Shown here one piece after another: positions 1 to 64,000 of a stretch of 64,000 nt of DNA. The position numbers and the translations under genes are program-made. The stretch comes from Ignavibacteria bacterium. GTDB taxonomy: Bacteria; Bacteroidota; Ignavibacteria; UBA10030; SZUA-254. Below the pieces are notes generated by a model. The model was not told the origin of the DNA. It saw only the letters and a program-made list of their open reading frames with translations, and did no database searches. Each line of letters begins with the position of its first letter. The first letter of the stretch is position 1. The DNA lies in contig JACOSY010000020.1 of assembly GCA_016178595.1 (NCBI GenBank), positions 1 to 64,000 on the forward strand, in the 5' to 3' direction.

Positions 1-82
1 ATTCACGATACTCCACCATCAGCCAGTCTGAAGCCGCATCCTCCACCCTAAAAGGCAACCGAATGACTCCACTATTTCATCG

Positions 83-137
83 AGATTCTTACGTGAGGCA
101 ACGAATCAGTTTCGTTTAGATTCTTACGTGAGGCAAC
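83..137. repeat. Short direct repeat, two copies
   Basis: The 20-mer beginning agattcttacg is present exactly at 83-102 and 118-137, 35 bp apart, with a weaker third version (gattctcacatgg) near 148-160. It lies past the 3' end of the minus-strand gene at 220. Function unknown. No gene is visible in bases 1-219. Confidence 0.6.
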
Positions 138-219
138 AGGAAAAGCCGATTCTCACATGGCTGATGAGTCGACTGTTTTGAAAGGAAGATTTGTCCTCCA
201 CGTTGTAGCTTGCGAGTTT

Positions 220-2010
220 TTACTTCTCCTCGTAGAGCGTGATTCCCCACATGGTCGGATCGTCAGGTGGATCGGAATTCCAATCGCCGAAGGAATGGGA
301 ATCGTCGGAGACGTAGTGGAGTTTGTACTCGCCCTTGTCAAGCAGGATCGTTGTATTGACCATCCGGTTTTTCCGCGCACCGCCCGCATGAAACGTCATG
401 GAATAGGTCATCTGCCAAACGACAGTCCCGTTGCTCGCGCGTTCAATCGAACCGTAATCATACATCTCGCGGTCCTGGCCTTCGCCAATAGCGTACACCC
501 GAACCCGTGTCGGCGCTGAAAGGCGGAATGTTTCCGATCGGTTGGCATGATCGCCCACACGGATGATTTGACAGATGACGCCCGATTCTCTTGGCGTCAC
601 ATTTTTCTCGATGAGATTCGGATTGAAGTTTTCACCTTCACCGGAGATTGTGATACCCCAATGTTCCGGGTCGAATGGAGGTGCCGCATTCCAATCGTCA
701 TACGCGTGTGAGTCGTCGGTCTGATAAAAAACCGTATACGTACCCTTCGGCAAGGTGATCACTTCGTCGACCATGCGATTCTTCTCTGCGCCACCGCCGT
801 GTTCGGTTCGGTCGACATCCATCGTCCATATCTTCTCTCGCGTTTTAGCGTTCACGATCCAACCATAATCGGCCATCTGCCGGCGAGAATTGCCGCGCTC
901 GCCGAGTGCATAGATGCGAAGACGCGCGTCGTCTTTGAGTGTAAAGCTTGTCGTTCGTGTCTCATTATTCTTCACATGCGTCAGTTGGACGATAATGTTT
1001 TGATCCTCCTTTGGAGTGGAGAGCGTAACATTCCTTTGTTCGCCTTCATCCGGTACCATGAGTGTAATCCCATAATTGAAAGGATCCGCCGGTGGTGCTG
1101 CATTCCAATCGACGAATGAATGTGTATCGTCGGTATTGAAATAGAGCGTGTACTCGCCTGGAGGGAAATTCACCGTTCCGTCGAACATCGTATTTTTTTC
1201 AGCGCCTCCTGCATTGCGAAGCTGCTCTCGTTCCATTTCCCAAATGCGGCGCCGGCTCTTGTTCTCAACGATCCATCCGTAATCTGCGGGCTGCTCTTCG
1301 GAAACGATTTCACCAATAGCGTAGATTCGAATTCGTGTTGGCTTGCTGACCGTAATCCCCTGATGGATGTGCTCGTTCTCACCGAGCCGTGTTGCCTTGA
1401 AGACGACGTGTACAAACTCTTTCGGCGGATTGAAAGTCTGGATTCGAGATGTTCGATCATCAACGGAAATCTCTATTCCCCAATTCTTCGAGCGTCGTCT
1501 CCAGTCCTTGTCAAGATCACCGTCGAAAAGATCTCCCAGCCACCAGAATAAGCCTTTCTTGCGGCCCCCGTTCTCTTTCCGCAAGTCGTGGCGGCGATCG
1601 ATGTTGATGTTGTACGCAGCGAAAGGAGATGTGCTTGCAAAAGCGTGCGCCGAGAAATAGACCTCGTAACTTCCAGCCGGAAGTGTGACCCAATCGTCAA
1701 ACTTGCGGTCATCTTTATCGCGGTGTGTGTTATACATGTCCATTGTCCACACCGGGTTGCGCGTGTCTGCGTTAATGATCCATCCGTAGGCAAACATTCC
1801 TGTGCCGGAAAACTTGACGCTCTTGTCGATGCCGCCGCCGCGTGCGACAATATGAAGCTCTGTTTCGGATGGGAGAATGAAACCGCCTTCTTTCACTTCC
1901 GTCAACTCGAAATCCTTGAGCTGAACGAATGCGCGTTCGCCGGCCTGGACGGCTAACGCAATTCCAAAGGTAAGAAGCGTAATGAAGAGTCCGGAGCGCA
2001 AGGGGTACAT
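220..2010 (-). CDS. Secreted protein with four ~100-aa repeats
   Basis: About 596 aa. From the ATG at 2010 the protein opens with a clear signal peptide (MYPLRSGLF... ending near AVQAG), so it is exported. An in-frame ATG at 2055 would give a longer leader and cannot be excluded. The mature part consists of four related modules, roughly residues 27-125, 190-305, 335-440 and 460-590. Each shows a pattern of R-[IV]-Y-A-[IL]-G-E, then D-Y-G-[WS]-I, W-x-M, GGA-x-KNRM, LPKG-x-Y, TDDSH, DWN-x-x-PP-x-DP and WGI. I recognise no catalytic motif. The beta-rich repeats suggest a binding or surface role, which is inference. The gene stands alone, and no promoter was identified with confidence. Confidence 0.8.
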   Translation of the reverse strand: MYPLRSGLFITLLTFGIALAVQAGERAFVQLKDFELTEVKEGGFILPSETELHIVARGGGIDKSVKFSGTGMFAYGWIINADTRNPVWTMDMYNTHRDKDDRKFDDWVTLPAGSYEVYFSAHAFASTSPFAAYNINIDRRHDLRKENGGRKKGLFWWLGDLFDGDLDKDWRRRSKNWGIEISVDDRTSRIQTFNPPKEFVHVVFKATRLGENEHIHQGITVSKPTRIRIYAIGEIVSEEQPADYGWIVENKSRRRIWEMEREQLRNAGGAEKNTMFDGTVNFPPGEYTLYFNTDDTHSFVDWNAAPPADPFNYGITLMVPDEGEQRNVTLSTPKEDQNIIVQLTHVKNNETRTTSFTLKDDARLRIYALGERGNSRRQMADYGWIVNAKTREKIWTMDVDRTEHGGGAEKNRMVDEVITLPKGTYTVFYQTDDSHAYDDWNAAPPFDPEHWGITISGEGENFNPNLIEKNVTPRESGVICQIIRVGDHANRSETFRLSAPTRVRVYAIGEGQDREMYDYGSIERASNGTVVWQMTYSMTFHAGGARKNRMVNTTILLDKGEYKLHYVSDDSHSFGDWNSDPPDDPTMWGITLYEEK

Positions 2011-2349
2011 GTATGTATGTCTCTGTTTGTTGCTGATCGATCGTGGTTCTGCCATAGAAACTGATTTCTGCCTTTCACTCCGATAGTACGCGATTGCGTA
2101 TCCTTTTGTTGCATTTGGAGTTAACAAGGATTGCCGGCTAAGTTTTTACTTGAATTCAACGTGACTTCATTCTATCAGTGCAAGAGATTTTTCCCACCTT
2201 GCTTCTTGAACCAAGTCAAAAGTCAAAATTAAAAAGTCAAAAATTCAACTCCTATGCAACAATATGTAAACCAAGCCGGGGATTTTCACGCTATGGTCTT
2301 TTGTCTGGCGCTTAAAATTGCGACTTAACGCGCATACAAAATTTTTCAC

Positions 2350-2378
2350 TTGACTTTTTCCCACCTCGTTTTTATATT
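2350..2378 (+). promoter_or_regulatory. Predicted sigma-70-like promoter
   Basis: TTGACT at 2350-2355 and TATATT at 2373-2378 are separated by exactly 17 bp. The pair lies about 165 bp upstream of the IPTL-CTERM-like gene at 2543. It is identical in both boxes and spacing to the predicted rRNA promoter at 8674. Bases 2214-2250 just upstream contain an AGTCAAAA micro-repeat. Confidence 0.55.
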
Positions 2379-2542
2379 CACCCATCATTCTTTTTGTCCG
2401 GGGGCACACGGACGCTCATCTTTCATAGAGCAATTCTAAACTGGCGGCGAGGACATCCGGTCTTTCCTCGATGTGTCGCCAACGAGCATTTTAGGTTATT
2501 CTCTAATCCATCCTTACACTTCTTAACAATCAAGGAATTCCT

Positions 2543-3439
2543 ATGAATAAGAAACGTAGACTCATTCTTGCGGTCACGGCTGTTTTCGTGACTTGTGTGG
2601 CTCTCATTTCACATTTGTCCGCTGACCAACCAAAGGCAATCAGAGAAATCCAGAATGAAGGTGATATAACCATTAACGCAACGTCGGAGATAGTCGACTG
2701 CGCTGCATGCAATGACCCAAACAATACCCATGGTGTAGGTAAGGGTAGAAAGATTTGCTACGAGGTATTTCTTTCTCCGAATGCTCAGGTGGGAAATAAT
2801 GACTGGATCCGAGATTTCCATGTGCGTGTCACCGACGGCATCGTAGCTAACTTTCAATGCGCTACCGTTGAGCGCTGGAATCCACAAATGGCGAAATGGG
2901 AGGAACCATCTTTTAATAATCCACCACCGCAGGACCCAGACAAGTGGGCATTCAGCCACGATTCACAAAACGAGGGACTTCCGCCAAATGTTTCGAATGT
3001 TCACTACATTAATTGGCACAGTACTGGCGGCACCAATAACGGTCTCTCCGATGCTGCTCTTGCTATACACAAGGGAGACAGATTTAGATTCTGTTTTGTT
3101 TATTGCGGCCCCAACAACAATTTAGGCAGCAAAATTCGTTTCATATGTACCGATGATGCCCGGACGCTCCCTGGGCCACCACAAGGTGGAATGGCTAGAC
3201 GCAACGGCGTGCCACATAATCAGATGAATCCTGATGATCCAGATAAAAACTTGGATGATCCCGCATGGGACGGCAGGGTTGAGAAACAGGGTGGTGATCT
3301 CGTTGGTTTTAATGTTTCTTATGATGATGACCCCATAGTTCCAACTTTTACACAATGGGGCATTGTAATCTTAAGTAGTTTACTCGCTGTAACCGGAATT
3401 TGGATTGCGAGGAAACGCAGAACACAGGCAACAACTTAA
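2543..3439 (+). CDS. Secreted protein with IPTL-CTERM-like C-terminal anchor
   Basis: 298 aa. An N-terminal signal sequence (KKRRLILAVTAVFVTCVAL) directs export. The C-terminus, about residues 266-298, reads VPTFTQWG followed by a hydrophobic helix and a basic RKRR tail. This is the tripartite layout of the IPTL-CTERM sorting signals known from other Gram-negative bacteria. The middle is rich in Asn, Asp, Pro and Cys (CAAC, FCFVYCG) and may hold disulfides, but I recognise no enzyme family in it. The start ATG follows CAAGGAATTCCT with a weak AGGA. No sortase-like partner is present in this window, so processing and anchoring are inferred only from the tail. Confidence 0.75.
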   Translation: MNKKRRLILAVTAVFVTCVALISHLSADQPKAIREIQNEGDITINATSEIVDCAACNDPNNTHGVGKGRKICYEVFLSPNAQVGNNDWIRDFHVRVTDGIVANFQCATVERWNPQMAKWEEPSFNNPPPQDPDKWAFSHDSQNEGLPPNVSNVHYINWHSTGGTNNGLSDAALAIHKGDRFRFCFVYCGPNNNLGSKIRFICTDDARTLPGPPQGGMARRNGVPHNQMNPDDPDKNLDDPAWDGRVEKQGGDLVGFNVSYDDDPIVPTFTQWGIVILSSLLAVTGIWIARKRRTQATT

Positions 3440-3612
3440 TCCCCAGTAATAAATTAACGTATGCTAAACGAAAGGCTGACTCAGGCCAGCCCTCTTTCTT
3501 TTGCACAACTGTCTGTCGCCTTCCACCTAAAAGTGCGACAAGCTCACTCCCTCCCCTCGCCGAACGGCAGCATTTTTTAAAGTTGCGTTTATCCACACCA
3601 CAATACGACTGC

Positions 3613-4152
3613 ATGAACATTAAAGTCAACCACAACTCCGTCGAAGTCGTTCAAGGCGACATCGCCGATCAAGACACTGAAGCGATAGTCAACGCGGCGA
3701 ACAATCTTCTCTGGATGGGCGCCGGTGTTGCCGGCGCTATCAAGCGCAAGGGAGGAGAGCTGATCGAGCGCGAGGCTGTCGATCAGGGACCGATTGAAAT
3801 TGGAGAGGTGGTGCTCACATCGGCGGGAAGTTTGAAGGCAAACTATGTCATCCATGCTGCCGTCATGGGACAAGATTTGCACACGAATGCGGACTACATT
3901 ACGAAAGCGACACGAAACGTCCTGCGATTGGGGGAAGAGAAAAGTATTGCGTCGATAAGTTTTCCGGCGCTTGGAACAGGCGTTGGGGGATTCTCGGTTT
4001 TCCACTGCGCGAAAATTATGATCACCGAAGCAATCGATTTTCTAATGAAGTCGAAGCATCTGCGGCACATTTGTTTTGTCCTCTTCGACAAACAAACCTT
4101 CGATGCCTTTGAGCAAGAGCTCAAATTGCAGCTCTCTTCCAAACGACATTAG
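3613..4152 (+). CDS. Macro-domain (ADP-ribose-binding) protein
   Basis: About 179 aa, essentially one macro domain. The motif VNAANNLLWMGAGVAGAIKR near residues 25-45 is the family's first ADP-ribose loop, and PALGTGVGGFSV near 118-130 is the second phosphate-binding loop. Such proteins bind ADP-ribose or hydrolyse it from proteins or O-acetyl-ADP-ribose. The upstream reading frame stays open to 3400, but that stretch is not domain-like, so the ATG at 3613 is taken as the start. No strong ribosome-binding site is visible. It follows the IPTL-CTERM-like gene with a 170-bp gap. Substrate unknown. Confidence 0.88.
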   Translation: MNIKVNHNSVEVVQGDIADQDTEAIVNAANNLLWMGAGVAGAIKRKGGELIEREAVDQGPIEIGEVVLTSAGSLKANYVIHAAVMGQDLHTNADYITKATRNVLRLGEEKSIASISFPALGTGVGGFSVFHCAKIMITEAIDFLMKSKHLRHICFVLFDKQTFDAFEQELKLQLSSKRH

Positions 4153-4263
4153 TACAAACTGAGCCGGACGAGCAGGTAGTTGTTTTCACGGGCAGCAACG
4201 GGGAATTATTGGCTGAGGTTACGCAAAAATTGATATTGGACTTGAACAGAGAACCGTCGCTTT

Positions 4264-4346
4264 GTCATTCCCGAAAGCTCCTATCGGGAATCCAGAGCGA
4301 AGCAACCGAGGTTCTGGATGCCCGCTTAAGACATGCGGGCATGACA
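4264..4346. repeat. Palindromic intergenic repeat
   Basis: The segment has outer arms GTCAT/ATGAC and nested hairpins CCCGA...TCGGG, TCCAGA...TCTGGA and GCCCGC...GCGGGC. It resembles the widespread 'GTCATTCCCG...GGGAATCCAG' palindromes of bacterial intergenic DNA. It lies in the 334-bp gap between the macro-domain gene and the LPS operon. I see no gene in that gap. Confidence 0.6.
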
Positions 4347-4445
4347 GTTTCCCTTTTTCATGTTTTGCGTAACATCAGTTGATTGAGCGCGCCGTACAAC
4401 GTTTCCCGCCTCTCATGTGAAACGATTCTGGCGAAGGGATGTATC

Positions 4446-4474
4446 TTGCAATTCCCTCCGAAAAATGGTAAGTT
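4446..4474 (+). promoter_or_regulatory. Predicted promoter of the LPS operon
   Basis: TTGCAA at 4446 and TAAGTT at 4469 have 17-bp spacing. The -10 ends 12 bp before the ATG at 4487, leaving almost no leader, and no Shine-Dalgarno sequence precedes that ATG. If the promoter is real, the message is close to leaderless. Confidence 0.35.
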
Positions 4475-4486
4475 TCCTCGTGCCGC

Positions 4487-5536
4487 ATGCGTACCTTCAC
4501 AAAAATTCTTATCGTTCGTTTTAGTTCTCTCGGCGATATCATTCTCGCATCGCCGTTAATTCGAATCCTTCGTGCGGCATATCCGCATGCGCAAATTGAT
4601 TTTCTTGTGAAGTCCGAGTATGCTGATATCCTGAAGCCTAACCCGCACCTCTCATCCGTCATTGAATTAAAAACGGCAGAGCGAGACGAGTTGCGCACGC
4701 TGAAGCGGCAACTTCGTGCGAACCGGTACGATCTTATTCTCGATCTCCACAACAATCTTCGCAGCCGTTACGTCAGGCTATTTTCGAGAACGCGGCGCGT
4801 TCGTGTTGTGCGGAAGCGAGCAATTGCACGATTCTTCCTGGTGAAGCGAAAGTGGAATTTCTATCGAGACGATACCTCCGTTGCCGATCGCTATCTCGAA
4901 ACGGTGAAATCCTTCGGACTTCGAAATGATGGAAAAGGGCTTGAGGTTTTTGTCCCTGAAGAAGTTACAGCATCGGCATCCGCGATCGTAAGCAAGTGTC
5001 AACTTGGCCGGTATACTCGCATACTCGGGATGGTGCCGACTGCGCGCCACTACACCAAACGTTGGCCGCAGGAGCGTTTCGTCGAGTTCGGAATACAATA
5101 CGCGAAGGCGCAACGATCAAAGGTGCTGCTCTTTGGAAGCAAGGACGAAGTCGAATACTGCGGCGATATTGCCCAGATGGTGAATGCCGAACTCGGCTCT
5201 CCGGCTGTAGAAAGCCTGGCGGGGAAGTTAACGCTGCTGGAGACGGCTGCCGTTTTCGATCGGTGTGATGTGGTCGTGACGAATGATACCGGGTTGATGC
5301 ATCTCGCGGCTGCACGCAAGAGAAAGATCGTCGCGGTGTTTGGTTCAACGGTACGCGAGCTGGGTTTTTTTCCATACGGCACGGAATCTATCGTGGTCGA
5401 GAAACAGGGACTCTCCTGCCGCCCGTGTACGCATATAGGGTTGCGCGAGTGTCCGCGAAAGCATTTCCTCTGTATGAAAGGCATTGAAGCACAACAAGTG
5501 CTCGCGGCAACAGAAACACTTCTTGGTTCAGAATGA
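4487..5536 (+). CDS. Glycosyltransferase family 9 (heptosyltransferase)
   Basis: 349 aa. The N-terminus ILIVRFSSLGDIILASPLIR is the GT9 signature of ADP-heptose:LPS heptosyltransferases, and NDTGLMHLAAA with VAVFGST near residues 263-285 is the nucleotide-sugar half. A Cys-rich stretch (CRPCTH...CPRKHFLC) near the C-terminus is common in these enzymes. It probably adds a heptose-type sugar to the LPS inner core at the cytoplasmic face of the inner membrane. It is the first gene of a four-gene run. Its TGA overlaps the next start (ATGA at 5533-5536), implying translational coupling. WaaF-type versus WaaC-type specificity cannot be decided here. Confidence 0.88.
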   Translation: MRTFTKILIVRFSSLGDIILASPLIRILRAAYPHAQIDFLVKSEYADILKPNPHLSSVIELKTAERDELRTLKRQLRANRYDLILDLHNNLRSRYVRLFSRTRRVRVVRKRAIARFFLVKRKWNFYRDDTSVADRYLETVKSFGLRNDGKGLEVFVPEEVTASASAIVSKCQLGRYTRILGMVPTARHYTKRWPQERFVEFGIQYAKAQRSKVLLFGSKDEVEYCGDIAQMVNAELGSPAVESLAGKLTLLETAAVFDRCDVVVTNDTGLMHLAAARKRKIVAVFGSTVRELGFFPYGTESIVVEKQGLSCRPCTHIGLRECPRKHFLCMKGIEAQQVLAATETLLGSE

Positions 5537-6009
5537 TGAAAGGGAAGAATGGGCGCATGAGTTCTCACGTGACGAACGCTGGAACGATACATTCCGTTCA
5601 ATTATGTCTCGGTTACCGCAAACCCATGCAATTTGTCGATCAGGCGGAAGCAATCGAGAATGTGGGCTTGAAAGGCGACAAGCACGCTCTCCCCGATAGT
5701 TCTCGTCAAGTGCTTCTGCTCGAAAAGGAAACGCTGGAAAAACTCAAGTTGATACCCGGCCAGGTGAAGGAAAACATCACGACCAGCGGAATTCAGCTTA
5801 TGACGCTTACCTCAAAAGATCGCGTGCAGATCGGCTCTGAGGTGGTTCTTGAAATCACCAAGGCTTGCTCTCCCTGTAGCAGGATGGAAGAGATACGCCC
5901 AGGATTATTGAGGGAGATTTCTGGCAAACGGGGAATGCTTGCACGTGTCATCCGGAGCGGAACGATACAGCGCGGTGATGCCATTCAACAGATTGATCGG
6001 TCGCAGTAA
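5533..6009 (+). CDS. MOSC-domain protein
   Basis: 158 aa, the size of stand-alone MOSC proteins. Typical features are VGLKGDKHA near residues 43-51, the run VKENITTSGIQL near 78-90, GSEVVLEIT, and a conserved cysteine segment KACSPCSRM near 110-118. MOSC domains bind sulfur or molybdenum cofactor and transfer sulfur to metal centres, but the physiological substrate of short family members is mostly unknown. It is wedged between two LPS genes, overlapping the upstream stop by 4 bp and sharing one base with the next start. The context gives no obvious link to LPS chemistry. Confidence 0.85.
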   Translation: MMKGKNGRMSSHVTNAGTIHSVQLCLGYRKPMQFVDQAEAIENVGLKGDKHALPDSSRQVLLLEKETLEKLKLIPGQVKENITTSGIQLMTLTSKDRVQIGSEVVLEITKACSPCSRMEEIRPGLLREISGKRGMLARVIRSGTIQRGDAIQQIDRSQ

Positions 6010-7283
6010 TGTTCTGGAAAATTTTCTATCAAATGCTTGTGGTTCCCGGAGAATGGATACTTTTCCACGTGCTCGCGATGTTCAATTCGAAAGCCGCAAG
6101 AGGAATCCGCGGCCGGAAGAACCTGTTTGCCGAATTGGAGCGTAAGATTGCCGCGCTGAATCCTGTGCGCCGGCGCATTTGGTTTCACGCTTCCTCGATG
6201 GGAGAATTTGAACAGGCGAAGCCGATCATTGCCGAGTTGAAGCAAAGGCAGGCCGATGTGGATGTCATCGTGTCGTTCTTCTCGGCATCCGGGTACGAAC
6301 ACTCGCAGAACTACAAGCCGGCAAATATCATCACCTACATTCCATTCGATTCGTCGAGGAATGCACGGAGGTTCGTCGAGATTGTGCGCCCGGCAGCGGT
6401 CGTGATCGTCCGGTACGATGTCTGGCCAAACCACCTGTGGGCTCTACAGCGGGCAGGAGTTCCTACCTTTATTGCGAGCGCAACGCTACGAAATGATGTA
6501 TCTCGAAAATTTCCAATCGTTCGGCAGTTTCATAAAGCAATGTACAATGTGTTGGACTTCATCCTTACCGTCTCGCCGGACGATAAATCCGTTTTCGATT
6601 CGCTTTGCCTTGCTCATCCAACAGTTGTAGTCATAGGCGATACGCGGTACGATCAGGTTCTCAGGCGAAGCACCGAATCAATCAAGCGCCGCATTCTCGA
6701 CGAGAGAGTTCTTGCGGGAAAGAAAGTTCTCGTTGTCGGAAGCAGCTGGAAAGAAGACGAGGAAGTCATCATTCCAGCATGGGAAGAGGTTTTTCGTACA
6801 CATCCTGAACTATTGATCGTTCTTGTACCCCACGAGCCGACAGTCGAGAATCTTGAGCGAATCGAAAGCGAAGTCGAAAATCGATTGTCATCGATCCGTT
6901 TTTCGCAACTGAACCAGTACAGCGGTGAACAGATCGTGATCGTGGATAGTGTTGGTATTCTCCTGTCTCTCTATCAGTACGCGCACACGGCCTATGTTGG
7001 TGGGAGCTTCCGCACAGGAATTCATAATGTGCTTGAGCCGGCTGTGTATGGTATTCCGGTTCTCTTCGGCCCGGTTCATCACAATTCACAAGAGGCGGTG
7101 GAACTTGTTCGGGAGGGAGGAGCAGTTGTATGCAGGGACTCACATGAGTTGTGTGAGAGTATGCGCATATTCCTGGATGACGAGACGCAGCGGATACAGA
7201 CAGGCAAGAAAGCCTCTGCATTTGTCCAAAGTCACGTTGGCGCAACAACACGATTCCTTTCATTTCTGGAGAAGGTTTTGTAG
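6009..7283 (+). CDS. waaA: 3-deoxy-D-manno-octulosonic acid transferase (KDO transferase)
   Basis: 424 aa, normal for WaaA/KdtA. An N-terminal hydrophobic segment anchors the protein at the inner membrane. The motifs RIWFHASSMGEFEQAKPII (the family's HxxSxGE loop), RYDVWPNHL, the TLRND loop near residue 160, and YVGGSF with GIHNVLEPA in the C-terminal CMP-KDO half are all present. It transfers KDO from CMP-KDO to lipid A, the step that starts the LPS core. The RYDVWPN loop differs slightly from the KTEIWPN of enterobacterial enzymes. Its start overlaps the MOSC stop (TAATG). Confidence 0.93.
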   Translation: MFWKIFYQMLVVPGEWILFHVLAMFNSKAARGIRGRKNLFAELERKIAALNPVRRRIWFHASSMGEFEQAKPIIAELKQRQADVDVIVSFFSASGYEHSQNYKPANIITYIPFDSSRNARRFVEIVRPAAVVIVRYDVWPNHLWALQRAGVPTFIASATLRNDVSRKFPIVRQFHKAMYNVLDFILTVSPDDKSVFDSLCLAHPTVVVIGDTRYDQVLRRSTESIKRRILDERVLAGKKVLVVGSSWKEDEEVIIPAWEEVFRTHPELLIVLVPHEPTVENLERIESEVENRLSSIRFSQLNQYSGEQIVIVDSVGILLSLYQYAHTAYVGGSFRTGIHNVLEPAVYGIPVLFGPVHHNSQEAVELVREGGAVVCRDSHELCESMRIFLDDETQRIQTGKKASAFVQSHVGATTRFLSFLEKVL

Positions 7284-7308
7284 ATTTTCCTAACATTGAG
7301 AACCCATT

Positions 7309-8475
7309 ATGAAAATTGCATACTTCGATATCATTGGAGGCATGAGCGGTGATATGACGCTCGGTGCTTTCGTGAGCGCAGGCATACCGATTGAGGTACT
7401 TTCCAATGAGATCAAGAAGCTCAACCTCGATGGTATTGAACTTGAAGCATCACACATTATCCGAAGCGGCATTGTTGCGGTGAAAATCGATGTCGTCATC
7501 TCAGTGCATCAAGAGCATCGTCGGCATTTGAAAGATATCTTCAAGACAATCGACAATGGTTCATTGTCTGGTCGTGTGAAGGAAAACGCGAAGAAGATAT
7601 TCATGGAAGTCGCAAAGGCAGAAGCGAAGGTTCACAACACGTCGATCGAGAATATTCATTTCCACGAAGTCGGTGCTCTCGATTCCATCGTCGATATCGT
7701 AGGAGCAGCCGCGTGCTTTGACTTGCTGGGGATAGAGTCTGTGTACTCATCGCCAGTGAAACTTGGCAGCGGTGGATTTATAGACACCGAACACGGGAAA
7801 CTGCCATTGCCTGGACCTGCAACATCTCAAATCTTGAAAGAATATCCTACTATACTGACTGCCATTCCGTATGAGCTTACCACTCCCACAGGCGCGGCGA
7901 TCATCAAGGCGATGTCCCGCGGGATGCTTTCGATGGAGGAAATGAAAGTACAAAGTATCGGTTATGGCGCAGGGACAAGAGAATTACCCCAAGTTCCAAA
8001 TCTTCTCCGCGTCATGATTAGTGAGTTGCTGCCAGCTTATGAACAGGATGAGGTCGTCATACTTGAAACAAACATCGACGACATGAATCCGGAGATCTAT
8101 CCTTTTGTCATCGACCAGTTGCTTGCGACCGGCGCCCACGATGCTTACCTTGTTCCAATTATCATGAAGAAAGGAAGACCGGGCATTCTGCTCTCGGTGA
8201 TGACTGATCGTTCAAAGCTGGACGACATTCTTATGCTACTCTTTACTCAGACAAGCACGCTTGGTGTCCGTATCCTACCAGCCTGGCGTCGTAAGGTTCA
8301 ACGAACTCAGCGAGAGGTGACTACAACGCTTGGTCGTGTTAAAATGAAAGTCGCCGTGTTGGATGGGAAAGAAAAGCTAGTGCCCGAATTCGAAGAATGT
8401 AAACGTCTGGCACTGGAAAAACGAATTCCCCTCATCGAGGTCTATAAGATCATTGAGAAAGAGGTATGGGGATGA
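7309..8475 (+). CDS. larC: Nickel-pincer cofactor biosynthesis protein LarC
   Basis: 388 aa, one uninterrupted frame. It begins KIAYFDIIGGMSGDMTLGA, the LarC (former DUF111) N-terminus. The block NIHFHEVGALDSIVDIVGAA and the TNIDDMNPE block near residues 254-262 are also diagnostic. LarC inserts nickel into the pyridinium-dithiodicarboxylic acid precursor to make the nickel-pincer cofactor of lactate racemase and related LarA-family enzymes. In some species larC is split by a programmed frameshift, which is not the case here. No larB, larE or larA is present in the window. It follows waaA by 25 bp and closes the operon. Confidence 0.93.
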   Translation: MKIAYFDIIGGMSGDMTLGAFVSAGIPIEVLSNEIKKLNLDGIELEASHIIRSGIVAVKIDVVISVHQEHRRHLKDIFKTIDNGSLSGRVKENAKKIFMEVAKAEAKVHNTSIENIHFHEVGALDSIVDIVGAAACFDLLGIESVYSSPVKLGSGGFIDTEHGKLPLPGPATSQILKEYPTILTAIPYELTTPTGAAIIKAMSRGMLSMEEMKVQSIGYGAGTRELPQVPNLLRVMISELLPAYEQDEVVILETNIDDMNPEIYPFVIDQLLATGAHDAYLVPIIMKKGRPGILLSVMTDRSKLDDILMLLFTQTSTLGVRILPAWRRKVQRTQREVTTTLGRVKMKVAVLDGKEKLVPEFEECKRLALEKRIPLIEVYKIIEKEVWG

Positions 8476-8673
8476 TATTTTATGTTCTACCTATCTTGCT
8501 AATGCACAAAGACCTGCGGTCGATCAATGAGAGGTAGGAGGTTAAATGTTACTTTGTTTGCCAAAAGACTTCCCATGGAATGCTTGACTAAGGGGCAGAT
8601 TCTATAAATTACCAACCTATTCTGCCAGTACTGACTCTGAAGAGCGTTGCCACCAGAAAAAGTATTCTTTTAC

Positions 8674-8702
8674 TTGACTTCAGAATAAAAAGTTCGTATA
8701 TT
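8674..8702 (+). promoter_or_regulatory. Predicted rRNA operon promoter
   Basis: TTGACT at 8674-8679 and TATATT at 8697-8702 have a 17-bp spacer, about 180 bp upstream of 16S. The following leader carries a small hairpin with a T run (8729-8763) and a boxA-like element (8769). The region 8476-8670 shows no gene. Confidence 0.7.
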
Positions 8703-8728
8703 GATACCCCACTTTGAATGTGGTAATT

Positions 8729-8763
8729 CCGATCCACAAATTCACCGGATCGGGATTTTTTTC
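8729..8763 (+). terminator. Terminator-like hairpin in the rRNA leader
   Basis: The stem CCGATCC (8729-8735) pairs with GGATCGG (8747-8753), followed by a run of seven T. It lies between the predicted rRNA promoter and 16S. It may therefore act as an attenuator overcome by antitermination, or simply terminate larC readthrough. Confidence 0.5.
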
Positions 8764-8768
8764 TCAAG

Positions 8769-8781
8769 TGTTCTTTGAAAA
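8769..8781 (+). promoter_or_regulatory. boxA-like antitermination site, 16S leader
   Basis: TGTTCTTTGAAAA matches the general boxA form (TGCTCTTTAACA in E. coli). The core GTTCTTTGA recurs in front of 23S at 10765-10773. It is the expected binding site for a NusB/NusE antitermination complex on rRNA transcripts. Confidence 0.6.
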
Positions 8782-8880
8782 ATAGTGTGCATAGCTCTAA
8801 GTCAGCTTTTGCAGATCTTCAACCTATTCCGTTTTTGACGGAATAACAGTATCAGGCTCGAAGTTGAAAGTGTAGAACTT

Positions 8881-10421
<1,541 letters not shown>

Positions 10422-10556
10422 AGCTTTTCCTGCCGAAAAGTAGGAAAGCGCTTCGAGTGAAGAAAGATTTGCGACTGCTTACTGGACTATGCACACTTTT
10501 TTCATAATATTTTTTTGCGTACGTTCTTTTCCATCCATTTTGAATTCCTTCAAACT

Positions 10557-10630
<74 letters not shown>

Positions 10631-10663
10631 CAACAAGGCGTGGTTTCTATCTGCACCTGCTAC

Positions 10664-10736
10664 GGGGCTGTAGCTCAGTTGGGAGAGCATCTGGTTTGCA
10701 ACCAGAGGGTCGAGGGTTCGAATCCCTTCAGCTCCA
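10664..10736 (+). tRNA. tRNA-Ala (TGC)
   Basis: A 73-nt cloverleaf. The acceptor stem GGGGCTG pairs with CAGCTCC with one G-T pair, the anticodon TGC is at 10697-10699, and the T arm is GAGGGTTCGAATCCCTTC. CCA is not encoded. The Ile-Ala pair is the classical spacer arrangement. Confidence 0.97.
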
Positions 10737-10763
10737 CGAGTATTGATCGGAACATTGATCAAT

Positions 10764-10777
10764 AGTTCTTTGACATA
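10764..10777 (+). promoter_or_regulatory. boxA-like antitermination site, 23S leader
   Basis: AGTTCTTTGACATA shares the GTTCTTTGA core with the site in the 16S leader. It follows a hairpin (TATTGATC/GATCAATA) just after tRNA-Ala. Confidence 0.5.
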
Positions 10778-10912
10778 CTTGAAGAGTCTGTCTATCAGTA
10801 GACGGCAGTAGTTGTCTAAGTTCCGCCAATGGCGGAACCAATGGACGAACAAACCCATCGAACGTAGACTACTAACACAATCCAATAAAATGTTCTTTCC
10901 GAATTTTATTAT

Positions 10913-10979
10913 TGATGCATCATAGAATTACCCGTCAAAGGCGGGTGACATCTGACTGTGTGAATCAATAAAGATTTTT

Positions 10980-10986
<7 letters not shown>
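10913..10986 (+). other. 5' arm of the 23S processing stem
   Basis: This stretch pairs with 14038-14105 beyond the 3' end of 23S. TGAATCAATAAA and GGTTAAG face CTTAACC and TTTATTGATTCA, and farther out GTCAAAGGCG, GACATC and GATGCATC face CGCCTTTGAC, GATGTC and GATGCATC. Such long stems are the normal RNase III substrate that releases pre-23S rRNA. Confidence 0.75.
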
Positions 10987-14046
<3,060 letters not shown>

Positions 14047-14166
14047 TTATTTTTTATTGATTCACCAGCGATGTCGCTCGCCTTTGACAGGTCGGGATGC
14101 ATCATCGTGAACGAACATTGATTGTAGTAGTAGCGGCGCTACAACGCCACAGACCCTTCCAAGTTT

Positions 14167-14285
14167 TTCTGGCGACTATACCGCGGGTGAAACTCCTCTT
14201 CCCATACCGAACAGAGCAGATAAGCCCCGCAGGGCCGATGGTACTATACTGGTGACGGTATGGGAGAGTAGGTCGTTGCCAGGAG
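14167..14285 (+). rRNA. rrf: 5S ribosomal RNA
   Basis: About 119 nt. The terminal stem is TCTGGCGAC with GTTGCCAGGA. The conserved loop B/C segment CCCATACCGAACAGAGCAGATAAGC-type and the GGCCGATGGTACTATACTG block are recognisable. Its last ~65 nt recur as repeats elsewhere in the window (see 21707, 19369, 29969, 15199). Confidence 0.93.
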
Positions 14286-14294
14286 TTATTGTGA

Positions 14295-14331
14295 AATCCC
14301 ATCTCGAAGAAATTCGGGATGGGATTTTTTG
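14295..14331 (+). terminator. rrn terminator (module T1)
   Basis: The stem ATCCCATCTCGAA pairs with TTCGGGATGGGAT around a GAAA loop and is followed by six T. It is a textbook intrinsic terminator ten bases after 5S. Degenerate copies occur at 17053 and 23100 after other genes. Confidence 0.85.
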
Positions 14332-14332
14332 T

Positions 14333-14389
14333 GGTAGGACAGAAGTCCCCTTCTGTCCACACCGGACAGGACAGGAGTCCTGTCCTACC
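14333..14389. repeat. Palindromic module M, copy 1
   Basis: GGTAGGACAG at one end is the reverse complement of CTGTCCTACC at the other, and each half carries its own small hairpin (GGACAGAAGTCC, GGACTCCTGTCC type). The same element occurs at 15315, 17100, 21783, 23146 and 38592, making it a dispersed intergenic family. Confidence 0.8.
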
Positions 14390-14396
14390 GTATTAG

Positions 14397-14433
14397 AGCC
14401 TCGCTTGAATTCCAAGCGGGGCTTTTGTATTTT
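14397..14433 (+). promoter_or_regulatory. Module T2: hairpin with embedded promoter-like boxes
   Basis: GCCTCGCTTGAATTCCAAGCGGGGC folds into a hairpin followed by TTTTGTATTTT, which looks like a terminator. The same bases contain TTGAAT (14405-14410) and TATTTT (14428-14433) with a 17-bp spacer, so the element may also fire transcription into the HEPN-like gene at 14457. A near-identical copy precedes the FAD oxidoreductase at 21889. Confidence 0.55.
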
Positions 14434-14456
14434 CATAATTATTTGAGGATGGCGTC

Positions 14457-15152
14457 GTGGAAGAGAGAAATCTGACAAAGGAAGAACTTAGTGCAATGGA
14501 AATTGTTTACCAATTCATAGCGCAAGTAAACAATATTTATGCTCTTTATTTTGATACGTTGCATGGTCTACAGCAAATCCGAGCAGACTTGATTAGACGT
14601 CAAATCGATGAGGCAAACAAACATCCCCTAGAAGACCGCGAAAAAATTCTAGAAGAGTTTGATAAAGCTTGGTGGGGATATGTACACGGTCCCCCAACTT
14701 CTGACGAAAATTGGGATCTTCATAGCACGATGAAAGAATTCAAAAAGAGAAATGCCGATGGTGGATTGAACCAGAGGCTTCTGAGTAATCTCTGCTTGGC
14801 TACCATTTACCAGCTATGGGAAGATTATTACAGAGACAGAATTGCTGAGGCTTTCGGTGTAAGAGGCGCGCAAAGAAAAAACTCCGTTAGTAGTAATATG
14901 ATGGGAGATATTAGGCGTCTTCGGCATTCGATCATCCATCATAATGGTGTTGCGAAAAAAGAGATTCTCAAGAATCAGATATTAGAATGGTTCAAAGAGG
15001 GCGATGATATATTTATTGATCAGAATAAAATGCGTGAAATCGTTAATTACATTAGAGATGAATTTGAAATTCAAGTAACGAGAGAGAGAACAGACACATA
15101 TCGTTTCCATCGCTCTCCATCAAGCCTGAAACCACCAGACAAACCTCGGTAG
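14457..15152 (+). CDS. HEPN-like hypothetical protein
   Basis: 231 aa, predicted soluble and mostly helical. Start is GTG at 14457 with TTGAGGA eight bases upstream; the nearby ATG at 14449 is out of frame. Near residue 160 the segment DIRRLRHSIIHHNG contains R-x4-H (RHSIIH), the signature of HEPN-type ribonuclease helices found in toxins and defence proteins, and an upstream helix (NLCLATIYQLWEDYYRDRI) fits the HEPN pattern. This assignment is from the motif only. No antitoxin gene is adjacent. The base composition is more AT-rich than the neighbours, and the gene directly follows the rrn operon and its T2 module, so it may be an insertion. Confidence 0.65.
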   Translation: MEERNLTKEELSAMEIVYQFIAQVNNIYALYFDTLHGLQQIRADLIRRQIDEANKHPLEDREKILEEFDKAWWGYVHGPPTSDENWDLHSTMKEFKKRNADGGLNQRLLSNLCLATIYQLWEDYYRDRIAEAFGVRGAQRKNSVSSNMMGDIRRLRHSIIHHNGVAKKEILKNQILEWFKEGDDIFIDQNKMREIVNYIRDEFEIQVTRERTDTYRFHRSPSSLKPPDKPR

Positions 15153-15198
15153 GAATTTTGAAAGTAATACCTAAGAAGGGTTCTGAATTACATTCTGC

Positions 15199-15371
15199 GA
15201 GCAAAATATATCCGGTCGTTGCCTGTCCCAACTCAATAAATAAAACTCTGAAGGCGACGATTCTCCCACAGGGACGGCTTCGCCGGAATCGTCGCCTTCG
15301 CAAGGTTGGTTTTTGGGAGGACAGAAGTCCTCTTCTGTCCACACCGGACAGGACAGGAGTCCTGTCCTACC
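15199..15371 (+). repeat. Mosaic repeat: 5S-end fragment, long hairpin, module M
   Basis: It begins AAAATATATCCGGTCGTTGCC, matching the 19510-19530 copy and the 5S end GGTCGTTGCCAGG. It continues with a perfect 14-bp hairpin (GAAGGCGACGATTC at 15250-15263 against 15286-15299) and ends with module M (15315-15371). It fills the gap between the HEPN-like gene and the next promoter, and no gene is visible. Confidence 0.65.
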
Positions 15372-15391
15372 GATCATTTGCATTTCAGATA

Positions 15392-15420
15392 TTGCCGACA
15401 AATCAATAAAATATTATATT
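15392..15420 (+). promoter_or_regulatory. Predicted promoter of the BNR-MoaD pair
   Basis: TTGCCG at 15392 and TATATT at 15415 have a 17-bp spacer, about 100 bp upstream of the start at 15523. Confidence 0.45.
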
Positions 15421-15522
15421 GATTTTAGCTCGACACGTCTCCCGAAGCCATGCCGAGCACAACGTTAAAACTGATAATGGCTTCACCTTCAAGTCAAATA
15501 CCATAAAGAGAGGAGAGCTGCA

Positions 15523-16716
15523 ATGGCTGGAACCGGAGTACGAGTCTTGGTGGGGACGCGCAAGGGCGCGTTCGTCTTAACGTCGGACGGGAAACGCGAG
15601 AAGTGGGATGTCAGCGGTCCGCACTTTGGCGGCTGGGAAATCTACCACGTGAAAGGTTCCCCCGCCGATCCGAATCGGATATACGCGTCCCAGACAAGCG
15701 GATGGTTCGGACAAATCATTCAGCGTTCCGATGATGGGGGAAAATCGTGGTACCAACCCGGACTGAAACCCGGCGAGCCAACGAAGTCGCCGGAGGGCAT
15801 GCAAATCGGAGAGAGTAACAAGTTCGTCTACGACACATCACCCGGAAGCGGCAAGCCGTTGACCACACACCAGTGGTACGACGGCACGCAACATCCGTGG
15901 GAGTTCAAGCGCGTATGGCATCTCGAGCCTTCGCTCACCGATCCTGATACCGTCTATGCGGGCGTCGAGGACGCCGCAATCTTCCGCACGACCGACGGCG
16001 GGAAAAACTGGCACGAACTTGCCGGGCTTCGCGGCCACGGATCCGGACCGAAGTGGTCACCCGGTGCGGGCGGCATGGGTCTCCACACAATTCTTCTCGA
16101 TCCCAAAAATCCCCGACGCATGTACGCGGCAATCTCCTCGGCAGGCACGTTCCGGACCGATGACGGCGGCACAACGTGGAAGCCGATCAACCGCGGTCTC
16201 CGTTCTCAATACATCCCTGACCCGAATGCCGAGGTCGGGCACTGTGTTCATCGTATCGCAATGAGCCGATCGAAGCCTGACACACTCTTCATGCAAAAGC
16301 ACTGGGACGTCATGCGCACCGACGATGCCGGCGAATCGTGGCGCGAGGTGAGCGGTAATTTGCCGACCGACTTTGGGTTCGTTGTCGACGTTCACGCGCA
16401 CGAGCCCGAGACCATCTATGTCGTCCCGATCAAGAGCGACTCGGAACACTACCCGCCCGACGGCAAGCTCCGCGTCTATCGGAGCCGCACCGGCGGGAAC
16501 GACTGGGAGGCGCTTACCAACGGCCTGCCGCAGCGCGACTGCTACGTCAACGTGCTGCGCGACGCCATGACTGTCGATACGCTCGATCCGTGCGGCATCT
16601 ATTTCGGCACGACCGGCGGACAGGTGTATGCCTCCTCGAACGCGGGAGACCGCTGGTTTCCGATCGTGAGGGATTTGCCCCCCGTACTTTCCGTCGAGGT
16701 GCAGGCACTGGCATGA
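15523..16716 (+). CDS. BNR/Asp-box beta-propeller protein (sialidase-like fold)
   Basis: 397 aa with no signal peptide, so probably cytoplasmic. At least five Asp-box type repeats are visible ([40 protein letters not shown]), each preceded by a strand of the type [DN]-P-x-x-[IM]-Y-A. This is the propeller seen in sialidases and sortilin. The catalytic Arg triad and Tyr/Glu of true sialidases are not recognisable, so enzymatic sialidase activity is not claimed. The start is preceded by AGAGAGGAGAG. Its stop overlaps the MoaD-like gene (ATGA), so the two proteins are probably made together. Confidence 0.82.
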
Positions 16717-17009
16717 TTCGCGTGGTGCTTCCATATCATCTGAAGAATCTTGCGCACGTCGATGGAGAGGTCGAGCTTTCCGTCCCAGGTGCAGCAACGG
16801 TGCGCTCGGTTATCGATGCCCTCGAGGTCCGCTACCCGATGCTGCGCGGTACGATCCGCGACCACGTGACGCGGGAGCGTCGCCCGTTCCTGCGGTTTTT
16901 TGTTTGCCAGGAGGATATTTCGCTCGACTCGCCGGATGTACCTCTCCCCGAACCTGTTGTTACAGGTGCAGAGCCATTCCTCATCATCGGTGCGATTGCG
17001 GGGGGATGA
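16713..17009 (+). CDS. MoaD/ThiS-like ubiquitin-fold sulfur carrier
   Basis: 98 aa. The protein has the beta-grasp pattern ([35 protein letters not shown]) and ends exactly in Gly-Gly, the residue pair that is adenylated and thiocarboxylated in sulfur carriers. It overlaps the upstream BNR propeller by 4 bp. No MoeB/ThiF-type activating enzyme and no other Moco or thiamin gene is nearby, so it is probably not the canonical MoaD. A role in a small dedicated sulfur-transfer or conjugation pathway with the propeller is inference. Confidence 0.85.
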
Positions 17010-17052
17010 TCCGAGCTGCGGGAGTTGCAGCCCTCACGCCTACGACTGATTG

Positions 17053-17163
17053 AAAACCCTATCTCGAAGAAATTCGGGATGGGATTTTTATTTTAAGATG
17101 GTAGGACAGAAGTCCTCTTCTTTCCATCGAGTGGACAGGACGTAGTCTCCGAAGGAGTCCTTC
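17053..17163 (+). repeat. Mosaic repeat: T1 terminator plus degraded module M
   Basis: CCCTATCTCGAAGAAATTCGGGATGGG and the T run (17053-17091) copy the rrn terminator T1 with a few changes. GGTAGGACAGAAGTCC onward (17100-17163) is a decayed module M. It lies between the convergent moaD-like and barrel genes and may work as their terminator. Confidence 0.65.
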
Positions 17164-17187
17164 TAAACTTGTAGGGAGGAAATGGTA

Positions 17188-17257
17188 CGGTACCCCTCTG
17201 CCATCTTGCGCAGTGTCTGCATCTCACCAAGTCTTACCATGTTGCAGAGGGGCACCG
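17188..17257. repeat. Long inverted repeat downstream of the barrel gene
   Basis: CGGTACCCCTCTGC (17188-17201) pairs with GCAGAGGGGCACCG (17244-17257) at 13 of 14 positions, with a 42-bp interior. No T run follows on either strand. It sits eight bases past the stop of the minus-strand gene, so it could stabilise that mRNA or be a small mobile palindrome. Confidence 0.5.
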
Positions 17258-17265
17258 TGATTCGT

Positions 17266-17877
17266 TCAGAAGCTAAAGTTGTACGAGATACCACCGCCGA
17301 TACCGACGTTACTCCATTCCTGACTTTCGAGTGAGTTACCGTTGTCTCGCTTGGAGAAAGTATGATCGTACTTCCCACGGATGTCGATGGCAACATCCTC
17401 GTTGACCTTGAAGCTCACGCCTGCAATTCCTTCCAAGCCGAAGCTTGTGGTCTTTTGTTCGTTGCCTGAGACGGTAATTGTGGTTCCGTCCTGCTGCCTG
17501 AGGTAATTGAATACCCCACCAGACGCACCAATGTATGGTTGTACAATGTTTGAATTGAGCAACTGACCGAAGTTATATGTTACTCCTCCAAGAACAGGTA
17601 TCGAGACAAGCTTCACTCCATCAGCCGATTGGTAGTTTGTCCATCCGTAACCTGATTCGACGTAGAGTGATGCGCCGGATCCAAGTCCGTATGCTACACT
17701 TCCGCCAAAGTACGGTCCAGCTTTCGAATCGGTGGAATTAGCACCGACCAGAATCGATCCGTCCGAGACCGCCCGGATGTTCAGCTTCTTTTCCGGTGCA
17801 ATCTGTGCGGAACCGACCGATACGATGAGTGCAACGAGTGCAACCATCGTGAGCGATATGTTGACAATGTTTTTCAT
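17266..17877 (-). CDS. Outer-membrane beta-barrel protein (OmpA/PorT-like)
   Basis: 203 aa. It has a signal peptide (MKNIVNISLTMVALVALIVS...GSAQ), alternating hydrophobic strands with Gly and aromatic girdle residues (YFGGSVAYGL, LYVESGYGWTNY, VGIGGGISYNFSF) and the terminal phenylalanine used by the BAM machinery. It is an eight-strand-type small barrel, role unknown. The start ATG is preceded by AAGGAGTAACATT on the minus strand. An inverted repeat TTGACA...TGTCAA (17924-17946) precedes it and may contain its -35. Confidence 0.82.
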   Translation of the reverse strand: MKNIVNISLTMVALVALIVSVGSAQIAPEKKLNIRAVSDGSILVGANSTDSKAGPYFGGSVAYGLGSGASLYVESGYGWTNYQSADGVKLVSIPVLGGVTYNFGQLLNSNIVQPYIGASGGVFNYLRQQDGTTITVSGNEQKTTSFGLEGIAGVSFKVNEDVAIDIRGKYDHTFSKRDNGNSLESQEWSNVGIGGGISYNFSF

Positions 17878-17963
17878 AATGTTACTCCTTGTTTTTGATT
17901 GTGATTGAATTATGTTTTCTTAATTGACAGTTTAGGGTCATGTCAAGGACTCATAAACTTTCC

Positions 17964-18356
17964 TCATTCGTTGGCATTCAATACTGCTTCTTCAAATTCC
18001 TTGTCGCGTATTGAATGAGAAATCATATCGCGTTCAATGAGATGAGGTTTGACCTTTTCGACAAGATGTCGTTTTGGAACAGCGCCGATAATCTGCTCGA
18101 CGACCTGTCCGTTCTTGAAGACCATCAGCGTTGGAATGCTTCGAATGCCGTATTGCATGGCAGTACGAGGATTTGCATCCACATCCATTTTTGCCACGTT
18201 CAGTTTGCCGTCATACTCGACGGCAAGCTCCTCAACGAAGGGTGCAATCATCTTGCATGGACCGCACCAGTCAGCCCAAAAATCAACCAGCACTGGCCGA
18301 TCAGCACTCAGTACTTCTTGCTCGAATTGTGCGTCAGTTATTATTCTCGGTTTCAT
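17964..18356 (-). CDS. trx: Thioredoxin
   Basis: 130 aa. DFWADWCGPCKM carries the redox pair Cys31-Cys34, and the cis-proline region reads IRSIPTLMVFKNG. This is a cytoplasmic protein-disulfide reductant. It has a C-terminal extension of roughly 20 residues beyond the usual fold (ERDMISHSIRDKEFEEAV). The ATG at 18356 is chosen because AAAGGGG lies just upstream; the longer frame to 18602 merely overlaps doxX. It lies 15 bp after doxX and is probably co-transcribed from the ArsR-controlled promoter. Confidence 0.95.
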   Translation of the reverse strand: MKPRIITDAQFEQEVLSADRPVLVDFWADWCGPCKMIAPFVEELAVEYDGKLNVAKMDVDANPRTAMQYGIRSIPTLMVFKNGQVVEQIIGAVPKRHLVEKVKPHLIERDMISHSIRDKEFEEAVLNANE

Positions 18357-18370
18357 AGAAATTGCCCCTT

Positions 18371-18811
18371 TCAAGCGGTCACTTGTTGTCTGCTCTGCAC
18401 ACCTTGTGCTAAACGAGCTTTCAGCAGGACATCCAGGCTCAAGGGTCCTGAGCCAAAGTGTGCGATGAGAAATGCGCTGCCCAACATTGTGAGGTTCTTC
18501 ATGAACATCACCTGCTGCATCCGTGCCATCATCGGGTCCGTTACAGCCCAGAAGTTGTGCAACATAACCGTGACCGGCACGAGGAACAACACCAGCAGCC
18601 ATGCACCATATTTGGCTTTGTACCCCAGCGCCACGCTAAGACCTCCCAAGAGCGCCATAACCCCGGAGAGCGGAACTGCGATCGAAGCCAACGGCACACC
18701 TTGAGCAGCAGCATAGCCGATCGTCTGTTCCGAAAAATGGCCGAAACTTGCCATCACGAAGATTGACGAATAAAAAATTCTTCCTAATAATACAATGTAC
18801 TTCATAACCAT
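18371..18811 (-). CDS. DoxX-family membrane protein
   Basis: About 146 aa with four predicted membrane helices. The N-terminal helix LLGRIFYSSIFVMASFGHF matches the DoxX family 'GR...F...G..H' pattern. DoxX proteins are small inner-membrane proteins linked to quinone or thiol redox chemistry. ATG 18811 or 18805 is served by AGGAG. It is the first gene of a doxX-trx unit whose promoter is overlapped by predicted ArsR sites. Confidence 0.85.
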   Translation of the reverse strand: MVMKYIVLLGRIFYSSIFVMASFGHFSEQTIGYAAAQGVPLASIAVPLSGVMALLGGLSVALGYKAKYGAWLLVLFLVPVTVMLHNFWAVTDPMMARMQQVMFMKNLTMLGSAFLIAHFGSGPLSLDVLLKARLAQGVQSRQQVTA

Positions 18812-18843
18812 GATCTCCTTTCTTTTGATTGAATGAATTAAAA

Positions 18844-18890
18844 ATACATTGATATATCTAAATATAGAAATGTATCGATATATTGAACAA
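18844..18890 (-). promoter_or_regulatory. doxX promoter with predicted ArsR operator
   Basis: On the minus strand, TTGTTC (18885-18890) and TATATT (18861-18866) form a promoter with an 18-bp spacer. The region holds TATCGATATATTGAA (18873-18887) and ATACATTGATATAT (18844-18857). Both sequences also occur in front of the arsR gene (19178-19206), the second one inverted, which marks them as half-sites for the same regulator. Confidence 0.6.
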
Positions 18891-18896
18891 AAAAAA

Positions 18897-19178
18897 TCAT
18901 CGCTTTGTAGACACAGAAACCAACTCGGTAAATTCTTTAAGCACTTCTTTATTGACGGTAATAATCACGTGCCGACCATTTTTATCCGCATTGAGAAGCC
19001 CCGCATCAACCAACACTTTGATGTGGTGGGAAACGGTGGGCTGTGAGAGGCACGCGACGTTGATCGCATCGCCGCAAGTGACGCTGCCGCGTTTGGCAAT
19101 ATCCTGCAATATTCTCACCCTCGTCTTGTCAGACAGCGCTTTTGCAATCTTAACAATATGATCTTCAGAAGTCTTCAT
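18897..19178 (-). CDS. ArsR/SmtB-family transcriptional repressor
   Basis: 93 aa. The winged helix reads ALSDKTRVRILQDI, then SVTCGDAI...CLSQPTVSHHIKVLVDAGLL (recognition helix) and the wing ADKNGRHVIITV. A CxxC metal box is absent. Two cysteines (in SVTCGDA and NVACLSQ) near residues 35-43 could instead form a thiol switch, as in BigR/YgaV-type or redox-sensing members, which suits the doxX-thioredoxin neighbours. The start ATG has no Shine-Dalgarno sequence, and the -10 ends 13 bp before it. It is probably autoregulated. Confidence 0.9.
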   Translation of the reverse strand: MKTSEDHIVKIAKALSDKTRVRILQDIAKRGSVTCGDAINVACLSQPTVSHHIKVLVDAGLLNADKNGRHVIITVNKEVLKEFTELVSVSTKR

Positions 19179-19220
19179 ATCGATATATTGAAATATATCA
19201 ATGTATTATTTAAAAGTCAA
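19176..19220 (-). promoter_or_regulatory. arsR promoter and operator
   Basis: On the minus strand, TTGACT (19215-19220) and TATATT (19192-19197) have a 17-bp spacer. The -10 is embedded in the dyad TTGAAATATATCAA and in TATCGATATATTGAA (19178-19192), which is repeated exactly upstream of doxX. The transcript would begin within a few bases of the start codon. Confidence 0.65.
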
Positions 19221-19368
19221 GTACTTTTTATTCTTTTTTTGTACATGGCAATATATATTGACGCAAAAGAGATTACAGACGGATCCAGTTTAACGATACC
19301 AGTAATATATATCGCCCCTGAAGCTTTGTAGCAATGATGGAGGCTAAAAAATTGCGTTGATCTATGGT

Positions 19369-19676
19369 AAGTTTTTGCGCTACAGACCAGATAGGCTCCC
19401 GACGTAGTCGGGACCGATGGTACTTATGGGCGACGGTCCCGCCAAGAACAGGCGGGATTTCGTGCTGCAAAAAGGCACCACTCAATATGGGAGTCCCGCA
19501 TACGCAGGATAAAATCCGGTCGTTGCCAGTCCCAATCTGACTGAACTTAGCTCTCTTTGCTAAGTTCATTGTTGAATTGAGGATCCCGCTGAAAGCGGGA
19601 GAGTTATTTTGAACTCGCCGCTTTTTGGCGGGGAGTTGTTGTTAAGAGCCTTGCTCGAATCTGAGCGGGGCTTTTC
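19369..19676 (+). repeat. Degenerate 5S-derived mosaic with several hairpins and T2-like end
   Basis: AAGTTTTT, CAGATAGGCTCCCGA, GGACCGATGGTACTTATGGG, CGACGGT, TATGGGAG and CCGGTCGTTGCCAG follow the order of the 5S gene with short insertions between them (19369-19531). Then come three hairpins (TGAACTTAGC/GCTAAGTTCA, ATCCCGCT/AGCGGGA, AACTCGCC/GGCGGGGAGTT) and a T2-like end AGAGCCTTGCTCGAATCTGAGCGGGGC (19646-19671). The remainder of the 750-bp gap shows no convincing gene. Confidence 0.6.
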
Positions 19677-19793
19677 TTTCTATCCCATAGCGCGCGAGTT
19701 GACTATGTGTGGAGAGGGTACTATATTTACATACCGCTTTTCCTTGATCATAATCACAAAAAATTCTAATTTGAGACTTCTGAAAAATGATAG

Positions 19794-19863
19794 GAGAGGC
19801 ATTCTTGCCTGTCAGAAACATTATTATTCAACTCAATTTCGACAGACAGGAATGTCTGTCCCA
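19794..19863. repeat. Imperfect palindrome, possibly a diverged module M
   Basis: GGAGAGGCATTCTTGCCTGTC is followed after a 35-bp AT-rich stretch by GACAGACAGGAATGTCTGTCCCA. The layout recalls module M (outer arms with a hairpin in each half), but the sequence differs. Confidence 0.35.
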
Positions 19864-19927
19864 CTGAAATTGACAATATTTCAAATGTCTTAATTCACTA
19901 ACTCAAACATTTTAAGGAGTGATTCTT

Positions 19928-21097
19928 ATGAAGTACTTTCTTGTATCACTCGTAATCTTCATCGGTATGCTTCATGAAGTAGGCAATGCGCAGCCGTTTC
20001 GTGATTTGCCGTTGAAGATTTCCTATCAAGGTGCCCTGACGTATGTGAATCTCATGGGAAAGACGAAAGCTGTAAAAAAAGGGACCTACAGCGTCAAGTT
20101 CGAATTCTTCAATGACCCTACAGGAGGCAGCGCCTCTTTTTATTCGGACACGAGGAGCGTAACGACCGATAGCAAAGGAATCTACGTTGCGACAATCGGA
20201 GACAACGGAACAGGGCTTGGAAACATCACCGTCGATTTTGACATCTTGAATTGGCTGCAAGTCACCATCATGAGCGGACCTGAAACCAAGATAATATATC
20301 CGCATGCCCTGCCGCGCGTCCAGTTGACCAGTGTCCCGTATGCGTTGGGTCCATGGCGCACTCCTGCAGGCTTCGGTGGACACCATATTATCGATTATGA
20401 TGGCTCCGTCGGCATCGGCACCGATGATCCGGGTGCCACGTTAGGTGTTATCGGTTCCATCTCCGGCTCAAACTCAGGAGACAATAGCGTTGGAGTCACA
20501 GGTTCAGCCTCCGGGACAAGTACTACCGGAGTGAGTGGAACAGGCACGATAGGAGTTAAGGGAGCGAGCAGCACAGGAGGAGGCAGCAGCGCGGGAGTCA
20601 GCGGTGTCTCCACAGATGTGGGTGGTACGGGAGTTAGAGGTGAAGCAAACTCTGGATCTGAGGCGTATGGAGTGTGGGGTCTAAGCGCCTCTGGCTATGC
20701 GGGCTACTTCACTGGGGACGTGCATTACACCGGGACTCTAACTGGACCCTCGGATGCTAAGCTGAAGGAAAACATCCAGGCAGTGAGTAGCATACTTTCC
20801 AAGGTTGTAGCATTAGAACCGCACACCTTCAATTTCAAGAAAGGCAGCGAGTACGCAGATATGAATTTTGCAAACGGCAGACACTACGGACTCATTGCTC
20901 AAGAAGTGGAGAAGGTGTTTCCGGATTTGGTGAGCGAAGCTGCTCATCGTTCGACAGACCGTACGAAACAGCCAATCCAGTACAAGAGCGTGAACTATGT
21001 TGAGATGATCCCGATACTGGTGCAGGCAATAAAGGAACAGCAGAGCATGATCGATCAGTTAAAGGCCGAAATTGACCAGCTTAAAGGCAATCGGTGA
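19928..21097 (+). CDS. Secreted surface protein with C-terminal S74 chaperone domain
   Basis: About 389 aa. It has a signal peptide (ending near GNAQ), an N-terminal beta domain and a middle run of Gly/Ser/Thr-rich GVSG, GVKG and GVRG repeats (about residues 180-255) of the trimeric beta-helix type. It ends in the intramolecular chaperone of endosialidase (peptidase S74). That domain starts at SDAKLKENI near residue 275, with GLIAQEVEKVFPDLV and NYVEMIPILVQAIKEQQ, then a coiled coil. In phage tail spikes this domain trimerises the fibre and cuts itself off at the serine before D-A-K-L-K. ATG 19928 is preferred over GTG 19919 because AAGGAG lies eight bases upstream. It probably makes a trimeric surface fibre, and substrate is unknown. 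Confidence 0.88.
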   Translation: MKYFLVSLVIFIGMLHEVGNAQPFRDLPLKISYQGALTYVNLMGKTKAVKKGTYSVKFEFFNDPTGGSASFYSDTRSVTTDSKGIYVATIGDNGTGLGNITVDFDILNWLQVTIMSGPETKIIYPHALPRVQLTSVPYALGPWRTPAGFGGHHIIDYDGSVGIGTDDPGATLGVIGSISGSNSGDNSVGVTGSASGTSTTGVSGTGTIGVKGASSTGGGSSAGVSGVSTDVGGTGVRGEANSGSEAYGVWGLSASGYAGYFTGDVHYTGTLTGPSDAKLKENIQAVSSILSKVVALEPHTFNFKKGSEYADMNFANGRHYGLIAQEVEKVFPDLVSEAAHRSTDRTKQPIQYKSVNYVEMIPILVQAIKEQQSMIDQLKAEIDQLKGNR

Positions 21098-21113
21098 GAA
21101 CGGAAAGGAGCGA

Positions 21114-21707
21114 ATGTCCATGACACGCATTGTATTTTTATTATCCATTCTGTTGGTCTGGGCTTGTCCATCTCTCCACGCTCAGTCGGTCAACCAGCCA
21201 GGCTCGGATCCAGCGGAGGAGCAAGAATCCGTGGAGAACGAGCTCTCAAGTTCTGAAGAAGTAGTCAGCATGCCCGCTATCTACACCGCGACAGCAGGCA
21301 CGTTTGAGAGTGCGGGTCGAGTGATTCTCTCTTCAGATGAGTTTGTCATGAGGGAAGGCACATCGAATGATCTTGGGCAGCAGGCACTGCTTCACGCTTC
21401 GCCAGTGAGCTTTGCAATGTATCAAAACTATCCCAACCCATTCAACCCGTCAACTACGATCCAGTTTGATCTTCCCGATCCAGCATTCGTGACCGTGAAA
21501 GTCTACAACATGCTCGGGCAGGAAGTGAGGACACTACTGGATCACGAGTCGATGGAGGATGGTGAACAGGAAGTCGATTTCGATGCGAGTTTGCTTGCTT
21601 CAGGTGTTTACTTCTACCGCATTGTTGCGGAGGGAAATCCGAACGAAGAGGATGGAGTTCCAGCACAGAAATACACCGAAGTGAAGAAGATGTTGCTGGT
21701 GAAGTGA
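21114..21707 (+). CDS. Secreted protein with T9SS type-A-like sorting tail
   Basis: About 197 aa. It has a signal peptide (TRIVFLLSILLVWACPSLHAQ) and a C-terminal domain YQNYPNPFNPSTTIQFDLP...VYNMLGQEVRTL...LASGVYFYRI, the type IX secretion sorting domain of the FCB group. ATG at 21114 or 21120 is served by AAGGAG; the second has better spacing. Between signal and tail lie only some 90 residues with no recognised fold, so this is almost a bare sorting module. It follows the S74 gene by 16 bp and is likely its operon partner. The stop codon borders a 5S-derived repeat. Confidence 0.85.
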   Translation: MSMTRIVFLLSILLVWACPSLHAQSVNQPGSDPAEEQESVENELSSSEEVVSMPAIYTATAGTFESAGRVILSSDEFVMREGTSNDLGQQALLHASPVSFAMYQNYPNPFNPSTTIQFDLPDPAFVTVKVYNMLGQEVRTLLDHESMEDGEQEVDFDASLLASGVYFYRIVAEGNPNEEDGVPAQKYTEVKKMLLVK

Positions 21708-21770
21708 GCCCCGCGGGCCGATGGTACTATACTGGTGACGGTAGGGGAGAGTAGGTCGTTGCCAGGAGTT
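21707..21770 (+). pseudogene. 5S rRNA 3'-end fragment (truncated copy)
   Basis: AGCCCCGCGGGCCGATGG onward repeats the last ~65 nt of the 5S gene at 14223-14285 with only about two single-base differences, including the GGTCGTTGCCAGGA end. The 5' half of 5S is absent, so it cannot make functional 5S. It abuts the TGA of the T9SS-tail gene and is followed by modules M and T2. Confidence 0.85.
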
Positions 21771-21782
21771 TTTTGTTTTCGG

Positions 21783-21839
21783 GGTAGGATAGATTTCCTA
21801 ATCTGTCCACAGGGGACAGGACAGGAGTCCTGTCCTACC
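21783..21839. repeat. Palindromic module M, copy downstream of the 5S fragment
   Basis: GGTAGGATAG...CTGTCCTACC matches the copy at 14333-14389 with a few substitutions in the first half, and the second half is identical. Order and orientation relative to the 5S fragment and T2 are the same as behind the real 5S gene. Confidence 0.8.
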
Positions 21840-21847
21840 GTTTTAGA

Positions 21848-21883
21848 GCCTCGTTTGAATCTCAAGCGAGGCTTTTGTATTTT
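21848..21883 (+). promoter_or_regulatory. Module T2, second copy: hairpin plus promoter-like boxes
   Basis: GCCTCGTTTGA/TCAAGCGAGGC forms a hairpin with a TTTTGTATTTT tail. TTGAAT (21855-21860) and TATTTT (21878-21883) have a 17-bp spacer, and TATTTT ends five bases before the ATG at 21889. Transcription from it would start at about the ATG itself. Confidence 0.55.
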
Positions 21884-21888
21884 GACCT

Positions 21889-23049
21889 ATGAAATCTGCT
21901 GATGTCGTCATCATCGGCGGAGGCGTCATCGGAGCGAGTGTTGCCTACCATCTTGCGCAGCGGGGCTCCACGAATGTCATTGTGCTGGATCGCGGCAAAG
22001 AGCCGGGCGAGGGAAGCACGGGAAAAGCGACGGGAGGTTTTCGGGTGCAGTTCAGTACCGAGATTTCCGTCCGACTTTCACTCCTCTCGAGAGACAAGCT
22101 TCTTCGATTCAAAGATGAGATTGGAATAGATTCCGGCTACCGTCCATACGGATACCTCTTCGCCGCGCTCCACGAGAACGAACTCCATGCGCTGCGTGAT
22201 GCGATGACGATTCAACAGAACGCCGGCGTGCGGGAAGTCCAGGAACTTACACCCGATGACATCCGTCGTTTGAATCCTGCCGTGAATCCTGAAGGAATCA
22301 TTGGAGGCACGTTCTCTTCTCTCGATGGCTTTATCCGACCCATGAACATCTTGCTCGGCTACACTGAAGCAGCAGGACGCGTTGGTGTGAAGTTCGAATA
22401 TGGCGCCGAATGTTTAGGCTTTACGCGACAAGGAGAGAAAATCACCGGCGTTCGCACGTCGAATGGATCGTACACGGCTGAGTTCTTCGTGAATGCTGCC
22501 GGCGCATGGGCAGGAGTTGTTGCACAGCAAGCAGGAATAGAAATCCCGGTTCATCCACACAAGCGGCAAGTTGCTGTAACGTATCCGACAAATCTTTTGC
22601 CGGAAGAGATGCCGATGACGATTTTTACAGACGACGGATTTCACCTTCGCGTTCGCGACGGACGAATCCTGCTTCTTCTGCCCGTCGATTTCCATACGGC
22701 CGATCCATTCGATACGACATTCGATGAATCGTGGCTTGACCGTGTCGTGGTCCGCGCACATGCATGCATTCCGTGCTTACGAGAAGTCACGATCGATCGC
22801 GCGAATTGCTGGGCAGGACTCTATGAAATGTCTCCCGATAAACACCAGATTGTCGGATTGGCTCCCGGGTTGAAAAACTTCTTTCTTGTCAACGGTTCCT
22901 CCGGTCACGGCGTCATGCACGCGCCGGCACTCGGACAATTGCTTTCGGAAATTATTCTCGACGGCAGAGCGACGACGCTCGACGTCCGTGCGATTCGCCC
23001 GACGCGCTTCGCAGAAGGCAAGCCGAATGCAATGAGCGAATTTCTCTAA
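21889..23049 (+). CDS. FAD-dependent oxidoreductase (DAO / sarcosine-oxidase-beta-like)
   Basis: 386 aa. The Rossmann motif VVIIGGGVIGASVAYHLAQRG at the N-terminus, GSTGKATGGFRVQFS (the FAD contact loop of the DAO family), VNAAGAWAG near residue 203 and the C-terminal NGSSGHGVMHAPALGQLLSEII place it among amine or amino-acid oxidases and dehydrogenases such as sarcosine oxidase subunit beta and hydrogen-cyanide synthase. It would oxidise a secondary amine or amino acid. No partner subunit is adjacent, so the substrate is open. The ATG lacks a Shine-Dalgarno sequence and directly follows repeat module T2. Confidence 0.9.
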   Translation: MKSADVVIIGGGVIGASVAYHLAQRGSTNVIVLDRGKEPGEGSTGKATGGFRVQFSTEISVRLSLLSRDKLLRFKDEIGIDSGYRPYGYLFAALHENELHALRDAMTIQQNAGVREVQELTPDDIRRLNPAVNPEGIIGGTFSSLDGFIRPMNILLGYTEAAGRVGVKFEYGAECLGFTRQGEKITGVRTSNGSYTAEFFVNAAGAWAGVVAQQAGIEIPVHPHKRQVAVTYPTNLLPEEMPMTIFTDDGFHLRVRDGRILLLLPVDFHTADPFDTTFDESWLDRVVVRAHACIPCLREVTIDRANCWAGLYEMSPDKHQIVGLAPGLKNFFLVNGSSGHGVMHAPALGQLLSEIILDGRATTLDVRAIRPTRFAEGKPNAMSEFL

Positions 23050-23099
23050 AAGGTTTTTGGAATAAGTATCCGAGATGCTTCTTGTGGAAGAGACATTTG

Positions 23100-23244
23100 A
23101 AAATTCCGTCTCAATTCAATTCGGGATGGGATTTTTATTTAGAGCGGTAGGATAGATTTCACAATCTGTCAATACAGGGATAGATGGGAATCTCCGTTCC
23201 GAAGGAATGGCTTCGCCAAAGGAGTCCTTCGGGCCTATCCTACC
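23100..23244 (+). repeat. Mosaic repeat: decayed T1 plus expanded module M
   Basis: The segment AATTCGGGATGGGATTTTTATTT (23118-23140) is the 3' part of T1. GGTAGGATAG (23146) to CTATCCTACC (23244) is a module M whose centre has grown. It lies between the convergent FAD oxidoreductase and cytochrome genes. Nothing else is recognised in 23050-23331. Confidence 0.6.
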
Positions 23245-23331
23245 TCCCTGTTTCCTTGATTTGTCCTATATCTTGTGTCCTTTTCATGACAGCTATTAAG
23301 TGCTTAAGATATCTTTGAACGAAAAAAACTC

Positions 23332-24141
23332 TTATTTTGTTTCTTCAACTCTAATTGGCTCGTAATAACCCTGGTGTGTCTGGAGCGAGTATACGTAATC
23401 GGCAAGCTCCCACATCGCACTGTCCGGCATTGCGCCAGAGTACGAAGGCATCGGTGTCCCGTCTAATCCTGTTGCAAAAGTTCTGAATATCTCTGCCGGA
23501 CTCGTAGCAAATTTGAGAGCGGACAGATTCGTAAGGTCACTTGGCTGTATGGGATCACCCCAATTATCGACCAGGCTTTCCGCTGAAGGTCCGTCTCCTT
23601 CACCAGCATCACCATGGCATTTGTTGCACTGCATTTCTACATACGCTTTCCTGCCTTTTGCTATGCTCTCCCTTGTAAAAGGAATCTCATTCCCGTATGA
23701 GATTGTCTTTAGCGGATACTCATTGGAATCTGAGAAGCGAGGCGAGAATGTTTTTATGTATTGCACCAGCGCCCATATTTGTTGGGGCGAAAATGTCTCA
23801 AAGGTGGTCATCGCTGTACTGTGGGTTCCACTTTTAATCGTTATAGACAAATCCTCATCAGTTGGGAGCTGACCGCTGAGCGTGCTTCGAAACTTAAAGG
23901 TTCCTGAGGTGAAGTTACGAGGCTTCGTCTGCAAATTAGCAGCAAGAACTCCATCGCCATTCCCGTTTATCCCGTGGCAGGTTGCACAAATATCATCGTA
24001 GAGTGTTTTTCCTTTTGCAAGTGTAGCCGGATCTGCCTTCTCAGGAGTATCATTGCCGCCCAGCAAAATCCAACCTAACGAGAAAAGAGATGCAGTAATC
24101 ACTGCGACAACGAACATTGAACTTGTGGAATATATTTTCAT
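23332..24141 (-). CDS. Dihaem cytochrome c, membrane-anchored
   Basis: 269 aa. An uncleaved or signal helix (residues 9-27) is followed by two class I cytochrome c domains. The haem motifs are C52-ATC-H56 and C173-NKC-H177, each followed by GxGDG, and later methionines such as in GTPMPSYSG could be axial ligands. It is periplasmic and would pass electrons between a quinol or porin-cytochrome donor and a terminal reductase. ATG 24141 is chosen because AAAGGAGAT precedes it; the frame opens earlier only through a TTG. It is the last gene of the minus-strand respiratory cluster, 16 bp after the porin-cytochrome gene. Confidence 0.92.
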   Translation of the reverse strand: MKIYSTSSMFVVAVITASLFSLGWILLGGNDTPEKADPATLAKGKTLYDDICATCHGINGNGDGVLAANLQTKPRNFTSGTFKFRSTLSGQLPTDEDLSITIKSGTHSTAMTTFETFSPQQIWALVQYIKTFSPRFSDSNEYPLKTISYGNEIPFTRESIAKGRKAYVEMQCNKCHGDAGEGDGPSAESLVDNWGDPIQPSDLTNLSALKFATSPAEIFRTFATGLDGTPMPSYSGAMPDSAMWELADYVYSLQTHQGYYEPIRVEETK

Positions 24142-24157
24142 TTTGGAATATCTCCTT

Positions 24158-25426
24158 TCAGTAGGCAATTAAAGTCCCAATTGACAAGGTTGTCGTACTC
24201 TTGTCGAGTTGATTAGGTATTTTTTGATTGTCGAACCCCACCTCGCCGAATAAAAACACATTTGGTACGAAGTGATACTTGAGTCCCATGGTCCACTGAG
24301 TATCTGTGAGACTTAGTTCGCTAACCTCTTTATGGTCCCATCGACCGTAGGTGTACACTTTTTCGGGAAGAAGTATACTCGTCAAGCCTAAGAATTCTCC
24401 TGTCATGCGCTGCTGACCAAATGAAGCGCCGTTATAAATGTTATCGTCATTAGCAATCATGTACTGGCCGGTGAGGTTTACTCTCTTGACCCACGGGTCA
24501 TAAATATCAGCGCCGAGGCCCAATCTCCATGGTGTATTGTCATACCCATCGTAGTTCCATGCACCGGTTGAATCTTGGTCATGTAAACGCTGTTTGCCTG
24601 CATAGTACCACAAGCCTACTTTAAAGGGAGCATTGTTGGCGTAATAAATTGTTTGATCTGCAGATAAGAACAGTGCGCGAGCATCGTTTAAATCAACTCC
24701 ATCATTGCCACTCGTGAGAGCCACTTCATATCTAAATCCGTTCAGTATTTCCGGCATCCATCCAAAAGCTGACACAGCGTATGAGGCTTCTTCTAAGAGC
24801 AAAGTGTTTATTCCTCCAATGGGAACCCCAGTATTTGTCAAGCTCGCGTCGGCAAACGAATCATACGATTGAGCCGAATAATCCGTTGTTCCGAGCGTGA
24901 ACTGGATAGGGAACAGGGTTCTGAGTATCTGTTTCCCAAAAGTAAAATTGATAGCCCCGGCATGATAAATAAGAAAAAAAGACTCGATGCCGGCTCCTTC
25001 TTCGGGATCGACGGTTACATCACCGTACCATGACAGACGCGAACCAAAGTCCCCTGCCGTGAGCATATCGACGCCGTACTTGCTGAAATTTCTTGAATCG
25101 GTTACTTCGTCGGTTATATTGTCTCTGCTGTGAGCGTATATAACCTCAGGTGTTACAGCGAAGGCTAAAACAATAGGAAGTTGGTCCCAGGTCGGTGTCT
25201 TTGGTTCTGAGTTTGCGATGCGGTAACCGTTTGCCTGAAATCGCCTGCCGAATTCGTTCAGCATTGGCTCGCTGACATGACAGGTGAAGCAAGTGGTCTT
25301 ATATTTGCGGGCGAAGAGCGGGATTGCCCTCGCATCAGGCGTGAGAACGGTGAAGGATAATATAAGTGCCGCAAACAGAGAACCGATATAAGACACCGAG
25401 GTATTTTGTAAATGACATCTCATCAT
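24158..25426 (-). CDS. Monohaem porin-cytochrome fusion (Cyc2-like)
   Basis: 422 aa. A signal peptide is followed at residues 35-75 by IPLFARKYKTTCFTCH, with haem site C46-FT-C49-H50 and then EFGRRFQANGY. This is the 'PxFARxxxxxCxxCH...FGRxFxxNGY' block of outer-membrane monohaem cytochromes. The remaining ~340 residues alternate as beta strands (many YxWxGx and LxLGxxY stretches) and fit a 14-16-strand barrel. This is the architecture of Cyc2-type proteins, in which a small haem domain plugs a porin and moves electrons across the outer membrane. Iron oxidation itself is not demonstrated. Start is served by GAGGAG. Its neighbour is a dihaem cytochrome c that could take the electrons. Confidence 0.78.
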   Translation of the reverse strand: MMRCHLQNTSVSYIGSLFAALILSFTVLTPDARAIPLFARKYKTTCFTCHVSEPMLNEFGRRFQANGYRIANSEPKTPTWDQLPIVLAFAVTPEVIYAHSRDNITDEVTDSRNFSKYGVDMLTAGDFGSRLSWYGDVTVDPEEGAGIESFFLIYHAGAINFTFGKQILRTLFPIQFTLGTTDYSAQSYDSFADASLTNTGVPIGGINTLLLEEASYAVSAFGWMPEILNGFRYEVALTSGNDGVDLNDARALFLSADQTIYYANNAPFKVGLWYYAGKQRLHDQDSTGAWNYDGYDNTPWRLGLGADIYDPWVKRVNLTGQYMIANDDNIYNGASFGQQRMTGEFLGLTSILLPEKVYTYGRWDHKEVSELSLTDTQWTMGLKYHFVPNVFLFGEVGFDNQKIPNQLDKSTTTLSIGTLIAY

Positions 25427-25511
25427 TGCAGACTCCTCATATGATTATTTTGGTTGATAAACGATGCTCAATCATATTCTGATTTAAAAATATTAAATTC
25501 AAGTAACAAGT

Positions 25512-25868
25512 TCAATGAGAGAATGAACAACACGCCACGTACTCCATTGCACTCACTTCTTCAATCGCTTCCACAATCAAAGGAAAGTAACGATCGAGAC
25601 AGCATTCAAGATTTACCCGGAGGATACACTTTCCATCGGGCGATTGATGCTTGCAGTGTGCACAGACATTCCGCCTGAGCGCTTCAATGTACGGTTCCAT
25701 GTTGTCGCTCTTGACAGATAGAACTGTTTCGACGATTTTTGGAAAATGGAATTTTAGCACACATTCCTCCCCGGCCGGCAACAGGCAGTTTCCGTGTCCA
25801 TCGCTGTTGACGCACTTCGTGCAGAATTTACACTGTACAGCGTCCAGGTATGTTTCTAGATTTTTCAT
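25512..25868 (-). CDS. Small cysteine-rich protein with duplicated Cys module
   Basis: 118 aa, no signal peptide. Two copies of one module are visible. The first (residues 13-45) has CKFCTKC, then GxC, then EECVLKFHFPKIVE. The second (residues 69-101) has CAHCKHQ, then GKCILR, then ECCLDRYFPLIVE. Each offers four or more cysteines with C-x2-C spacing, suggesting bound metal or an Fe-S cluster, which is inference. I know of similar unnamed proteins near respiratory genes but cannot name a function. Start has GGAG upstream. It sits four bases after the YceI gene, inside the respiratory cluster. Confidence 0.75.
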   Translation of the reverse strand: MKNLETYLDAVQCKFCTKCVNSDGHGNCLLPAGEECVLKFHFPKIVETVLSVKSDNMEPYIEALRRNVCAHCKHQSPDGKCILRVNLECCLDRYFPLIVEAIEEVSAMEYVACCSFSH

Positions 25869-25872
25869 TGAT

Positions 25873-26532
25873 TTACTCCGTCGTTTCTTCTACACATTGT
25901 ACTTTTTTCATCGCTGCTATTAAATCGAAATGGACAACAAGTTCGTCATGTGCTTTGATAAGTCCCCAGAGAGCGCTCGGCGGCGTGATGTCAAAGTCGT
26001 GCATCGTGAGAGCTTTCGATCCGACGATGTGAAAACGAGTTGGTGAGAGTTGCGTGATAGTGATTGACATCGGAACGACTTTCGTAACACCTGCAATGGT
26101 TAACGTTCCGTTTGTCCTCACATGTCTAACAGAGTCGGCGGTCTCTGATTCAGACATGATTGTTGTTTCCGCAAGTTCATATTGAATCGACGGAAAACTA
26201 TCGGCTTTCATAGCGGTGTACATATCCGCATTCATTGCGCTGTTTCCGCATTCAAGATTCTTGACGAAGACCGAGACCCGAATCTCACTGCTCACGGTGT
26301 CTGGAGAAGATACATCATGCTTCCGCTCCGAATTTACCTGGAACTTTGCCATGCCATCGAGAAGCAGGGCTTCGCACGTATAATCGCCGATTGTCGCAGT
26401 CCCTTTCAACCAAAGTCGACTTCCCGCTTCGAGTTTGTAGACAACAAACGGTGCCTGCTGAGCAAATGCAGCGGGCGCCTGCAATCCCCAACTCAGCGCT
26501 ACTGCCGAAAGTACGATAATGAGCCGGTTCAT
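25873..26532 (-). CDS. YceI-family periplasmic protein
   Basis: About 219 aa. A signal peptide (MNRLIIVLSAVALSWG...AFAQ) precedes a lipocalin-like YceI domain: SRLWLKGTATIGDYTCEA, a middle VKNLECGNSAMNADMYTAMKAD, and TLTIAGVTKVVPMSI with ALTMHDFDITPPSALWGLIKAHDEL. YceI proteins bind isoprenoid lipids in the periplasm. The ATG at 26532 gives the best signal peptide; an ATG at 26562 would add ten residues. It is one of two paralogues flanking the porin gene. Confidence 0.88.
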   Translation of the reverse strand: MNRLIIVLSAVALSWGLQAPAAFAQQAPFVVYKLEAGSRLWLKGTATIGDYTCEALLLDGMAKFQVNSERKHDVSSPDTVSSEIRVSVFVKNLECGNSAMNADMYTAMKADSFPSIQYELAETTIMSESETADSVRHVRTNGTLTIAGVTKVVPMSITITQLSPTRFHIVGSKALTMHDFDITPPSALWGLIKAHDELVVHFDLIAAMKKVQCVEETTE

Positions 26533-26571
26533 GGCAAACGCCCTATGAATGTTGAACGTCATAAACTTGTA

Positions 26572-27882
26572 CTAGAACATAACCTGTAATTGCATGCGTG
26601 CTTCAATAACCGTTTGGCGTTCGACTCGTCCGCTGGCGATAACCGTCGTTTGGTCAGGTTGTTGTGTCAGAGCGTATGCACCGAGATTCGGTTCCATCGC
26701 AACGGGTATATTGATACCCACCGGCAATTCGCCTGTCAATTTCACACGGTTGCCATGGAGATAAAAGGAAACGGCCGCGGTGATCTCCTGTATGAGTTTG
26801 CTATCGACAATTTGGAATACAGTTCCCTGACTGTTAGTTACGCCGAAATTCTCATCGGGTCGAAGCAATGCATACCGCATCGCGATCTCGAACGGATTGG
26901 TAAAGTATGCAGCTTGCGCTCTGCCGCCAAAGAGCGAAAGGCTGCCATAGCTATTCTTGAACGAGCTGTAATTCAACTCTGCCTCGGCAGATAAGCCTCT
27001 CTCCTTGCCGCTAATCCTTGCTGCTGCGTCTGCACCGATCTGCCACAGCTCGCTTTTCACCAACGGTTGTTTGCCGATGTAGGGATTCCAATTACTGTTC
27101 AGGAGCAGAGATTTATCATCGAGCTTCACGTTCAGTGCGGTCGAGTGTCCAACCTTTGAATCTTTTGTGTACAGCGCGTTCACAAAGAGCGCGATGCCGC
27201 TGCTGGACGCAGAGAGGTTCTGCTTCACGTTGAAGAGATTCTCATCCAATCCGTCATTCATCCCAACCCTTGCAACAATCATTGGGAAACCGAGATCTTG
27301 GGGAATGTACCGGATCGGCACATCACGGCCACCACCGGTGAACACACCAATGGTAGAGGTGAAGGTGCCGGAATTGCCGTGGAGTGCTATGCCGACGTCG
27401 CGTCCGAGTTTGAATCCCAAATACTGTACGGACGGATCGGTAAATTGCAAGAACGCTTCATCGCTGATGTTCTCACGGCCATATGGCACTTTAAATTGAC
27501 CGGCCTTAATCCGTAAAGATTTTGTCACCGGTATATCGGCGCTAAGATCCAGGAGCGAAAGATCTGCACCGGGAGAAGGGGCTTTCACTATTTCTTCTCC
27601 ACCCAATGCAAGTTGGACATCGAAGTCGATATCTTCGTAGGTCGCCTTCGCGCCTAACCGCGCCTGCTTCAGGTAGAGATAAAGACGTGTATTGTCTCGG
27701 TACCCATCTTTGAGGTTCTGAGCGAATCCCAGCGTCTGCAACCTGCCGTAGAATGTTAACGACGAACTATCGAATTGGCTTGCCGACTTCATCGCTTGCT
27801 GATCACTTCCCTGTGCTCTAATACAGGTAGCAAGCGCCAGCACCAGCAGTACCGCGAGCAGAAATGATATCATCTGTTTCAT
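26572..27882 (-). CDS. Phosphate-selective-porin-like outer-membrane protein (OprO/OprP family)
   Basis: About 436 aa. The ATG at 27882 has AAGGAAG upstream and starts a signal peptide (MKQMISFLLAVLLVLALATCIRAQ). The barrel region contains LYLKQARLGAKATYEDIDFDVQL, LSADIPVTKSLRIKAGQFKVPYGREN and GFKLGRDVGIALHG, the conserved strands of the porin O/P family, and ends ARMQLQVMF with terminal Phe. It probably admits anions or small solutes. Whether phosphate is the substrate cannot be told. It lies between two YceI genes. Confidence 0.85.
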   Translation of the reverse strand: MKQMISFLLAVLLVLALATCIRAQGSDQQAMKSASQFDSSSLTFYGRLQTLGFAQNLKDGYRDNTRLYLYLKQARLGAKATYEDIDFDVQLALGGEEIVKAPSPGADLSLLDLSADIPVTKSLRIKAGQFKVPYGRENISDEAFLQFTDPSVQYLGFKLGRDVGIALHGNSGTFTSTIGVFTGGGRDVPIRYIPQDLGFPMIVARVGMNDGLDENLFNVKQNLSASSSGIALFVNALYTKDSKVGHSTALNVKLDDKSLLLNSNWNPYIGKQPLVKSELWQIGADAAARISGKERGLSAEAELNYSSFKNSYGSLSLFGGRAQAAYFTNPFEIAMRYALLRPDENFGVTNSQGTVFQIVDSKLIQEITAAVSFYLHGNRVKLTGELPVGINIPVAMEPNLGAYALTQQPDQTTVIASGRVERQTVIEARMQLQVMF

Positions 27883-27904
27883 AAAGGTAGCTTCCTTTCT
27901 GTAA

Positions 27905-28522
27905 TTATTGTTGAACATAGTGTTGTACGCGCAAATTAAAATGAATAACAACCGCATTATCGGTTTTTAAAAGGCCGAGCATCATCGATGGTGGATCAAC
28001 GTCGAAATCAGTCATCAAGAGCTCTTTGCTTCCGTTGATGCTAAGAGTACTGTCATGGTTTTTCAGAACCGTCACGACCATGTCTATGACTTTTTCTTTG
28101 CCGGCGACAGCTAATGTCCCTGCCGTTCTTACCGTCAAGCTATCGTTCCCGGCGGCAATGACACTATCATCAGTCATGCGGTACGTGATATCCGGATGAT
28201 CGTCGGCCTTGAGCGCGTCATACAGGTTGTTGTCCAGCTTTTCATTTCCCGAGAGCATTTTCTTCACCGGGATAGTAATCTCGACAGAGTGGAAGGGTTT
28301 TGACAAATCTCTTTTTCCTTCCACGAACAACAGTGAGTCAACCATGATCGTACCGGAGAGCTGTGATGCGCTGGTGCTGTACTCATGCATTGTCGAATTT
28401 CCATTCAGCACCAGTTTGCTTTCCGGCGATACCGTCAATTGAGTGCGGGTTCCAGATTGCGCCCATAAAGAGCTTACCAAAAGCCCGTTGAGCAGGATGA
28501 TAGACGCGATGCGCTTGATCAT
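27905..28522 (-). CDS. YceI-family periplasmic protein
   Basis: About 205 aa. It has a signal peptide (MIKRIASIILLNGLLVSSLWAQ) and a YceI domain: SKLVLNGNSTMHEYSTSASQ, KMLSGNEKLDNNLYDALKAD, GTLAVAGKEKVIDMVVTV and ELLMTDFDVDPPSMMLGLLKTDNAV. ATG 28522 is chosen over 28531 because it has correct spacing from AAGGA. It overlaps the uspA stop as ATGA, showing translational coupling. It is a paralogue of the protein at 25873. Confidence 0.88.
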   Translation of the reverse strand: MIKRIASIILLNGLLVSSLWAQSGTRTQLTVSPESKLVLNGNSTMHEYSTSASQLSGTIMVDSLLFVEGKRDLSKPFHSVEITIPVKKMLSGNEKLDNNLYDALKADDHPDITYRMTDDSVIAAGNDSLTVRTAGTLAVAGKEKVIDMVVTVLKNHDSTLSINGSKELLMTDFDVDPPSMMLGLLKTDNAVVIHFNLRVQHYVQQ

Positions 28523-28998
28523 AAGTGACATTCCTTTCTGTCTTGAGTTAACGAGTGAATTTGCTTTGGTCTAACGAGGAGTATTGCTACATCGGGGTGT
28601 TGGAGTATCCGTTCTGCAACGCTTCCAACGATTGTATCGATAAGATACCCTGTGCCGTGTGTTGCCATCACGATGAGATCGATTTTTTCTTCAGCGGCAA
28701 ACTTGAGGATCTCCGCCGATGGATCTCCCCGCCGAATAACGCAAACGATGTTCTCATGGCGATACAGCTGATCGAAGAAAGAGCCTTCCAGCTTGTGCTG
28801 CAGCGAGCAGGCACAGCTCAGAGGACTATTCTCCGATTCCGGACGCTCAGAGCCTCCTGCCGGAGAATCCCCATCGATAATGTGAATGAGATAGATATGC
28901 GCTCGAGATTGGGCGGCAATCTGACGGGCATATTCCATCGCCGCGAATGACACCTCCGATAAATCTGTCGGAACGAGAATTTTTGTCATCTTTTTCAT
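28519..28998 (-). CDS. Universal stress protein (UspA family)
   Basis: About 159 aa. KILVPTDLSEVSFAAMEYAR at the start and IDLIVMATHGTGYLIDTIVGSVAERILQHPDVAILLVRP at the end give the UspA fold with the GxGxx-[GS]S nucleotide-binding loop. A Cys pair (CAC) near residue 63 is unusual. The ATG at 28998 has AGAAGG nine bases upstream. It is the first gene after the Crp/Fnr-type palindrome at 29069, so it likely opens the respiratory operon. Confidence 0.9.
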   Translation of the reverse strand: MKKMTKILVPTDLSEVSFAAMEYARQIAAQSRAHIYLIHIIDGDSPAGGSERPESENSPLSCACSLQHKLEGSFFDQLYRHENIVCVIRRGDPSAEILKFAAEEKIDLIVMATHGTGYLIDTIVGSVAERILQHPDVAILLVRPKQIHSLTQDRKECHL

Positions 28999-29068
28999 GG
29001 TATCCATCCTTCTGTTACTCAAATCTAAGAAGGATCATGCCGGAAATGAATGACATTGAGGGGGTGGA

Positions 29069-29088
29069 AACATGATGTTTGTCATGTT
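29069..29088 (-). promoter_or_regulatory. Predicted Crp/Fnr-family operator
   Basis: AACATGA-TGTTTG-TCATGTT is a perfect 7-bp dyad with a 6-bp centre, keeping the TGA-N6-TCA core shared by CRP and FNR sites. It is centred about 80 bp upstream of the uspA start, downstream of the gene for a Crp/Fnr regulator. Confidence 0.6.
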
Positions 29089-29162
29089 TCATAACGCTGG
29101 GTAGAAAAATGCTGCAACGCACTTTCGTGCGTTAGTGAAGTGAAGGGAATGGTATTAGGGTG

Positions 29163-29873
29163 TTAGTCGAAGACGTGAGTAATGCGAAGGAGGGCAGACG
29201 AGTTGGCAATGCGGATTTTTTTGTGATCGAGTTCGATGATTTTCTTTTTGTTGAATTCGGAGAGAAGACGAATAACCGTTTCCGTTGCCGTTCCCAACAT
29301 GCTGGCGAGATCTTCGCGTGTGAACGTGCCTTTGATCGTTACGCCATCGTCTTCTACCCCGTAGAACTCTTTGAGCATCAGGAGCGTTTCGGCGAGCCGC
29401 TCCTTCACCGATCGCTGAGCGAGGGAAAGCTGTCGTTGCTCTGCCGTTGCAATATCGTGACAAAGAATTTCCATCACTCGCGCGTTGAACGAATCGCTCT
29501 CCTTGAGGAGACTAAGAAACGTATCCTTGGGGATGAAACAGATCGCCGCGTCGTCTGTAACGGCAGCTGAAGCCGAATATGGTTGACCGCTAATGAGAGA
29601 CCTATAACCGACGACATCGCCATCCTTTGCCAGCCGAACGATTTGTTCCTTTCCGTCTCGTCCCGTTTTATACAATTTGATTTTTCCGCGATTGATGCAG
29701 TAGAGTCCGGCAGGATAGCCTCCTTCCTGAAAAAGAATCTGTCCTGCCTTATGAAAGTTGCACCCTTTGTGGAGAGAAATTTTTTCAACATCGGCGGGAT
29801 CAAGCTCGCTGAAAATGGAGAGCATGCGTGCTTCACATGTCTCACAGTGCGGTATTTCGAATTTCAGTTTCAA
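29163..29873 (-). CDS. Crp/Fnr-family transcriptional regulator
   Basis: 236 aa. A cyclic-nucleotide-type jelly-roll (residues 20-140, GLYCINRGKIKLYKTGRDGKEQIVRLAKDGDVVGYRSL) is followed by a long dimer helix and a winged helix, FTREDLASMLGTATETVIRLLSEF. N-terminal cysteines at 10, 13 and 38 recall the FNR oxygen-sensing [4Fe-4S] ligands, though their spacing is not the standard one, so oxygen sensing is only suggested. The E-T-V-I-R of the recognition helix agrees with TGA-type half-sites. It precedes, on the same strand, the cluster it probably controls. Confidence 0.9.
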   Translation of the reverse strand: MKLKFEIPHCETCEARMLSIFSELDPADVEKISLHKGCNFHKAGQILFQEGGYPAGLYCINRGKIKLYKTGRDGKEQIVRLAKDGDVVGYRSLISGQPYSASAAVTDDAAICFIPKDTFLSLLKESDSFNARVMEILCHDIATAEQRQLSLAQRSVKERLAETLLMLKEFYGVEDDGVTIKGTFTREDLASMLGTATETVIRLLSEFNKKKIIELDHKKIRIANSSALLRITHVFD

Positions 29874-29968
29874 CGTATTTCCGACAAGCCTTGTTGATAA
29901 TGTACGCTTTCAATTCATATAATTCAAACTGTAAACGGGAGAGTTTCTTCTCTGCCTCTTTCGAAGAG

Positions 29969-30138
29969 AGCGGATAAGCCCCGACTGAATCGGGACCGAT
30001 GCGTGTCCGTCATTGGTAGAGGCGTTATTCTAAAGTTTCGTCACAAAGTGATCTGCCGAAGGTCCCACAGGAATGCCCTTGGCACAATCCTTTGGAACCT
30101 TCGGGATTTGAATCTCAAGCGAGGCTTTTGTATTTCAT
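29969..30138 (+). repeat. 5S-derived fragment with T2-like end
   Basis: GCGGATAAGCCCCGA...CGGGACCGATG (29969-30001) resembles the 5S segment CAGATAAGCCCCGCAGGGCCGATG with a small insertion. Near 30054-30107 lies a hairpin CCGAAGGT...ACCTTCGG. TTTGAATCTCAAGCGAGGC and its T-rich tail (30107-30136) equal the second T2 copy, but the 5' arm of the T2 hairpin is lost. The flanking genes are both on the minus strand. Confidence 0.6.
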
Positions 30139-30156
30139 CATGGTTGGTTGCAATGA

Positions 30157-30804
30157 TTATTTCTGCTTCCCGTAATACTCACACACCGGATTCATCGGGC
30201 ATTCGGGACAATGCGGGTTTGTCGGTCGGCAGATTTCTCTTCCGAGAAACGTCAGACTCATTCCCAACTCTCTCCAATATTTCTGCGGAATCGTTTCCAT
30301 CAACTGCTTCTCGATTTTTTCCGGAGTTGTTCCTATAGCGATTCCAAGCCGGGGAACGACACGGAGTACGTGGAGATCGACAATCACTCCTTCCATCTCA
30401 CCGCCCGATTCACTGATGATGACGTTGGCGGATTTTCTCCCAATGCCCGGAAGTGCGATCAGTCTTTCCATCGTTGTCGGGATGCTCTTGTCGTCCTTCA
30501 CGGTTTTTGCCAACGTTACCAGCCACGCTGCCTTGTTCACAAAATTTGTGATTTTTCCGATGAAAGGGTACAAGTCTTCCGGCTTTGCGGCTGCAAGCGC
30601 TTTGATCGAAGGATATTTTTGAAACAGCGCAGGCGCAAGGGCGTTGATGTTTCTATCCGAATCCCTCGCCGAGAGAATCACCATGACCGTTAACTGGTAG
30701 CAGTTCTGATGCTGGAGCGGGTGTTTCCGTCCCGAATATTTTTTGAAGAGCGGCTTCAAGGCTTGAAGCCAGTCGATAGTGCGACGAGACTTTTCTTTCG
30801 CCAT
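30157..30804 (-). CDS. nth: Endonuclease III (DNA glycosylase/AP lyase)
   Basis: 215 aa. The helix-hairpin-helix LPGIGRKSANVII with catalytic Lys124, VIVDLHVLRVVPRLG with catalytic Asp143, and four cluster cysteines (C192-x6-C199-x2-C202-x5-C208) identify the enzyme. It removes oxidised pyrimidines and cleaves the abasic site. LSARDSDRNIN replaces the more usual LSAQTTD-type loop. It stands alone, with AAAGGAATTCACACA before the start. Confidence 0.93.
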   Translation of the reverse strand: MAKEKSRRTIDWLQALKPLFKKYSGRKHPLQHQNCYQLTVMVILSARDSDRNINALAPALFQKYPSIKALAAAKPEDLYPFIGKITNFVNKAAWLVTLAKTVKDDKSIPTTMERLIALPGIGRKSANVIISESGGEMEGVIVDLHVLRVVPRLGIAIGTTPEKIEKQLMETIPQKYWRELGMSLTFLGREICRPTNPHCPECPMNPVCEYYGKQK

Positions 30805-30986
30805 TGTGTGAATTCCTTTCGGTGTTATTGAATTCAGAGGACGTCGTTGAGCGTGTGGGAGTACATCCTATGAAGAAAATCGTCAAGAATCAACTTTGCG
30901 AATATGGTTCTACCATGTGTTATGTTTCTCGTTTCTACGGTTAGCCATGGGAACCTAAACGAAAATTCTTGCTCTCACGCGTTGAG

Positions 30987-31019
30987 CCTCTCCCCTGTCA
31001 CGCAGTGACAGGGGAGAGG
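30987..31019. repeat. Perfect 15-bp inverted repeat
   Basis: CCTCTCCCCTGTCAC-GCA-GTGACAGGGGAGAGG. Related sequences lie at 34265-34305 and 43548-43618. It has no T run, so it is more likely a dispersed palindrome than a terminator. The rest of 30805-31100 shows no gene. Confidence 0.7.
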
Positions 31020-31100
31020 GTGAAAAGCGGAATACGCGCATCGCTTGCGTGCGTGCGGAGAGTTTGGTACATTGGGCGGATGTAGATATAGGAATAAAAC

Positions 31101-31781
31101 GTGGACTCGAATATATTCCAAACTAAGTTGAAATTTATTGTAACATATCTACTGCCTTTCTTGGCAATGGGAATTTCTCTCCTCAGCTTTTGGCAATCAT
31201 GCGGGAGCAAGGGTATAGCTGAAAGGGCCTTTAGACTAAATGTTGAGCCGATCCTTGAGGTTATTTTTCAAGGACAGGATGGGTCTCAAGCCTACTATAA
31301 GGAACTACTTGACTCAAATGGTTTGAAAGTTATTCTCAAGAACGATGGATCAGATGATATTTCAGACATTGTTATTAATCGGCGAATGGAAATCATTTAT
31401 CCCGCGGATAGTACTATTCTCTCCGAGTATAGATCGCCATTGTGGAAAACTATCCCGGAGCTGCGCACGGGTACATCCGAGGTGGTAATAGTTCCTCGTG
31501 ATGAACTATATAGATTGTATGACATGAAGAAAGAGCACGAGGAATCCTTTGAGACAAACAAAGTGGCCAGGAGCAGTACGCTCTTTCCTGCCATCACATT
31601 TGACATAAGCTTTCGACGACCCACCGATCGAAAGAAATACTCACTCACTAGGAGAGTAGTTTTTTTCGGAACGGCAACAAGGGACGGTTGGAGTTTTGAG
31701 GTCCTAGATCAGATGGATTTTTTTAGATCCCTTTTTGAAACTATTTTTCGCTCTTACGACAGTGTCTATCACCGACAGTAA
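31101..31781 (+). CDS. Hypothetical membrane-anchored protein
   Basis: 226 aa from a GTG start, with TAGGAATAAAAC upstream. One N-terminal membrane helix (FIVTYLLPFLAMGISLLSFW, residues 12-31) is followed by a ~190-residue soluble domain with no motif I recognise. The composition is AT-rich compared with the conserved genes of the window, which with the neighbouring decayed restriction-modification genes suggests an acquired segment. Confidence 0.6.
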   Translation: MDSNIFQTKLKFIVTYLLPFLAMGISLLSFWQSCGSKGIAERAFRLNVEPILEVIFQGQDGSQAYYKELLDSNGLKVILKNDGSDDISDIVINRRMEIIYPADSTILSEYRSPLWKTIPELRTGTSEVVIVPRDELYRLYDMKKEHEESFETNKVARSSTLFPAITFDISFRRPTDRKKYSLTRRVVFFGTATRDGWSFEVLDQMDFFRSLFETIFRSYDSVYHRQ

Positions 31782-31809
31782 GCGCTCCTTCGCCAATCCA
31801 TCATCTTTT

Positions 31810-31866
31810 TCCCCTCCTTTGTTAAGGAGGGGTCGTCCCGATTCGGAGAATCGGGACGGGGGAGGT
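31810..31866. repeat. Paired hairpins of the CCCCTCC type
   Basis: CCCCTCCTT/AAGGAGGGG and CGTCCCGATT/AATCGGGACG follow each other. A related CCCCCTTAACGAAGGGGG hairpin lies at 32296-32314, inside the 3' end of the next gene. They are typical dispersed intergenic palindromes. Confidence 0.5.
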
Positions 31867-31876
31867 CAAAACTACT

Positions 31877-32323
31877 ATGACGAATATCTACAATCGGTTA
31901 AGCGAACGAGAGCGGCGTAAGCACCTCCGCAACAATATGCCGTCTGCCGAGGTAATCGTTTGGTCGAGACTTCAGCGAAGACAAATTCATGGATGCAAAT
32001 TTCGGCGGCAGTTTAGCGTTGGTCCGTATGTCCTTGACTTTTATAGTGCCGAACTGAAACTGGCGATTGAGATCGATGGAGACAGCCATTTTCAAGCCGG
32101 CGCTGAGACGTACGATAAGGCACGACAAATATCCATCGAACAGCTTGGGGTGAAGTTCCTTCGGTTTACAAACATTGATGTCTACAAGAATCTGAAGGGA
32201 GTTTTTGAATCGATCAGTGAAACGATCCAAGAAATGAAAAGGGATAAAGCGTCGGCGCAGCAGACCCCCTGCGTCCAACAGCAGGACGCGTCCCCCTTAA
32301 CGAAGGGGGACAAAAAACAATGA
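31877..32323 (+). CDS. DUF559-domain protein (Vsr-like endonuclease fold)
   Basis: 148 aa. RNNMPSAEVIVWSRLQRRQIHGCKFRRQ, then GPYVLDFYSAELKLAIEIDGDSHF and GVKFLRFTNIDVYKNLKGV are the DUF559 landmarks. The D-x(n)-E-x-D pattern fits the PD-(D/E)XK/Vsr nuclease fold. Genes of this family often travel as cargo beside methyltransferases and repeats. The last ~24 residues are encoded by an intergenic palindrome (CCCCCTGCGTCC and CCCCCTTAACG), so the original C-terminus was probably replaced by a repeat. Confidence 0.85.
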   Translation: MTNIYNRLSERERRKHLRNNMPSAEVIVWSRLQRRQIHGCKFRRQFSVGPYVLDFYSAELKLAIEIDGDSHFQAGAETYDKARQISIEQLGVKFLRFTNIDVYKNLKGVFESISETIQEMKRDKASAQQTPCVQQQDASPLTKGDKKQ

Positions 32324-32335
32324 GGACCTCTTGAT

Positions 32336-33189
32336 ATGAATACTTTATACCTCGGCGATTGCTTGTACGTTCTTCGTGAAAGCGTCCCGGATGAATCGGT
32401 CGATCTTGTCTACATTGATCCGCCGTTCAACAGCAAGCGCGACTATAATATGTTCTTCGACGATAAGAAGATTCAGACGCAGCGCATCGCGTTCGAGGAT
32501 ACCTGGACACTGAAAAACGTGGCGGACTCGCTGCAAGAACTCCACACGCTCGAGCACGACAACCTCTGGGCGCTTCTGATTGTGTACCAGAAAGTTGCGC
32601 CGCACGCGTTCCCGTACCTTACGATGATGGCGCTTCGGTTGATGGAGCTGCATCGAGCGCTCAAGCCGACCGGCAGCTTCTATCTCCACTGTGACCCGAC
32701 GATGAGCCATTATCTGAAGACGGTGTGTGATTTGGTATTCGGTCCAAGTAATTACCGGAATAAAATCGTTTGGCGCAGGAAAGGCGGATCAGCGTTAAAA
32801 GGAATGAAAGTATACTCTAACGCAATAGATATTTTAAAGGCACAACGCTCCGCGCCGCGTTCCAGGTGAAAGGCGGCGAGACGGTGCAATCCAAAGACAT
32901 CGACGCGCTCATGGGCGCAATGCTGAAGCACGAATGCGAGCTTGGTGTCTTCCTCACCGCCACCGAGCCGACCAAGCCGATGTTACAAACTGTTGCCGCA
33001 TCCGGCTACGTGAAAACTGCCAACGATCCAAAAGCACCCAGCTTCGAGTTTCCGAAAGTACAGATACTTACGCTTAAAGAATACTTTGCCGGTAAGCGCC
33101 CGAAACTTCCGGCAACGAACATCACCTTCAAGGCAGCGCTGCATGCAGGAAAGAAATCGAAGGGACAGATAAGTTTGGAGATGGAGTGA
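32336..33189 (+). pseudogene. Decayed DNA methyltransferase fused to a nuclease-like C-terminal domain
   Basis: The 5' part (32336-32869) encodes the start of an amino-methyltransferase: LYLGDCLYVLRESVPDESVDLVYIDPPFNSKRDYN, with motif IV DPPF, and SFYLHCDPTMSHYLK. At about 32835 the reading jumps frame. The 3' part, readable from about 32838 to 33189, gives LRAAFQVKGGETVQSKDI...LGVFLT...PKVQILTLKEYFAGKRPKLP. This is the C-terminal domain found after such methylases, with a Q-V-K remnant of a PD-(D/E)XK-type site. The whole central region (FxGxG motif and target-recognition part) is missing, so the gene has an internal deletion with frameshift and is inactive. Confidence 0.8.
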
Positions 33190-33283
33190 GCTGGTTTTTC
33201 CTTTTGTTGTTCGATGCTTAGATTGCCGAACAACTCGGAACACATTAGTTTTCCAATTATACAAAAGAAAGGGGAGTAGAAAA

Positions 33284-34096
33284 ATGGATAGCCAAAATGG
33301 TTCAACGAAAGAATTTTGGAATAAGCTTGACGTACTCGGGAAGCTTGTATCAAGCGTCTTGCTTGCAATTATTGCGATGTTCGTCAAATTCGGAGCGGAT
33401 GACATCGCTTCATCGATGAAACGAGGCGAATTGGTAAGAAGCCTGATTAGCGATCTTACGACACGAAATGAGAAAGTGAGGCAAGACATTGCGCTCATCG
33501 CTCTTGATAATGCCATAGGGAAAGATGAACCACAATTGGTAACGGATATTGCAGAGCGTGTATTCCGCGATCAAGAAGAGCATGATTCAACCCGGTCAAG
33601 TATTTACGACGGAACTACACGTAGTATAGCCTTTGATATCATAGGGAGAAGATCACCGGAGAGAAAGGTAAACATAAAAGATGAGTTGGAAAAAAGGATC
33701 CAACCCATTTTGAAATCCCTCCGGTCGAATGCAGATACTTCCAACATCACATATAAGATTCTTCCTCCCGAGGCACATTTAATTGCAGGTGCATTTAAAA
33801 CAATTGTCTACATCCAGTACAAGAACCCTGAGACCAAAGCAATAGCGATGGAACTCCAGCAAAAATGTGAGCAATCCGGCTGGACAGCGCCCGGGATTGA
33901 GAGAGTGGATTCCCGGTTTTCCAACAGTATTCGATTCTTCAACGCGCAGGATCAGTCTTTTGCAGAGAAAGTTGCCGATCTCACAACCAATTTTCTCAAG
34001 GAAAAGGGAATATCTGCAGAGATTCGAGTTCAAGATTTCTCCAAGTCGAAATTTAACGCACAAGAGGGACAGGTTGAGATATGGCTTTCTCTATAG
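33284..34096 (+). CDS. Hypothetical protein with N-terminal membrane helix
   Basis: 270 aa. One helix (LVSSVLLAIIAMFVKFGA, near residues 20-38) is followed by a helical middle part and a ~100-residue C-terminal alpha/beta domain, VYIQYKNPETKAIAMELQQKCEQ...IRFFNAQDQSFAEKVADLTTNFLKEKG. That end resembles the small ligand-binding C-terminal modules of LytR-type or effector-associated proteins, but I cannot assign it. AAAGGGGAG precedes the ATG. It lies within the accessory segment. Confidence 0.65.
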   Translation: MDSQNGSTKEFWNKLDVLGKLVSSVLLAIIAMFVKFGADDIASSMKRGELVRSLISDLTTRNEKVRQDIALIALDNAIGKDEPQLVTDIAERVFRDQEEHDSTRSSIYDGTTRSIAFDIIGRRSPERKVNIKDELEKRIQPILKSLRSNADTSNITYKILPPEAHLIAGAFKTIVYIQYKNPETKAIAMELQQKCEQSGWTAPGIERVDSRFSNSIRFFNAQDQSFAEKVADLTTNFLKEKGISAEIRVQDFSKSKFNAQEGQVEIWLSL

Positions 34097-34138
34097 ATAC
34101 AATTCAAGCGTCCGTTCGACGACTAAACAGTTGAATGA

Positions 34139-34344
34139 TAACCCTCACTCCTGTCATTCCCTCTCCCTCTGAAGGAGTCTCCCAAAGGGATCACTTCCCC
34201 GAAGGGGTCCTTCAGACGTGACCTTCGAGACGAATCGGGAGAGGTCGTCAGACTTCGACGGGCTCGTCGAGGGATGTCACGCGGTGACAGGGGAAAAGGT
34301 GAGGAGAAGTCGAAGGGACAGATGAATTTGGAGATAGAGCGAGG
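34139..34344. repeat. Palindromic repeat region plus duplicated methylase 3' end
   Basis: 34139-34304 contains CCCTCTCCCT, nested hairpins (CTGAAGGA...TCCTTCAG, CTTCCCCGAAGGGG) and TGTCACGCGGTGACAGGGG. 34305-34344 then repeats the last ~39 bp of the broken methyltransferase (33152-33190) with five mismatches, still readable as KSKGQMNLEIE against KSKGQISLEME. No promoter is obvious in this 400-bp gap. Confidence 0.6.
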
Positions 34345-34495
34345 AAAAGTGTTTCTCATTTCCACGCTCTTGCCTCAAGATTGGCGTGAATTACAAGTGC
34401 TTTCCCTTTTCCCTAACATTTCCTATATTGCCTCGCTCGGCGTTCACGTTGCTCCGGTACACCAAAAACTCAGAACTATCAAAGGATCATCCACC

Positions 34496-37400
34496 ATGCT
34501 TGCTCTATCCAGGCTTTCGCGCACATCACACATCACGCATCGCATATCGCTTCTTGCTATCTGCTCTCTCCTCTTTGCTCTTAGCTCTCCGCTCCGCGCC
34601 CAGTTTCAGTACGACACCACGCTCTACGGCAAGATACAATGGCGCGAGATCGGTCCGTACCGCGCCGGTCGGTCGGTCGCAGTTGTTGGACACAAAGACC
34701 AGCCGTACACATTTTACTTCGGCGCGACGGGCGGCGGCATCTGGAAAACCGTCGATGGCGGCAGCACGTGGATCAACGTCTCGGATAGCTCGCTCAAGAT
34801 CGGCATCGTCGGGGCGCTTGCGTGGGCTGAATCGGATCCTAACGTGATTTACGCAGGTACGGGTGAAGCGTGCATACGCGGCAACGCCATGCCGGGTGAA
34901 GGAGTGTATAAGTCTGAGGATGCGGGAAAGTCGTGGAAGTTCATCGGACTGAAAGACGCGCAGACGATCAGCAAGATACGCGTCCATCCGAAAGACGAGA
35001 GCCTCGTCTATGTAGCGGCACTCGGTCATCCGTTTGGACCGAACAAAGATCGCGGCATCTACCGCTCGAAAGACGGCGGCAAGCAATGGAAAAAAATTCT
35101 GTTTAAGAACGATAGCACCGGCGCCGTCGATCTCGCGATGGATCCAAACAATCCTCGTATTCTCTACGCGGCGATGTGGCAAGCGTACCGGAGTCCGTGG
35201 AGTATGTCGAGCGGCGGCGCGGGTAGCGGCCTCTGGAAATCAACCGATGGCGGCGATACGTGGGTCGATCTCTCGAAGAACAAGGGTTTGCCACAAGGCG
35301 TCAAAGGAAAAATCGGCATCGCTGTCTCGCCGGCAAAGCCCGACCGTGTATGGGCAAGTGTGGAGGCCGAAGAAGGCGGACTTTTCCTTTCCGACGATGG
35401 TGGAAAAACGTGGAGCAAGATGACGGATGATCGAAGAATCCGGCAGCGCGCATGGTATTACTCGCACGTGTACGCAGATCCGAAGAATTCCGATGGAGTC
35501 TACATTCTCAATGTGCAATTCTTCAAGTCGGCAGATGCCGGACGAACACTCACGAACATTTCCGTTCCTCACGGCGACAACCACGACTTCTGGATCGATC
35601 CAAACAATCCGCAACGGATGATCGAAGGAAACGACGGCGGTGCAACAGTCACCTACAACGGCGGACAAACGTGGACGCCGGAAGATATTCCAACCGCACA
35701 ATTTTATCACGTCGCACTCGACAACGATTTTCCGTACAACGTCTATGGTGCGCAGCAGGATAACAGTACTGTCAGAATTCCAAGCCGCACGACAGGCTTC
35801 GGCATCGGCGAGCGCGACTGGTTCAGCGTGGGCGGCGGTGAGAGCGGCTACGTCACGCCCGATCCTCGCGATCCGAATATCGTCTATGCCGGAAGTTACG
35901 ACGGCTACCTGACACGATACGACCGCCGGACAGATCAGGAACAAGACATCTCTCCGTGGCCCGACAACCCGATGGGCGCCGGTGCGAAGGATACGAAGTA
36001 TCGCTTCCAGTGGACATATCCGATCGTTGTTTCCAAACACGATCATAGCGTTCTGTATGTGACGGCAAATGTCGTCTTCAAGACAACAAACGAAGGAATG
36101 AACTGGGAGGTCATCAGTCCTGATCTCACCCGAAACGATACAAGCAAGCTCGGCTCATCCGGCGGACCGATTACGAAAGACAACACAAGTGTCGAGTACT
36201 ACGGAACGATCTTTACGTTCTCGGAGTCCGCCGTTGACCGAAATGTGTTGTGGGCAGGATCGGATGATGGATTGATTCATGTCTCGAAGGATGGAGGGAA
36301 GACGTGGACGAATGTCACACCGAAGGGCTTGCCGGCGTGGACGATGATGAGCATCATCGATGCATCGCCGCACGATGCAGGCACGGCGTATCTCGCCGCT
36401 AATCGCTACAAACTCGATGACTTCCATCCCTATATTTACAAGACGATTGATTATGGCAAGACGTGGAAAAAGATTGTCGGTGGAATTCCCGAATACGAGT
36501 TCACACACGTTGTCCGTGAAGATCCGAATAAGAAAGGGCTCTTGTACGCGGGAACCGAGCGAGGTATCTACGTCTCGTTCGATGCGGGTGAGCACTGGCA
36601 ATCGCTGCGGCTGAACCTTCCAATCGCGCCGGTCCATGATCTTGCAATTCAGGCTCGCGAGAAAGATCTGGTGGCTGCAACGCACGGACGCTCGTTCTGG
36701 ATTTTGGATGATCTGACCCCATTGTACCAGATGAGCGATAGCGTGGCGCGAGCAACTGCGTTTTTGTTCAGACCGCGTGAGAGTTATCGTATCGGCGGCT
36801 TCTCGTTCGACAGGCCCGGTCTTGCACTCGGAAAGAATCCACCCAATGGCGCTGTTGTTTATTATTGCTTCAAGAACAAGCCCGGCGAGAAAGATTCTGT
36901 GAAGCTTGAGTTCCTCGATGAAACGGGAAAGCTTATCAAATCATTCGCGCATCGCGAGGAGAAGAAGGACGCGAAAGATGACAGCGCACCGGCACAGCAA
37001 GACGAAGGTCCCAACGTTCCGGCAGATTCCGGCATGAACCGCTTCGTGTGGGATATGCGGTATCCCGATGCGACGAAGGTTCCGGGTGCAATTCTGTGGG
37101 GTGGTTCGCTTCAAGGACCGACCGCCATCCCCGGTTCGTACCAGGTACGACTTGTTTACGGCAAGAAAAGCCGGACGCAATCGTTCGAGGTCAAGAAAGA
37201 TCCTCGATTGAAGACGACACTCGAAGACTTGAAGGAACAGTTCGATTTCTCGATGAAGATTCGCGACAAGATTTCCGCTGCACACGATGCGATCAATGCG
37301 ATCCGCGATATCCGGAGCCAGACCGGTGATCTCGTGAAGCGGCTCGAGAAGAATCCTTTGCAGGACAGCGTGAAGAATACCGCGAAAAAGCTGAACGACG

Positions 37401-37696
37401 GATTGAAGGCTGTCGAGGAAGAGCTGATCCAGGTGAAGATCAAGAGCAGTCAGGACGCGCTCAACTATCCGATCAAGCTGAACGATAAACTTGCCGGCGT
37501 GCTCGGAGTAGTCTCAAGCGCCGATACGCGCCCGACACAGCAATCGTATGACGTCTACAATGAGCTTGCCAGTCGGGTAGATGCGCAGCTTGAGAAGTAC
37601 AAGAAAATTCTCGAAACCGATCTTGCGGCATTCAACGAGACGGTGAAAAAGCTCGATATCCCGGCGGTAATCGTCAAGCCGGCAGAGAAGAAGTAA
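34496..37696 (+). CDS. Secreted VPS10/BNR-repeat beta-propeller protein
   Basis: About 1066 aa. ATG 34496 has AAAGGA nine bases upstream and starts a signal peptide (ISLLAICSLLFALSSPLRAQ). The bulk is two stacked propellers with many Asp-boxes (TVDGGSTW, SEDAGKSW, SKDGGKQW, STDGGDTW, SDDGGKTW, SKDGGKTW, SFDAGEHW), the sortilin/VPS10-type family often labelled 'glycosyl hydrolase'. HGRSFWILDD is the conserved block that closes it, and a beta domain and a helical, Lys-rich tail (residues ~910-1066) follow. It is periplasmic or secreted, and no catalytic residues are identifiable. The frame stays open upstream to 34274 through the repeat region, which is not part of the gene. Confidence 0.85.
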   Translation: MLALSRLSRTSHITHRISLLAICSLLFALSSPLRAQFQYDTTLYGKIQWREIGPYRAGRSVAVVGHKDQPYTFYFGATGGGIWKTVDGGSTWINVSDSSLKIGIVGALAWAESDPNVIYAGTGEACIRGNAMPGEGVYKSEDAGKSWKFIGLKDAQTISKIRVHPKDESLVYVAALGHPFGPNKDRGIYRSKDGGKQWKKILFKNDSTGAVDLAMDPNNPRILYAAMWQAYRSPWSMSSGGAGSGLWKSTDGGDTWVDLSKNKGLPQGVKGKIGIAVSPAKPDRVWASVEAEEGGLFLSDDGGKTWSKMTDDRRIRQRAWYYSHVYADPKNSDGVYILNVQFFKSADAGRTLTNISVPHGDNHDFWIDPNNPQRMIEGNDGGATVTYNGGQTWTPEDIPTAQFYHVALDNDFPYNVYGAQQDNSTVRIPSRTTGFGIGERDWFSVGGGESGYVTPDPRDPNIVYAGSYDGYLTRYDRRTDQEQDISPWPDNPMGAGAKDTKYRFQWTYPIVVSKHDHSVLYVTANVVFKTTNEGMNWEVISPDLTRNDTSKLGSSGGPITKDNTSVEYYGTIFTFSESAVDRNVLWAGSDDGLIHVSKDGGKTWTNVTPKGLPAWTMMSIIDASPHDAGTAYLAANRYKLDDFHPYIYKTIDYGKTWKKIVGGIPEYEFTHVVREDPNKKGLLYAGTERGIYVSFDAGEHWQSLRLNLPIAPVHDLAIQAREKDLVAATHGRSFWILDDLTPLYQMSDSVARATAFLFRPRESYRIGGFSFDRPGLALGKNPPNGAVVYYCFKNKPGEKDSVKLEFLDETGKLIKSFAHREEKKDAKDDSAPAQQDEGPNVPADSGMNRFVWDMRYPDATKVPGAILWGGSLQGPTAIPGSYQVRLVYGKKSRTQSFEVKKDPRLKTTLEDLKEQFDFSMKIRDKISAAHDAINAIRDIRSQTGDLVKRLEKNPLQDSVKNTAKKLNDGLKAVEEELIQVKIKSSQDALNYPIKLNDKLAGVLGVVSSADTRPTQQSYDVYNELASRVDAQLEKYKKILETDLAAFNETVKKLDIPAVIVKPAEKK

Positions 37697-37719
37697 GAGT
37701 CAAATGAAAAGAGGAATTC

Positions 37720-38178
37720 ATGAAGATATTCATTAGCCATTCCACGAGGGATCATCACCTTGTTGATGCACTTAGGTCTATATCTGCGAGCTTAGGCATT
37801 GAGCCATTTATTGCTGAGCACACTCTTGATCTGCAAAATACTGTTACCCAAAAGATTGAGAACATGATTGAGCAATCAGACCTTGTGCTCGTTGCTCTGG
37901 CACGCGAAGGGTTCAATTCCAATTTTGTGCAGCAAGAAATAGGATACGCGCGAGGAAAGAAACCGATGCTGATATTGGTTGAACGAGGATGTGAAAACAG
38001 GGTTTCTGGTTTTATTTTCGGCTCTGATTTTATCTTAGTTGACCCCTGGAATCTCACAGATGCTCTTTCCAGAATTAGAATAGTTCTAACATCATTCAAG
38101 CAAAGAAAAGAACAGCAAAACGCTGTAGGCAAACTATTGCTACTTGGACTTGCAATACTCTTCTTTTCATCCAAATAA
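37720..38178 (+). CDS. TIR-domain protein with C-terminal membrane anchor
   Basis: 152 aa. KIFISHSTRDHHLVDALRSI is the TIR box 1, PFIAEHTL a box-2-like turn, and SNFVQQEIGYARGKKPMLILV holds S-x-F-x-x-x-E, matching the S-x-x-W-x-x-x-E region that carries the catalytic glutamate of NAD-cleaving TIRs, with Phe for Trp. Residues 137-149 (VGKLLLLGLAILFF) form a short hydrophobic tail anchor. Bacterial TIR proteins commonly serve in anti-phage or toxin systems, and the role here is inferred. AGAGGA precedes the ATG. The gene begins 23 bp after the large propeller and is followed 19 bp later by a winged-helix-like gene. Confidence 0.82.
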   Translation: MKIFISHSTRDHHLVDALRSISASLGIEPFIAEHTLDLQNTVTQKIENMIEQSDLVLVALAREGFNSNFVQQEIGYARGKKPMLILVERGCENRVSGFIFGSDFILVDPWNLTDALSRIRIVLTSFKQRKEQQNAVGKLLLLGLAILFFSSK

Positions 38179-38197
38179 GAACGGAGGCACTGAGACC

Positions 38198-38524
38198 ATG
38201 AGTAGCTCTGAAAAAGATTATGTCATAGTTCCAATCGACCTCTTTAAGAATTCCAAACCGGTTGACATCCGAGTATATTGTGAACTGGATTTGTTGTTCG
38301 GAAGCAATAAAGGCATCGACTACATTCCCCACGATGCTGAATTTGCAGCGATATGTGATCTCTCGGTAGAAGCTTTAAAAGAATCTCTTATTCGTTTGAA
38401 CGAACTGGGATGGTTGGAGCTGATTGGTGATGATGAGTCGCAATTTATTCGAAGAATTGTTGACTTTCGCTCTATTTCGATTACTATCCAGGATGTAATA
38501 GTTGGTGGGAAGAAGAAGATGTAA
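38198..38524 (+). CDS. Small winged-helix-like protein
   Basis: 108 aa; ATG 38198 with ACGGAGG upstream. VDIRVYCELDLLFGSNKGIDYIPHDAEFAAICDLSVEALKESLIRLNELGWLELI looks like the helix-turn-helix and wing of the HTH_36/replisome-organiser type (recognition helix SVEALKESLIRLNELG). The end is basic (GGKKKM). It probably binds DNA and forms a pair with the TIR gene 19 bp upstream, perhaps as its regulator. Confidence 0.65.
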   Translation: MSSSEKDYVIVPIDLFKNSKPVDIRVYCELDLLFGSNKGIDYIPHDAEFAAICDLSVEALKESLIRLNELGWLELIGDDESQFIRRIVDFRSISITIQDVIVGGKKKM

Positions 38525-38591
38525 GCCGACAAGTAGTATCTTCTTTTGAGTCTTCAACATTCTAGGTGTTAGTTGTTCAGAAAAAGGAATC

Positions 38592-38671
38592 GGTAGGACG
38601 GGTCTCCTGACCCGTCCATCTTTTTGATATTTTTTAGAACAGTTTGGACAGGATAGGAATCCTGTCCTACC
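38592..38671. repeat. Palindromic module M, diverged copy
   Basis: GGTAGGACGGGTCTCCTGACCCGTCC...GGACAGGATAGGAATCCTGTCCTACC. Outer arms and the second half match module M at 14333, while the first half carries a different hairpin. It lies 22 bp upstream of the nitrilase start. Confidence 0.7.
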
Positions 38672-38693
38672 GGACGACATCGAAAGGAAATAC

Positions 38694-39479
38694 ATGCGCG
38701 TAGCCGTCGTACAAACGAATCCGGCATTTGGCGATGTTGAACGAAATGTAAAGGGTGCGATCGCACTCATCGAAAGCGCCAACGCCGATCTCTATGTTTT
38801 GCCGGAGCTTTTCAATACAGGCTATAACTTCGTTGATGCGCAAGAGGTCAAGAAGCTCGCCGAGCCTGCGGATGGATATTCATTCAACCGGCTTTCGCCC
38901 GTTGCTCGCAAGAAGAACTGTACCATCGTCTACGGTTTTGCAGAGCAGGCAGATCGGTTGTACAATTCCGCCGCACTCATCGGGCCGGATGGTCTCTGTG
39001 GCGTCTACCGGAAGGTGCATCTCTATTATAGAGAGAATCTCTTCTTCGCTCCCGGCAATCTTGGATTTCCCGTCTTCGATCTTCCGTTCGGTCGCGTAGG
39101 AATAATGATCTGCTTCGATTGGATTTACCCGGAAAGCGCACGCACGCTTGCACTTGCTGGTGCAGAGATCATTCTCCATCCATCGAATCTTGTCCTTCCG
39201 CATTGTCCCGACGCGATGGTCACTCGCTGTCTGGAGAATCGCGTCTATGCTGCAACGGCAAACAGGATCGGCAGAGAGAATCGCGGCGGCATCGATCTTT
39301 CCTACATCGGCAAAAGTGAAATCGTCTCGCCGCGCGGTGAGATTCTCACTCGCCTCAGTGCAGACGAAACTGGTGTCGGAGTTGTCGATATCGACCTCAC
39401 TGAAGCGCGCAACAAACATCTCAATGAGTACAATGACGTGCTCGCCGGCCGCCGAACAGAGTATTACCGTCTTGCCTGA
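38694..39479 (+). CDS. Carbon-nitrogen hydrolase (nitrilase superfamily)
   Basis: 261 aa, cytoplasmic. The catalytic triad regions are all present: Glu38 in LPELFNTGY, Lys in YRKVHLYYRE near residue 108, and Cys in GIMICFDWIYPE near residue 142. It would hydrolyse an amide or nitrile. The family includes omega-amidase, N-carbamoylputrescine amidase and similar enzymes, and the exact substrate cannot be told. The ATG is preceded by GAAAGGAAATAC. Confidence 0.92.
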   Translation: MRVAVVQTNPAFGDVERNVKGAIALIESANADLYVLPELFNTGYNFVDAQEVKKLAEPADGYSFNRLSPVARKKNCTIVYGFAEQADRLYNSAALIGPDGLCGVYRKVHLYYRENLFFAPGNLGFPVFDLPFGRVGIMICFDWIYPESARTLALAGAEIILHPSNLVLPHCPDAMVTRCLENRVYAATANRIGRENRGGIDLSYIGKSEIVSPRGEILTRLSADETGVGVVDIDLTEARNKHLNEYNDVLAGRRTEYYRLA

Positions 39480-39488
39480 GGGAATCAC

Positions 39489-39517
39489 TTGACTTTCAGT
39501 TATATCTTTTGTAGCAT
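39489..39517 (+). promoter_or_regulatory. Predicted promoter
   Basis: TTGACT at 39489 and TAGCAT at 39512 with a 17-bp spacer, about 50 bp before the membrane-protein gene at 39572. Confidence 0.45.
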
Positions 39518-39571
39518 AATGCGCTTTGCAGCTAATTCACGGTTCTGCAACTACTTCCGTAAGGAGGGAAT

Positions 39572-40015
39572 ATGGGCAAGAAGCTTTGGATTGGGTTCAT
39601 AGCGGTCTATGTCGTCATGTGCGTGACGAACATGATTATCCACATGGGACTGCTCAACACACTGTATCACACCGAGGCAGTCGCGCGCATTATGCGCCCG
39701 GAATCCGATGGCACGGTGTGGATCTACTTCGTCACCTCGGCGATCATATCATTTTTCTTTACGCTGATTTTCGCCAAGGGCCGTGAAGGGAAAGGGATTG
39801 CCGAGGGAGTTCGCTACGGACTCTACGTCGGACTGCTGATGGCGACTCCTATGGCGTACAATTCGTACGCTTCCTACCCGATTCCGTACTCGCTGGCGCT
39901 GCAGTGGTTCATCTACGGGATGATCCAGTACATCATTCTTGGCGTCGTCGTTGCGATGGTGTATGGAAACTCTTCTTCTGCAAGGACGATGCAGGCAGGA
40001 GCAACATCAGCCTGA
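39572..40015 (+). CDS. Small four-helix membrane protein, conserved unknown
   Basis: 147 aa with four predicted transmembrane helices (residues ~5-27, 50-68, 80-97, 108-130). A strong ribosome-binding site (TAAGGAGGGAAT) precedes the ATG. I recognise no family with certainty. A polar face with N-x-x-x-H (TNMIIHMGLL) and YNSYASYPIPYSL is visible. Monocistronic: it has its own promoter at 39489 and a terminator at 40036. Confidence 0.75.
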   Translation: MGKKLWIGFIAVYVVMCVTNMIIHMGLLNTLYHTEAVARIMRPESDGTVWIYFVTSAIISFFFTLIFAKGREGKGIAEGVRYGLYVGLLMATPMAYNSYASYPIPYSLALQWFIYGMIQYIILGVVVAMVYGNSSSARTMQAGATSA

Positions 40016-40035
40016 GATATCAAAAGAATTATCCG

Positions 40036-40075
40036 AGGCGTTCTCGCTGCGAAAGTGAGAACGCCTTTTTATTTT
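40036..40075 (+). terminator. Intrinsic terminator
   Basis: The stem AGGCGTTCTC/GAGAACGCCT has an 11-base interior and is followed by TTTTTATTTT. It ends the small membrane-protein transcript. Confidence 0.88.
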
Positions 40076-40101
40076 GAGAACAGCCGTCCGTTCTGTACAT
40101 T
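40074..40101 (+). promoter_or_regulatory. Possible near-leaderless promoter of the GT4 gene
   Basis: TTGAGA (40074) and TACATT (40096) are spaced 16 bp. TACATT ends eight bases before the ATG at 40110, and no Shine-Dalgarno sequence precedes that ATG. Confidence 0.3.
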
Positions 40102-40109
40102 GATGGGCA

Positions 40110-41237
40110 ATGGATTTGAAACCGTTCACCATACTCCTGACGAACTCCACCGATATTTACGCCGGCGGCGAATTCTACGTCTACTCGCTTGCCAGAGAAC
40201 TGCAAGCACGCGGCCATGACGTACTCGTTGCGTGCAAATCCGGCAATCTTCTTCGTGAGAAATGTGAGCAAGCGGGTGTGCGGATATTCCCTGTCGATTT
40301 TCCTCCACAGGGGAAATTGATGAGGCATGTCAATATCCTCCGAAGGCTCATGAAAGATCGTTCGATCGAGATTGTTCATACGAACACAAACTACGACCGT
40401 ACCGCAGGAGCTTTTGCCGCCAGGCTCGAGGGGAAAGCACACATCACCAACGTGCACAGTTTCCATTCCCTCAGGCACAACGTCACGCACTGGCTGCGAA
40501 ACAGATGGGCAACGGACCATTTCATCGTCGATGGCGTTTGCGTGAAAGAGCTTCTCGCGAAGGAGGATGGAATTCCCGCTTCCAGGATTTCTGTCATATA
40601 TCTTGGCGTTGATCCGGTGGAGATGAGACGAGATGAACTTCTCCGGCAGAAGGTACGGCAGGAATTCGGTTTCACCGACGAGGAAGTTGTGGTCGGAAAT
40701 GTTGCCAGGCTTGTACCTTTCAAGGGGCACGAATATCTCCTGCAAGCCTTTGCCGCGTGTGCCTCGAACTTTTTCCACGCACGTCTCCTCCTTGTCGGTG
40801 ATGGCGAGCTTTATGAGAAGCTTACGGACCTTGCCGCAGTACTGGGCGTTCAAGATCGCGTAATGTTTGCAGGATTCCGGGATGACTTGCAGGCCGTATA
40901 CTCGGCGTTCGATCTCTACGTTCACCCTTCTATCGAAGGAGGAGGAGAGACGTTTCCCTTTGCCGTCCTGCAGGCTCTCTCACAAGAGCTTCCCATTCTG
41001 GTCACACGCGTCGGCGATGTTGCGGAGATGGTTGAGGAAGGAGTGAACGGTTTCGTCGTGCCGGATCGCGATCACAAGGCACTCATGGAGAAACTTGAGA
41101 TGCTTCTTCGGGATCAAAGCGTGCGGCGAGGAATGGGTGAGCGAAGCCGTCACTATCTCCTGCGTCGATTCACTACGCAAAACATGGTGGACGCCGTGGA
41201 AAATATTTATACCCGCATTCTTCAACGCAGGCATTAG
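40110..41237 (+). CDS. Glycosyltransferase family 4
   Basis: 375 aa. GT-B fold: an N-terminal half with DIYAGGEFYVYSLARELQARGHDV and a C-terminal nucleotide-sugar half with VGNVARLVPFKGHEYLLQAF and PSIEGGGETFPFAVLQALSQELPILVTRVG, which holds the E-x7-E-like retaining motif. It likely transfers a sugar to LPS, a capsule or another envelope glycan. It lies upstream of the signalling cluster, 118 bp before the first phosphatase. Confidence 0.9.
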   Translation: MDLKPFTILLTNSTDIYAGGEFYVYSLARELQARGHDVLVACKSGNLLREKCEQAGVRIFPVDFPPQGKLMRHVNILRRLMKDRSIEIVHTNTNYDRTAGAFAARLEGKAHITNVHSFHSLRHNVTHWLRNRWATDHFIVDGVCVKELLAKEDGIPASRISVIYLGVDPVEMRRDELLRQKVRQEFGFTDEEVVVGNVARLVPFKGHEYLLQAFAACASNFFHARLLLVGDGELYEKLTDLAAVLGVQDRVMFAGFRDDLQAVYSAFDLYVHPSIEGGGETFPFAVLQALSQELPILVTRVGDVAEMVEEGVNGFVVPDRDHKALMEKLEMLLRDQSVRRGMGERSRHYLLRRFTTQNMVDAVENIYTRILQRRH

Positions 41238-41355
41238 CGTTTTCCACGGCGAGAGCATCAGAGCAGAAAGAGGTTGAGTTTTGCATCGCTATTCGATACA
41301 TTATCCCATCAACTGAATCAACAGGCTTACATTTCCCCACATTTTCGCTGTCACT

Positions 41356-42639
41356 ATGGAACAACTCGCGCTTCTTCAGGAAGAAAACCAACGTCTCCGC
41401 AAGGCAGTTGATGAGCTCTCGATTCTCAATGATTTGGCGCGGGTGATCAGCTCGACGATGAACCTCGATGCCGTCATCGAGAGCGTCGTGAAGCGGTCGG
41501 TCCGGGCTATTCATGGTCAGCAAGGAATGATTACGCTTGTCGATGAACAGGCTCCTACCGAAATGAAAACACTCATTCGTGCACAAGATTCGACATCCGA
41601 CCAGCAGCAATTCCATCTCAATCAGAACGTCCTCGGCTGGATGCTCATCAACAAGAAGCCGCTTATCTCGAACGATTTGAAATCCGATCCACGATTTTCC
41701 GGCGTTCGAGCCGAAGGAGACTTTCGCTCGCTTCTCTGCGTTCCGCTTCTCGTGAAGAACCGGTTGATCGGACTCTTAGCTGTTTTCAACAAGGCGGGCG
41801 GCGGCGAATTCAGTGAGGATGACAAACGACTTCTCTCCATTATTGCCGCGCAGTCCGGTCAGATTCTCGAAAATGCACGCCTCTATGAGCAGGAGAAATC
41901 GCTCATTATTATGCAGGAGGAAGTCAAGCTTGCTTCCAAGATTCAGCTTGAGCTTCTCCCGAAACAATCGCCTTCCGTTCCGGGGTATGAAATTGCAGGG
42001 AAAAGTATTCCGGCACAGATGGTGGGCGGTGATTATTTCGATTTCATTCCCATCGATGAACGGCAGCTTGCAATCAGCTTGGGCGATGTTTCGGGAAAGG
42101 GATTGCCCGCCTCGCTGCTCATGGCGAATCTCCAGGCAACACTTCGCGGACAAACGCTCGTCAATACGTCTGCGAAAGAATGCATCACAAAATCCAATAA
42201 GCTCCTGCATCAAAGCACGAGCAGCGAGAAATTTGTGACGCTCTTTTACAGCATCTTGAATTACGAAACGCACCAGCTCCAATATTCCAACGCGGGCCAT
42301 GATCCGCCGTTTCTTCTGTCGGAAGGGAAAAATCCGGTGCGCCTCAGGATGGGCGGTATCGTGTTGAGCATCATGGAGGGTCTCCCGTACGACGAAGAAA
42401 CCGTTTCTCTGCAACCGGGCGATCTTCTCCTGATTTATTCCGACGGCATCCCGGAAGCGATGAATGCCACGAAGGAACAATTCGGAGAGGAACGACTGTG
42501 CGAGCTGTTGATCAAGAACCGCACGCGTCCGGCAGTCGAGCTGATCGATACGGTTGTCACTGCCGTGAAGGATCACGCGGGATCGTACCCGCAATCCGAC
42601 GACATAACGCTTATAGTTGTAAAGCGGAATCCGTTGTGA
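41356..42639 (+). CDS. GAF-domain PP2C/SpoIIE-type phosphatase
   Basis: 427 aa. A short coiled coil (1-20), a GAF domain (about 20-180) and a linker helix are followed by a SpoIIE/RsbU-type phosphatase (about 205-427). The metal-binding aspartates appear in GGDYFDF, LGDVSGKGLPASLLMA, YSDGIPEAMN and PQSDDITLIVV. It would dephosphorylate a serine on a partner protein such as an anti-anti-sigma factor or a substrate of the neighbouring kinases. The phosphatase half is strikingly similar to the one at 49579. Confidence 0.92.
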   Translation: MEQLALLQEENQRLRKAVDELSILNDLARVISSTMNLDAVIESVVKRSVRAIHGQQGMITLVDEQAPTEMKTLIRAQDSTSDQQQFHLNQNVLGWMLINKKPLISNDLKSDPRFSGVRAEGDFRSLLCVPLLVKNRLIGLLAVFNKAGGGEFSEDDKRLLSIIAAQSGQILENARLYEQEKSLIIMQEEVKLASKIQLELLPKQSPSVPGYEIAGKSIPAQMVGGDYFDFIPIDERQLAISLGDVSGKGLPASLLMANLQATLRGQTLVNTSAKECITKSNKLLHQSTSSEKFVTLFYSILNYETHQLQYSNAGHDPPFLLSEGKNPVRLRMGGIVLSIMEGLPYDEETVSLQPGDLLLIYSDGIPEAMNATKEQFGEERLCELLIKNRTRPAVELIDTVVTAVKDHAGSYPQSDDITLIVVKRNPL

Positions 42640-42770
42640 GCGGATTCCTCCGCCTCTGATGCATTTTCGTGCGGTGAAGAGAATACAACTGTTCCAAGCC
42701 ATCTCACCTGCGTTCTCCCGAAGTGCAGTGAGAAAAAGAAACGTGGTAGAGAAAGAAGGAGGGTACCGAC

Positions 42771-43529
42771 ATGTACATGCGTTTTGTTCACGTAAAGATC
42801 AAGCCGGAAGTAATGTTCGATCTCAGTCGATTGTACGATGAAAAAGTCATACCGGTTCTCCATAACACGCCGGGATGTCTCTACGCGATTCTTAGTCAGG
42901 GCGTTCACCACAACGATGAGTGTATCTCCATGACCTTGTGGGAAACCCCGCAGCATGCCGAGGCGTATGAGCGCAGCGGTGTGTTTCGCGCACTCCTCCA
43001 GGAGGCCGAGCCCTATCTTGCAGACGCATCGGAGTGGAAGATTCATCTCTCCAACGACCTCACGCTCCGGTACGAACCTGTGCGGGAGGAGCCGGTTGTG
43101 GATACGTACGCGATCTCTTCACAGAAGAACGATGAATTCCTTTCACGGAAGCAGGCAGGCGGTTTGTATGTCCGCATCGTTTCCCCCCAGCTTCGTGAAG
43201 GGAAGCTTGAAGAGTTCAAGAAACTTTACACCGAAGAGCTTCTTCCGCGATTGCGCACCATGCACGGATGCCGCTATGCAGCGATCATCGAAAATGTGCA
43301 GGAGCCGGAAAAAATTATTTCCATCAGCATCTGGGATAGCAAGCAGGACGCCGACGCGTACGAAATCAACGGCATGTTCGACGAGCTGACGAACAAAGTC
43401 AGGCATACGTTTTCCGAAATCTATCAATGGAAGATGCAGCTTGAGCGAGAGACGGGACGACAAGTGGTGACGAGCGAGGAGATGACGGTGGAAGGATACA
43501 GCATCGTTACGGGGAAGAGTTTTGTGTGA
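42771..43529 (+). CDS. Tandem antibiotic-biosynthesis-monooxygenase-like (ABM) protein
   Basis: 252 aa with two ferredoxin-like ABM domains. The first (3-90) includes GCLYAILSQGVHHNDECISMTLWETPQHAEAYE, and the second (130-225) includes GCRYAAIIENVQEPEKIISISIWDSKQDADAYE. The 'I-S-[IM]-[ST]-[IL]-W-[ED]' core is duplicated. ABM folds act as small monooxygenases, haem-degrading enzymes or sensors; catalytic residues cannot be identified. Set between a phosphatase and a kinase, a ligand-sensing role is possible. AAGGAGGGTACCGAC precedes the ATG. Confidence 0.8.
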   Translation: MYMRFVHVKIKPEVMFDLSRLYDEKVIPVLHNTPGCLYAILSQGVHHNDECISMTLWETPQHAEAYERSGVFRALLQEAEPYLADASEWKIHLSNDLTLRYEPVREEPVVDTYAISSQKNDEFLSRKQAGGLYVRIVSPQLREGKLEEFKKLYTEELLPRLRTMHGCRYAAIIENVQEPEKIISISIWDSKQDADAYEINGMFDELTNKVRHTFSEIYQWKMQLERETGRQVVTSEEMTVEGYSIVTGKSFV

Positions 43530-43547
43530 AATGAACAGAAGCAAACC

Positions 43548-43618
43548 CTCACCCTATAATCCCTCTCCCACTGGGAGAGGGATATCACGACGAAGTCGGG
43601 ACAGGGAGAGGGTCAACT
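43548..43618. repeat. CCCTCTCCC-type palindromic repeat
   Basis: CCCTCTCCCACTGGGAGAGGG, then GGGACAGGGAGAGGGT, with related copies near 30987 and 34139. It fills the gap between the ABM gene and the first kinase. Confidence 0.6.
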
Positions 43619-43634
43619 GTAAGAGTAACGAGAA

Positions 43635-46406
43635 ATGATCGGCGCAACAATCTCTCATTATAAAATCATCAAGAAGCTTGGCCAGGGCGGGATGGGGATC
43701 GTCTACCAGGCACAGGATACGAAGCTTGACCGCCTCGTGGCGCTGAAGTTCCTCCCGCATCACCTCATGGCGAACGAGACGGAACGCGCACGCTTCATGC
43801 AGGAAGCGAAAGCCGCTTCCGCGTTAAACCATCCGAATGTCTGCATCATCCATTACATCGAAGAGATCGAGCAGCAGCAGTTCATCGTGATGGAGTATGT
43901 CGACGGGGCGACGCTGCGGGAAAAGTTCCACATCGCGCCGCTGAAACTGAACGATGCTCTTGCCTACGCCGTTCAGATCGGTGAAGCGTTGCAGGAGGCA
44001 CACTCCAAGGGGATCGTCCATCGCGACATCAAATCGGATAACATCATGGTCAATTCGAAGAACCAGATCAAGGTGATGGATTTCGGTCTCGCGAAGCTGA
44101 AAGGATCGCTCAAACTCACACGAGCATCAAGTACGGTGGGGACGCTCTCGTACATGGCGCCGGAACAGATACAGGGAGATGAAGCCGATGCACGATCAGA
44201 CATTTTTTCTTTCGGTGTTGTTGTCTACGAAATGCTGACGCAGCATACGCCGTTCCGCGGCGAGCACGAAGCGGCAATCGTCTATTCTATCGTCAACGAG
44301 GAGCCTGAGCCGATCGAGAAATATCGTTCCGACCTTCCACCCGACAGCATGCGCATTCTCAAACGGGCGCTGGAGAAAGATCCCGAGGATCGATACCAAT
44401 CGGTTGCCGATATGGTGAGCGAGCTCCGTCGTCTGAGGAAAGAAACTACAAAAGTCTCTCGAACCACATCCCTGAAAGATCTCCAGCCGAAAGCAATCTC
44501 TGTTCCCGCCGAAGGACAGAGCGTTGAGACTATGACGCCAACTCCGGCAACGCAGAAACCGAAGAAATCACGATGGATAAGTATCGGAGTGCTCGTGGCA
44601 GTCATTGCCGGACTAATCTACCTTCTTCTCCCCAGGCTCATGCCGTTCATTCATCGATTCATGCCGGAACATTCCGCGGAACGGACAATCGCACTTAATC
44701 CGAACATGGCGTTTCACATGGTACAGATTCCGCTTACGGAAATTGCTGCACCTGGTTTCTCGCCCGACGGCAATTGGGTTGCGTTTCCTGCCGTCGACGC
44801 CAACAACGTGTGGGACATCTACTACATGAACATTTCCGGCGGTGAGCCCCGACGAGTAACATCCGACTCTTCAGAATCGATGACTGAAGCAGATATCTCA
44901 CCCGACGGAGGAAGAATTGTTTACGATCGCTGGAATTCAAAGACGCTCCGATCCGAAGTTTGCGTCGTTTCGGCGCTCGGGGGCGTGACCAGGAAGATTG
45001 CCGATGGAGGAAAAAATCCCCGCTGGCGCCCGGATGGACAACGGATCGGCTATGTGATTAGTCCGGGTTCCGCTGCGGAGAAAACTGCCAAGGTAGAATT
45101 CCGGAGTGTTCAACCTGACGGGAGTGATCCCCGACTGGAATTCGAACAGGGCGTCATTACGGCGGGTGAACCTGCGACGTTCGCGTGGTCGCCGGATGGA
45201 AAATCGGTGGCGTTAACAAGAACATTTCTTGCCGGATATCAGGAAATATTCATCACCAATCTTGGAGTGAATACTCAGCGACAATTGACCTTCGATGAGA
45301 AGAATATCGGCGATCTGTGTTGGACTCGCAATGACGACATCATCTTCTCGTCTGAGAAAGGTGGAAATGCGAACCTCTGGATTGTCCCGGCAGTTGGTGG
45401 GACAGCAGTCCAAGTGACCAAGGGGAGCGGCCCCGACCTTCGCATGAAAATTTCAAGCGACGGAAAAAAGCTGCTGTACCTGCAACAACAGCGGCTTGGG
45501 CATGTGTGGGTCGCCGATAGCGATGCCAACAGTGCGAGACAGATTTCATTCGGTGATCACGATCTTCGCGCGGCGTCGCTATCGCCTGATGGGAAGCACG
45601 TTGCACTACAGATATTCGAGCCTGATCCGCTGAAGTCGATTAGCCACATCTACGTTTCGGATCGGGACGGCAGCAACCTTCGGCAGCTCACGAATGGGAT
45701 GGAAACAGCAGGCGAGCCAACATGGTCATTGGATGGACGATGGATGGCATATAGCTCGCGCTCATCGAGTGCGCCGGCTGAGTCTACTCATGTCTATTGT
45801 GTCGATCCGGCGAATTCCGTTGCGCCGAAACTCATCGGAACAGGCAACGATGTCCGGTGGCTCGACTCGACTAACGTCATCACATTCTCCGATACCCGTT
45901 CGTGGCGATTGGCGATCGAAGGGAATGAACCAAGGCAGGTGTATGAGGATTCAACGCAGGCAATTGAGATTCTTCAGGGACGGTATCTCTTCTTCCGCGA
46001 TCTTCACAGGAGTCGAAAAGGATGGTGGATCGTCTCTTCGCCCGCCGAGAGGGAGAAAGATTCAACGCAAGCACTGCTCGATTCCTTATACATGGTCGGT
46101 CCTGCACTTCCCGAAGAGTATGTTGACTCGACAGGTATTCCCCGATACTCAATTATCAGAACGCCAAAGTATGTTCTGCCTGATCTCAGGAACGTTGTAC
46201 TTGGTCCGGATGGACGGTTCCTGATATATGTGAAGGGTGCGGGCGAAGTATGGAAACGCTCACTCCCTCATGGATATGAGCAGCGACTCGCCGGCACTTT
46301 AATCGGGCATGATCTCAGCATGAGTGTCAGCAGCGACGGGAAAGAAATACTGTACGTGGATTCTCGACTCAGCTCGAAATTAGTAATGGTGGAGAACTTG
46401 TATTGA
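43635..46406 (+). CDS. Ser/Thr protein kinase with C-terminal TolB-like propeller
   Basis: 923 aa. The kinase domain (9-275) has GQGGMGIVYQ, Lys38 (ALKF), HRDIKSDN with Asp131 and DFG at 149-151. A helix at about 315-335 (ISIGVLVAVIAGLIYLLL) crosses the inner membrane. The periplasmic part (365-923) carries PD40/WD40-type repeats (FSPDGNWVAF, ISPDGGRIVYD, WRPDGQRIGYV, WSPDGKSVAL, LSPDGKHVAL). It is a one-pass receptor kinase whose propeller may sense a ligand. The N-terminal third is closely related to the next kinase. Confidence 0.93.
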   Translation: MIGATISHYKIIKKLGQGGMGIVYQAQDTKLDRLVALKFLPHHLMANETERARFMQEAKAASALNHPNVCIIHYIEEIEQQQFIVMEYVDGATLREKFHIAPLKLNDALAYAVQIGEALQEAHSKGIVHRDIKSDNIMVNSKNQIKVMDFGLAKLKGSLKLTRASSTVGTLSYMAPEQIQGDEADARSDIFSFGVVVYEMLTQHTPFRGEHEAAIVYSIVNEEPEPIEKYRSDLPPDSMRILKRALEKDPEDRYQSVADMVSELRRLRKETTKVSRTTSLKDLQPKAISVPAEGQSVETMTPTPATQKPKKSRWISIGVLVAVIAGLIYLLLPRLMPFIHRFMPEHSAERTIALNPNMAFHMVQIPLTEIAAPGFSPDGNWVAFPAVDANNVWDIYYMNISGGEPRRVTSDSSESMTEADISPDGGRIVYDRWNSKTLRSEVCVVSALGGVTRKIADGGKNPRWRPDGQRIGYVISPGSAAEKTAKVEFRSVQPDGSDPRLEFEQGVITAGEPATFAWSPDGKSVALTRTFLAGYQEIFITNLGVNTQRQLTFDEKNIGDLCWTRNDDIIFSSEKGGNANLWIVPAVGGTAVQVTKGSGPDLRMKISSDGKKLLYLQQQRLGHVWVADSDANSARQISFGDHDLRAASLSPDGKHVALQIFEPDPLKSISHIYVSDRDGSNLRQLTNGMETAGEPTWSLDGRWMAYSSRSSSAPAESTHVYCVDPANSVAPKLIGTGNDVRWLDSTNVITFSDTRSWRLAIEGNEPRQVYEDSTQAIEILQGRYLFFRDLHRSRKGWWIVSSPAEREKDSTQALLDSLYMVGPALPEEYVDSTGIPRYSIIRTPKYVLPDLRNVVLGPDGRFLIYVKGAGEVWKRSLPHGYEQRLAGTLIGHDLSMSVSSDGKEILYVDSRLSSKLVMVENLY

Positions 46407-46495
46407 AACGGGCTTGGCAGGCATTCTTGCAAAACCGCATCCCTCTCATTCCTTATCGGGTATGAGGGAGAATGTATGACAATAGAACGAGACAC

Positions 46496-46588
46496 ATGAT
46501 CGGTCAAACAGTTTCACAATCAGTTCAACTTCTTATTCCGACCGTCATGAAGAACCTCTCTGATTCGGAAAGGTATGATGCTCTATGA
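46496..46588 (+). CDS. 30-codon remnant or leader ORF matching the kinase N-terminus
   Basis: ATG ATC GGT CAA ACA GTT TCA gives MIGQTVSQ, echoing the MIGQTISHYK start of the kinase at 46585, and then diverges. The frame ends in a TGA that overlaps the ATG of that kinase (ATGA at 46585-46588). It could be the stub of a lost third kinase copy or a translated leader that couples initiation. No ribosome-binding site is obvious. Confidence 0.4.
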   Translation: MIGQTVSQSVQLLIPTVMKNLSDSERYDAL

Positions 46589-49566
46589 TCGGCCAGACCA
46601 TTTCACACTACAAGATTCTCGAAAAGCTCGGCGAGGGGGGAATGGGCGTGGTCTATAAAGCCCACGATACCAAACTCGACAGACTCGTCGCTCTCAAATT
46701 TCTTCCGCATTACCTCACCTCCGACGCAAACGAGAAGGAGCGATTTTATCACGAGGCGCGGGCGGCGTCGGCGCTGAATCACCAGAACATCAGCACCATC
46801 TACGATATCAACGAGTTCGATAATCAGCTCTTCATTGCGATGGAGCTTGTTGAAGGGAAGACGCTCAAGCAATTGATCGCTCATGAAATTCCCTCGATCA
46901 AAAAGTTTCTCGAGTTTGCAATTCAGGCCTGTGAAGGACTCGCGGCAGCTCATGAGAAGGGCATCGTTCATCGCGACATCAAGTCGGACAACATCATGAT
47001 GACGCCAAAAGGACAGATCAAGATCATGGACTTTGGTCTTGCCAAGCTGAAAGGCGCAACGAAACTCACCAAAGCCGGCTCCACCATTGGCACGGCGGCG
47101 TATATGTCGCCCGAACAAGCACAGGGCGAAGAAGTCGATCATCGATCGGATATCTTCTCGGTTGGAGTTGTCTTTTATGAGATGCTGACGAGCAAGCTGC
47201 CATTCCGCGGCGAGCACCAGGCAGCATTGATGTATTCGCTCATCAATGAAGACCCGCAGCCGATCGCACGCTTCAATGACAAAGTCACGCCGGAGCTGGA
47301 GCGGATCGTCTTCAAGACGCTGATGAAAGATCGCGACGATCGATACCAGCACGTTGACGATCTCCTTGCCGATCTTCGCCGTGAAAGAAAGGGCTTGGAA
47401 TATGCAAGCGCAGGGTATATGCGCACAACAACGATGCAGATGCCTGTGGAAATGCCGAAGCCGAAGAAGCGGCTGATGAAAGTTTTGATTCCCGCAGGTC
47501 TCGCCGTTGTGCTCATTACGCTTGCGATCATCTTCAATCCGTTCAATTTTCAGATCAGCACGCAGAAGACGACAGCAGCATCGGAAAAGAATTCCCTCGC
47601 CGTGCTCTATTTCGAAAACATTCCCGACCCCGAAGACAAGGATCATACGGGAGAGATGCTCACCAATCTCCTCACGACGTCCCTCTTCCAGGTAAAAGAT
47701 ATCGAAGTCATCAGCCGCGAACGGCTGTACGACATTCAGAAGGAGCTCGGACAATCTGATACGAAGGCGATCTCACCGTCCATGGCGACGAAAGTCGCGC
47801 AGCGCGCGGGTGTTTCCATGATGCTCCTGGGCAGCATCCTGCAAAAGCAGCCGACGCTGGCAGTGACGTATCGCCTCATCGAAGTTGGAAGCGGGAAGAT
47901 TATCAGTACACAACGATTGTCGGGGATTCCCGCCGATAAAATCTTTTCACTCGTAGATACGCTTGCTTTGTTGGTCAAGAACGATCTCAATGTTACGTCG
48001 TCCGCCGGAGCCGAAACAAAATCGATTGCGAGCGCAACGACAAATTCACCGGAAGCGTATCGTTCATATCTTGAAGGCGTCGAGTTGAACAACAAGTTTT
48101 ACGCGGCTGAAGCGAAGGCAGCGTTTGACAGAGCCATTGAGCTCGACAGCAATTTTGCGATGGCGTATTTTCAGCTCGCAACCGTCAATCTTGGTTCGCT
48201 CACGACGGAGGAATTTACAAGCGCAATGAAAAAAGCCTATGCGCTCAGCGTCAATATTACCGAACGAGAACGCCTTTTGATCCAATCAACGTACGCTTCA
48301 GCAATTGAACACGATGAAACCAAGGCAATTTCCATCCTGGAAAATCTTCTTCAGAAATACCCTCATGAACAGGCAGCACGTAACGGCTTGGCATTCCTCT
48401 ATACACAGCGCGCAGAATTTGAAAAAGCGAATGCAATGTTCGCGAAAGAATTGGAAAGTGATTCACTGGACAAGACTCTCTGGAACTCGGCGGCATATTC
48501 ATACGCAGGATTGAACCGAAGACGGGAAGCCATGAATGCAATCGATCGGTATTTGCAATTGGCGCCTGCCGAACCAAATCCGTACGACAGCAAAGGAGAT
48601 ATTTATGCCATGTTCGATGAGCGCGATTCGGCGGTCATTTGGTGGAAGAAAGCAATTGCGTTCCGGCCTGATTTTCCCAGCGCGCTGAAACTGGTCGTCG
48701 ATGCGTTTGTGCGGCAAGACTCTGCTGATATGGAAAAGTATATTTCCAAGGGCGCTGCTGCAATGCACTTAGATGAAAAGGTCTTTCGTGAGGAGGTGTT
48801 TCCTCTTATTCTCATGAGTCATGGTCAGCTGACGAAGGCGCGAACCGAGTGCCAGAAACTTCTTACATCCCACAGAAATAAAAAGCAAGATGTCTTCATT
48901 GTAGGAGATATTGAAAATATTATTGTTCTCGATTATGAAATGTGTGATTATCCTGCGATGGTACAACACGCACAAGAGTATTCAACCATTTTGAGAAAAG
49001 ACACCGCTACGAACCCAACCTATGGGAGAATGACGGTTGCAATTGCGCAGACGAAGAACGGAAATCCACAAGCGGTATCAAACATTCTCGAAGCAGTGGA
49101 TCGTAGTAGTGCCGGGAATATTGCTGCGCGTGCACGATATGACTATGGCTCGGGAATCATCTCATTTGAAAACGGAAAATATGATGCTGCTCTCGAACAG
49201 ATGAATACCGCGTTCCGAGCAGTTCCTCCACATCATGCACCCTTCTATCATCATGCAGTATGCCTTTTGAAGTCTGGGAATTTGTCAGAGGCATTGAATG
49301 AACTAAACAGGTTAACGCGGTGGTCGCCTATTCGGTATACTCCTTACGATCTGGATGGGCTGCCACTTGCATCATACTGGCTCATCGGTCTCGCTAAAGC
49401 TCACTACTGGCTGGGGGTTGCACACGAACAACAAGGCGAGAAGGAAAAAGCGGTCACCGAGTATCAGAAATTTTTAGAACTTTGGAAGGACGCGGATTTT
49501 GATTCGCCGGAGATAAAAGATGCTAAACAACGACTTTCTAAACTTCAAGGAATCACGGCAAAGTAA
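46585..49566 (+). CDS. Ser/Thr protein kinase with TolB-N-like and TPR domains
   Basis: 993 aa. The kinase domain (9-275) has GEGGMGVVYK, Lys38, HRDIKSDN with Asp131 and DFG at 149-151. A membrane helix lies near residues 295-315 (LIPAGLAVVLITLAIIF). Next comes a TolB-N/FlgO-like domain (335-465: SLAVLYFENI...LLTTSLFQVKDIEVISRERL...LGSILQK). A long series of TPR helices follows (about 480-990; for example AKAAFDRAIELDSNFAMAYFQLA). It is a receptor-type kinase with a protein-binding periplasmic part. It is adjacent to the previous kinase, its paralogue over the catalytic domain. Confidence 0.93.
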   Translation: MIGQTISHYKILEKLGEGGMGVVYKAHDTKLDRLVALKFLPHYLTSDANEKERFYHEARAASALNHQNISTIYDINEFDNQLFIAMELVEGKTLKQLIAHEIPSIKKFLEFAIQACEGLAAAHEKGIVHRDIKSDNIMMTPKGQIKIMDFGLAKLKGATKLTKAGSTIGTAAYMSPEQAQGEEVDHRSDIFSVGVVFYEMLTSKLPFRGEHQAALMYSLINEDPQPIARFNDKVTPELERIVFKTLMKDRDDRYQHVDDLLADLRRERKGLEYASAGYMRTTTMQMPVEMPKPKKRLMKVLIPAGLAVVLITLAIIFNPFNFQISTQKTTAASEKNSLAVLYFENIPDPEDKDHTGEMLTNLLTTSLFQVKDIEVISRERLYDIQKELGQSDTKAISPSMATKVAQRAGVSMMLLGSILQKQPTLAVTYRLIEVGSGKIISTQRLSGIPADKIFSLVDTLALLVKNDLNVTSSAGAETKSIASATTNSPEAYRSYLEGVELNNKFYAAEAKAAFDRAIELDSNFAMAYFQLATVNLGSLTTEEFTSAMKKAYALSVNITERERLLIQSTYASAIEHDETKAISILENLLQKYPHEQAARNGLAFLYTQRAEFEKANAMFAKELESDSLDKTLWNSAAYSYAGLNRRREAMNAIDRYLQLAPAEPNPYDSKGDIYAMFDERDSAVIWWKKAIAFRPDFPSALKLVVDAFVRQDSADMEKYISKGAAAMHLDEKVFREEVFPLILMSHGQLTKARTECQKLLTSHRNKKQDVFIVGDIENIIVLDYEMCDYPAMVQHAQEYSTILRKDTATNPTYGRMTVAIAQTKNGNPQAVSNILEAVDRSSAGNIAARARYDYGSGIISFENGKYDAALEQMNTAFRAVPPHHAPFYHHAVCLLKSGNLSEALNELNRLTRWSPIRYTPYDLDGLPLASYWLIGLAKAHYWLGVAHEQQGEKEKAVTEYQKFLELWKDADFDSPEIKDAKQRLSKLQGITAK

Positions 49567-49578
49567 GAAGCCTCTGCC

Positions 49579-51285
49579 ATGAAAACACCGACAACGCTTG
49601 ATCGCTTGCGTCATAATATTCTCTTTGAGAATGTGGCGGACAAAGAATTCAACGCCGTCAAACGTCAACTCCATGAACGGCGGTATAGTGCGGATGAGAC
49701 CATTCTGAAGGATGAGAGCGAGGGAGAAGATCTCTATCTTCTTGTCGACGGGCGCGTGAAGATTGTGAAGAAAACTCGTACGGGAGAGGAGAAACTTCTG
49801 GCGCTTCTCCATGAGGGGGATTTTTTTGGCGAGCTGGAGCTTGTCGACGGGCGGACACGATCGGCGGAAGTCGTCGCTGTCGATGATTGTCTCTGTTACA
49901 GCCTGCACAAAACGGATTTCGAGCACCTTCTTAACCACAGTCATCCGTTTGCCGTACGGCTGATGTACGTGCTCAGTTTGAGGTTGCGTACGAGCAACAA
50001 TAATTTCGTAAGAGAGCTTGAACACAATGCTGAACGCTTTTCCCGTGAGTTGAAGCGATCCGAACAGTTGATCGAAGCGTCCAAAGTTCTGAACTCGACG
50101 CTCGATCTCGACAAACTCCTCTTGATTATTCTGGAGACCGCACTCCGGAGTGTCGATGGCGATCGCGGAACAGTGTATCTCATCGACGAAGTGAGGCAGG
50201 AACTCTGGTCAAAAGTTGTGAAAGGTACGGAGCTTGTGAGAATCCAGCTTCCGATGGGCAAAGGCATTGCCGGCTATGTCGCGGCCACAGGCGACACACT
50301 CAACATCACCGACGCCTATCTCGATCCACGATTCAATCCGGACGTTGATAAAAAAACCGGCTATCATACCGAAACGATCCTCTGCATGCCGATGAAAAAC
50401 AAGAATGGCAAGATCATCGGCGTTTTCCAGCTTCTCAACAAACGGAGCGGAGTCTTTACAAGTGAAGATGAAAGCATCATAGCCGCACTGTCGATTCACG
50501 CTGCGCTTGCCATCGAGAATGCACGTCTCTATGAAGAGGAAAAAGCCTTCATGCAGATGCGCGAAGAGGTAAGGCTTGCAGCAAAAATCCAGCACGAGCT
50601 TTTACCGAAAGCATTCCCAAAGATTTCGGGGTACGACATTGCGGGACAATCGATCCCGGCACAACTGGTAGGCGGCGACTATTTCGACTTCATTCCGATG
50701 CATGGCGATCGGCTTGGTATCTGTCTTGGCGACGTGACGGGAAAAGGACTTCCGGCGTCGCTGCTGATGGCGAACGTGCAAGCCACACTTCGGGGGCAGT
50801 CGCTGACAAGCAGATCTGCGAAAGAGTGCATTGCGCGATCGAATACACTCCTTTATCGCAGTACCAGCAGTGAGAAATTTGTGACGCTCTTCTATGGCAT
50901 TCTCGATCCTGCGAATCACCGGCTTGAGTTCTGCAACGCCGGTCAGGATCATCCCTTTCTCTTCTCGTCTCGCAGGAAATCGCCGCGCCGACTCGACACC
51001 GGCGGCACCGTGCTTGGAATCATCGACGGGTATCCGTTCTCCGAAGAGAGCATCTCCATCGAGAAGGGAAATGTGTTAGTCATTTATTCGGATGGCATCG
51101 CCGAAGCAATCAATGAGCGTGAAGAACAATTCGGTGAAGAGCGGCTTGCTGCAGTTATCAAGAAGCACAAGCACCGGTCCGCACAACAATTGATCGATGA
51201 GATAGTCGCTGCGGCAAAAGCACATGCAGCAGAGTACCCGCAGTCCGACGACATGACAATCGTTGTCATGAAGAGAACCCTCTGA
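49579..51285 (+). CDS. cNMP-binding/GAF/SpoIIE-type phosphatase
   Basis: 568 aa. A cyclic-nucleotide-type domain (about 10-125: DETILKDESEGEDLYLLVDGRV...GDFFGELELVDGRTRSAEV) is followed by a coiled coil, a GAF domain (165-320) and a PP2C/RsbU-type phosphatase (350-568). The latter has the Asp motifs GGDYFDF, LGDVTGKGLPASLLMA, YSDGIAEAIN and PQSDDMTIVVM. It starts 12 bp after the kinase and so is co-transcribed with it. The phosphatase half parallels the protein at 41356, but the sensory front is different. Confidence 0.93.
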   Translation: MKTPTTLDRLRHNILFENVADKEFNAVKRQLHERRYSADETILKDESEGEDLYLLVDGRVKIVKKTRTGEEKLLALLHEGDFFGELELVDGRTRSAEVVAVDDCLCYSLHKTDFEHLLNHSHPFAVRLMYVLSLRLRTSNNNFVRELEHNAERFSRELKRSEQLIEASKVLNSTLDLDKLLLIILETALRSVDGDRGTVYLIDEVRQELWSKVVKGTELVRIQLPMGKGIAGYVAATGDTLNITDAYLDPRFNPDVDKKTGYHTETILCMPMKNKNGKIIGVFQLLNKRSGVFTSEDESIIAALSIHAALAIENARLYEEEKAFMQMREEVRLAAKIQHELLPKAFPKISGYDIAGQSIPAQLVGGDYFDFIPMHGDRLGICLGDVTGKGLPASLLMANVQATLRGQSLTSRSAKECIARSNTLLYRSTSSEKFVTLFYGILDPANHRLEFCNAGQDHPFLFSSRRKSPRRLDTGGTVLGIIDGYPFSEESISIEKGNVLVIYSDGIAEAINEREEQFGEERLAAVIKKHKHRSAQQLIDEIVAAAKAHAAEYPQSDDMTIVVMKRTL

Positions 51286-51302
51286 TTGGAGATTCGAACT
51301 CA

Positions 51303-51956
51303 GTGAAGCGACAATCTATCCGGCAACGATACGGTTTCGAGAATCCCTTTGTCCCCGATATTCTGGCGAAGAGGGCCGCTCGCTATCTTCGCCGGAGGCA
51401 TGGAATGACATTGTTGGATGTTGGGTGCGGCGAGGGAGCTGATAGTGTCTTCTATGCAAGAAAAGGTTTCCACGTCACCGCCATCGATAAGAATGAAACA
51501 TATCTCAAACGCTTTCGTGCGTACCGAAGCGATCACGGCATTTCCAACATCACAATTCTCGAACGGGATGCCCTTGAATACGGCTATCCCCGCAATACCT
51601 ACGATGTGATCAGCTGCATCCTCGTGTTATGCTGCATGAAGCGGAGCGAGTTCGAGCGAATACTCGAGCCGATGAAACGTTCGGTGAAGCCGGGCGGCCT
51701 CATCATCATGTCGTCGCGGAACTATCTCGATCCGGAACTGAAAGACTACAAGAAAACGCAAGCAATGATCGAGCCGAATACCTTCCACAAGAAAGAAGAT
51801 TGCTGTCGCTTTCTCTACTTTATCGAGCAAGGGAGGCTCCGAGAAGTATTCAGCGACTTGGAAATCCTCTATGACTTCGAAGGATATGCCCCGTGTAAGT
51901 ACAACGAGCATCCGCGTCACGGCGACTCCTACCTTATCTGCAAGCGACCAGCGTAG
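51303..51956 (+). CDS. Class I SAM-dependent methyltransferase
   Basis: 217 aa from a GTG with TTGGAG upstream. MTLLDVGCGEGADSVFYARKGFHVTAIDKN is motif I with the acidic end of strand 2, ILERDALEYGYP is motif II, and KPGGLIIMSSRN is motif III. The overall form is that of tellurite-resistance TehB-like or related small methyltransferases. Substrate unknown. It closes the signalling cluster 17 bp after the phosphatase. Confidence 0.88.
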   Translation: MKRQSIRQRYGFENPFVPDILAKRAARYLRRRHGMTLLDVGCGEGADSVFYARKGFHVTAIDKNETYLKRFRAYRSDHGISNITILERDALEYGYPRNTYDVISCILVLCCMKRSEFERILEPMKRSVKPGGLIIMSSRNYLDPELKDYKKTQAMIEPNTFHKKEDCCRFLYFIEQGRLREVFSDLEILYDFEGYAPCKYNEHPRHGDSYLICKRPA

Positions 51957-52174
51957 CGACGCTTCTTTGTTTACTTCTGATACGAACAAACCGACCGTTA
52001 CCGAAAAACTCTATTGCTACAGTATCGTACTGGGCATGTAGCCGTGATTACAATCACCCCGTGAAACCGAAGAGTTCACTACAATTATTGAAAGGGAGTT
52101 CCTACTCTAACAAATCGGTCACATCAGATTCATAGTAGCGCTCTTCGCGACCGAAGGCTGCCGAGTTGGAAAAT

Positions 52175-52203
52175 TTGTTTGGTCGGTTTTGGTCTTGTAT
52201 ATT
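52175..52203 (+). promoter_or_regulatory. Predicted promoter of the kinase-HD fusion gene
   Basis: TTGTTT at 52175 and TATATT at 52198 have a 17-bp spacer. The likely start of transcription is only about 13 bases before ATG 52223. Nothing is recognised in 51957-52174. Confidence 0.5.
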
Positions 52204-52222
52204 GACAAGGGTGAAAGAAAAA

Positions 52223-54265
52223 ATGCGTGGCCGTCTTATCATATTCGAAGGTCTTGATGGTGCAGGGAAAACGACACAGATAGAACTCCTGAGCCGTTAC
52301 CTTCAGGACAAGGGGCAGCCCGTCGTCATCACGCGCTGGAATTCATCGCGCCTTATTTCAAAAGCGATTAAGCGCGCGAAGAAAGCGCAACTTCTCACGC
52401 CATATCTTTTCAGTACGCTTCATGCAGCGGACTTCATGTACCGGCTGGAAAATATTATCATCCCGTCGCTCTATGAAGGCAACTTCGTCATAGCTGATCG
52501 CTACGTCTATACGGCGCTGGCACGAGACGTTGCCCGCAACGTGGATCGCTCGTGGGTCGAACATCTGTACGCGCTTGCACCGAAGCCCGATCTAGCCTTT
52601 TATTGCAAGACGTCGATCGAGGAAACACTTGAGCGGATCGTCGAGCGTCGAGACGGCGACTCTCCGAGCTTCTACGAGTCGGGGATGGATGTCATTCAAA
52701 ACAACGATCCGCACGAAGCGTTCCGGGAATTCCAATCGCGCATTGCGAGCGAGTACGATTGGATCTGCAAACATCACGGCCTTATTGAAATCGATACGGG
52801 ACGACAGATTGAAGACATTCATTCTTTCGTTGTACCCATTCTCGACGACTCCATGAAGAAGTGGAGCGATGAAGCCGAATCGTCACCCGTTGCTTCGCCA
52901 TCGTTTGTGAGGCGTACGGAACAATCTCCCGCTCGGCAATCCTTGATGAAATTGTTTGAAGCTAATCTTTCTCCGCATTCCTATCCCGGAAAACTTATCG
53001 TCATCGAAGGGGCTGATAAACACGCAACAGCACGCCAGGCGAATCTTCTCTATAACGATTTATTGGTAAAGGGGTATGACGTTCGTCTCGGTCTTGCCGG
53101 TGACTCGTGGGTCGGCATGGAAGTCGAGCGGAAGGTGCTCAAGAAATCTGTTCTCTCACTTTCGACCAAAGTCCTGCTCGCAGCCAGTGAAGCCGTGCTC
53201 ACCTATGAACAGGTAATCTTGCCGGCGCTTCAATCCGGTGACATTGTCATTCTCGATGGTTATCTGGCAAATCTCGCAACCCGCTACTGCGCAAGCGGAT
53301 TGAGTCCCGAATGGTTCGAGCCGATGACGAAAGTCTTTACCATTCAACCCGATGTAACTATTTTTCTCGATACGACGCTCCATGATCTCATGAAAAAGCG
53401 GAAGGCGCCGGTGCATCTGGAGAAATTCTTGCAAACGGCGCTCTTCGGGCTGTCCGAAGAGGAAAGAGAAGAATCGATTGATTTGACGATGCTCCAGAGA
53501 GTCGTTGATCTCTACCGCGAATGCATGAGTCTTCGCGGATGGCTGAGAGTTCCGTATGTGGGATCACCGAAGGAACTTCATCAGAGAATGTGGAGCGCTC
53601 TGGCAGATACTCTCCACAACGTTCCTCATCACACGGCGAATGAATCGTTGCGCGAAATACTCCACGTACTCTCGCATTTCGATGAATCGTTTCTCCATGA
53701 GCGGAAAGTAGCGGAATTGGCAACTTCGCTCTTCGACCAGACAACGGCACTCCATACGTACGGCGATCGGGAACGATCACTCCTCTATTATGCGTCACTG
53801 CTTCACGACGTCGGGCACGCCCTTTCGGATAAGAAGCATGATGAATTTACGTACGAGGCAATCATGCGGCAAGAGTTCTCGACGATTAGTGGAAGGGAGA
53901 AAGAAGTCATTGCCAACATCGCCTGTTTGCATCGCCTGCCGTACAACAAAATATCGTTTGGGCATCTTGCCCGACTTCAAGCAACGGATCAGATCATTGT
54001 AAAACGTCTCGCATCGCTGCTGCGGATTGCCGATGCCCTTGACGAATCGGGCAGGAGAATTGTTCGCGATGTACGGTGCTACGACGAGCACGGCGTCATC
54101 TTCATCGATCTTCATGCGGTCTCGAAAGCGCTTCCGGAACGTGCAGCAGTCTTGCGGAAGGCCGACATGTTTGAGCAAGTATACCAAAAACCCGTCGTCG
54201 TTGCGAGAAACTGGATCGAGAAGCGGGCGCGCCGTGCAAAGAAAGTATCACAAAGCCACGGGTAG
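52223..54265 (+). CDS. Double thymidylate-kinase-like protein fused to an HD domain
   Basis: About 680 aa. Domain 1 (1-215) is a dTMP-kinase-like P-loop protein: FEGLDGAGKTTQ with Lys16, and ADRYVYTALARD as the DR[YF] segment. Domain 2 (about 250-455) repeats the fold (KLIVIEGADKHATARQANLL, VILDGYLANLATRYCASG), but its P-loop has lost the GxGKT glycines and lysine, so it is probably inactive. Domain 3 (about 490-660) is an HD phosphohydrolase: YYASLLHDVGHALSDKKHDEFTYEAI and LLRIADALDESGRR, close to the HD part of Ppx/GppA. A role in nucleotide or polyphosphate metabolism is inference. ATG 52223 is chosen since the promoter lies just upstream. CotH follows by 9 bp. Confidence 0.85.
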   Translation: MRGRLIIFEGLDGAGKTTQIELLSRYLQDKGQPVVITRWNSSRLISKAIKRAKKAQLLTPYLFSTLHAADFMYRLENIIIPSLYEGNFVIADRYVYTALARDVARNVDRSWVEHLYALAPKPDLAFYCKTSIEETLERIVERRDGDSPSFYESGMDVIQNNDPHEAFREFQSRIASEYDWICKHHGLIEIDTGRQIEDIHSFVVPILDDSMKKWSDEAESSPVASPSFVRRTEQSPARQSLMKLFEANLSPHSYPGKLIVIEGADKHATARQANLLYNDLLVKGYDVRLGLAGDSWVGMEVERKVLKKSVLSLSTKVLLAASEAVLTYEQVILPALQSGDIVILDGYLANLATRYCASGLSPEWFEPMTKVFTIQPDVTIFLDTTLHDLMKKRKAPVHLEKFLQTALFGLSEEEREESIDLTMLQRVVDLYRECMSLRGWLRVPYVGSPKELHQRMWSALADTLHNVPHHTANESLREILHVLSHFDESFLHERKVAELATSLFDQTTALHTYGDRERSLLYYASLLHDVGHALSDKKHDEFTYEAIMRQEFSTISGREKEVIANIACLHRLPYNKISFGHLARLQATDQIIVKRLASLLRIADALDESGRRIVRDVRCYDEHGVIFIDLHAVSKALPERAAVLRKADMFEQVYQKPVVVARNWIEKRARRAKKVSQSHG

Positions 54266-54274
54266 GCCGGTATC

Positions 54275-55894
54275 GTGAAAGAGCTTGTTCTGATCCTCCT
54301 CAGTGTATCCATTTGCGCAGCACAAATTCCTGAGTATAAGGTCACGATAGCGAAAGAAAACCTGCACGCTCTCACGCATCGCGATCCCTTCAGTGATGAG
54401 TACCTTCCGGCAGCCTTCGAGTATGGCGGGACGGTGTGGAAGGATGTGAAAATCCGCTACAAGGGGCGATCGACGAGATACTTCCCTAAGAAATCCTACC
54501 GGATCAAATTTCCAGCGAAACAGCTTTTCCGGAATTCTCGCCATCTTAACCTCCATGCGATGTACCTCGATAAATCTGCAATGCGTGAAAATCTTTCATG
54601 GGATTTGTTTGCCGATATGAACGCGCTTGCCCCGGGTGCATCATATGCGCGCCTCTCCATCAACGGCGAGCAACAAGGATTATTTCTTGCTGTCGACAAG
54701 ATCGATGAATATTTCCTCATCAATCACGGACAAGCAGTTGGCCCGCTCTACGAAGCCGGTGGATTCTTTGCGCTTGCCGACATGGTTGTGCACGATACAG
54801 CCATGCTCAAGCAATACTACCCGAAAGAAATCGGCGACAAGGAGAACTACAATGACCTGCACGAGATGCTGCTGGAAATCAATAACGCTCCCGATTCTTT
54901 GTTCTCAGACGTCGTGGATCGATTGTTCGACATGGAGAGCGTCTATCACTGGCTTGCAGGAAATATTCTGACCATGATGGGGGATTCCTACACCAAAAAC
55001 TACTTTCTCTATCGCGACACCACGCGATCAATCCACCAGTGGACCATGATCCCATGGGATTATGACATGACCTTTGGCCTCACCGGCGATCCTGACGTGG
55101 AATATCCAAAATCGCTTCTGAACGAAGGTTTTAGCTACACGTTCCCCGTACTTTCGGGTCCGGAGAATGTTTTGAAGGATCGGATCTGGAAAACGCCACG
55201 CCTGCGAGAACACCTGAGCCAATACGTCGATACGCTATTGCACACTCTGTTTACCGACGAGCGCATGTCTCATCGGATCGACAGTCTTACGGCAGTCATT
55301 GGGTCGGATGTTAGAGCGGATACCGCAAAGTGGGGAACGTACGAAGATTTCCTTTACCACGTCGATGCCCTGAAGTACTTTGTGACAGCGCGACGACAGT
55401 ACCTGCTCGCGATGTTCGTCAATCCACCGAAGGGGATGTTTGACATGGCAACGCTGAGAGTTTCTGCCACTGACGCGCCCTATCATTTCGTCGGCCTTGA
55501 CGGCAGGCTACTGGCAACAGTATGGTTTTCACATATTACGAAATTGGACAGCATGCAGGTCGAGGCGTATTCAGATTCGTTACCGTCCGGTTTCGATTCA
55601 TTGCATCACGCGCAGTACGTCAAGCGGTGGGTACGTATCACTCCATTTCCACGGGATGCAAAATTTATAGCACGACTGCGGTGGATGTACCACGATGTTT
55701 CTTCAAAAGATCGGGAGGTGCCGCCGGACGTGAAAGACGAAAGGGCGCTTCGATGTTTTCTGCAAAAGCGTAATAAGCGGGTGCAAATTGCAGCGCACGT
55801 CAATCCGGTGGCAAACACGGTAACAATCGACGCGTTCACACAGAAAGAATGCGGCGATTCGACGTACCTTATCCTTGGCCTTCCGTTACGATGA
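54275..55894 (+). CDS. CotH-family kinase-like secreted protein
   Basis: 539 aa from a GTG, 9 bp after the preceding stop. It has a signal peptide (ELVLILLSVSICAAQ) and the CotH fold. KIRYKGRSTRYFPKKSYRIKF is the first conserved block, YLDKSAMRENLSWDLF the second, and TKNYFLYRD...WTMIPWDYDMTFGL the metal-binding DYDxxFG block. CotH proteins are atypical secreted kinases, first known from spore coats. The ~130-residue C-terminal part is beta-rich. Probably made with the upstream kinase-HD fusion. Confidence 0.87.
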   Translation: MKELVLILLSVSICAAQIPEYKVTIAKENLHALTHRDPFSDEYLPAAFEYGGTVWKDVKIRYKGRSTRYFPKKSYRIKFPAKQLFRNSRHLNLHAMYLDKSAMRENLSWDLFADMNALAPGASYARLSINGEQQGLFLAVDKIDEYFLINHGQAVGPLYEAGGFFALADMVVHDTAMLKQYYPKEIGDKENYNDLHEMLLEINNAPDSLFSDVVDRLFDMESVYHWLAGNILTMMGDSYTKNYFLYRDTTRSIHQWTMIPWDYDMTFGLTGDPDVEYPKSLLNEGFSYTFPVLSGPENVLKDRIWKTPRLREHLSQYVDTLLHTLFTDERMSHRIDSLTAVIGSDVRADTAKWGTYEDFLYHVDALKYFVTARRQYLLAMFVNPPKGMFDMATLRVSATDAPYHFVGLDGRLLATVWFSHITKLDSMQVEAYSDSLPSGFDSLHHAQYVKRWVRITPFPRDAKFIARLRWMYHDVSSKDREVPPDVKDERALRCFLQKRNKRVQIAAHVNPVANTVTIDAFTQKECGDSTYLILGLPLR

Positions 55895-56043
55895 TCATTC
55901 GGATTTGTCTTGTTGCCGTTTTTCTCATACCTCCTCTGTGATATTCAATAGAATCAAACTGAGGCACTACCGCCTCATCATCGCGTTTGCAATTGGCTGC
56001 CGAATTCAGTAGCTTTGCACCCCTCAGAAAGATGGTGAATATA

Positions 56044-58098
56044 ATGGAAAGCGATAGTAATACCGGAGGATCCCCCGAAGCAGAGCCTCCGCAGCACTCA
56101 GACGATGTGCCTCTGGGAGAGCGAGTCAAACGCGTTGTCCTTGGCGTACCCCGCGATCTTCACGACCCCAAGATATTTCACCGCATTTCGCTCGTTGCTT
56201 TCTTAGCTTGGGTTGGTCTCGGTGCTGACGGGCTTTCGTCTTCGGCCTATGGGCCGGAGGAAGCTTTTCGTGCTCTCGGTGAACATACCTATCTCGCCAT
56301 CGGCTTGGTACTCGCGACAGCCTTCACGATTTTTGTCATCTCCTACGCATACTCCCGGATCATTGAGCATTTTCCTTATGGAGGCGGTGGGTACGTCGTT
56401 GCAAGTAAGCTGCTCGGTCCCAAGTATGGCGTCGTCTCCGGCTCGGCGCTCTTGGTCGATTACGTGTTCACGATTTCCGTTTCCATTGCCAGCGCAGCCG
56501 ATCAAGTCTTCAGCTTCCTACCACCGGAGGTCGCTCAGTACAAACTTGTCCTTGTCACGCTCGGCATTGCGTTGCTGACGGTTATGAACCTGCGTGGTGT
56601 AAAAGAATCAGTCACGTCGCTCGCTCCCATCTTTCTCGTTTTCGTGATCACGCATGCCGTGCTCATCATTGGGGGCATTGCATTCCACCTCTTTGAAGCA
56701 CCGCGAGTCGTAGCAGAAGTACAGAATGGTTTCAAGACGAACTTCACGGCGTTGGGGCTGATGGGCCTCTTTGCGATCTTCGCTCGTTCATATACGCGTG
56801 GTGCCGGCACCTACACAGGCATCGAGGCGGTCTCGAACGGCATACAAATCATGCGGGAACCGAAGATACAAACCGCGCGGCGAACGATGTTGTACATGGC
56901 AGTCTCACTCGCCGTGACAGCGGGCGGCATTTTGATTTGCTACCTTCTCTACCATGTCGTGCCGGAAGCGGGAAAGACGATGAACGCCTCGCTCTTGGAG
57001 CGCTTCGCCGGCACCTGGCAGCTCGGAAACGTTCCTGCAGGAAAAATTTTTGTGGTGGTTGCACTCGCCTCCGAGGCTGCAATACTTTTTGTTGCCGCCC
57101 AGGCAGGTTTCATCGATGGTCCCCGGGTCATGTCGAACATGGCAATCGATTCCTGGCTTCCGCATCGCTTCAGCTCCTTGTCGGAACGGCTCACCACGCA
57201 AAGCGGCGTTGTGCTCATTTCGACAGCCGCGATTCTTACACTCCTGCTTACCGGCGGCAACACGAGCATGCTCGTCCTGATGTACTCTATCAATGTGTTC
57301 TTGACATTTTCGCTATCCAATATGGGCATGGTACGGTATTGGATTCAACACCGCACAAAGGATCCCGAGTGGTTGCGCCACATTCTCATCCACATTATCG
57401 GTCTTGTGCTCTGCGTTTCGATTCTGCTGATGAACCTCTACGAAAAATTCGGTGAAGGGGGTTGGATCACGATTTTGATTACGGGCGTTCTCGTCGGACT
57501 CTGCATCCTCATCAAGAGACACTACGAGTCGGTGATGTCGCATCTCGCCCGGCTCGATGAGATACTGACGGAAATTCCGACGGGCGCAACTGCCGCCACT
57601 CCTCCGCCAAAACTCGACCCAAAAGCGCCGACCGCCGTGTTGTTGGTCAGTTCCTATGGAGGGATGGGCATCCACACGTTCCTGTCGATCCAGCGGCTCT
57701 TCCCGAGGCACTTTAAAAATTTTATTTTTCTCTCGATAACGGTTGTCGACGCCGGACGTCTGAAGGGAGCGGAAGATTTGGACATTGGTACCGAAGAAAC
57801 GAAGGCGTCGCTGCAACGGTATGTCGATTTCACACGACAACTTGGCTTTGCCGCTGATTACCGGACAGGCATGGGCACCGAAGTGCTCGACGAAGCAGAA
57901 AAGATTGCGCTGCAGATCGCGAAAGAATATCCGCTTCCCGTCTTCTTCACGGGCAAGCTCGTCTTCGAGCGGGAACGCTGGTACCAACGCATCCTGCACA
58001 ACGAAACTGCGAATCAATTTCAGCGGCGAGTGCAGTTCAACGGGCTCAACTCGATGGTATTGCCGATCCGGGTGTTTGCAAAATCAAAGGGCGCTTGA
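56044..58098 (+). CDS. APC-superfamily amino acid/cation permease
   Basis: About 684 aa. A soluble N-terminus is followed by about twelve membrane helices. WVGLGADGLSSSAYGPEEAFRAL and YSRIIEHFPYGGGGYVVASKLLG are the first helices of the APC fold with the unwound GxG region. The ~160-residue C-terminal part (PTAVLLVSSYGGMGIHTFLS...) resembles a cytoplasmic USP/Kup-like regulatory domain. The frame opens earlier at 55987; ATG 56044 (or 56032) is taken as the start. The family includes amino acid transporters and K+ uptake proteins, and the substrate is undecided. Confidence 0.85.
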   Translation: MESDSNTGGSPEAEPPQHSDDVPLGERVKRVVLGVPRDLHDPKIFHRISLVAFLAWVGLGADGLSSSAYGPEEAFRALGEHTYLAIGLVLATAFTIFVISYAYSRIIEHFPYGGGGYVVASKLLGPKYGVVSGSALLVDYVFTISVSIASAADQVFSFLPPEVAQYKLVLVTLGIALLTVMNLRGVKESVTSLAPIFLVFVITHAVLIIGGIAFHLFEAPRVVAEVQNGFKTNFTALGLMGLFAIFARSYTRGAGTYTGIEAVSNGIQIMREPKIQTARRTMLYMAVSLAVTAGGILICYLLYHVVPEAGKTMNASLLERFAGTWQLGNVPAGKIFVVVALASEAAILFVAAQAGFIDGPRVMSNMAIDSWLPHRFSSLSERLTTQSGVVLISTAAILTLLLTGGNTSMLVLMYSINVFLTFSLSNMGMVRYWIQHRTKDPEWLRHILIHIIGLVLCVSILLMNLYEKFGEGGWITILITGVLVGLCILIKRHYESVMSHLARLDEILTEIPTGATAATPPPKLDPKAPTAVLLVSSYGGMGIHTFLSIQRLFPRHFKNFIFLSITVVDAGRLKGAEDLDIGTEETKASLQRYVDFTRQLGFAADYRTGMGTEVLDEAEKIALQIAKEYPLPVFFTGKLVFERERWYQRILHNETANQFQRRVQFNGLNSMVLPIRVFAKSKGA

Positions 58099-58469
58099 AC
58101 TAAAGCCTGATATTGAATCACTGTCATGGTGAGAAAAGCGATGACACGCACAGCGCTATCCGGCTTCGATCGGAAAGATCCTCGGAAACTCCGATGCGTT
58201 TACGTATGCATCCTTATGTTCTTGTTAGGGGTTTTGGTGGACTGGGAACTGAGGGATTATAAATTACTTGCACCACGAGAGCCAGTATGGAAGAGCTTCT
58301 CCTCGACACGATAGGGAGAATGCGCATTTCATGTCGGTTCGCGCGTTCGGCTCCCGGATTTTCATGATACGTCCGGAGATGCTGCTAAAGTAATAGTCGT
58401 TGTGTTTCGACGTCCTTCCCCACTATGGATGCTACCATTGAGCCCCCAACCGGTCACCTTGATAAATTA
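58099..58469. other. Intergenic region without recognised gene
   Basis: A 62-codon frame (58126-58314) with one hydrophobic stretch is open but has no ribosome-binding site or family resemblance. No repeat of the 5S/M type is present. I see nothing that I can support. Confidence 0.5.
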
Positions 58470-58498
58470 TTGACAATTCCCTCTTTTCTTTGTAAGAT
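58470..58498 (+). promoter_or_regulatory. Predicted promoter of the sugar ABC transporter operon
   Basis: TTGACA (58470-58475) and TAAGAT (58493-58498) have a 17-bp spacer. The leader to the ATG at 58725 is about 220 nt. It ends in CTCCCGGAGG...CTCCCGTTGGGAG (58660-58692), which can fold into a hairpin near the ribosome-binding site AAAGGA. Confidence 0.65.
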
Positions 58499-58724
58499 AG
58501 GGCTGCTTTTTATTTTCAACCGTGCACGAACGTAATGGTCCCGTTGCCGAAGTCCTCGTTCTTGCCATCCCGACCTCGTTGTTTGTAGGTGTAAATGTTT
58601 TCGCGTCATTAACGCGCAGAAGTGGAAGACGGAGAAATTCTATTTATAAAATCAAAAGTCTCCCGGAGGTCCCAAAAGGCTCCCGTTGGGAGATGCCTTC
58701 GGCAAAAACTGAAAAAGGAAAAAA

Positions 58725-59648
58725 ATGAATAGGAAAACATTCCTGTTGCTCTTCCTGATCGGCATCGTTGCCTTCTCTTGCGGTAGGAAGGAAGAACAGA
58801 AATCCACCAAGACCATCGGCGTTTCTCTTCTCACGCGCGCGCATGTCTTCTATAAAGATTTGGAGGAAGGATTGCGCACCGAGGCGGCGAAGGACGGCTA
58901 CGAGCTGATTGTTACGGCGGGTGAGTTCGATCTTGGCAAGCAGAGCGCGCAGATCGAAGACTTCATCACGCGGAAAGTCGATGCCATCATCGTCTGCCCG
59001 GTCGATTCGCGCGGCATCGGTCCTGCAATACGAAAGGCGAACGAAGCAAAGATTCCGGTCTTCACCGCGGACATTGCCTCACAGGAAGGCGATGTCGTTT
59101 GCCACGTCGCATCGGATAATGTTGCAGGTGGCAGGCTTGCCGGCGAGTATCTTGCAAAACTTCTCAACGGCAAAGGGAATGTCGCCATCATCGATCAGCC
59201 AACAGTCACGTCGGTGCTTGACCGCGTGCAGGGATTCAAGGAAGCGATTGCAAAGTTTCCGGACATCAAGATCGTGGCTGATGTCAATGGCGAAGGGGTG
59301 CGCGACCGTGCGATGCAGGCCGCGTCCGACGTTCTGCAGGCACATCCCGATCTGCAGGGAATCTTCGGCATCAATGATGACTCCGCCCTTGGATCGCTCG
59401 ATGCAGTACAGCAATTCCACCGGGAAGGCGTCAATATTATCGGCTATGACGCTATTCCACCCGCCGCCGATGCAATCATGAAAGGCACCGCGCTGAAGGC
59501 CGACGTCATCCAGTACCCGAAAAAGATCGGCGAGACAACCGTTGCGAAGATCAAAGAGTATTTCTCCGGCACATCGCTGCCGAAAGTCGTACCGGTGGAA
59601 GTGGGGATTGTGGATAAAGAAGCATTACAGAAAACCGCGGCGAAGTAA
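58725..59648 (+). CDS. Sugar ABC transporter substrate-binding lipoprotein (RbsB-like)
   Basis: 307 aa. A lipobox (IVAFSC, Cys19) marks a periplasmic lipoprotein. The ribose/galactose-binding fold (Peripla_BP_4) is seen in DFITRKVDAIIVCPVDSRGI, HVASDNVAGGRLAGEYLA, GFKEAIAKFP and IFGINDDSALGSLDAVQ. It delivers a monosaccharide to the permease encoded downstream. The alpha-mannosidase gene at the end of the operon hints at mannose or a related sugar. Confidence 0.92.
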   Translation: MNRKTFLLLFLIGIVAFSCGRKEEQKSTKTIGVSLLTRAHVFYKDLEEGLRTEAAKDGYELIVTAGEFDLGKQSAQIEDFITRKVDAIIVCPVDSRGIGPAIRKANEAKIPVFTADIASQEGDVVCHVASDNVAGGRLAGEYLAKLLNGKGNVAIIDQPTVTSVLDRVQGFKEAIAKFPDIKIVADVNGEGVRDRAMQAASDVLQAHPDLQGIFGINDDSALGSLDAVQQFHREGVNIIGYDAIPPAADAIMKGTALKADVIQYPKKIGETTVAKIKEYFSGTSLPKVVPVEVGIVDKEALQKTAAK

Positions 59649-59659
59649 AGGCTAAGTTT

Positions 59660-59809
59660 AAATTCGAAATTCGAATCTCGAAGCACGAAACAAATCCTAA
59701 TACCCAAATTCTAAATCTTCATCCCTCCATGTCGATAGCTCTCGTTCTTGTTTCAGCTGTTTGGATTTTGATTATTCGTGCTTGTTTCGAGTTTCGGATT
59801 TAGGATTTC
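59660..59809. repeat. TTCGAA-type inverted repeat region
   Basis: TCTCGAAGCACGAAACAAATCCTAA is roughly inverted in TTAGGATTTCGTGCTTG, and again in part in TTCGTGCTTGTTTCGAG. It separates the binding-protein and ATPase genes inside the operon. It may lower downstream expression or be a transposed palindrome. Confidence 0.45.
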
Positions 59810-61330
59810 GTGCTTGACACTATGTCACCTCTCCTTCACATGCATTCCATCCGCAAGCAGTACCCCGGTGTGCTTGCGTTGTCGGACGTGAACTTTGAAC
59901 TCCGTTCCGGTGAAGTCCATTGTCTGCTCGGAGAAAACGGCGCCGGCAAATCCACACTTATGAAAATCCTCTCCGGTGCGCTGAAGAAAGATGGCGGTTC
60001 CATCCTTGTCGAAGGGAAAGAAGTCGCGATAACATCGCCGCATGACGCACAAGCGCTCGGCATCGGGATGATCTACCAGGACTTCAAGCTCGTTCCCGAT
60101 CTTACTGTTGCCGAGAACATTCTTCTCGGTCGCGAGCCGCAAAAAGGGAATTCGCCGTTCATCGACTACAAGCGCATGAGAGAGACCGCTCGTGAGACGC
60201 TCTCACTTCTTGGTGAAGAAATTCCGGTGATGGCGCGTGTCCGCAAGTTGTCAGTTGCACAACGACAGCTTGTCGAAATTGCGAAGGCGCTTTCCAATAA
60301 AGCCCGCATCCTCGCGATGGATGAACCATCGGCAGCGCTGACGGAAAAGGAGCTTAAGAATCTGTTTGCGGTCATCCGGCGCCTGAAAACGGAAGGCGTC
60401 GGCATCATCTATGTCTCTCACAGGCTCGAAGAAATCTTTGAGATCGGCGATCGCATCACGATTCTTCGGGATGGAAACGTTGTTCACTCGTGTGCTGTTT
60501 CGGAAGTGGACCGGAGAAGCCTTGTTCGATGGATGGTAGGGCGTGAGCTGGAACATGAATATCCCAAAACAAATCTGCAACGAGGGGAAGAAATACTTCG
60601 AGTCGAGAATCTCTGTGCCGGCATGTTACGCGGGATACATCTCACGCTGTATCGCAGCGAAATTCTCGGGCTTGCCGGACTTGTCGGCGCCGGGCGAAGC
60701 GAACTTGCCCGCGTTCTTTTCGGTGCCGATCCGTTTCAGAGCGGCAAAATCTTTCTGGAAGGAAAAGAAATACAGCCTCGCTCGCCGCGCGAAGCAATCG
60801 ATCTTGGCATCGGACTTCTGACCGAAGATCGCAACCAGTACGGTCTCATTATGCACATGAGTGTACGAGAGAATGTCACCCTCTCGAACCTGCGTGACGT
60901 GATGAATGGATGGGTGCTGAATCGAGTTCAAGAGAATCGTGTTGTGAGGAAGTATGCGGGCGAGCTTCGCATAAAGACTCCGACAGTCGAACAGGACGTC
61001 GAAAACCTGAGTGGTGGAAATCGGCAGAAGGTGGTGCTTGCCCGCTGGCTTTTCACGAGGTCGAAGCTGCTCATCTTTGACGAGCCAACCTCGGGAATCG
61101 ACGTCGGCGTAAAGTATGAAATCTACCAGCTCATCAATCAGCTTGCCAAAGACGGTCTTGGCGTTATTGTCATCTCATCCGATTTGCCCGAACTTCTTGG
61201 CATCAGTGATCGAATCGCCGTGATGCATGAAGGAACGCTGAAGGAAATCTTCTCGCGTGCAGAAGCGACACAGGAGAAAGTGATGACGCTGGCAACCGGA
61301 GGAATTGCGGAGGTCGAAAGTGCAGCGTGA
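59810..61330 (+). CDS. Sugar ABC transporter ATP-binding protein (RbsA/MglA-like)
   Basis: 506 aa with two ABC modules. The first has Walker A GENGAGKST, signature LSVAQRQLVEIAKAL and Walker B ILAMDEPSAAL. The second has a degenerate Walker A (GLVGAGRSEL), signature LSGGNRQKVVLARWL and Walker B LLIFDEPTSGID. This is the usual ribose-class arrangement. GTG 59810 is used with TAGGA just upstream; ATG 59822 is possible. Confidence 0.95.
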   Translation: MLDTMSPLLHMHSIRKQYPGVLALSDVNFELRSGEVHCLLGENGAGKSTLMKILSGALKKDGGSILVEGKEVAITSPHDAQALGIGMIYQDFKLVPDLTVAENILLGREPQKGNSPFIDYKRMRETARETLSLLGEEIPVMARVRKLSVAQRQLVEIAKALSNKARILAMDEPSAALTEKELKNLFAVIRRLKTEGVGIIYVSHRLEEIFEIGDRITILRDGNVVHSCAVSEVDRRSLVRWMVGRELEHEYPKTNLQRGEEILRVENLCAGMLRGIHLTLYRSEILGLAGLVGAGRSELARVLFGADPFQSGKIFLEGKEIQPRSPREAIDLGIGLLTEDRNQYGLIMHMSVRENVTLSNLRDVMNGWVLNRVQENRVVRKYAGELRIKTPTVEQDVENLSGGNRQKVVLARWLFTRSKLLIFDEPTSGIDVGVKYEIYQLINQLAKDGLGVIVISSDLPELLGISDRIAVMHEGTLKEIFSRAEATQEKVMTLATGGIAEVESAA

Positions 61331-62300
61331 GGTTGCAGCGACACGCGATTTTTCGAGGCGCTCGCTGACGCGGCTTCTCCGTGATTACGGGATTGCAATT
61401 GCACTGCTTGTCGAGATTATTCTTTTCGCACAATTCTCGCCATACTTTCTGACGGCGGAGAATCTGGTCAACATTACACTTCAAGTTTCCATCACCGCCA
61501 TCATTGCCGTCGGGATGACGTTCGTGATTCTCACGGCGGGAATCGATCTTTCGGTCGGCGCGCTTGTGGCACTGAGCGGCGTCATCGCAACAAGCTTTCT
61601 CAAATCGGTGGGGTCGTTTCCAGTAGCGCTCATGATTGCAATGCTGGGAGGTCTTGGTGTGGGTGCGCTTGCGGGATTCATTGCCGGAGTGTTCATCACG
61701 CGGTTCAACATTACTCCCTTTATCGTCACACTTGCGATCATGACAATTTCACGGGGGATTGCATTCATGTACACTGACGGGCGTCCGATCTGGGATCTCC
61801 CGCCGGAATTCGCTTTCCTTGGGAGCGGGCGCGTTGCCGGCATACCGATCCCGACACTCGCCATGATGTTCGTGTACGGAATTGCGTACGTCGTGCTGAA
61901 CCAAACGCGCTTCGGTCGGTACGTATATGCCGTTGGTGGAAATAAGGAAGCGGCGAGGCTTTCCGGCATCAACACCAATTCGGTTATCCTGTGGGTCTAC
62001 GTCATCAGCGGAGTTCTTGCTGCGCTCAGCGGCATCCTCTTATCATCGCGCATGAATTCCGGACAACCCAATGCCGGAGTCATGTACGAACTTGATGTGA
62101 TTGCTGCCGTGGTTGTGGGAGGAACGAGTCTCTTCGGCGGGCGCGGCTCAATCATCGGCACGTTCCTCGGCGCAATGCTCATCGGCATTCTTCGTAACGG
62201 ACTCAATCTTGTGAATGTGAATTCATACGTGCAGATGGTTGTGCTCGGTGTCGTCATCCTTCTTGCGGTCATGCTTGATCAATTGAAAAAACGATCCTAA
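61320..62300 (+). CDS. Sugar ABC transporter permease (RbsC-like)
   Basis: About 326 aa with some ten membrane helices. TAGIDLSVGALVALSGVIAT and VVVGGTSLFGGRGSIIGTFLGAMLIGILRNGLNL are the RbsC-family landmarks. GTG 61320 has GCGGAGG six bases upstream and overlaps the ATPase gene by 11 bp. It forms the channel for the sugar delivered by the lipoprotein at 58725. Confidence 0.94.
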   Translation: MQREVAATRDFSRRSLTRLLRDYGIAIALLVEIILFAQFSPYFLTAENLVNITLQVSITAIIAVGMTFVILTAGIDLSVGALVALSGVIATSFLKSVGSFPVALMIAMLGGLGVGALAGFIAGVFITRFNITPFIVTLAIMTISRGIAFMYTDGRPIWDLPPEFAFLGSGRVAGIPIPTLAMMFVYGIAYVVLNQTRFGRYVYAVGGNKEAARLSGINTNSVILWVYVISGVLAALSGILLSSRMNSGQPNAGVMYELDVIAAVVVGGTSLFGGRGSIIGTFLGAMLIGILRNGLNLVNVNSYVQMVVLGVVILLAVMLDQLKKRS

Positions 62301-62309
62301 GGAATCTCT

Positions 62310-62912
62310 ATGAAGATCTTGTACTCCATTCTTGCTGCTGTGCTTCTCATGCCGGCGCCGGCCATACGCGCGCAAGATGAGGGAGAACAACCGCCATTTA
62401 TCTTTACCGTGTACGGCGGTCTGTTCTTTCCATCAAATGTTCATTTCAAGGATGTCTACAATTCCCAGTCGGAATTATTATACGGATTCGGCGCCACACT
62501 GCCGCTTGGCGGCACCATGTTCCTCGCAGGCGATTTGGCGCTGTTCAAGGCCGAAGCATTCGTCGATCCGTCTCAGGATAGCAGCATCGAGCTTCAAGAG
62601 CGTTTTTATCACCTCGGTATCATCAGCAAGCAGCCCGTTGAGAAAAGACTCTTCCTCCGCTTGACGGGTGGTCTCAACTATGTTACGATCAAGCAGCGAA
62701 TGACCAGTCCACAATCTCCGGAACGTTCAACCGAAGCCGAGAAAAAGATCGGCTACTTCGGCGGCATCGGCATCGAACAAATGTTTGAAGATGGAAAAGC
62801 ATCCCTCTTCGGCGACGTCATCTATGACTACCGGCGGTCGCATCAGAAAGAATTAGAAGGCGACTTCGGCGGCGTGCGACTGGTTGTGGGGATGCATCTC
62901 TTCCTATTCTAA
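62310..62912 (+). CDS. Outer-membrane beta-barrel protein
   Basis: 200 aa. A signal peptide (MKILYSILAAVLLMPAPAIRAQ) precedes strands of a small barrel (FTVYGGLFFPSNVHF, FLRLTGGLNYVTI, KIGYFGGIGIEQMF, VRLVVGMHLFLF) and a terminal Phe. It sits within the sugar-uptake operon, 9 bp after the permease, and could help pass the glycan or stabilise the envelope part of the system. Confidence 0.8.
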   Translation: MKILYSILAAVLLMPAPAIRAQDEGEQPPFIFTVYGGLFFPSNVHFKDVYNSQSELLYGFGATLPLGGTMFLAGDLALFKAEAFVDPSQDSSIELQERFYHLGIISKQPVEKRLFLRLTGGLNYVTIKQRMTSPQSPERSTEAEKKIGYFGGIGIEQMFEDGKASLFGDVIYDYRRSHQKELEGDFGGVRLVVGMHLFLF

Positions 62913-62941
62913 GAACATTGCTCTTATCAAGGAGAACTTTC

Positions 62942-64000
62942 ATGCGTACTCTCTCGATCACAACGATCTGTCTTCTCATACTCTCATCAATATCCGTTTC
63001 TCAAACCAACGTCGATAGGCTTCGACACATGCTCGATTCCATCGGTATGGCCGCATTCGATAACTGGAAGGCGAGTCCCGATCTTAAACTTATGCGGGGG
63101 GATCAGGGTGACCCCACAAAGCCCGGGTATGACGACTCACAGTGGGATAATCTCACGCTGAATCAATCGATCTACCCCGATTCATGTTGGATACGGAAAG
63201 AAATTACAATTCCGTCGCGTTATCTTGGCCAGCCCATCAAAGGGCCGATCACACTTTCTGTATCGGTCGACGATTATGGTTATCTCTGGGTGAATGGTGA
63301 AAGCAAAGGGTACTTCCCGTGGGATGGCGAGTTTGAACTGACGAAGGATGCCAGGCCCGGAGAAAAATTCTTGATTGTTATTAAAGCGATCAACACGGGT
63401 GGTCCGCTTCGCTTGATTCGAGCCGAAATGCGAACTACCCTGACATCAAGTCTCAAACATGCCATTGAGAATATTTCTCTGAGTTTCCGGGTAGGGCAAA
63501 AGCTGCTCGGCTTCGATACGTATCAGACGAATGCCAGAATCAAGGTCGATCCCAAAGTCGATAAGTCGAAAATGACGAAGGAAGAAAAAGAGCGCCTGGT
63601 ATCTCTGCTGCAAGAACAAGCATCGCGTCTCGATGTCGATGCACTCGGCAGAGGAGACACTGTCGCGTTCATGGCGTCGCTTAACGACGTTCGTGCCCGG
63701 CTTGTTCCAGTCAAGGAATTCGCCAAACGCTTCACGCTCTTTTTTGATGCCAATGCCCATATCGATGCCGCCTGGCTATGGCGGGATTGTGAAACGAAAG
63801 AAGTCTGCCACAATACATTCAACTCCGTCCTCGATATGATGGATGTGCGGCCGGACTTCACCTATACCCAGAGCGCTGCTGCGTATTATGATTGGATGGA
63901 GAAACTCTACCCCGATCTCTTCGAGCGAATGCGGCAGCGCGTGCAGGATGGCAGGTGGGAAGTGGTGGGCGGAATGTGGGTCGAGCCTGATTGCAATTTG
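62942..64000 (+). CDS. Alpha-mannosidase, GH38 family (3' end outside the window)
   Basis: 353 codons are visible and the frame is open at the window edge. AAGGAG lies seven bases before the ATG. It has a signal peptide (RTLSITTICLLILSSISVSQ), an N-terminal beta domain (ITLSVSVDDYGYLWVNGES) and the start of the GH38 catalytic domain, FFDANAHIDAAWLWRDCETK. The latter holds the zinc ligands His273 and Asp275. FTYTQSAAAYYDWMEKLYPDLF and GRWEVVGGMWVEPD follow, as is usual for the family (full length about 900-1100 aa). It would cleave mannose from glycans in the periplasm or outside, feeding the ABC transporter encoded upstream. Confidence 0.93.
   Translation, partial: MRTLSITTICLLILSSISVSQTNVDRLRHMLDSIGMAAFDNWKASPDLKLMRGDQGDPTKPGYDDSQWDNLTLNQSIYPDSCWIRKEITIPSRYLGQPIKGPITLSVSVDDYGYLWVNGESKGYFPWDGEFELTKDARPGEKFLIVIKAINTGGPLRLIRAEMRTTLTSSLKHAIENISLSFRVGQKLLGFDTYQTNARIKVDPKVDKSKMTKEEKERLVSLLQEQASRLDVDALGRGDTVAFMASLNDVRARLVPVKEFAKRFTLFFDANAHIDAAWLWRDCETKEVCHNTFNSVLDMMDVRPDFTYTQSAAAYYDWMEKLYPDLFERMRQRVQDGRWEVVGGMWVEPDCNL

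Follow-up and report, generated by a model that had tools for sequence, protein, structure and literature searches.

How did the end of a 5S rRNA gene come to lie behind a protein-coding gene? In the window (the whole 64,000-nucleotide stretch of Ignavibacteria DNA analysed here), a sequence-only reading had noticed a 5S tail with its downstream modules behind a gene with a T9SS tail, and had likened it to the 5S-derived SINEs of eukaryotes. The observation itself is confirmed, and the array is somewhat larger than was claimed, with T1 + M copies and a relic on another contig (C42) to be added (Table 1). The source is a complete rRNA operon (16S at 8881-10415, two tRNAs, 23S at 10980-14047, and the 5S gene), which is the only one found in the assembly and whose 5S is the sole one above the Rfam cut-off in the 64-kb window. 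Behind it stand a terminator-like hairpin (T1), a palindrome pair (M) and a second terminator-like hairpin (T2); the core of T1 (14297-14324) has the TCCC...GGGA ends of two further palindromes, P and E. The first gene after the operon (14457-15152) gives a weak HEPN-like match (RiboL-PSP-HEPN, E=0.15) and, as far as its sequence suggests, possibly encodes a defence or toxin-type RNase.

Table 1. The rRNA operon end, its displaced copies and neighbouring landmarks (positions in the window unless a locus or contig is named).
Feature	Position	Strand	Remarks
Intact 5S rRNA gene, end of operon	14168..14284	+	Rfam RF00001, 100 bits
T1, terminator-like hairpin	14294..14330	+	
M, palindrome pair	14335..14390	+	GTAG...CTAC ends, REPIN-like
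T2, terminator-like hairpin	14395..14433	+	
Oldest-looking fragment	15210..15372	+	~12 nt of 5S 3' end (GGTCGTTGCC) and M copy at 15310-15372 (95%)
T1 + M copy	17038..17147	+	Without 5S
5S relic split by P	19369..19529	+	P at 19397-19413, 19437-19457, 19494-19509; ends GGTCGTTGCCAG
E element	19530..19600	+	TCCCAATCTGACTG...GCGGGA, exactly between 5S ...GCCAG and 3' flank GAGTTATT (19601-)
T2 copy of the 19369 relic	19636..19676	+	
5S tail behind T9SS-tail gene	21707..21883	+	5S nt 57-117 and 3' flank, then M and T2; without T1, E or P
T1 + M copy	23066..23170	+	Decayed
Old 5S relic	29936..30141	+	5S from ~nt 17, with T2; adjoins nth
nth-like endonuclease gene	30157..30804	-	Landmark common to relatives
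Gene X, protein-coding	L075:58-897 (G004); G023:C37:13748-13876		No Pfam or PADLOC match

The copy that raised the question is the youngest of those in the window. It begins immediately 3' of the TGA of the T9SS-tail gene and matches positions 56-266 of the query 14168-14434 (E=2e-42), with 97% identity over 59 ungapped nt in its 5S part, which bears out the description of a 5S tail with M and T2; the claim that all window copies share the plus orientation holds as well. The decayed versions reported near 19369, 29969 and 15199 are all present, the last amounting to just ~12 nt of 5S end plus M. At 29936 the 5S similarity is faint (nhmmer E=0.003) and T2 follows ~120 nt further on (30108-30135, E=0.002). 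The left ends of the 5S copies vary, from nt 57 at 21707 to about nt 50 in the relative G009 and about nt 17 at 29936. The 19369 relic contains a 71-nt E copy placed after the last 12 nt of its 5S sequence, and the normal flank restarts directly behind it. In a simple scan, this relic contains three TCCCG...CGGGA-type palindromes in ~160 nt, whereas the remainder of the window has only about six, among them T1 itself and another inside 23S. MAG-like contigs, and the fact that rRNA operons assemble badly, would favour an assembly artefact or a chimeric contig. However, divergence from the gene ranges from 3 to over 40%, the copies sit within one long contig with intact genes between them, and they recur independently in other assemblies, all of which makes an artefact barely credible.

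The sequence-only reading also had the element spreading away from the operon. A search of the whole genome (3.1 Mb, 61 contigs) found 5S-tail, T1 and T2 copies almost only in the 16 kb downstream of the operon on its contig (C19), together with one old relic at C42:344-480, and no target-site duplications could be seen by eye around 21707, 19369 or 29936. What stands of that reading is that the end of the rRNA operon has been copied repeatedly in operon orientation and that transposon-like sequences are involved; what falls is the dispersal of the 5S tail. Because the copies lie near the operon only, save C42, and most genomes of the order yield a single 5S match, the tail is not a dispersed element in this genome. 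It shares a 5S origin with the 5S-derived SINEs of eukaryotes but differs in being neither dispersed nor flanked by target-site duplications and in having no tail of its own. It is the palindromes that are dispersed, M and P but most of all E, with M by itself found on many contigs and on both strands. None of the viral contigs searched showed the 5S-tail pattern. For the original finding, a puzzling bacterial SINE is replaced by a local, traceable process, and greater interest now attaches to the E family and its link to structural RNA genes.

An old 5S-derived element that once spread by copying and is now low in copy number would nevertheless account for relics not known to lie near an operon (C42, and those beside nth in the relatives G004 and G005). 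It would also account for an insertion, ...GGCGGGATAAAATCC|GGTCG, common to the 19369 and C42 relics of this genome (G000) and to G005 and G033, with close variants in G003 and G004. The lack of 5S-tail copies other than C42 in 3.1 Mb, the single 5S match of most genomes of the order, and the failure to find target-site duplications or common element ends all speak against it, and the common insertion may stem from a target preference, as for E. I consider such an element decidedly unlikely. A palindrome ending GGCGGG(A/G)TAAAATCC stands right before GGTCG or GGACG in the relics of G000, G005 and G033, with close variants in those of G003 and G004, and may reflect either common descent or target preference. 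On C42, a decayed fragment that resembles by eye the C-terminus of a tyrosine recombinase lies on the minus strand beside the 5S relic (L310:137-268), and at about L310 60-130 there is an insertion-sequence-end-like stretch resembling sequence near the G005 relic.

Displaced 5S ends are not peculiar to this genome, as they also occur in G003, G004 (JACQVI010000235.1), G005, G009, G023 and G033, all from the same clade (Ignavibacteria). In G003 a second 5S end with an older T1 lies right behind the first, ahead of a kinase gene whose counterpart in the congener G011 directly follows 5S-T1. G023 carries an additional 5S+T1 copy with P, P, E and P insertions, G033 has tandem 5S ends, and G009 has a displaced 5S end between two protein genes. 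In both G004 and G005 a 5S relic lies on the same side of nth as the 29936 relic does here. Not every tail can be an orthologous relic beside nth, since in G009 nth adjoins an FAD oxidase gene with no relic between; the nth-side history is therefore not simple. In G005, nth is reduced to its C-terminal third, beside the 5S relic near a contig end (L165:5902-6138). Gene X was found in two of 100 genomes, each from a separate family of the order, and lies beside a displaced 5S relic both times. G028, tried as the empty site for G023, is not a clean one, since by eye it seems to keep a remnant of gene X'. Tandem 5S genes at the ends of rRNA operons are known, for example rrfD/rrfF of E. coli, and the likeness is the additional 5S copy beside the operon end. 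The extra copies here, however, are pseudogenes and are separated by genes and palindromes.

The gene-block boundaries fit the main rival explanation, namely that an integrase, or else recombination with rRNA-linked DNA from outside, placed blocks of genes one after another into the 3' end of 5S. Each block would bring its own 5S end and push the old one downstream, as genomic islands do at tRNA genes. Each block between 14434 and 30141 is bounded by a copy of the operon tail in one orientation, and both the restriction of gene X to sites beside 5S relics and the recombinase-like fragment next to the C42 relic agree with such a history. It sits poorly with the finding that T1, M and T2, which are outside the gene, are repeated too, that the nearest relics are not the youngest, and that the extra copies in G033 and G023 are short, with no cargo between them and the gene. 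No integrase was noted in the gene blocks of C19 or with the array, in what was an unsystematic look. Islands at tRNA 3' ends likewise leave the RNA gene intact and a 3' piece of it displaced, but the units here are ~100-360 bp and 3' fragments do not outnumber 5' ones. On balance I judge serial insertion unlikely, if well worth keeping in mind.

E was found in 77 copies in 36 of 98 genomes of the order, at about 1-9 copies per genome, and none was found in genomes of the phylum sampled outside it; E is thus confined to this bacterial order among the genomes searched. The 58 distinct sequences form a stem of 21 pairs with TCCC...GGGA ends, with pairing at nearly every position in 90-100% of them; two to four pair types are in use at most positions, with many compensatory pairs and strong covariation. 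Most of them have AGTCCC at the foot, others a variant such as ACTTCC, and no match to Rfam was reported. For its surroundings 60 E loci were fetched, chosen by BLAST score and, where the genomes are related, not independent of each other; 39 contain a tRNA gene and two a 5S gene. Control sequence holds 0.024 tRNA per 1.45 kb, and therefore only ~1.4 of the 60 would be expected to contain a tRNA. To the left of E, the junction agrees with tRNA or 5S sequence for 10 nt or more in 43 of 65 cases, as against 12 of 265 random sites, and these junctions fall at discrete points (tRNA nt 10-11, 15-16, 36, 47, 52 and 74-75; 5S nt 115).

A typical locus starts with tRNA nt 1-15, followed by E and by the 4-9 nt with which the tRNA continues; a spacer of other sequence (~8-40 nt) then leads to an intact tRNA. 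Tandem arrangements (L237, L247, L282, L235) and a 3' type with E directly behind the tRNA end (L244, L262, L263, L272, L277) occur as well. The junctions are clean and lack target-site duplications, for example CTCAG^E^TTGG and GCCAG^E^GAGTT. Of the dispersed palindromes, P and E are found inside or beside 5S and tRNA copies; M as an element targeting RNA genes was rejected, with a tRNA in none of 21 M loci. Similar duplications are present at some protein-gene ends (L240, L248). By eye, L240, L250 and L273 (G053, G080) have E in duplicated 5' ends of Ser/Thr kinase-like genes, so E is not limited to RNA genes. The tRNA loci also bear on the idea that the 5S ends are gravestones of deleted extra rRNA operons. 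Their single orientation, their 5S ends of varying length and the one operon left would suit that idea, but tRNAs show the same partial-copy pattern, and no 16S, 23S or ITS similarity exists elsewhere in the window, which renders it highly improbable.

The copies and where they lie are established, as are the E hairpin family, the points at which it joins its neighbours, and its link to tRNA and 5S genes. The best explanation, which I hold with modest confidence, is that the copies between 15210 and 30141 derive from the 3' end of the one rRNA operon, have been displaced and are decaying, and that insertion of P and E is one recurrent cause of such copies in this order. The 5S end and terminator would have been duplicated several times beside the gene; the extra ends would then lose function, gene blocks would come between them, and old relics would be inherited. 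P and E, with their TCCC...GGGA ends, would enter structural RNA genes at set positions (tRNA nt 10-16 in the D-stem/D-loop, nt 47, the tRNA 3' end and 5S nt 115) and leave no target-site duplication, after which the palindrome would sit in a partial gene copy beside an intact gene. A single-strand (HuH/Y1-type) transposase may move them. Replication, in turn, may run a few nt beyond the inserted hairpin and then switch back to an uninterrupted template further upstream, which would produce precisely the order fragment, E, stub, intact gene. The 21707 copy, though lacking E and P, may have arisen in the same way.

Local duplication is favoured by the confinement of 5S-tail, T1 and T2 copies, all in plus orientation, almost wholly to the 16 kb downstream of the operon. 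The explanation also draws on the displaced 5S ends of relatives, on the E family with its stem and its RNA-gene junctions, and on the cluster of P palindromes inside the 19369 relic. The C42 relic, away from the operon, tells against it. The 21707 copy has no E or P, and between it and the 5S gene stand genes and older-looking relics spanning 7.4 kb; simple duplication next to the gene therefore does not account for it, nor does the age of the relics rise steadily with distance. Template switching, for its part, does not predict that the left fragment starts almost exactly at nt 1 of the mature tRNA, as it does in several cases. In L226, L229, L237, L245, L247 and L264, the partial tRNA left of E starts no more than a few nt from the mature 5' end, and the upstream leader differs.

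A broader proposition can be put forward tentatively, and I would not yet wager on it: an undescribed, order-specific hairpin family in Ignavibacteria may target fixed tRNA and 5S points, with its insertion coupled to a rebuilt intact target; on this view the same process, acting on rRNA, would have produced the displaced 5S tails. If true, essential RNA genes would survive the insertion of these elements and arrays of RNA-gene fragments would be left behind, which would explain the pseudo-tRNA and pseudo-5S clutter that confuses annotation. If they are harmless through gene rebuilding, a tiny mobile element would have found a novel means of living in the most conserved genes. With the E family there is concrete material on which to test single-strand transposition at natural hairpins.

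Among known kinds, E may be set beside REP, MITEs and the Rickettsia palindromic elements (RPE). The open-licence literature yielded no paper on a named family, or on palindromes aimed at tRNA or 5S genes with partial copies, in this group. With MITEs it shares the character of a non-autonomous inverted-repeat element, but E has no target-site duplication, just 4-nt TCCC/GGGA ends and a single long covarying hairpin. RPE, like E, are palindromic insertions inside genes; they lie in-frame within ORFs (PMC3733652), whereas E lies in a redundant partial RNA-gene copy beside an intact one. REP palindromes have a GTAG/CGTC foot (PMC3733652), and it is M, with its GTAG...CTAC ends, that resembles REPIN. 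E lacks such a foot, is low in copy number and lies at tRNA and 5S genes with partial gene copies. Nevertheless, E resembles the REP/REPIN system with its RAYT (Y1_Tnp) transposases in being a small palindrome with no target-site duplication seen, and in the company it keeps: Y1_Tnp genes are present in 34 of 36 genomes with E and in 39 of 62 without (Fisher p=0.0006, a value uncorrected for kinship). As Y1 transposases are common in the order, this co-occurrence is weak evidence. The genome studied here has ten Y1_Tnp (REP-type) transposase genes, on C8, C34, C42 and other contigs.
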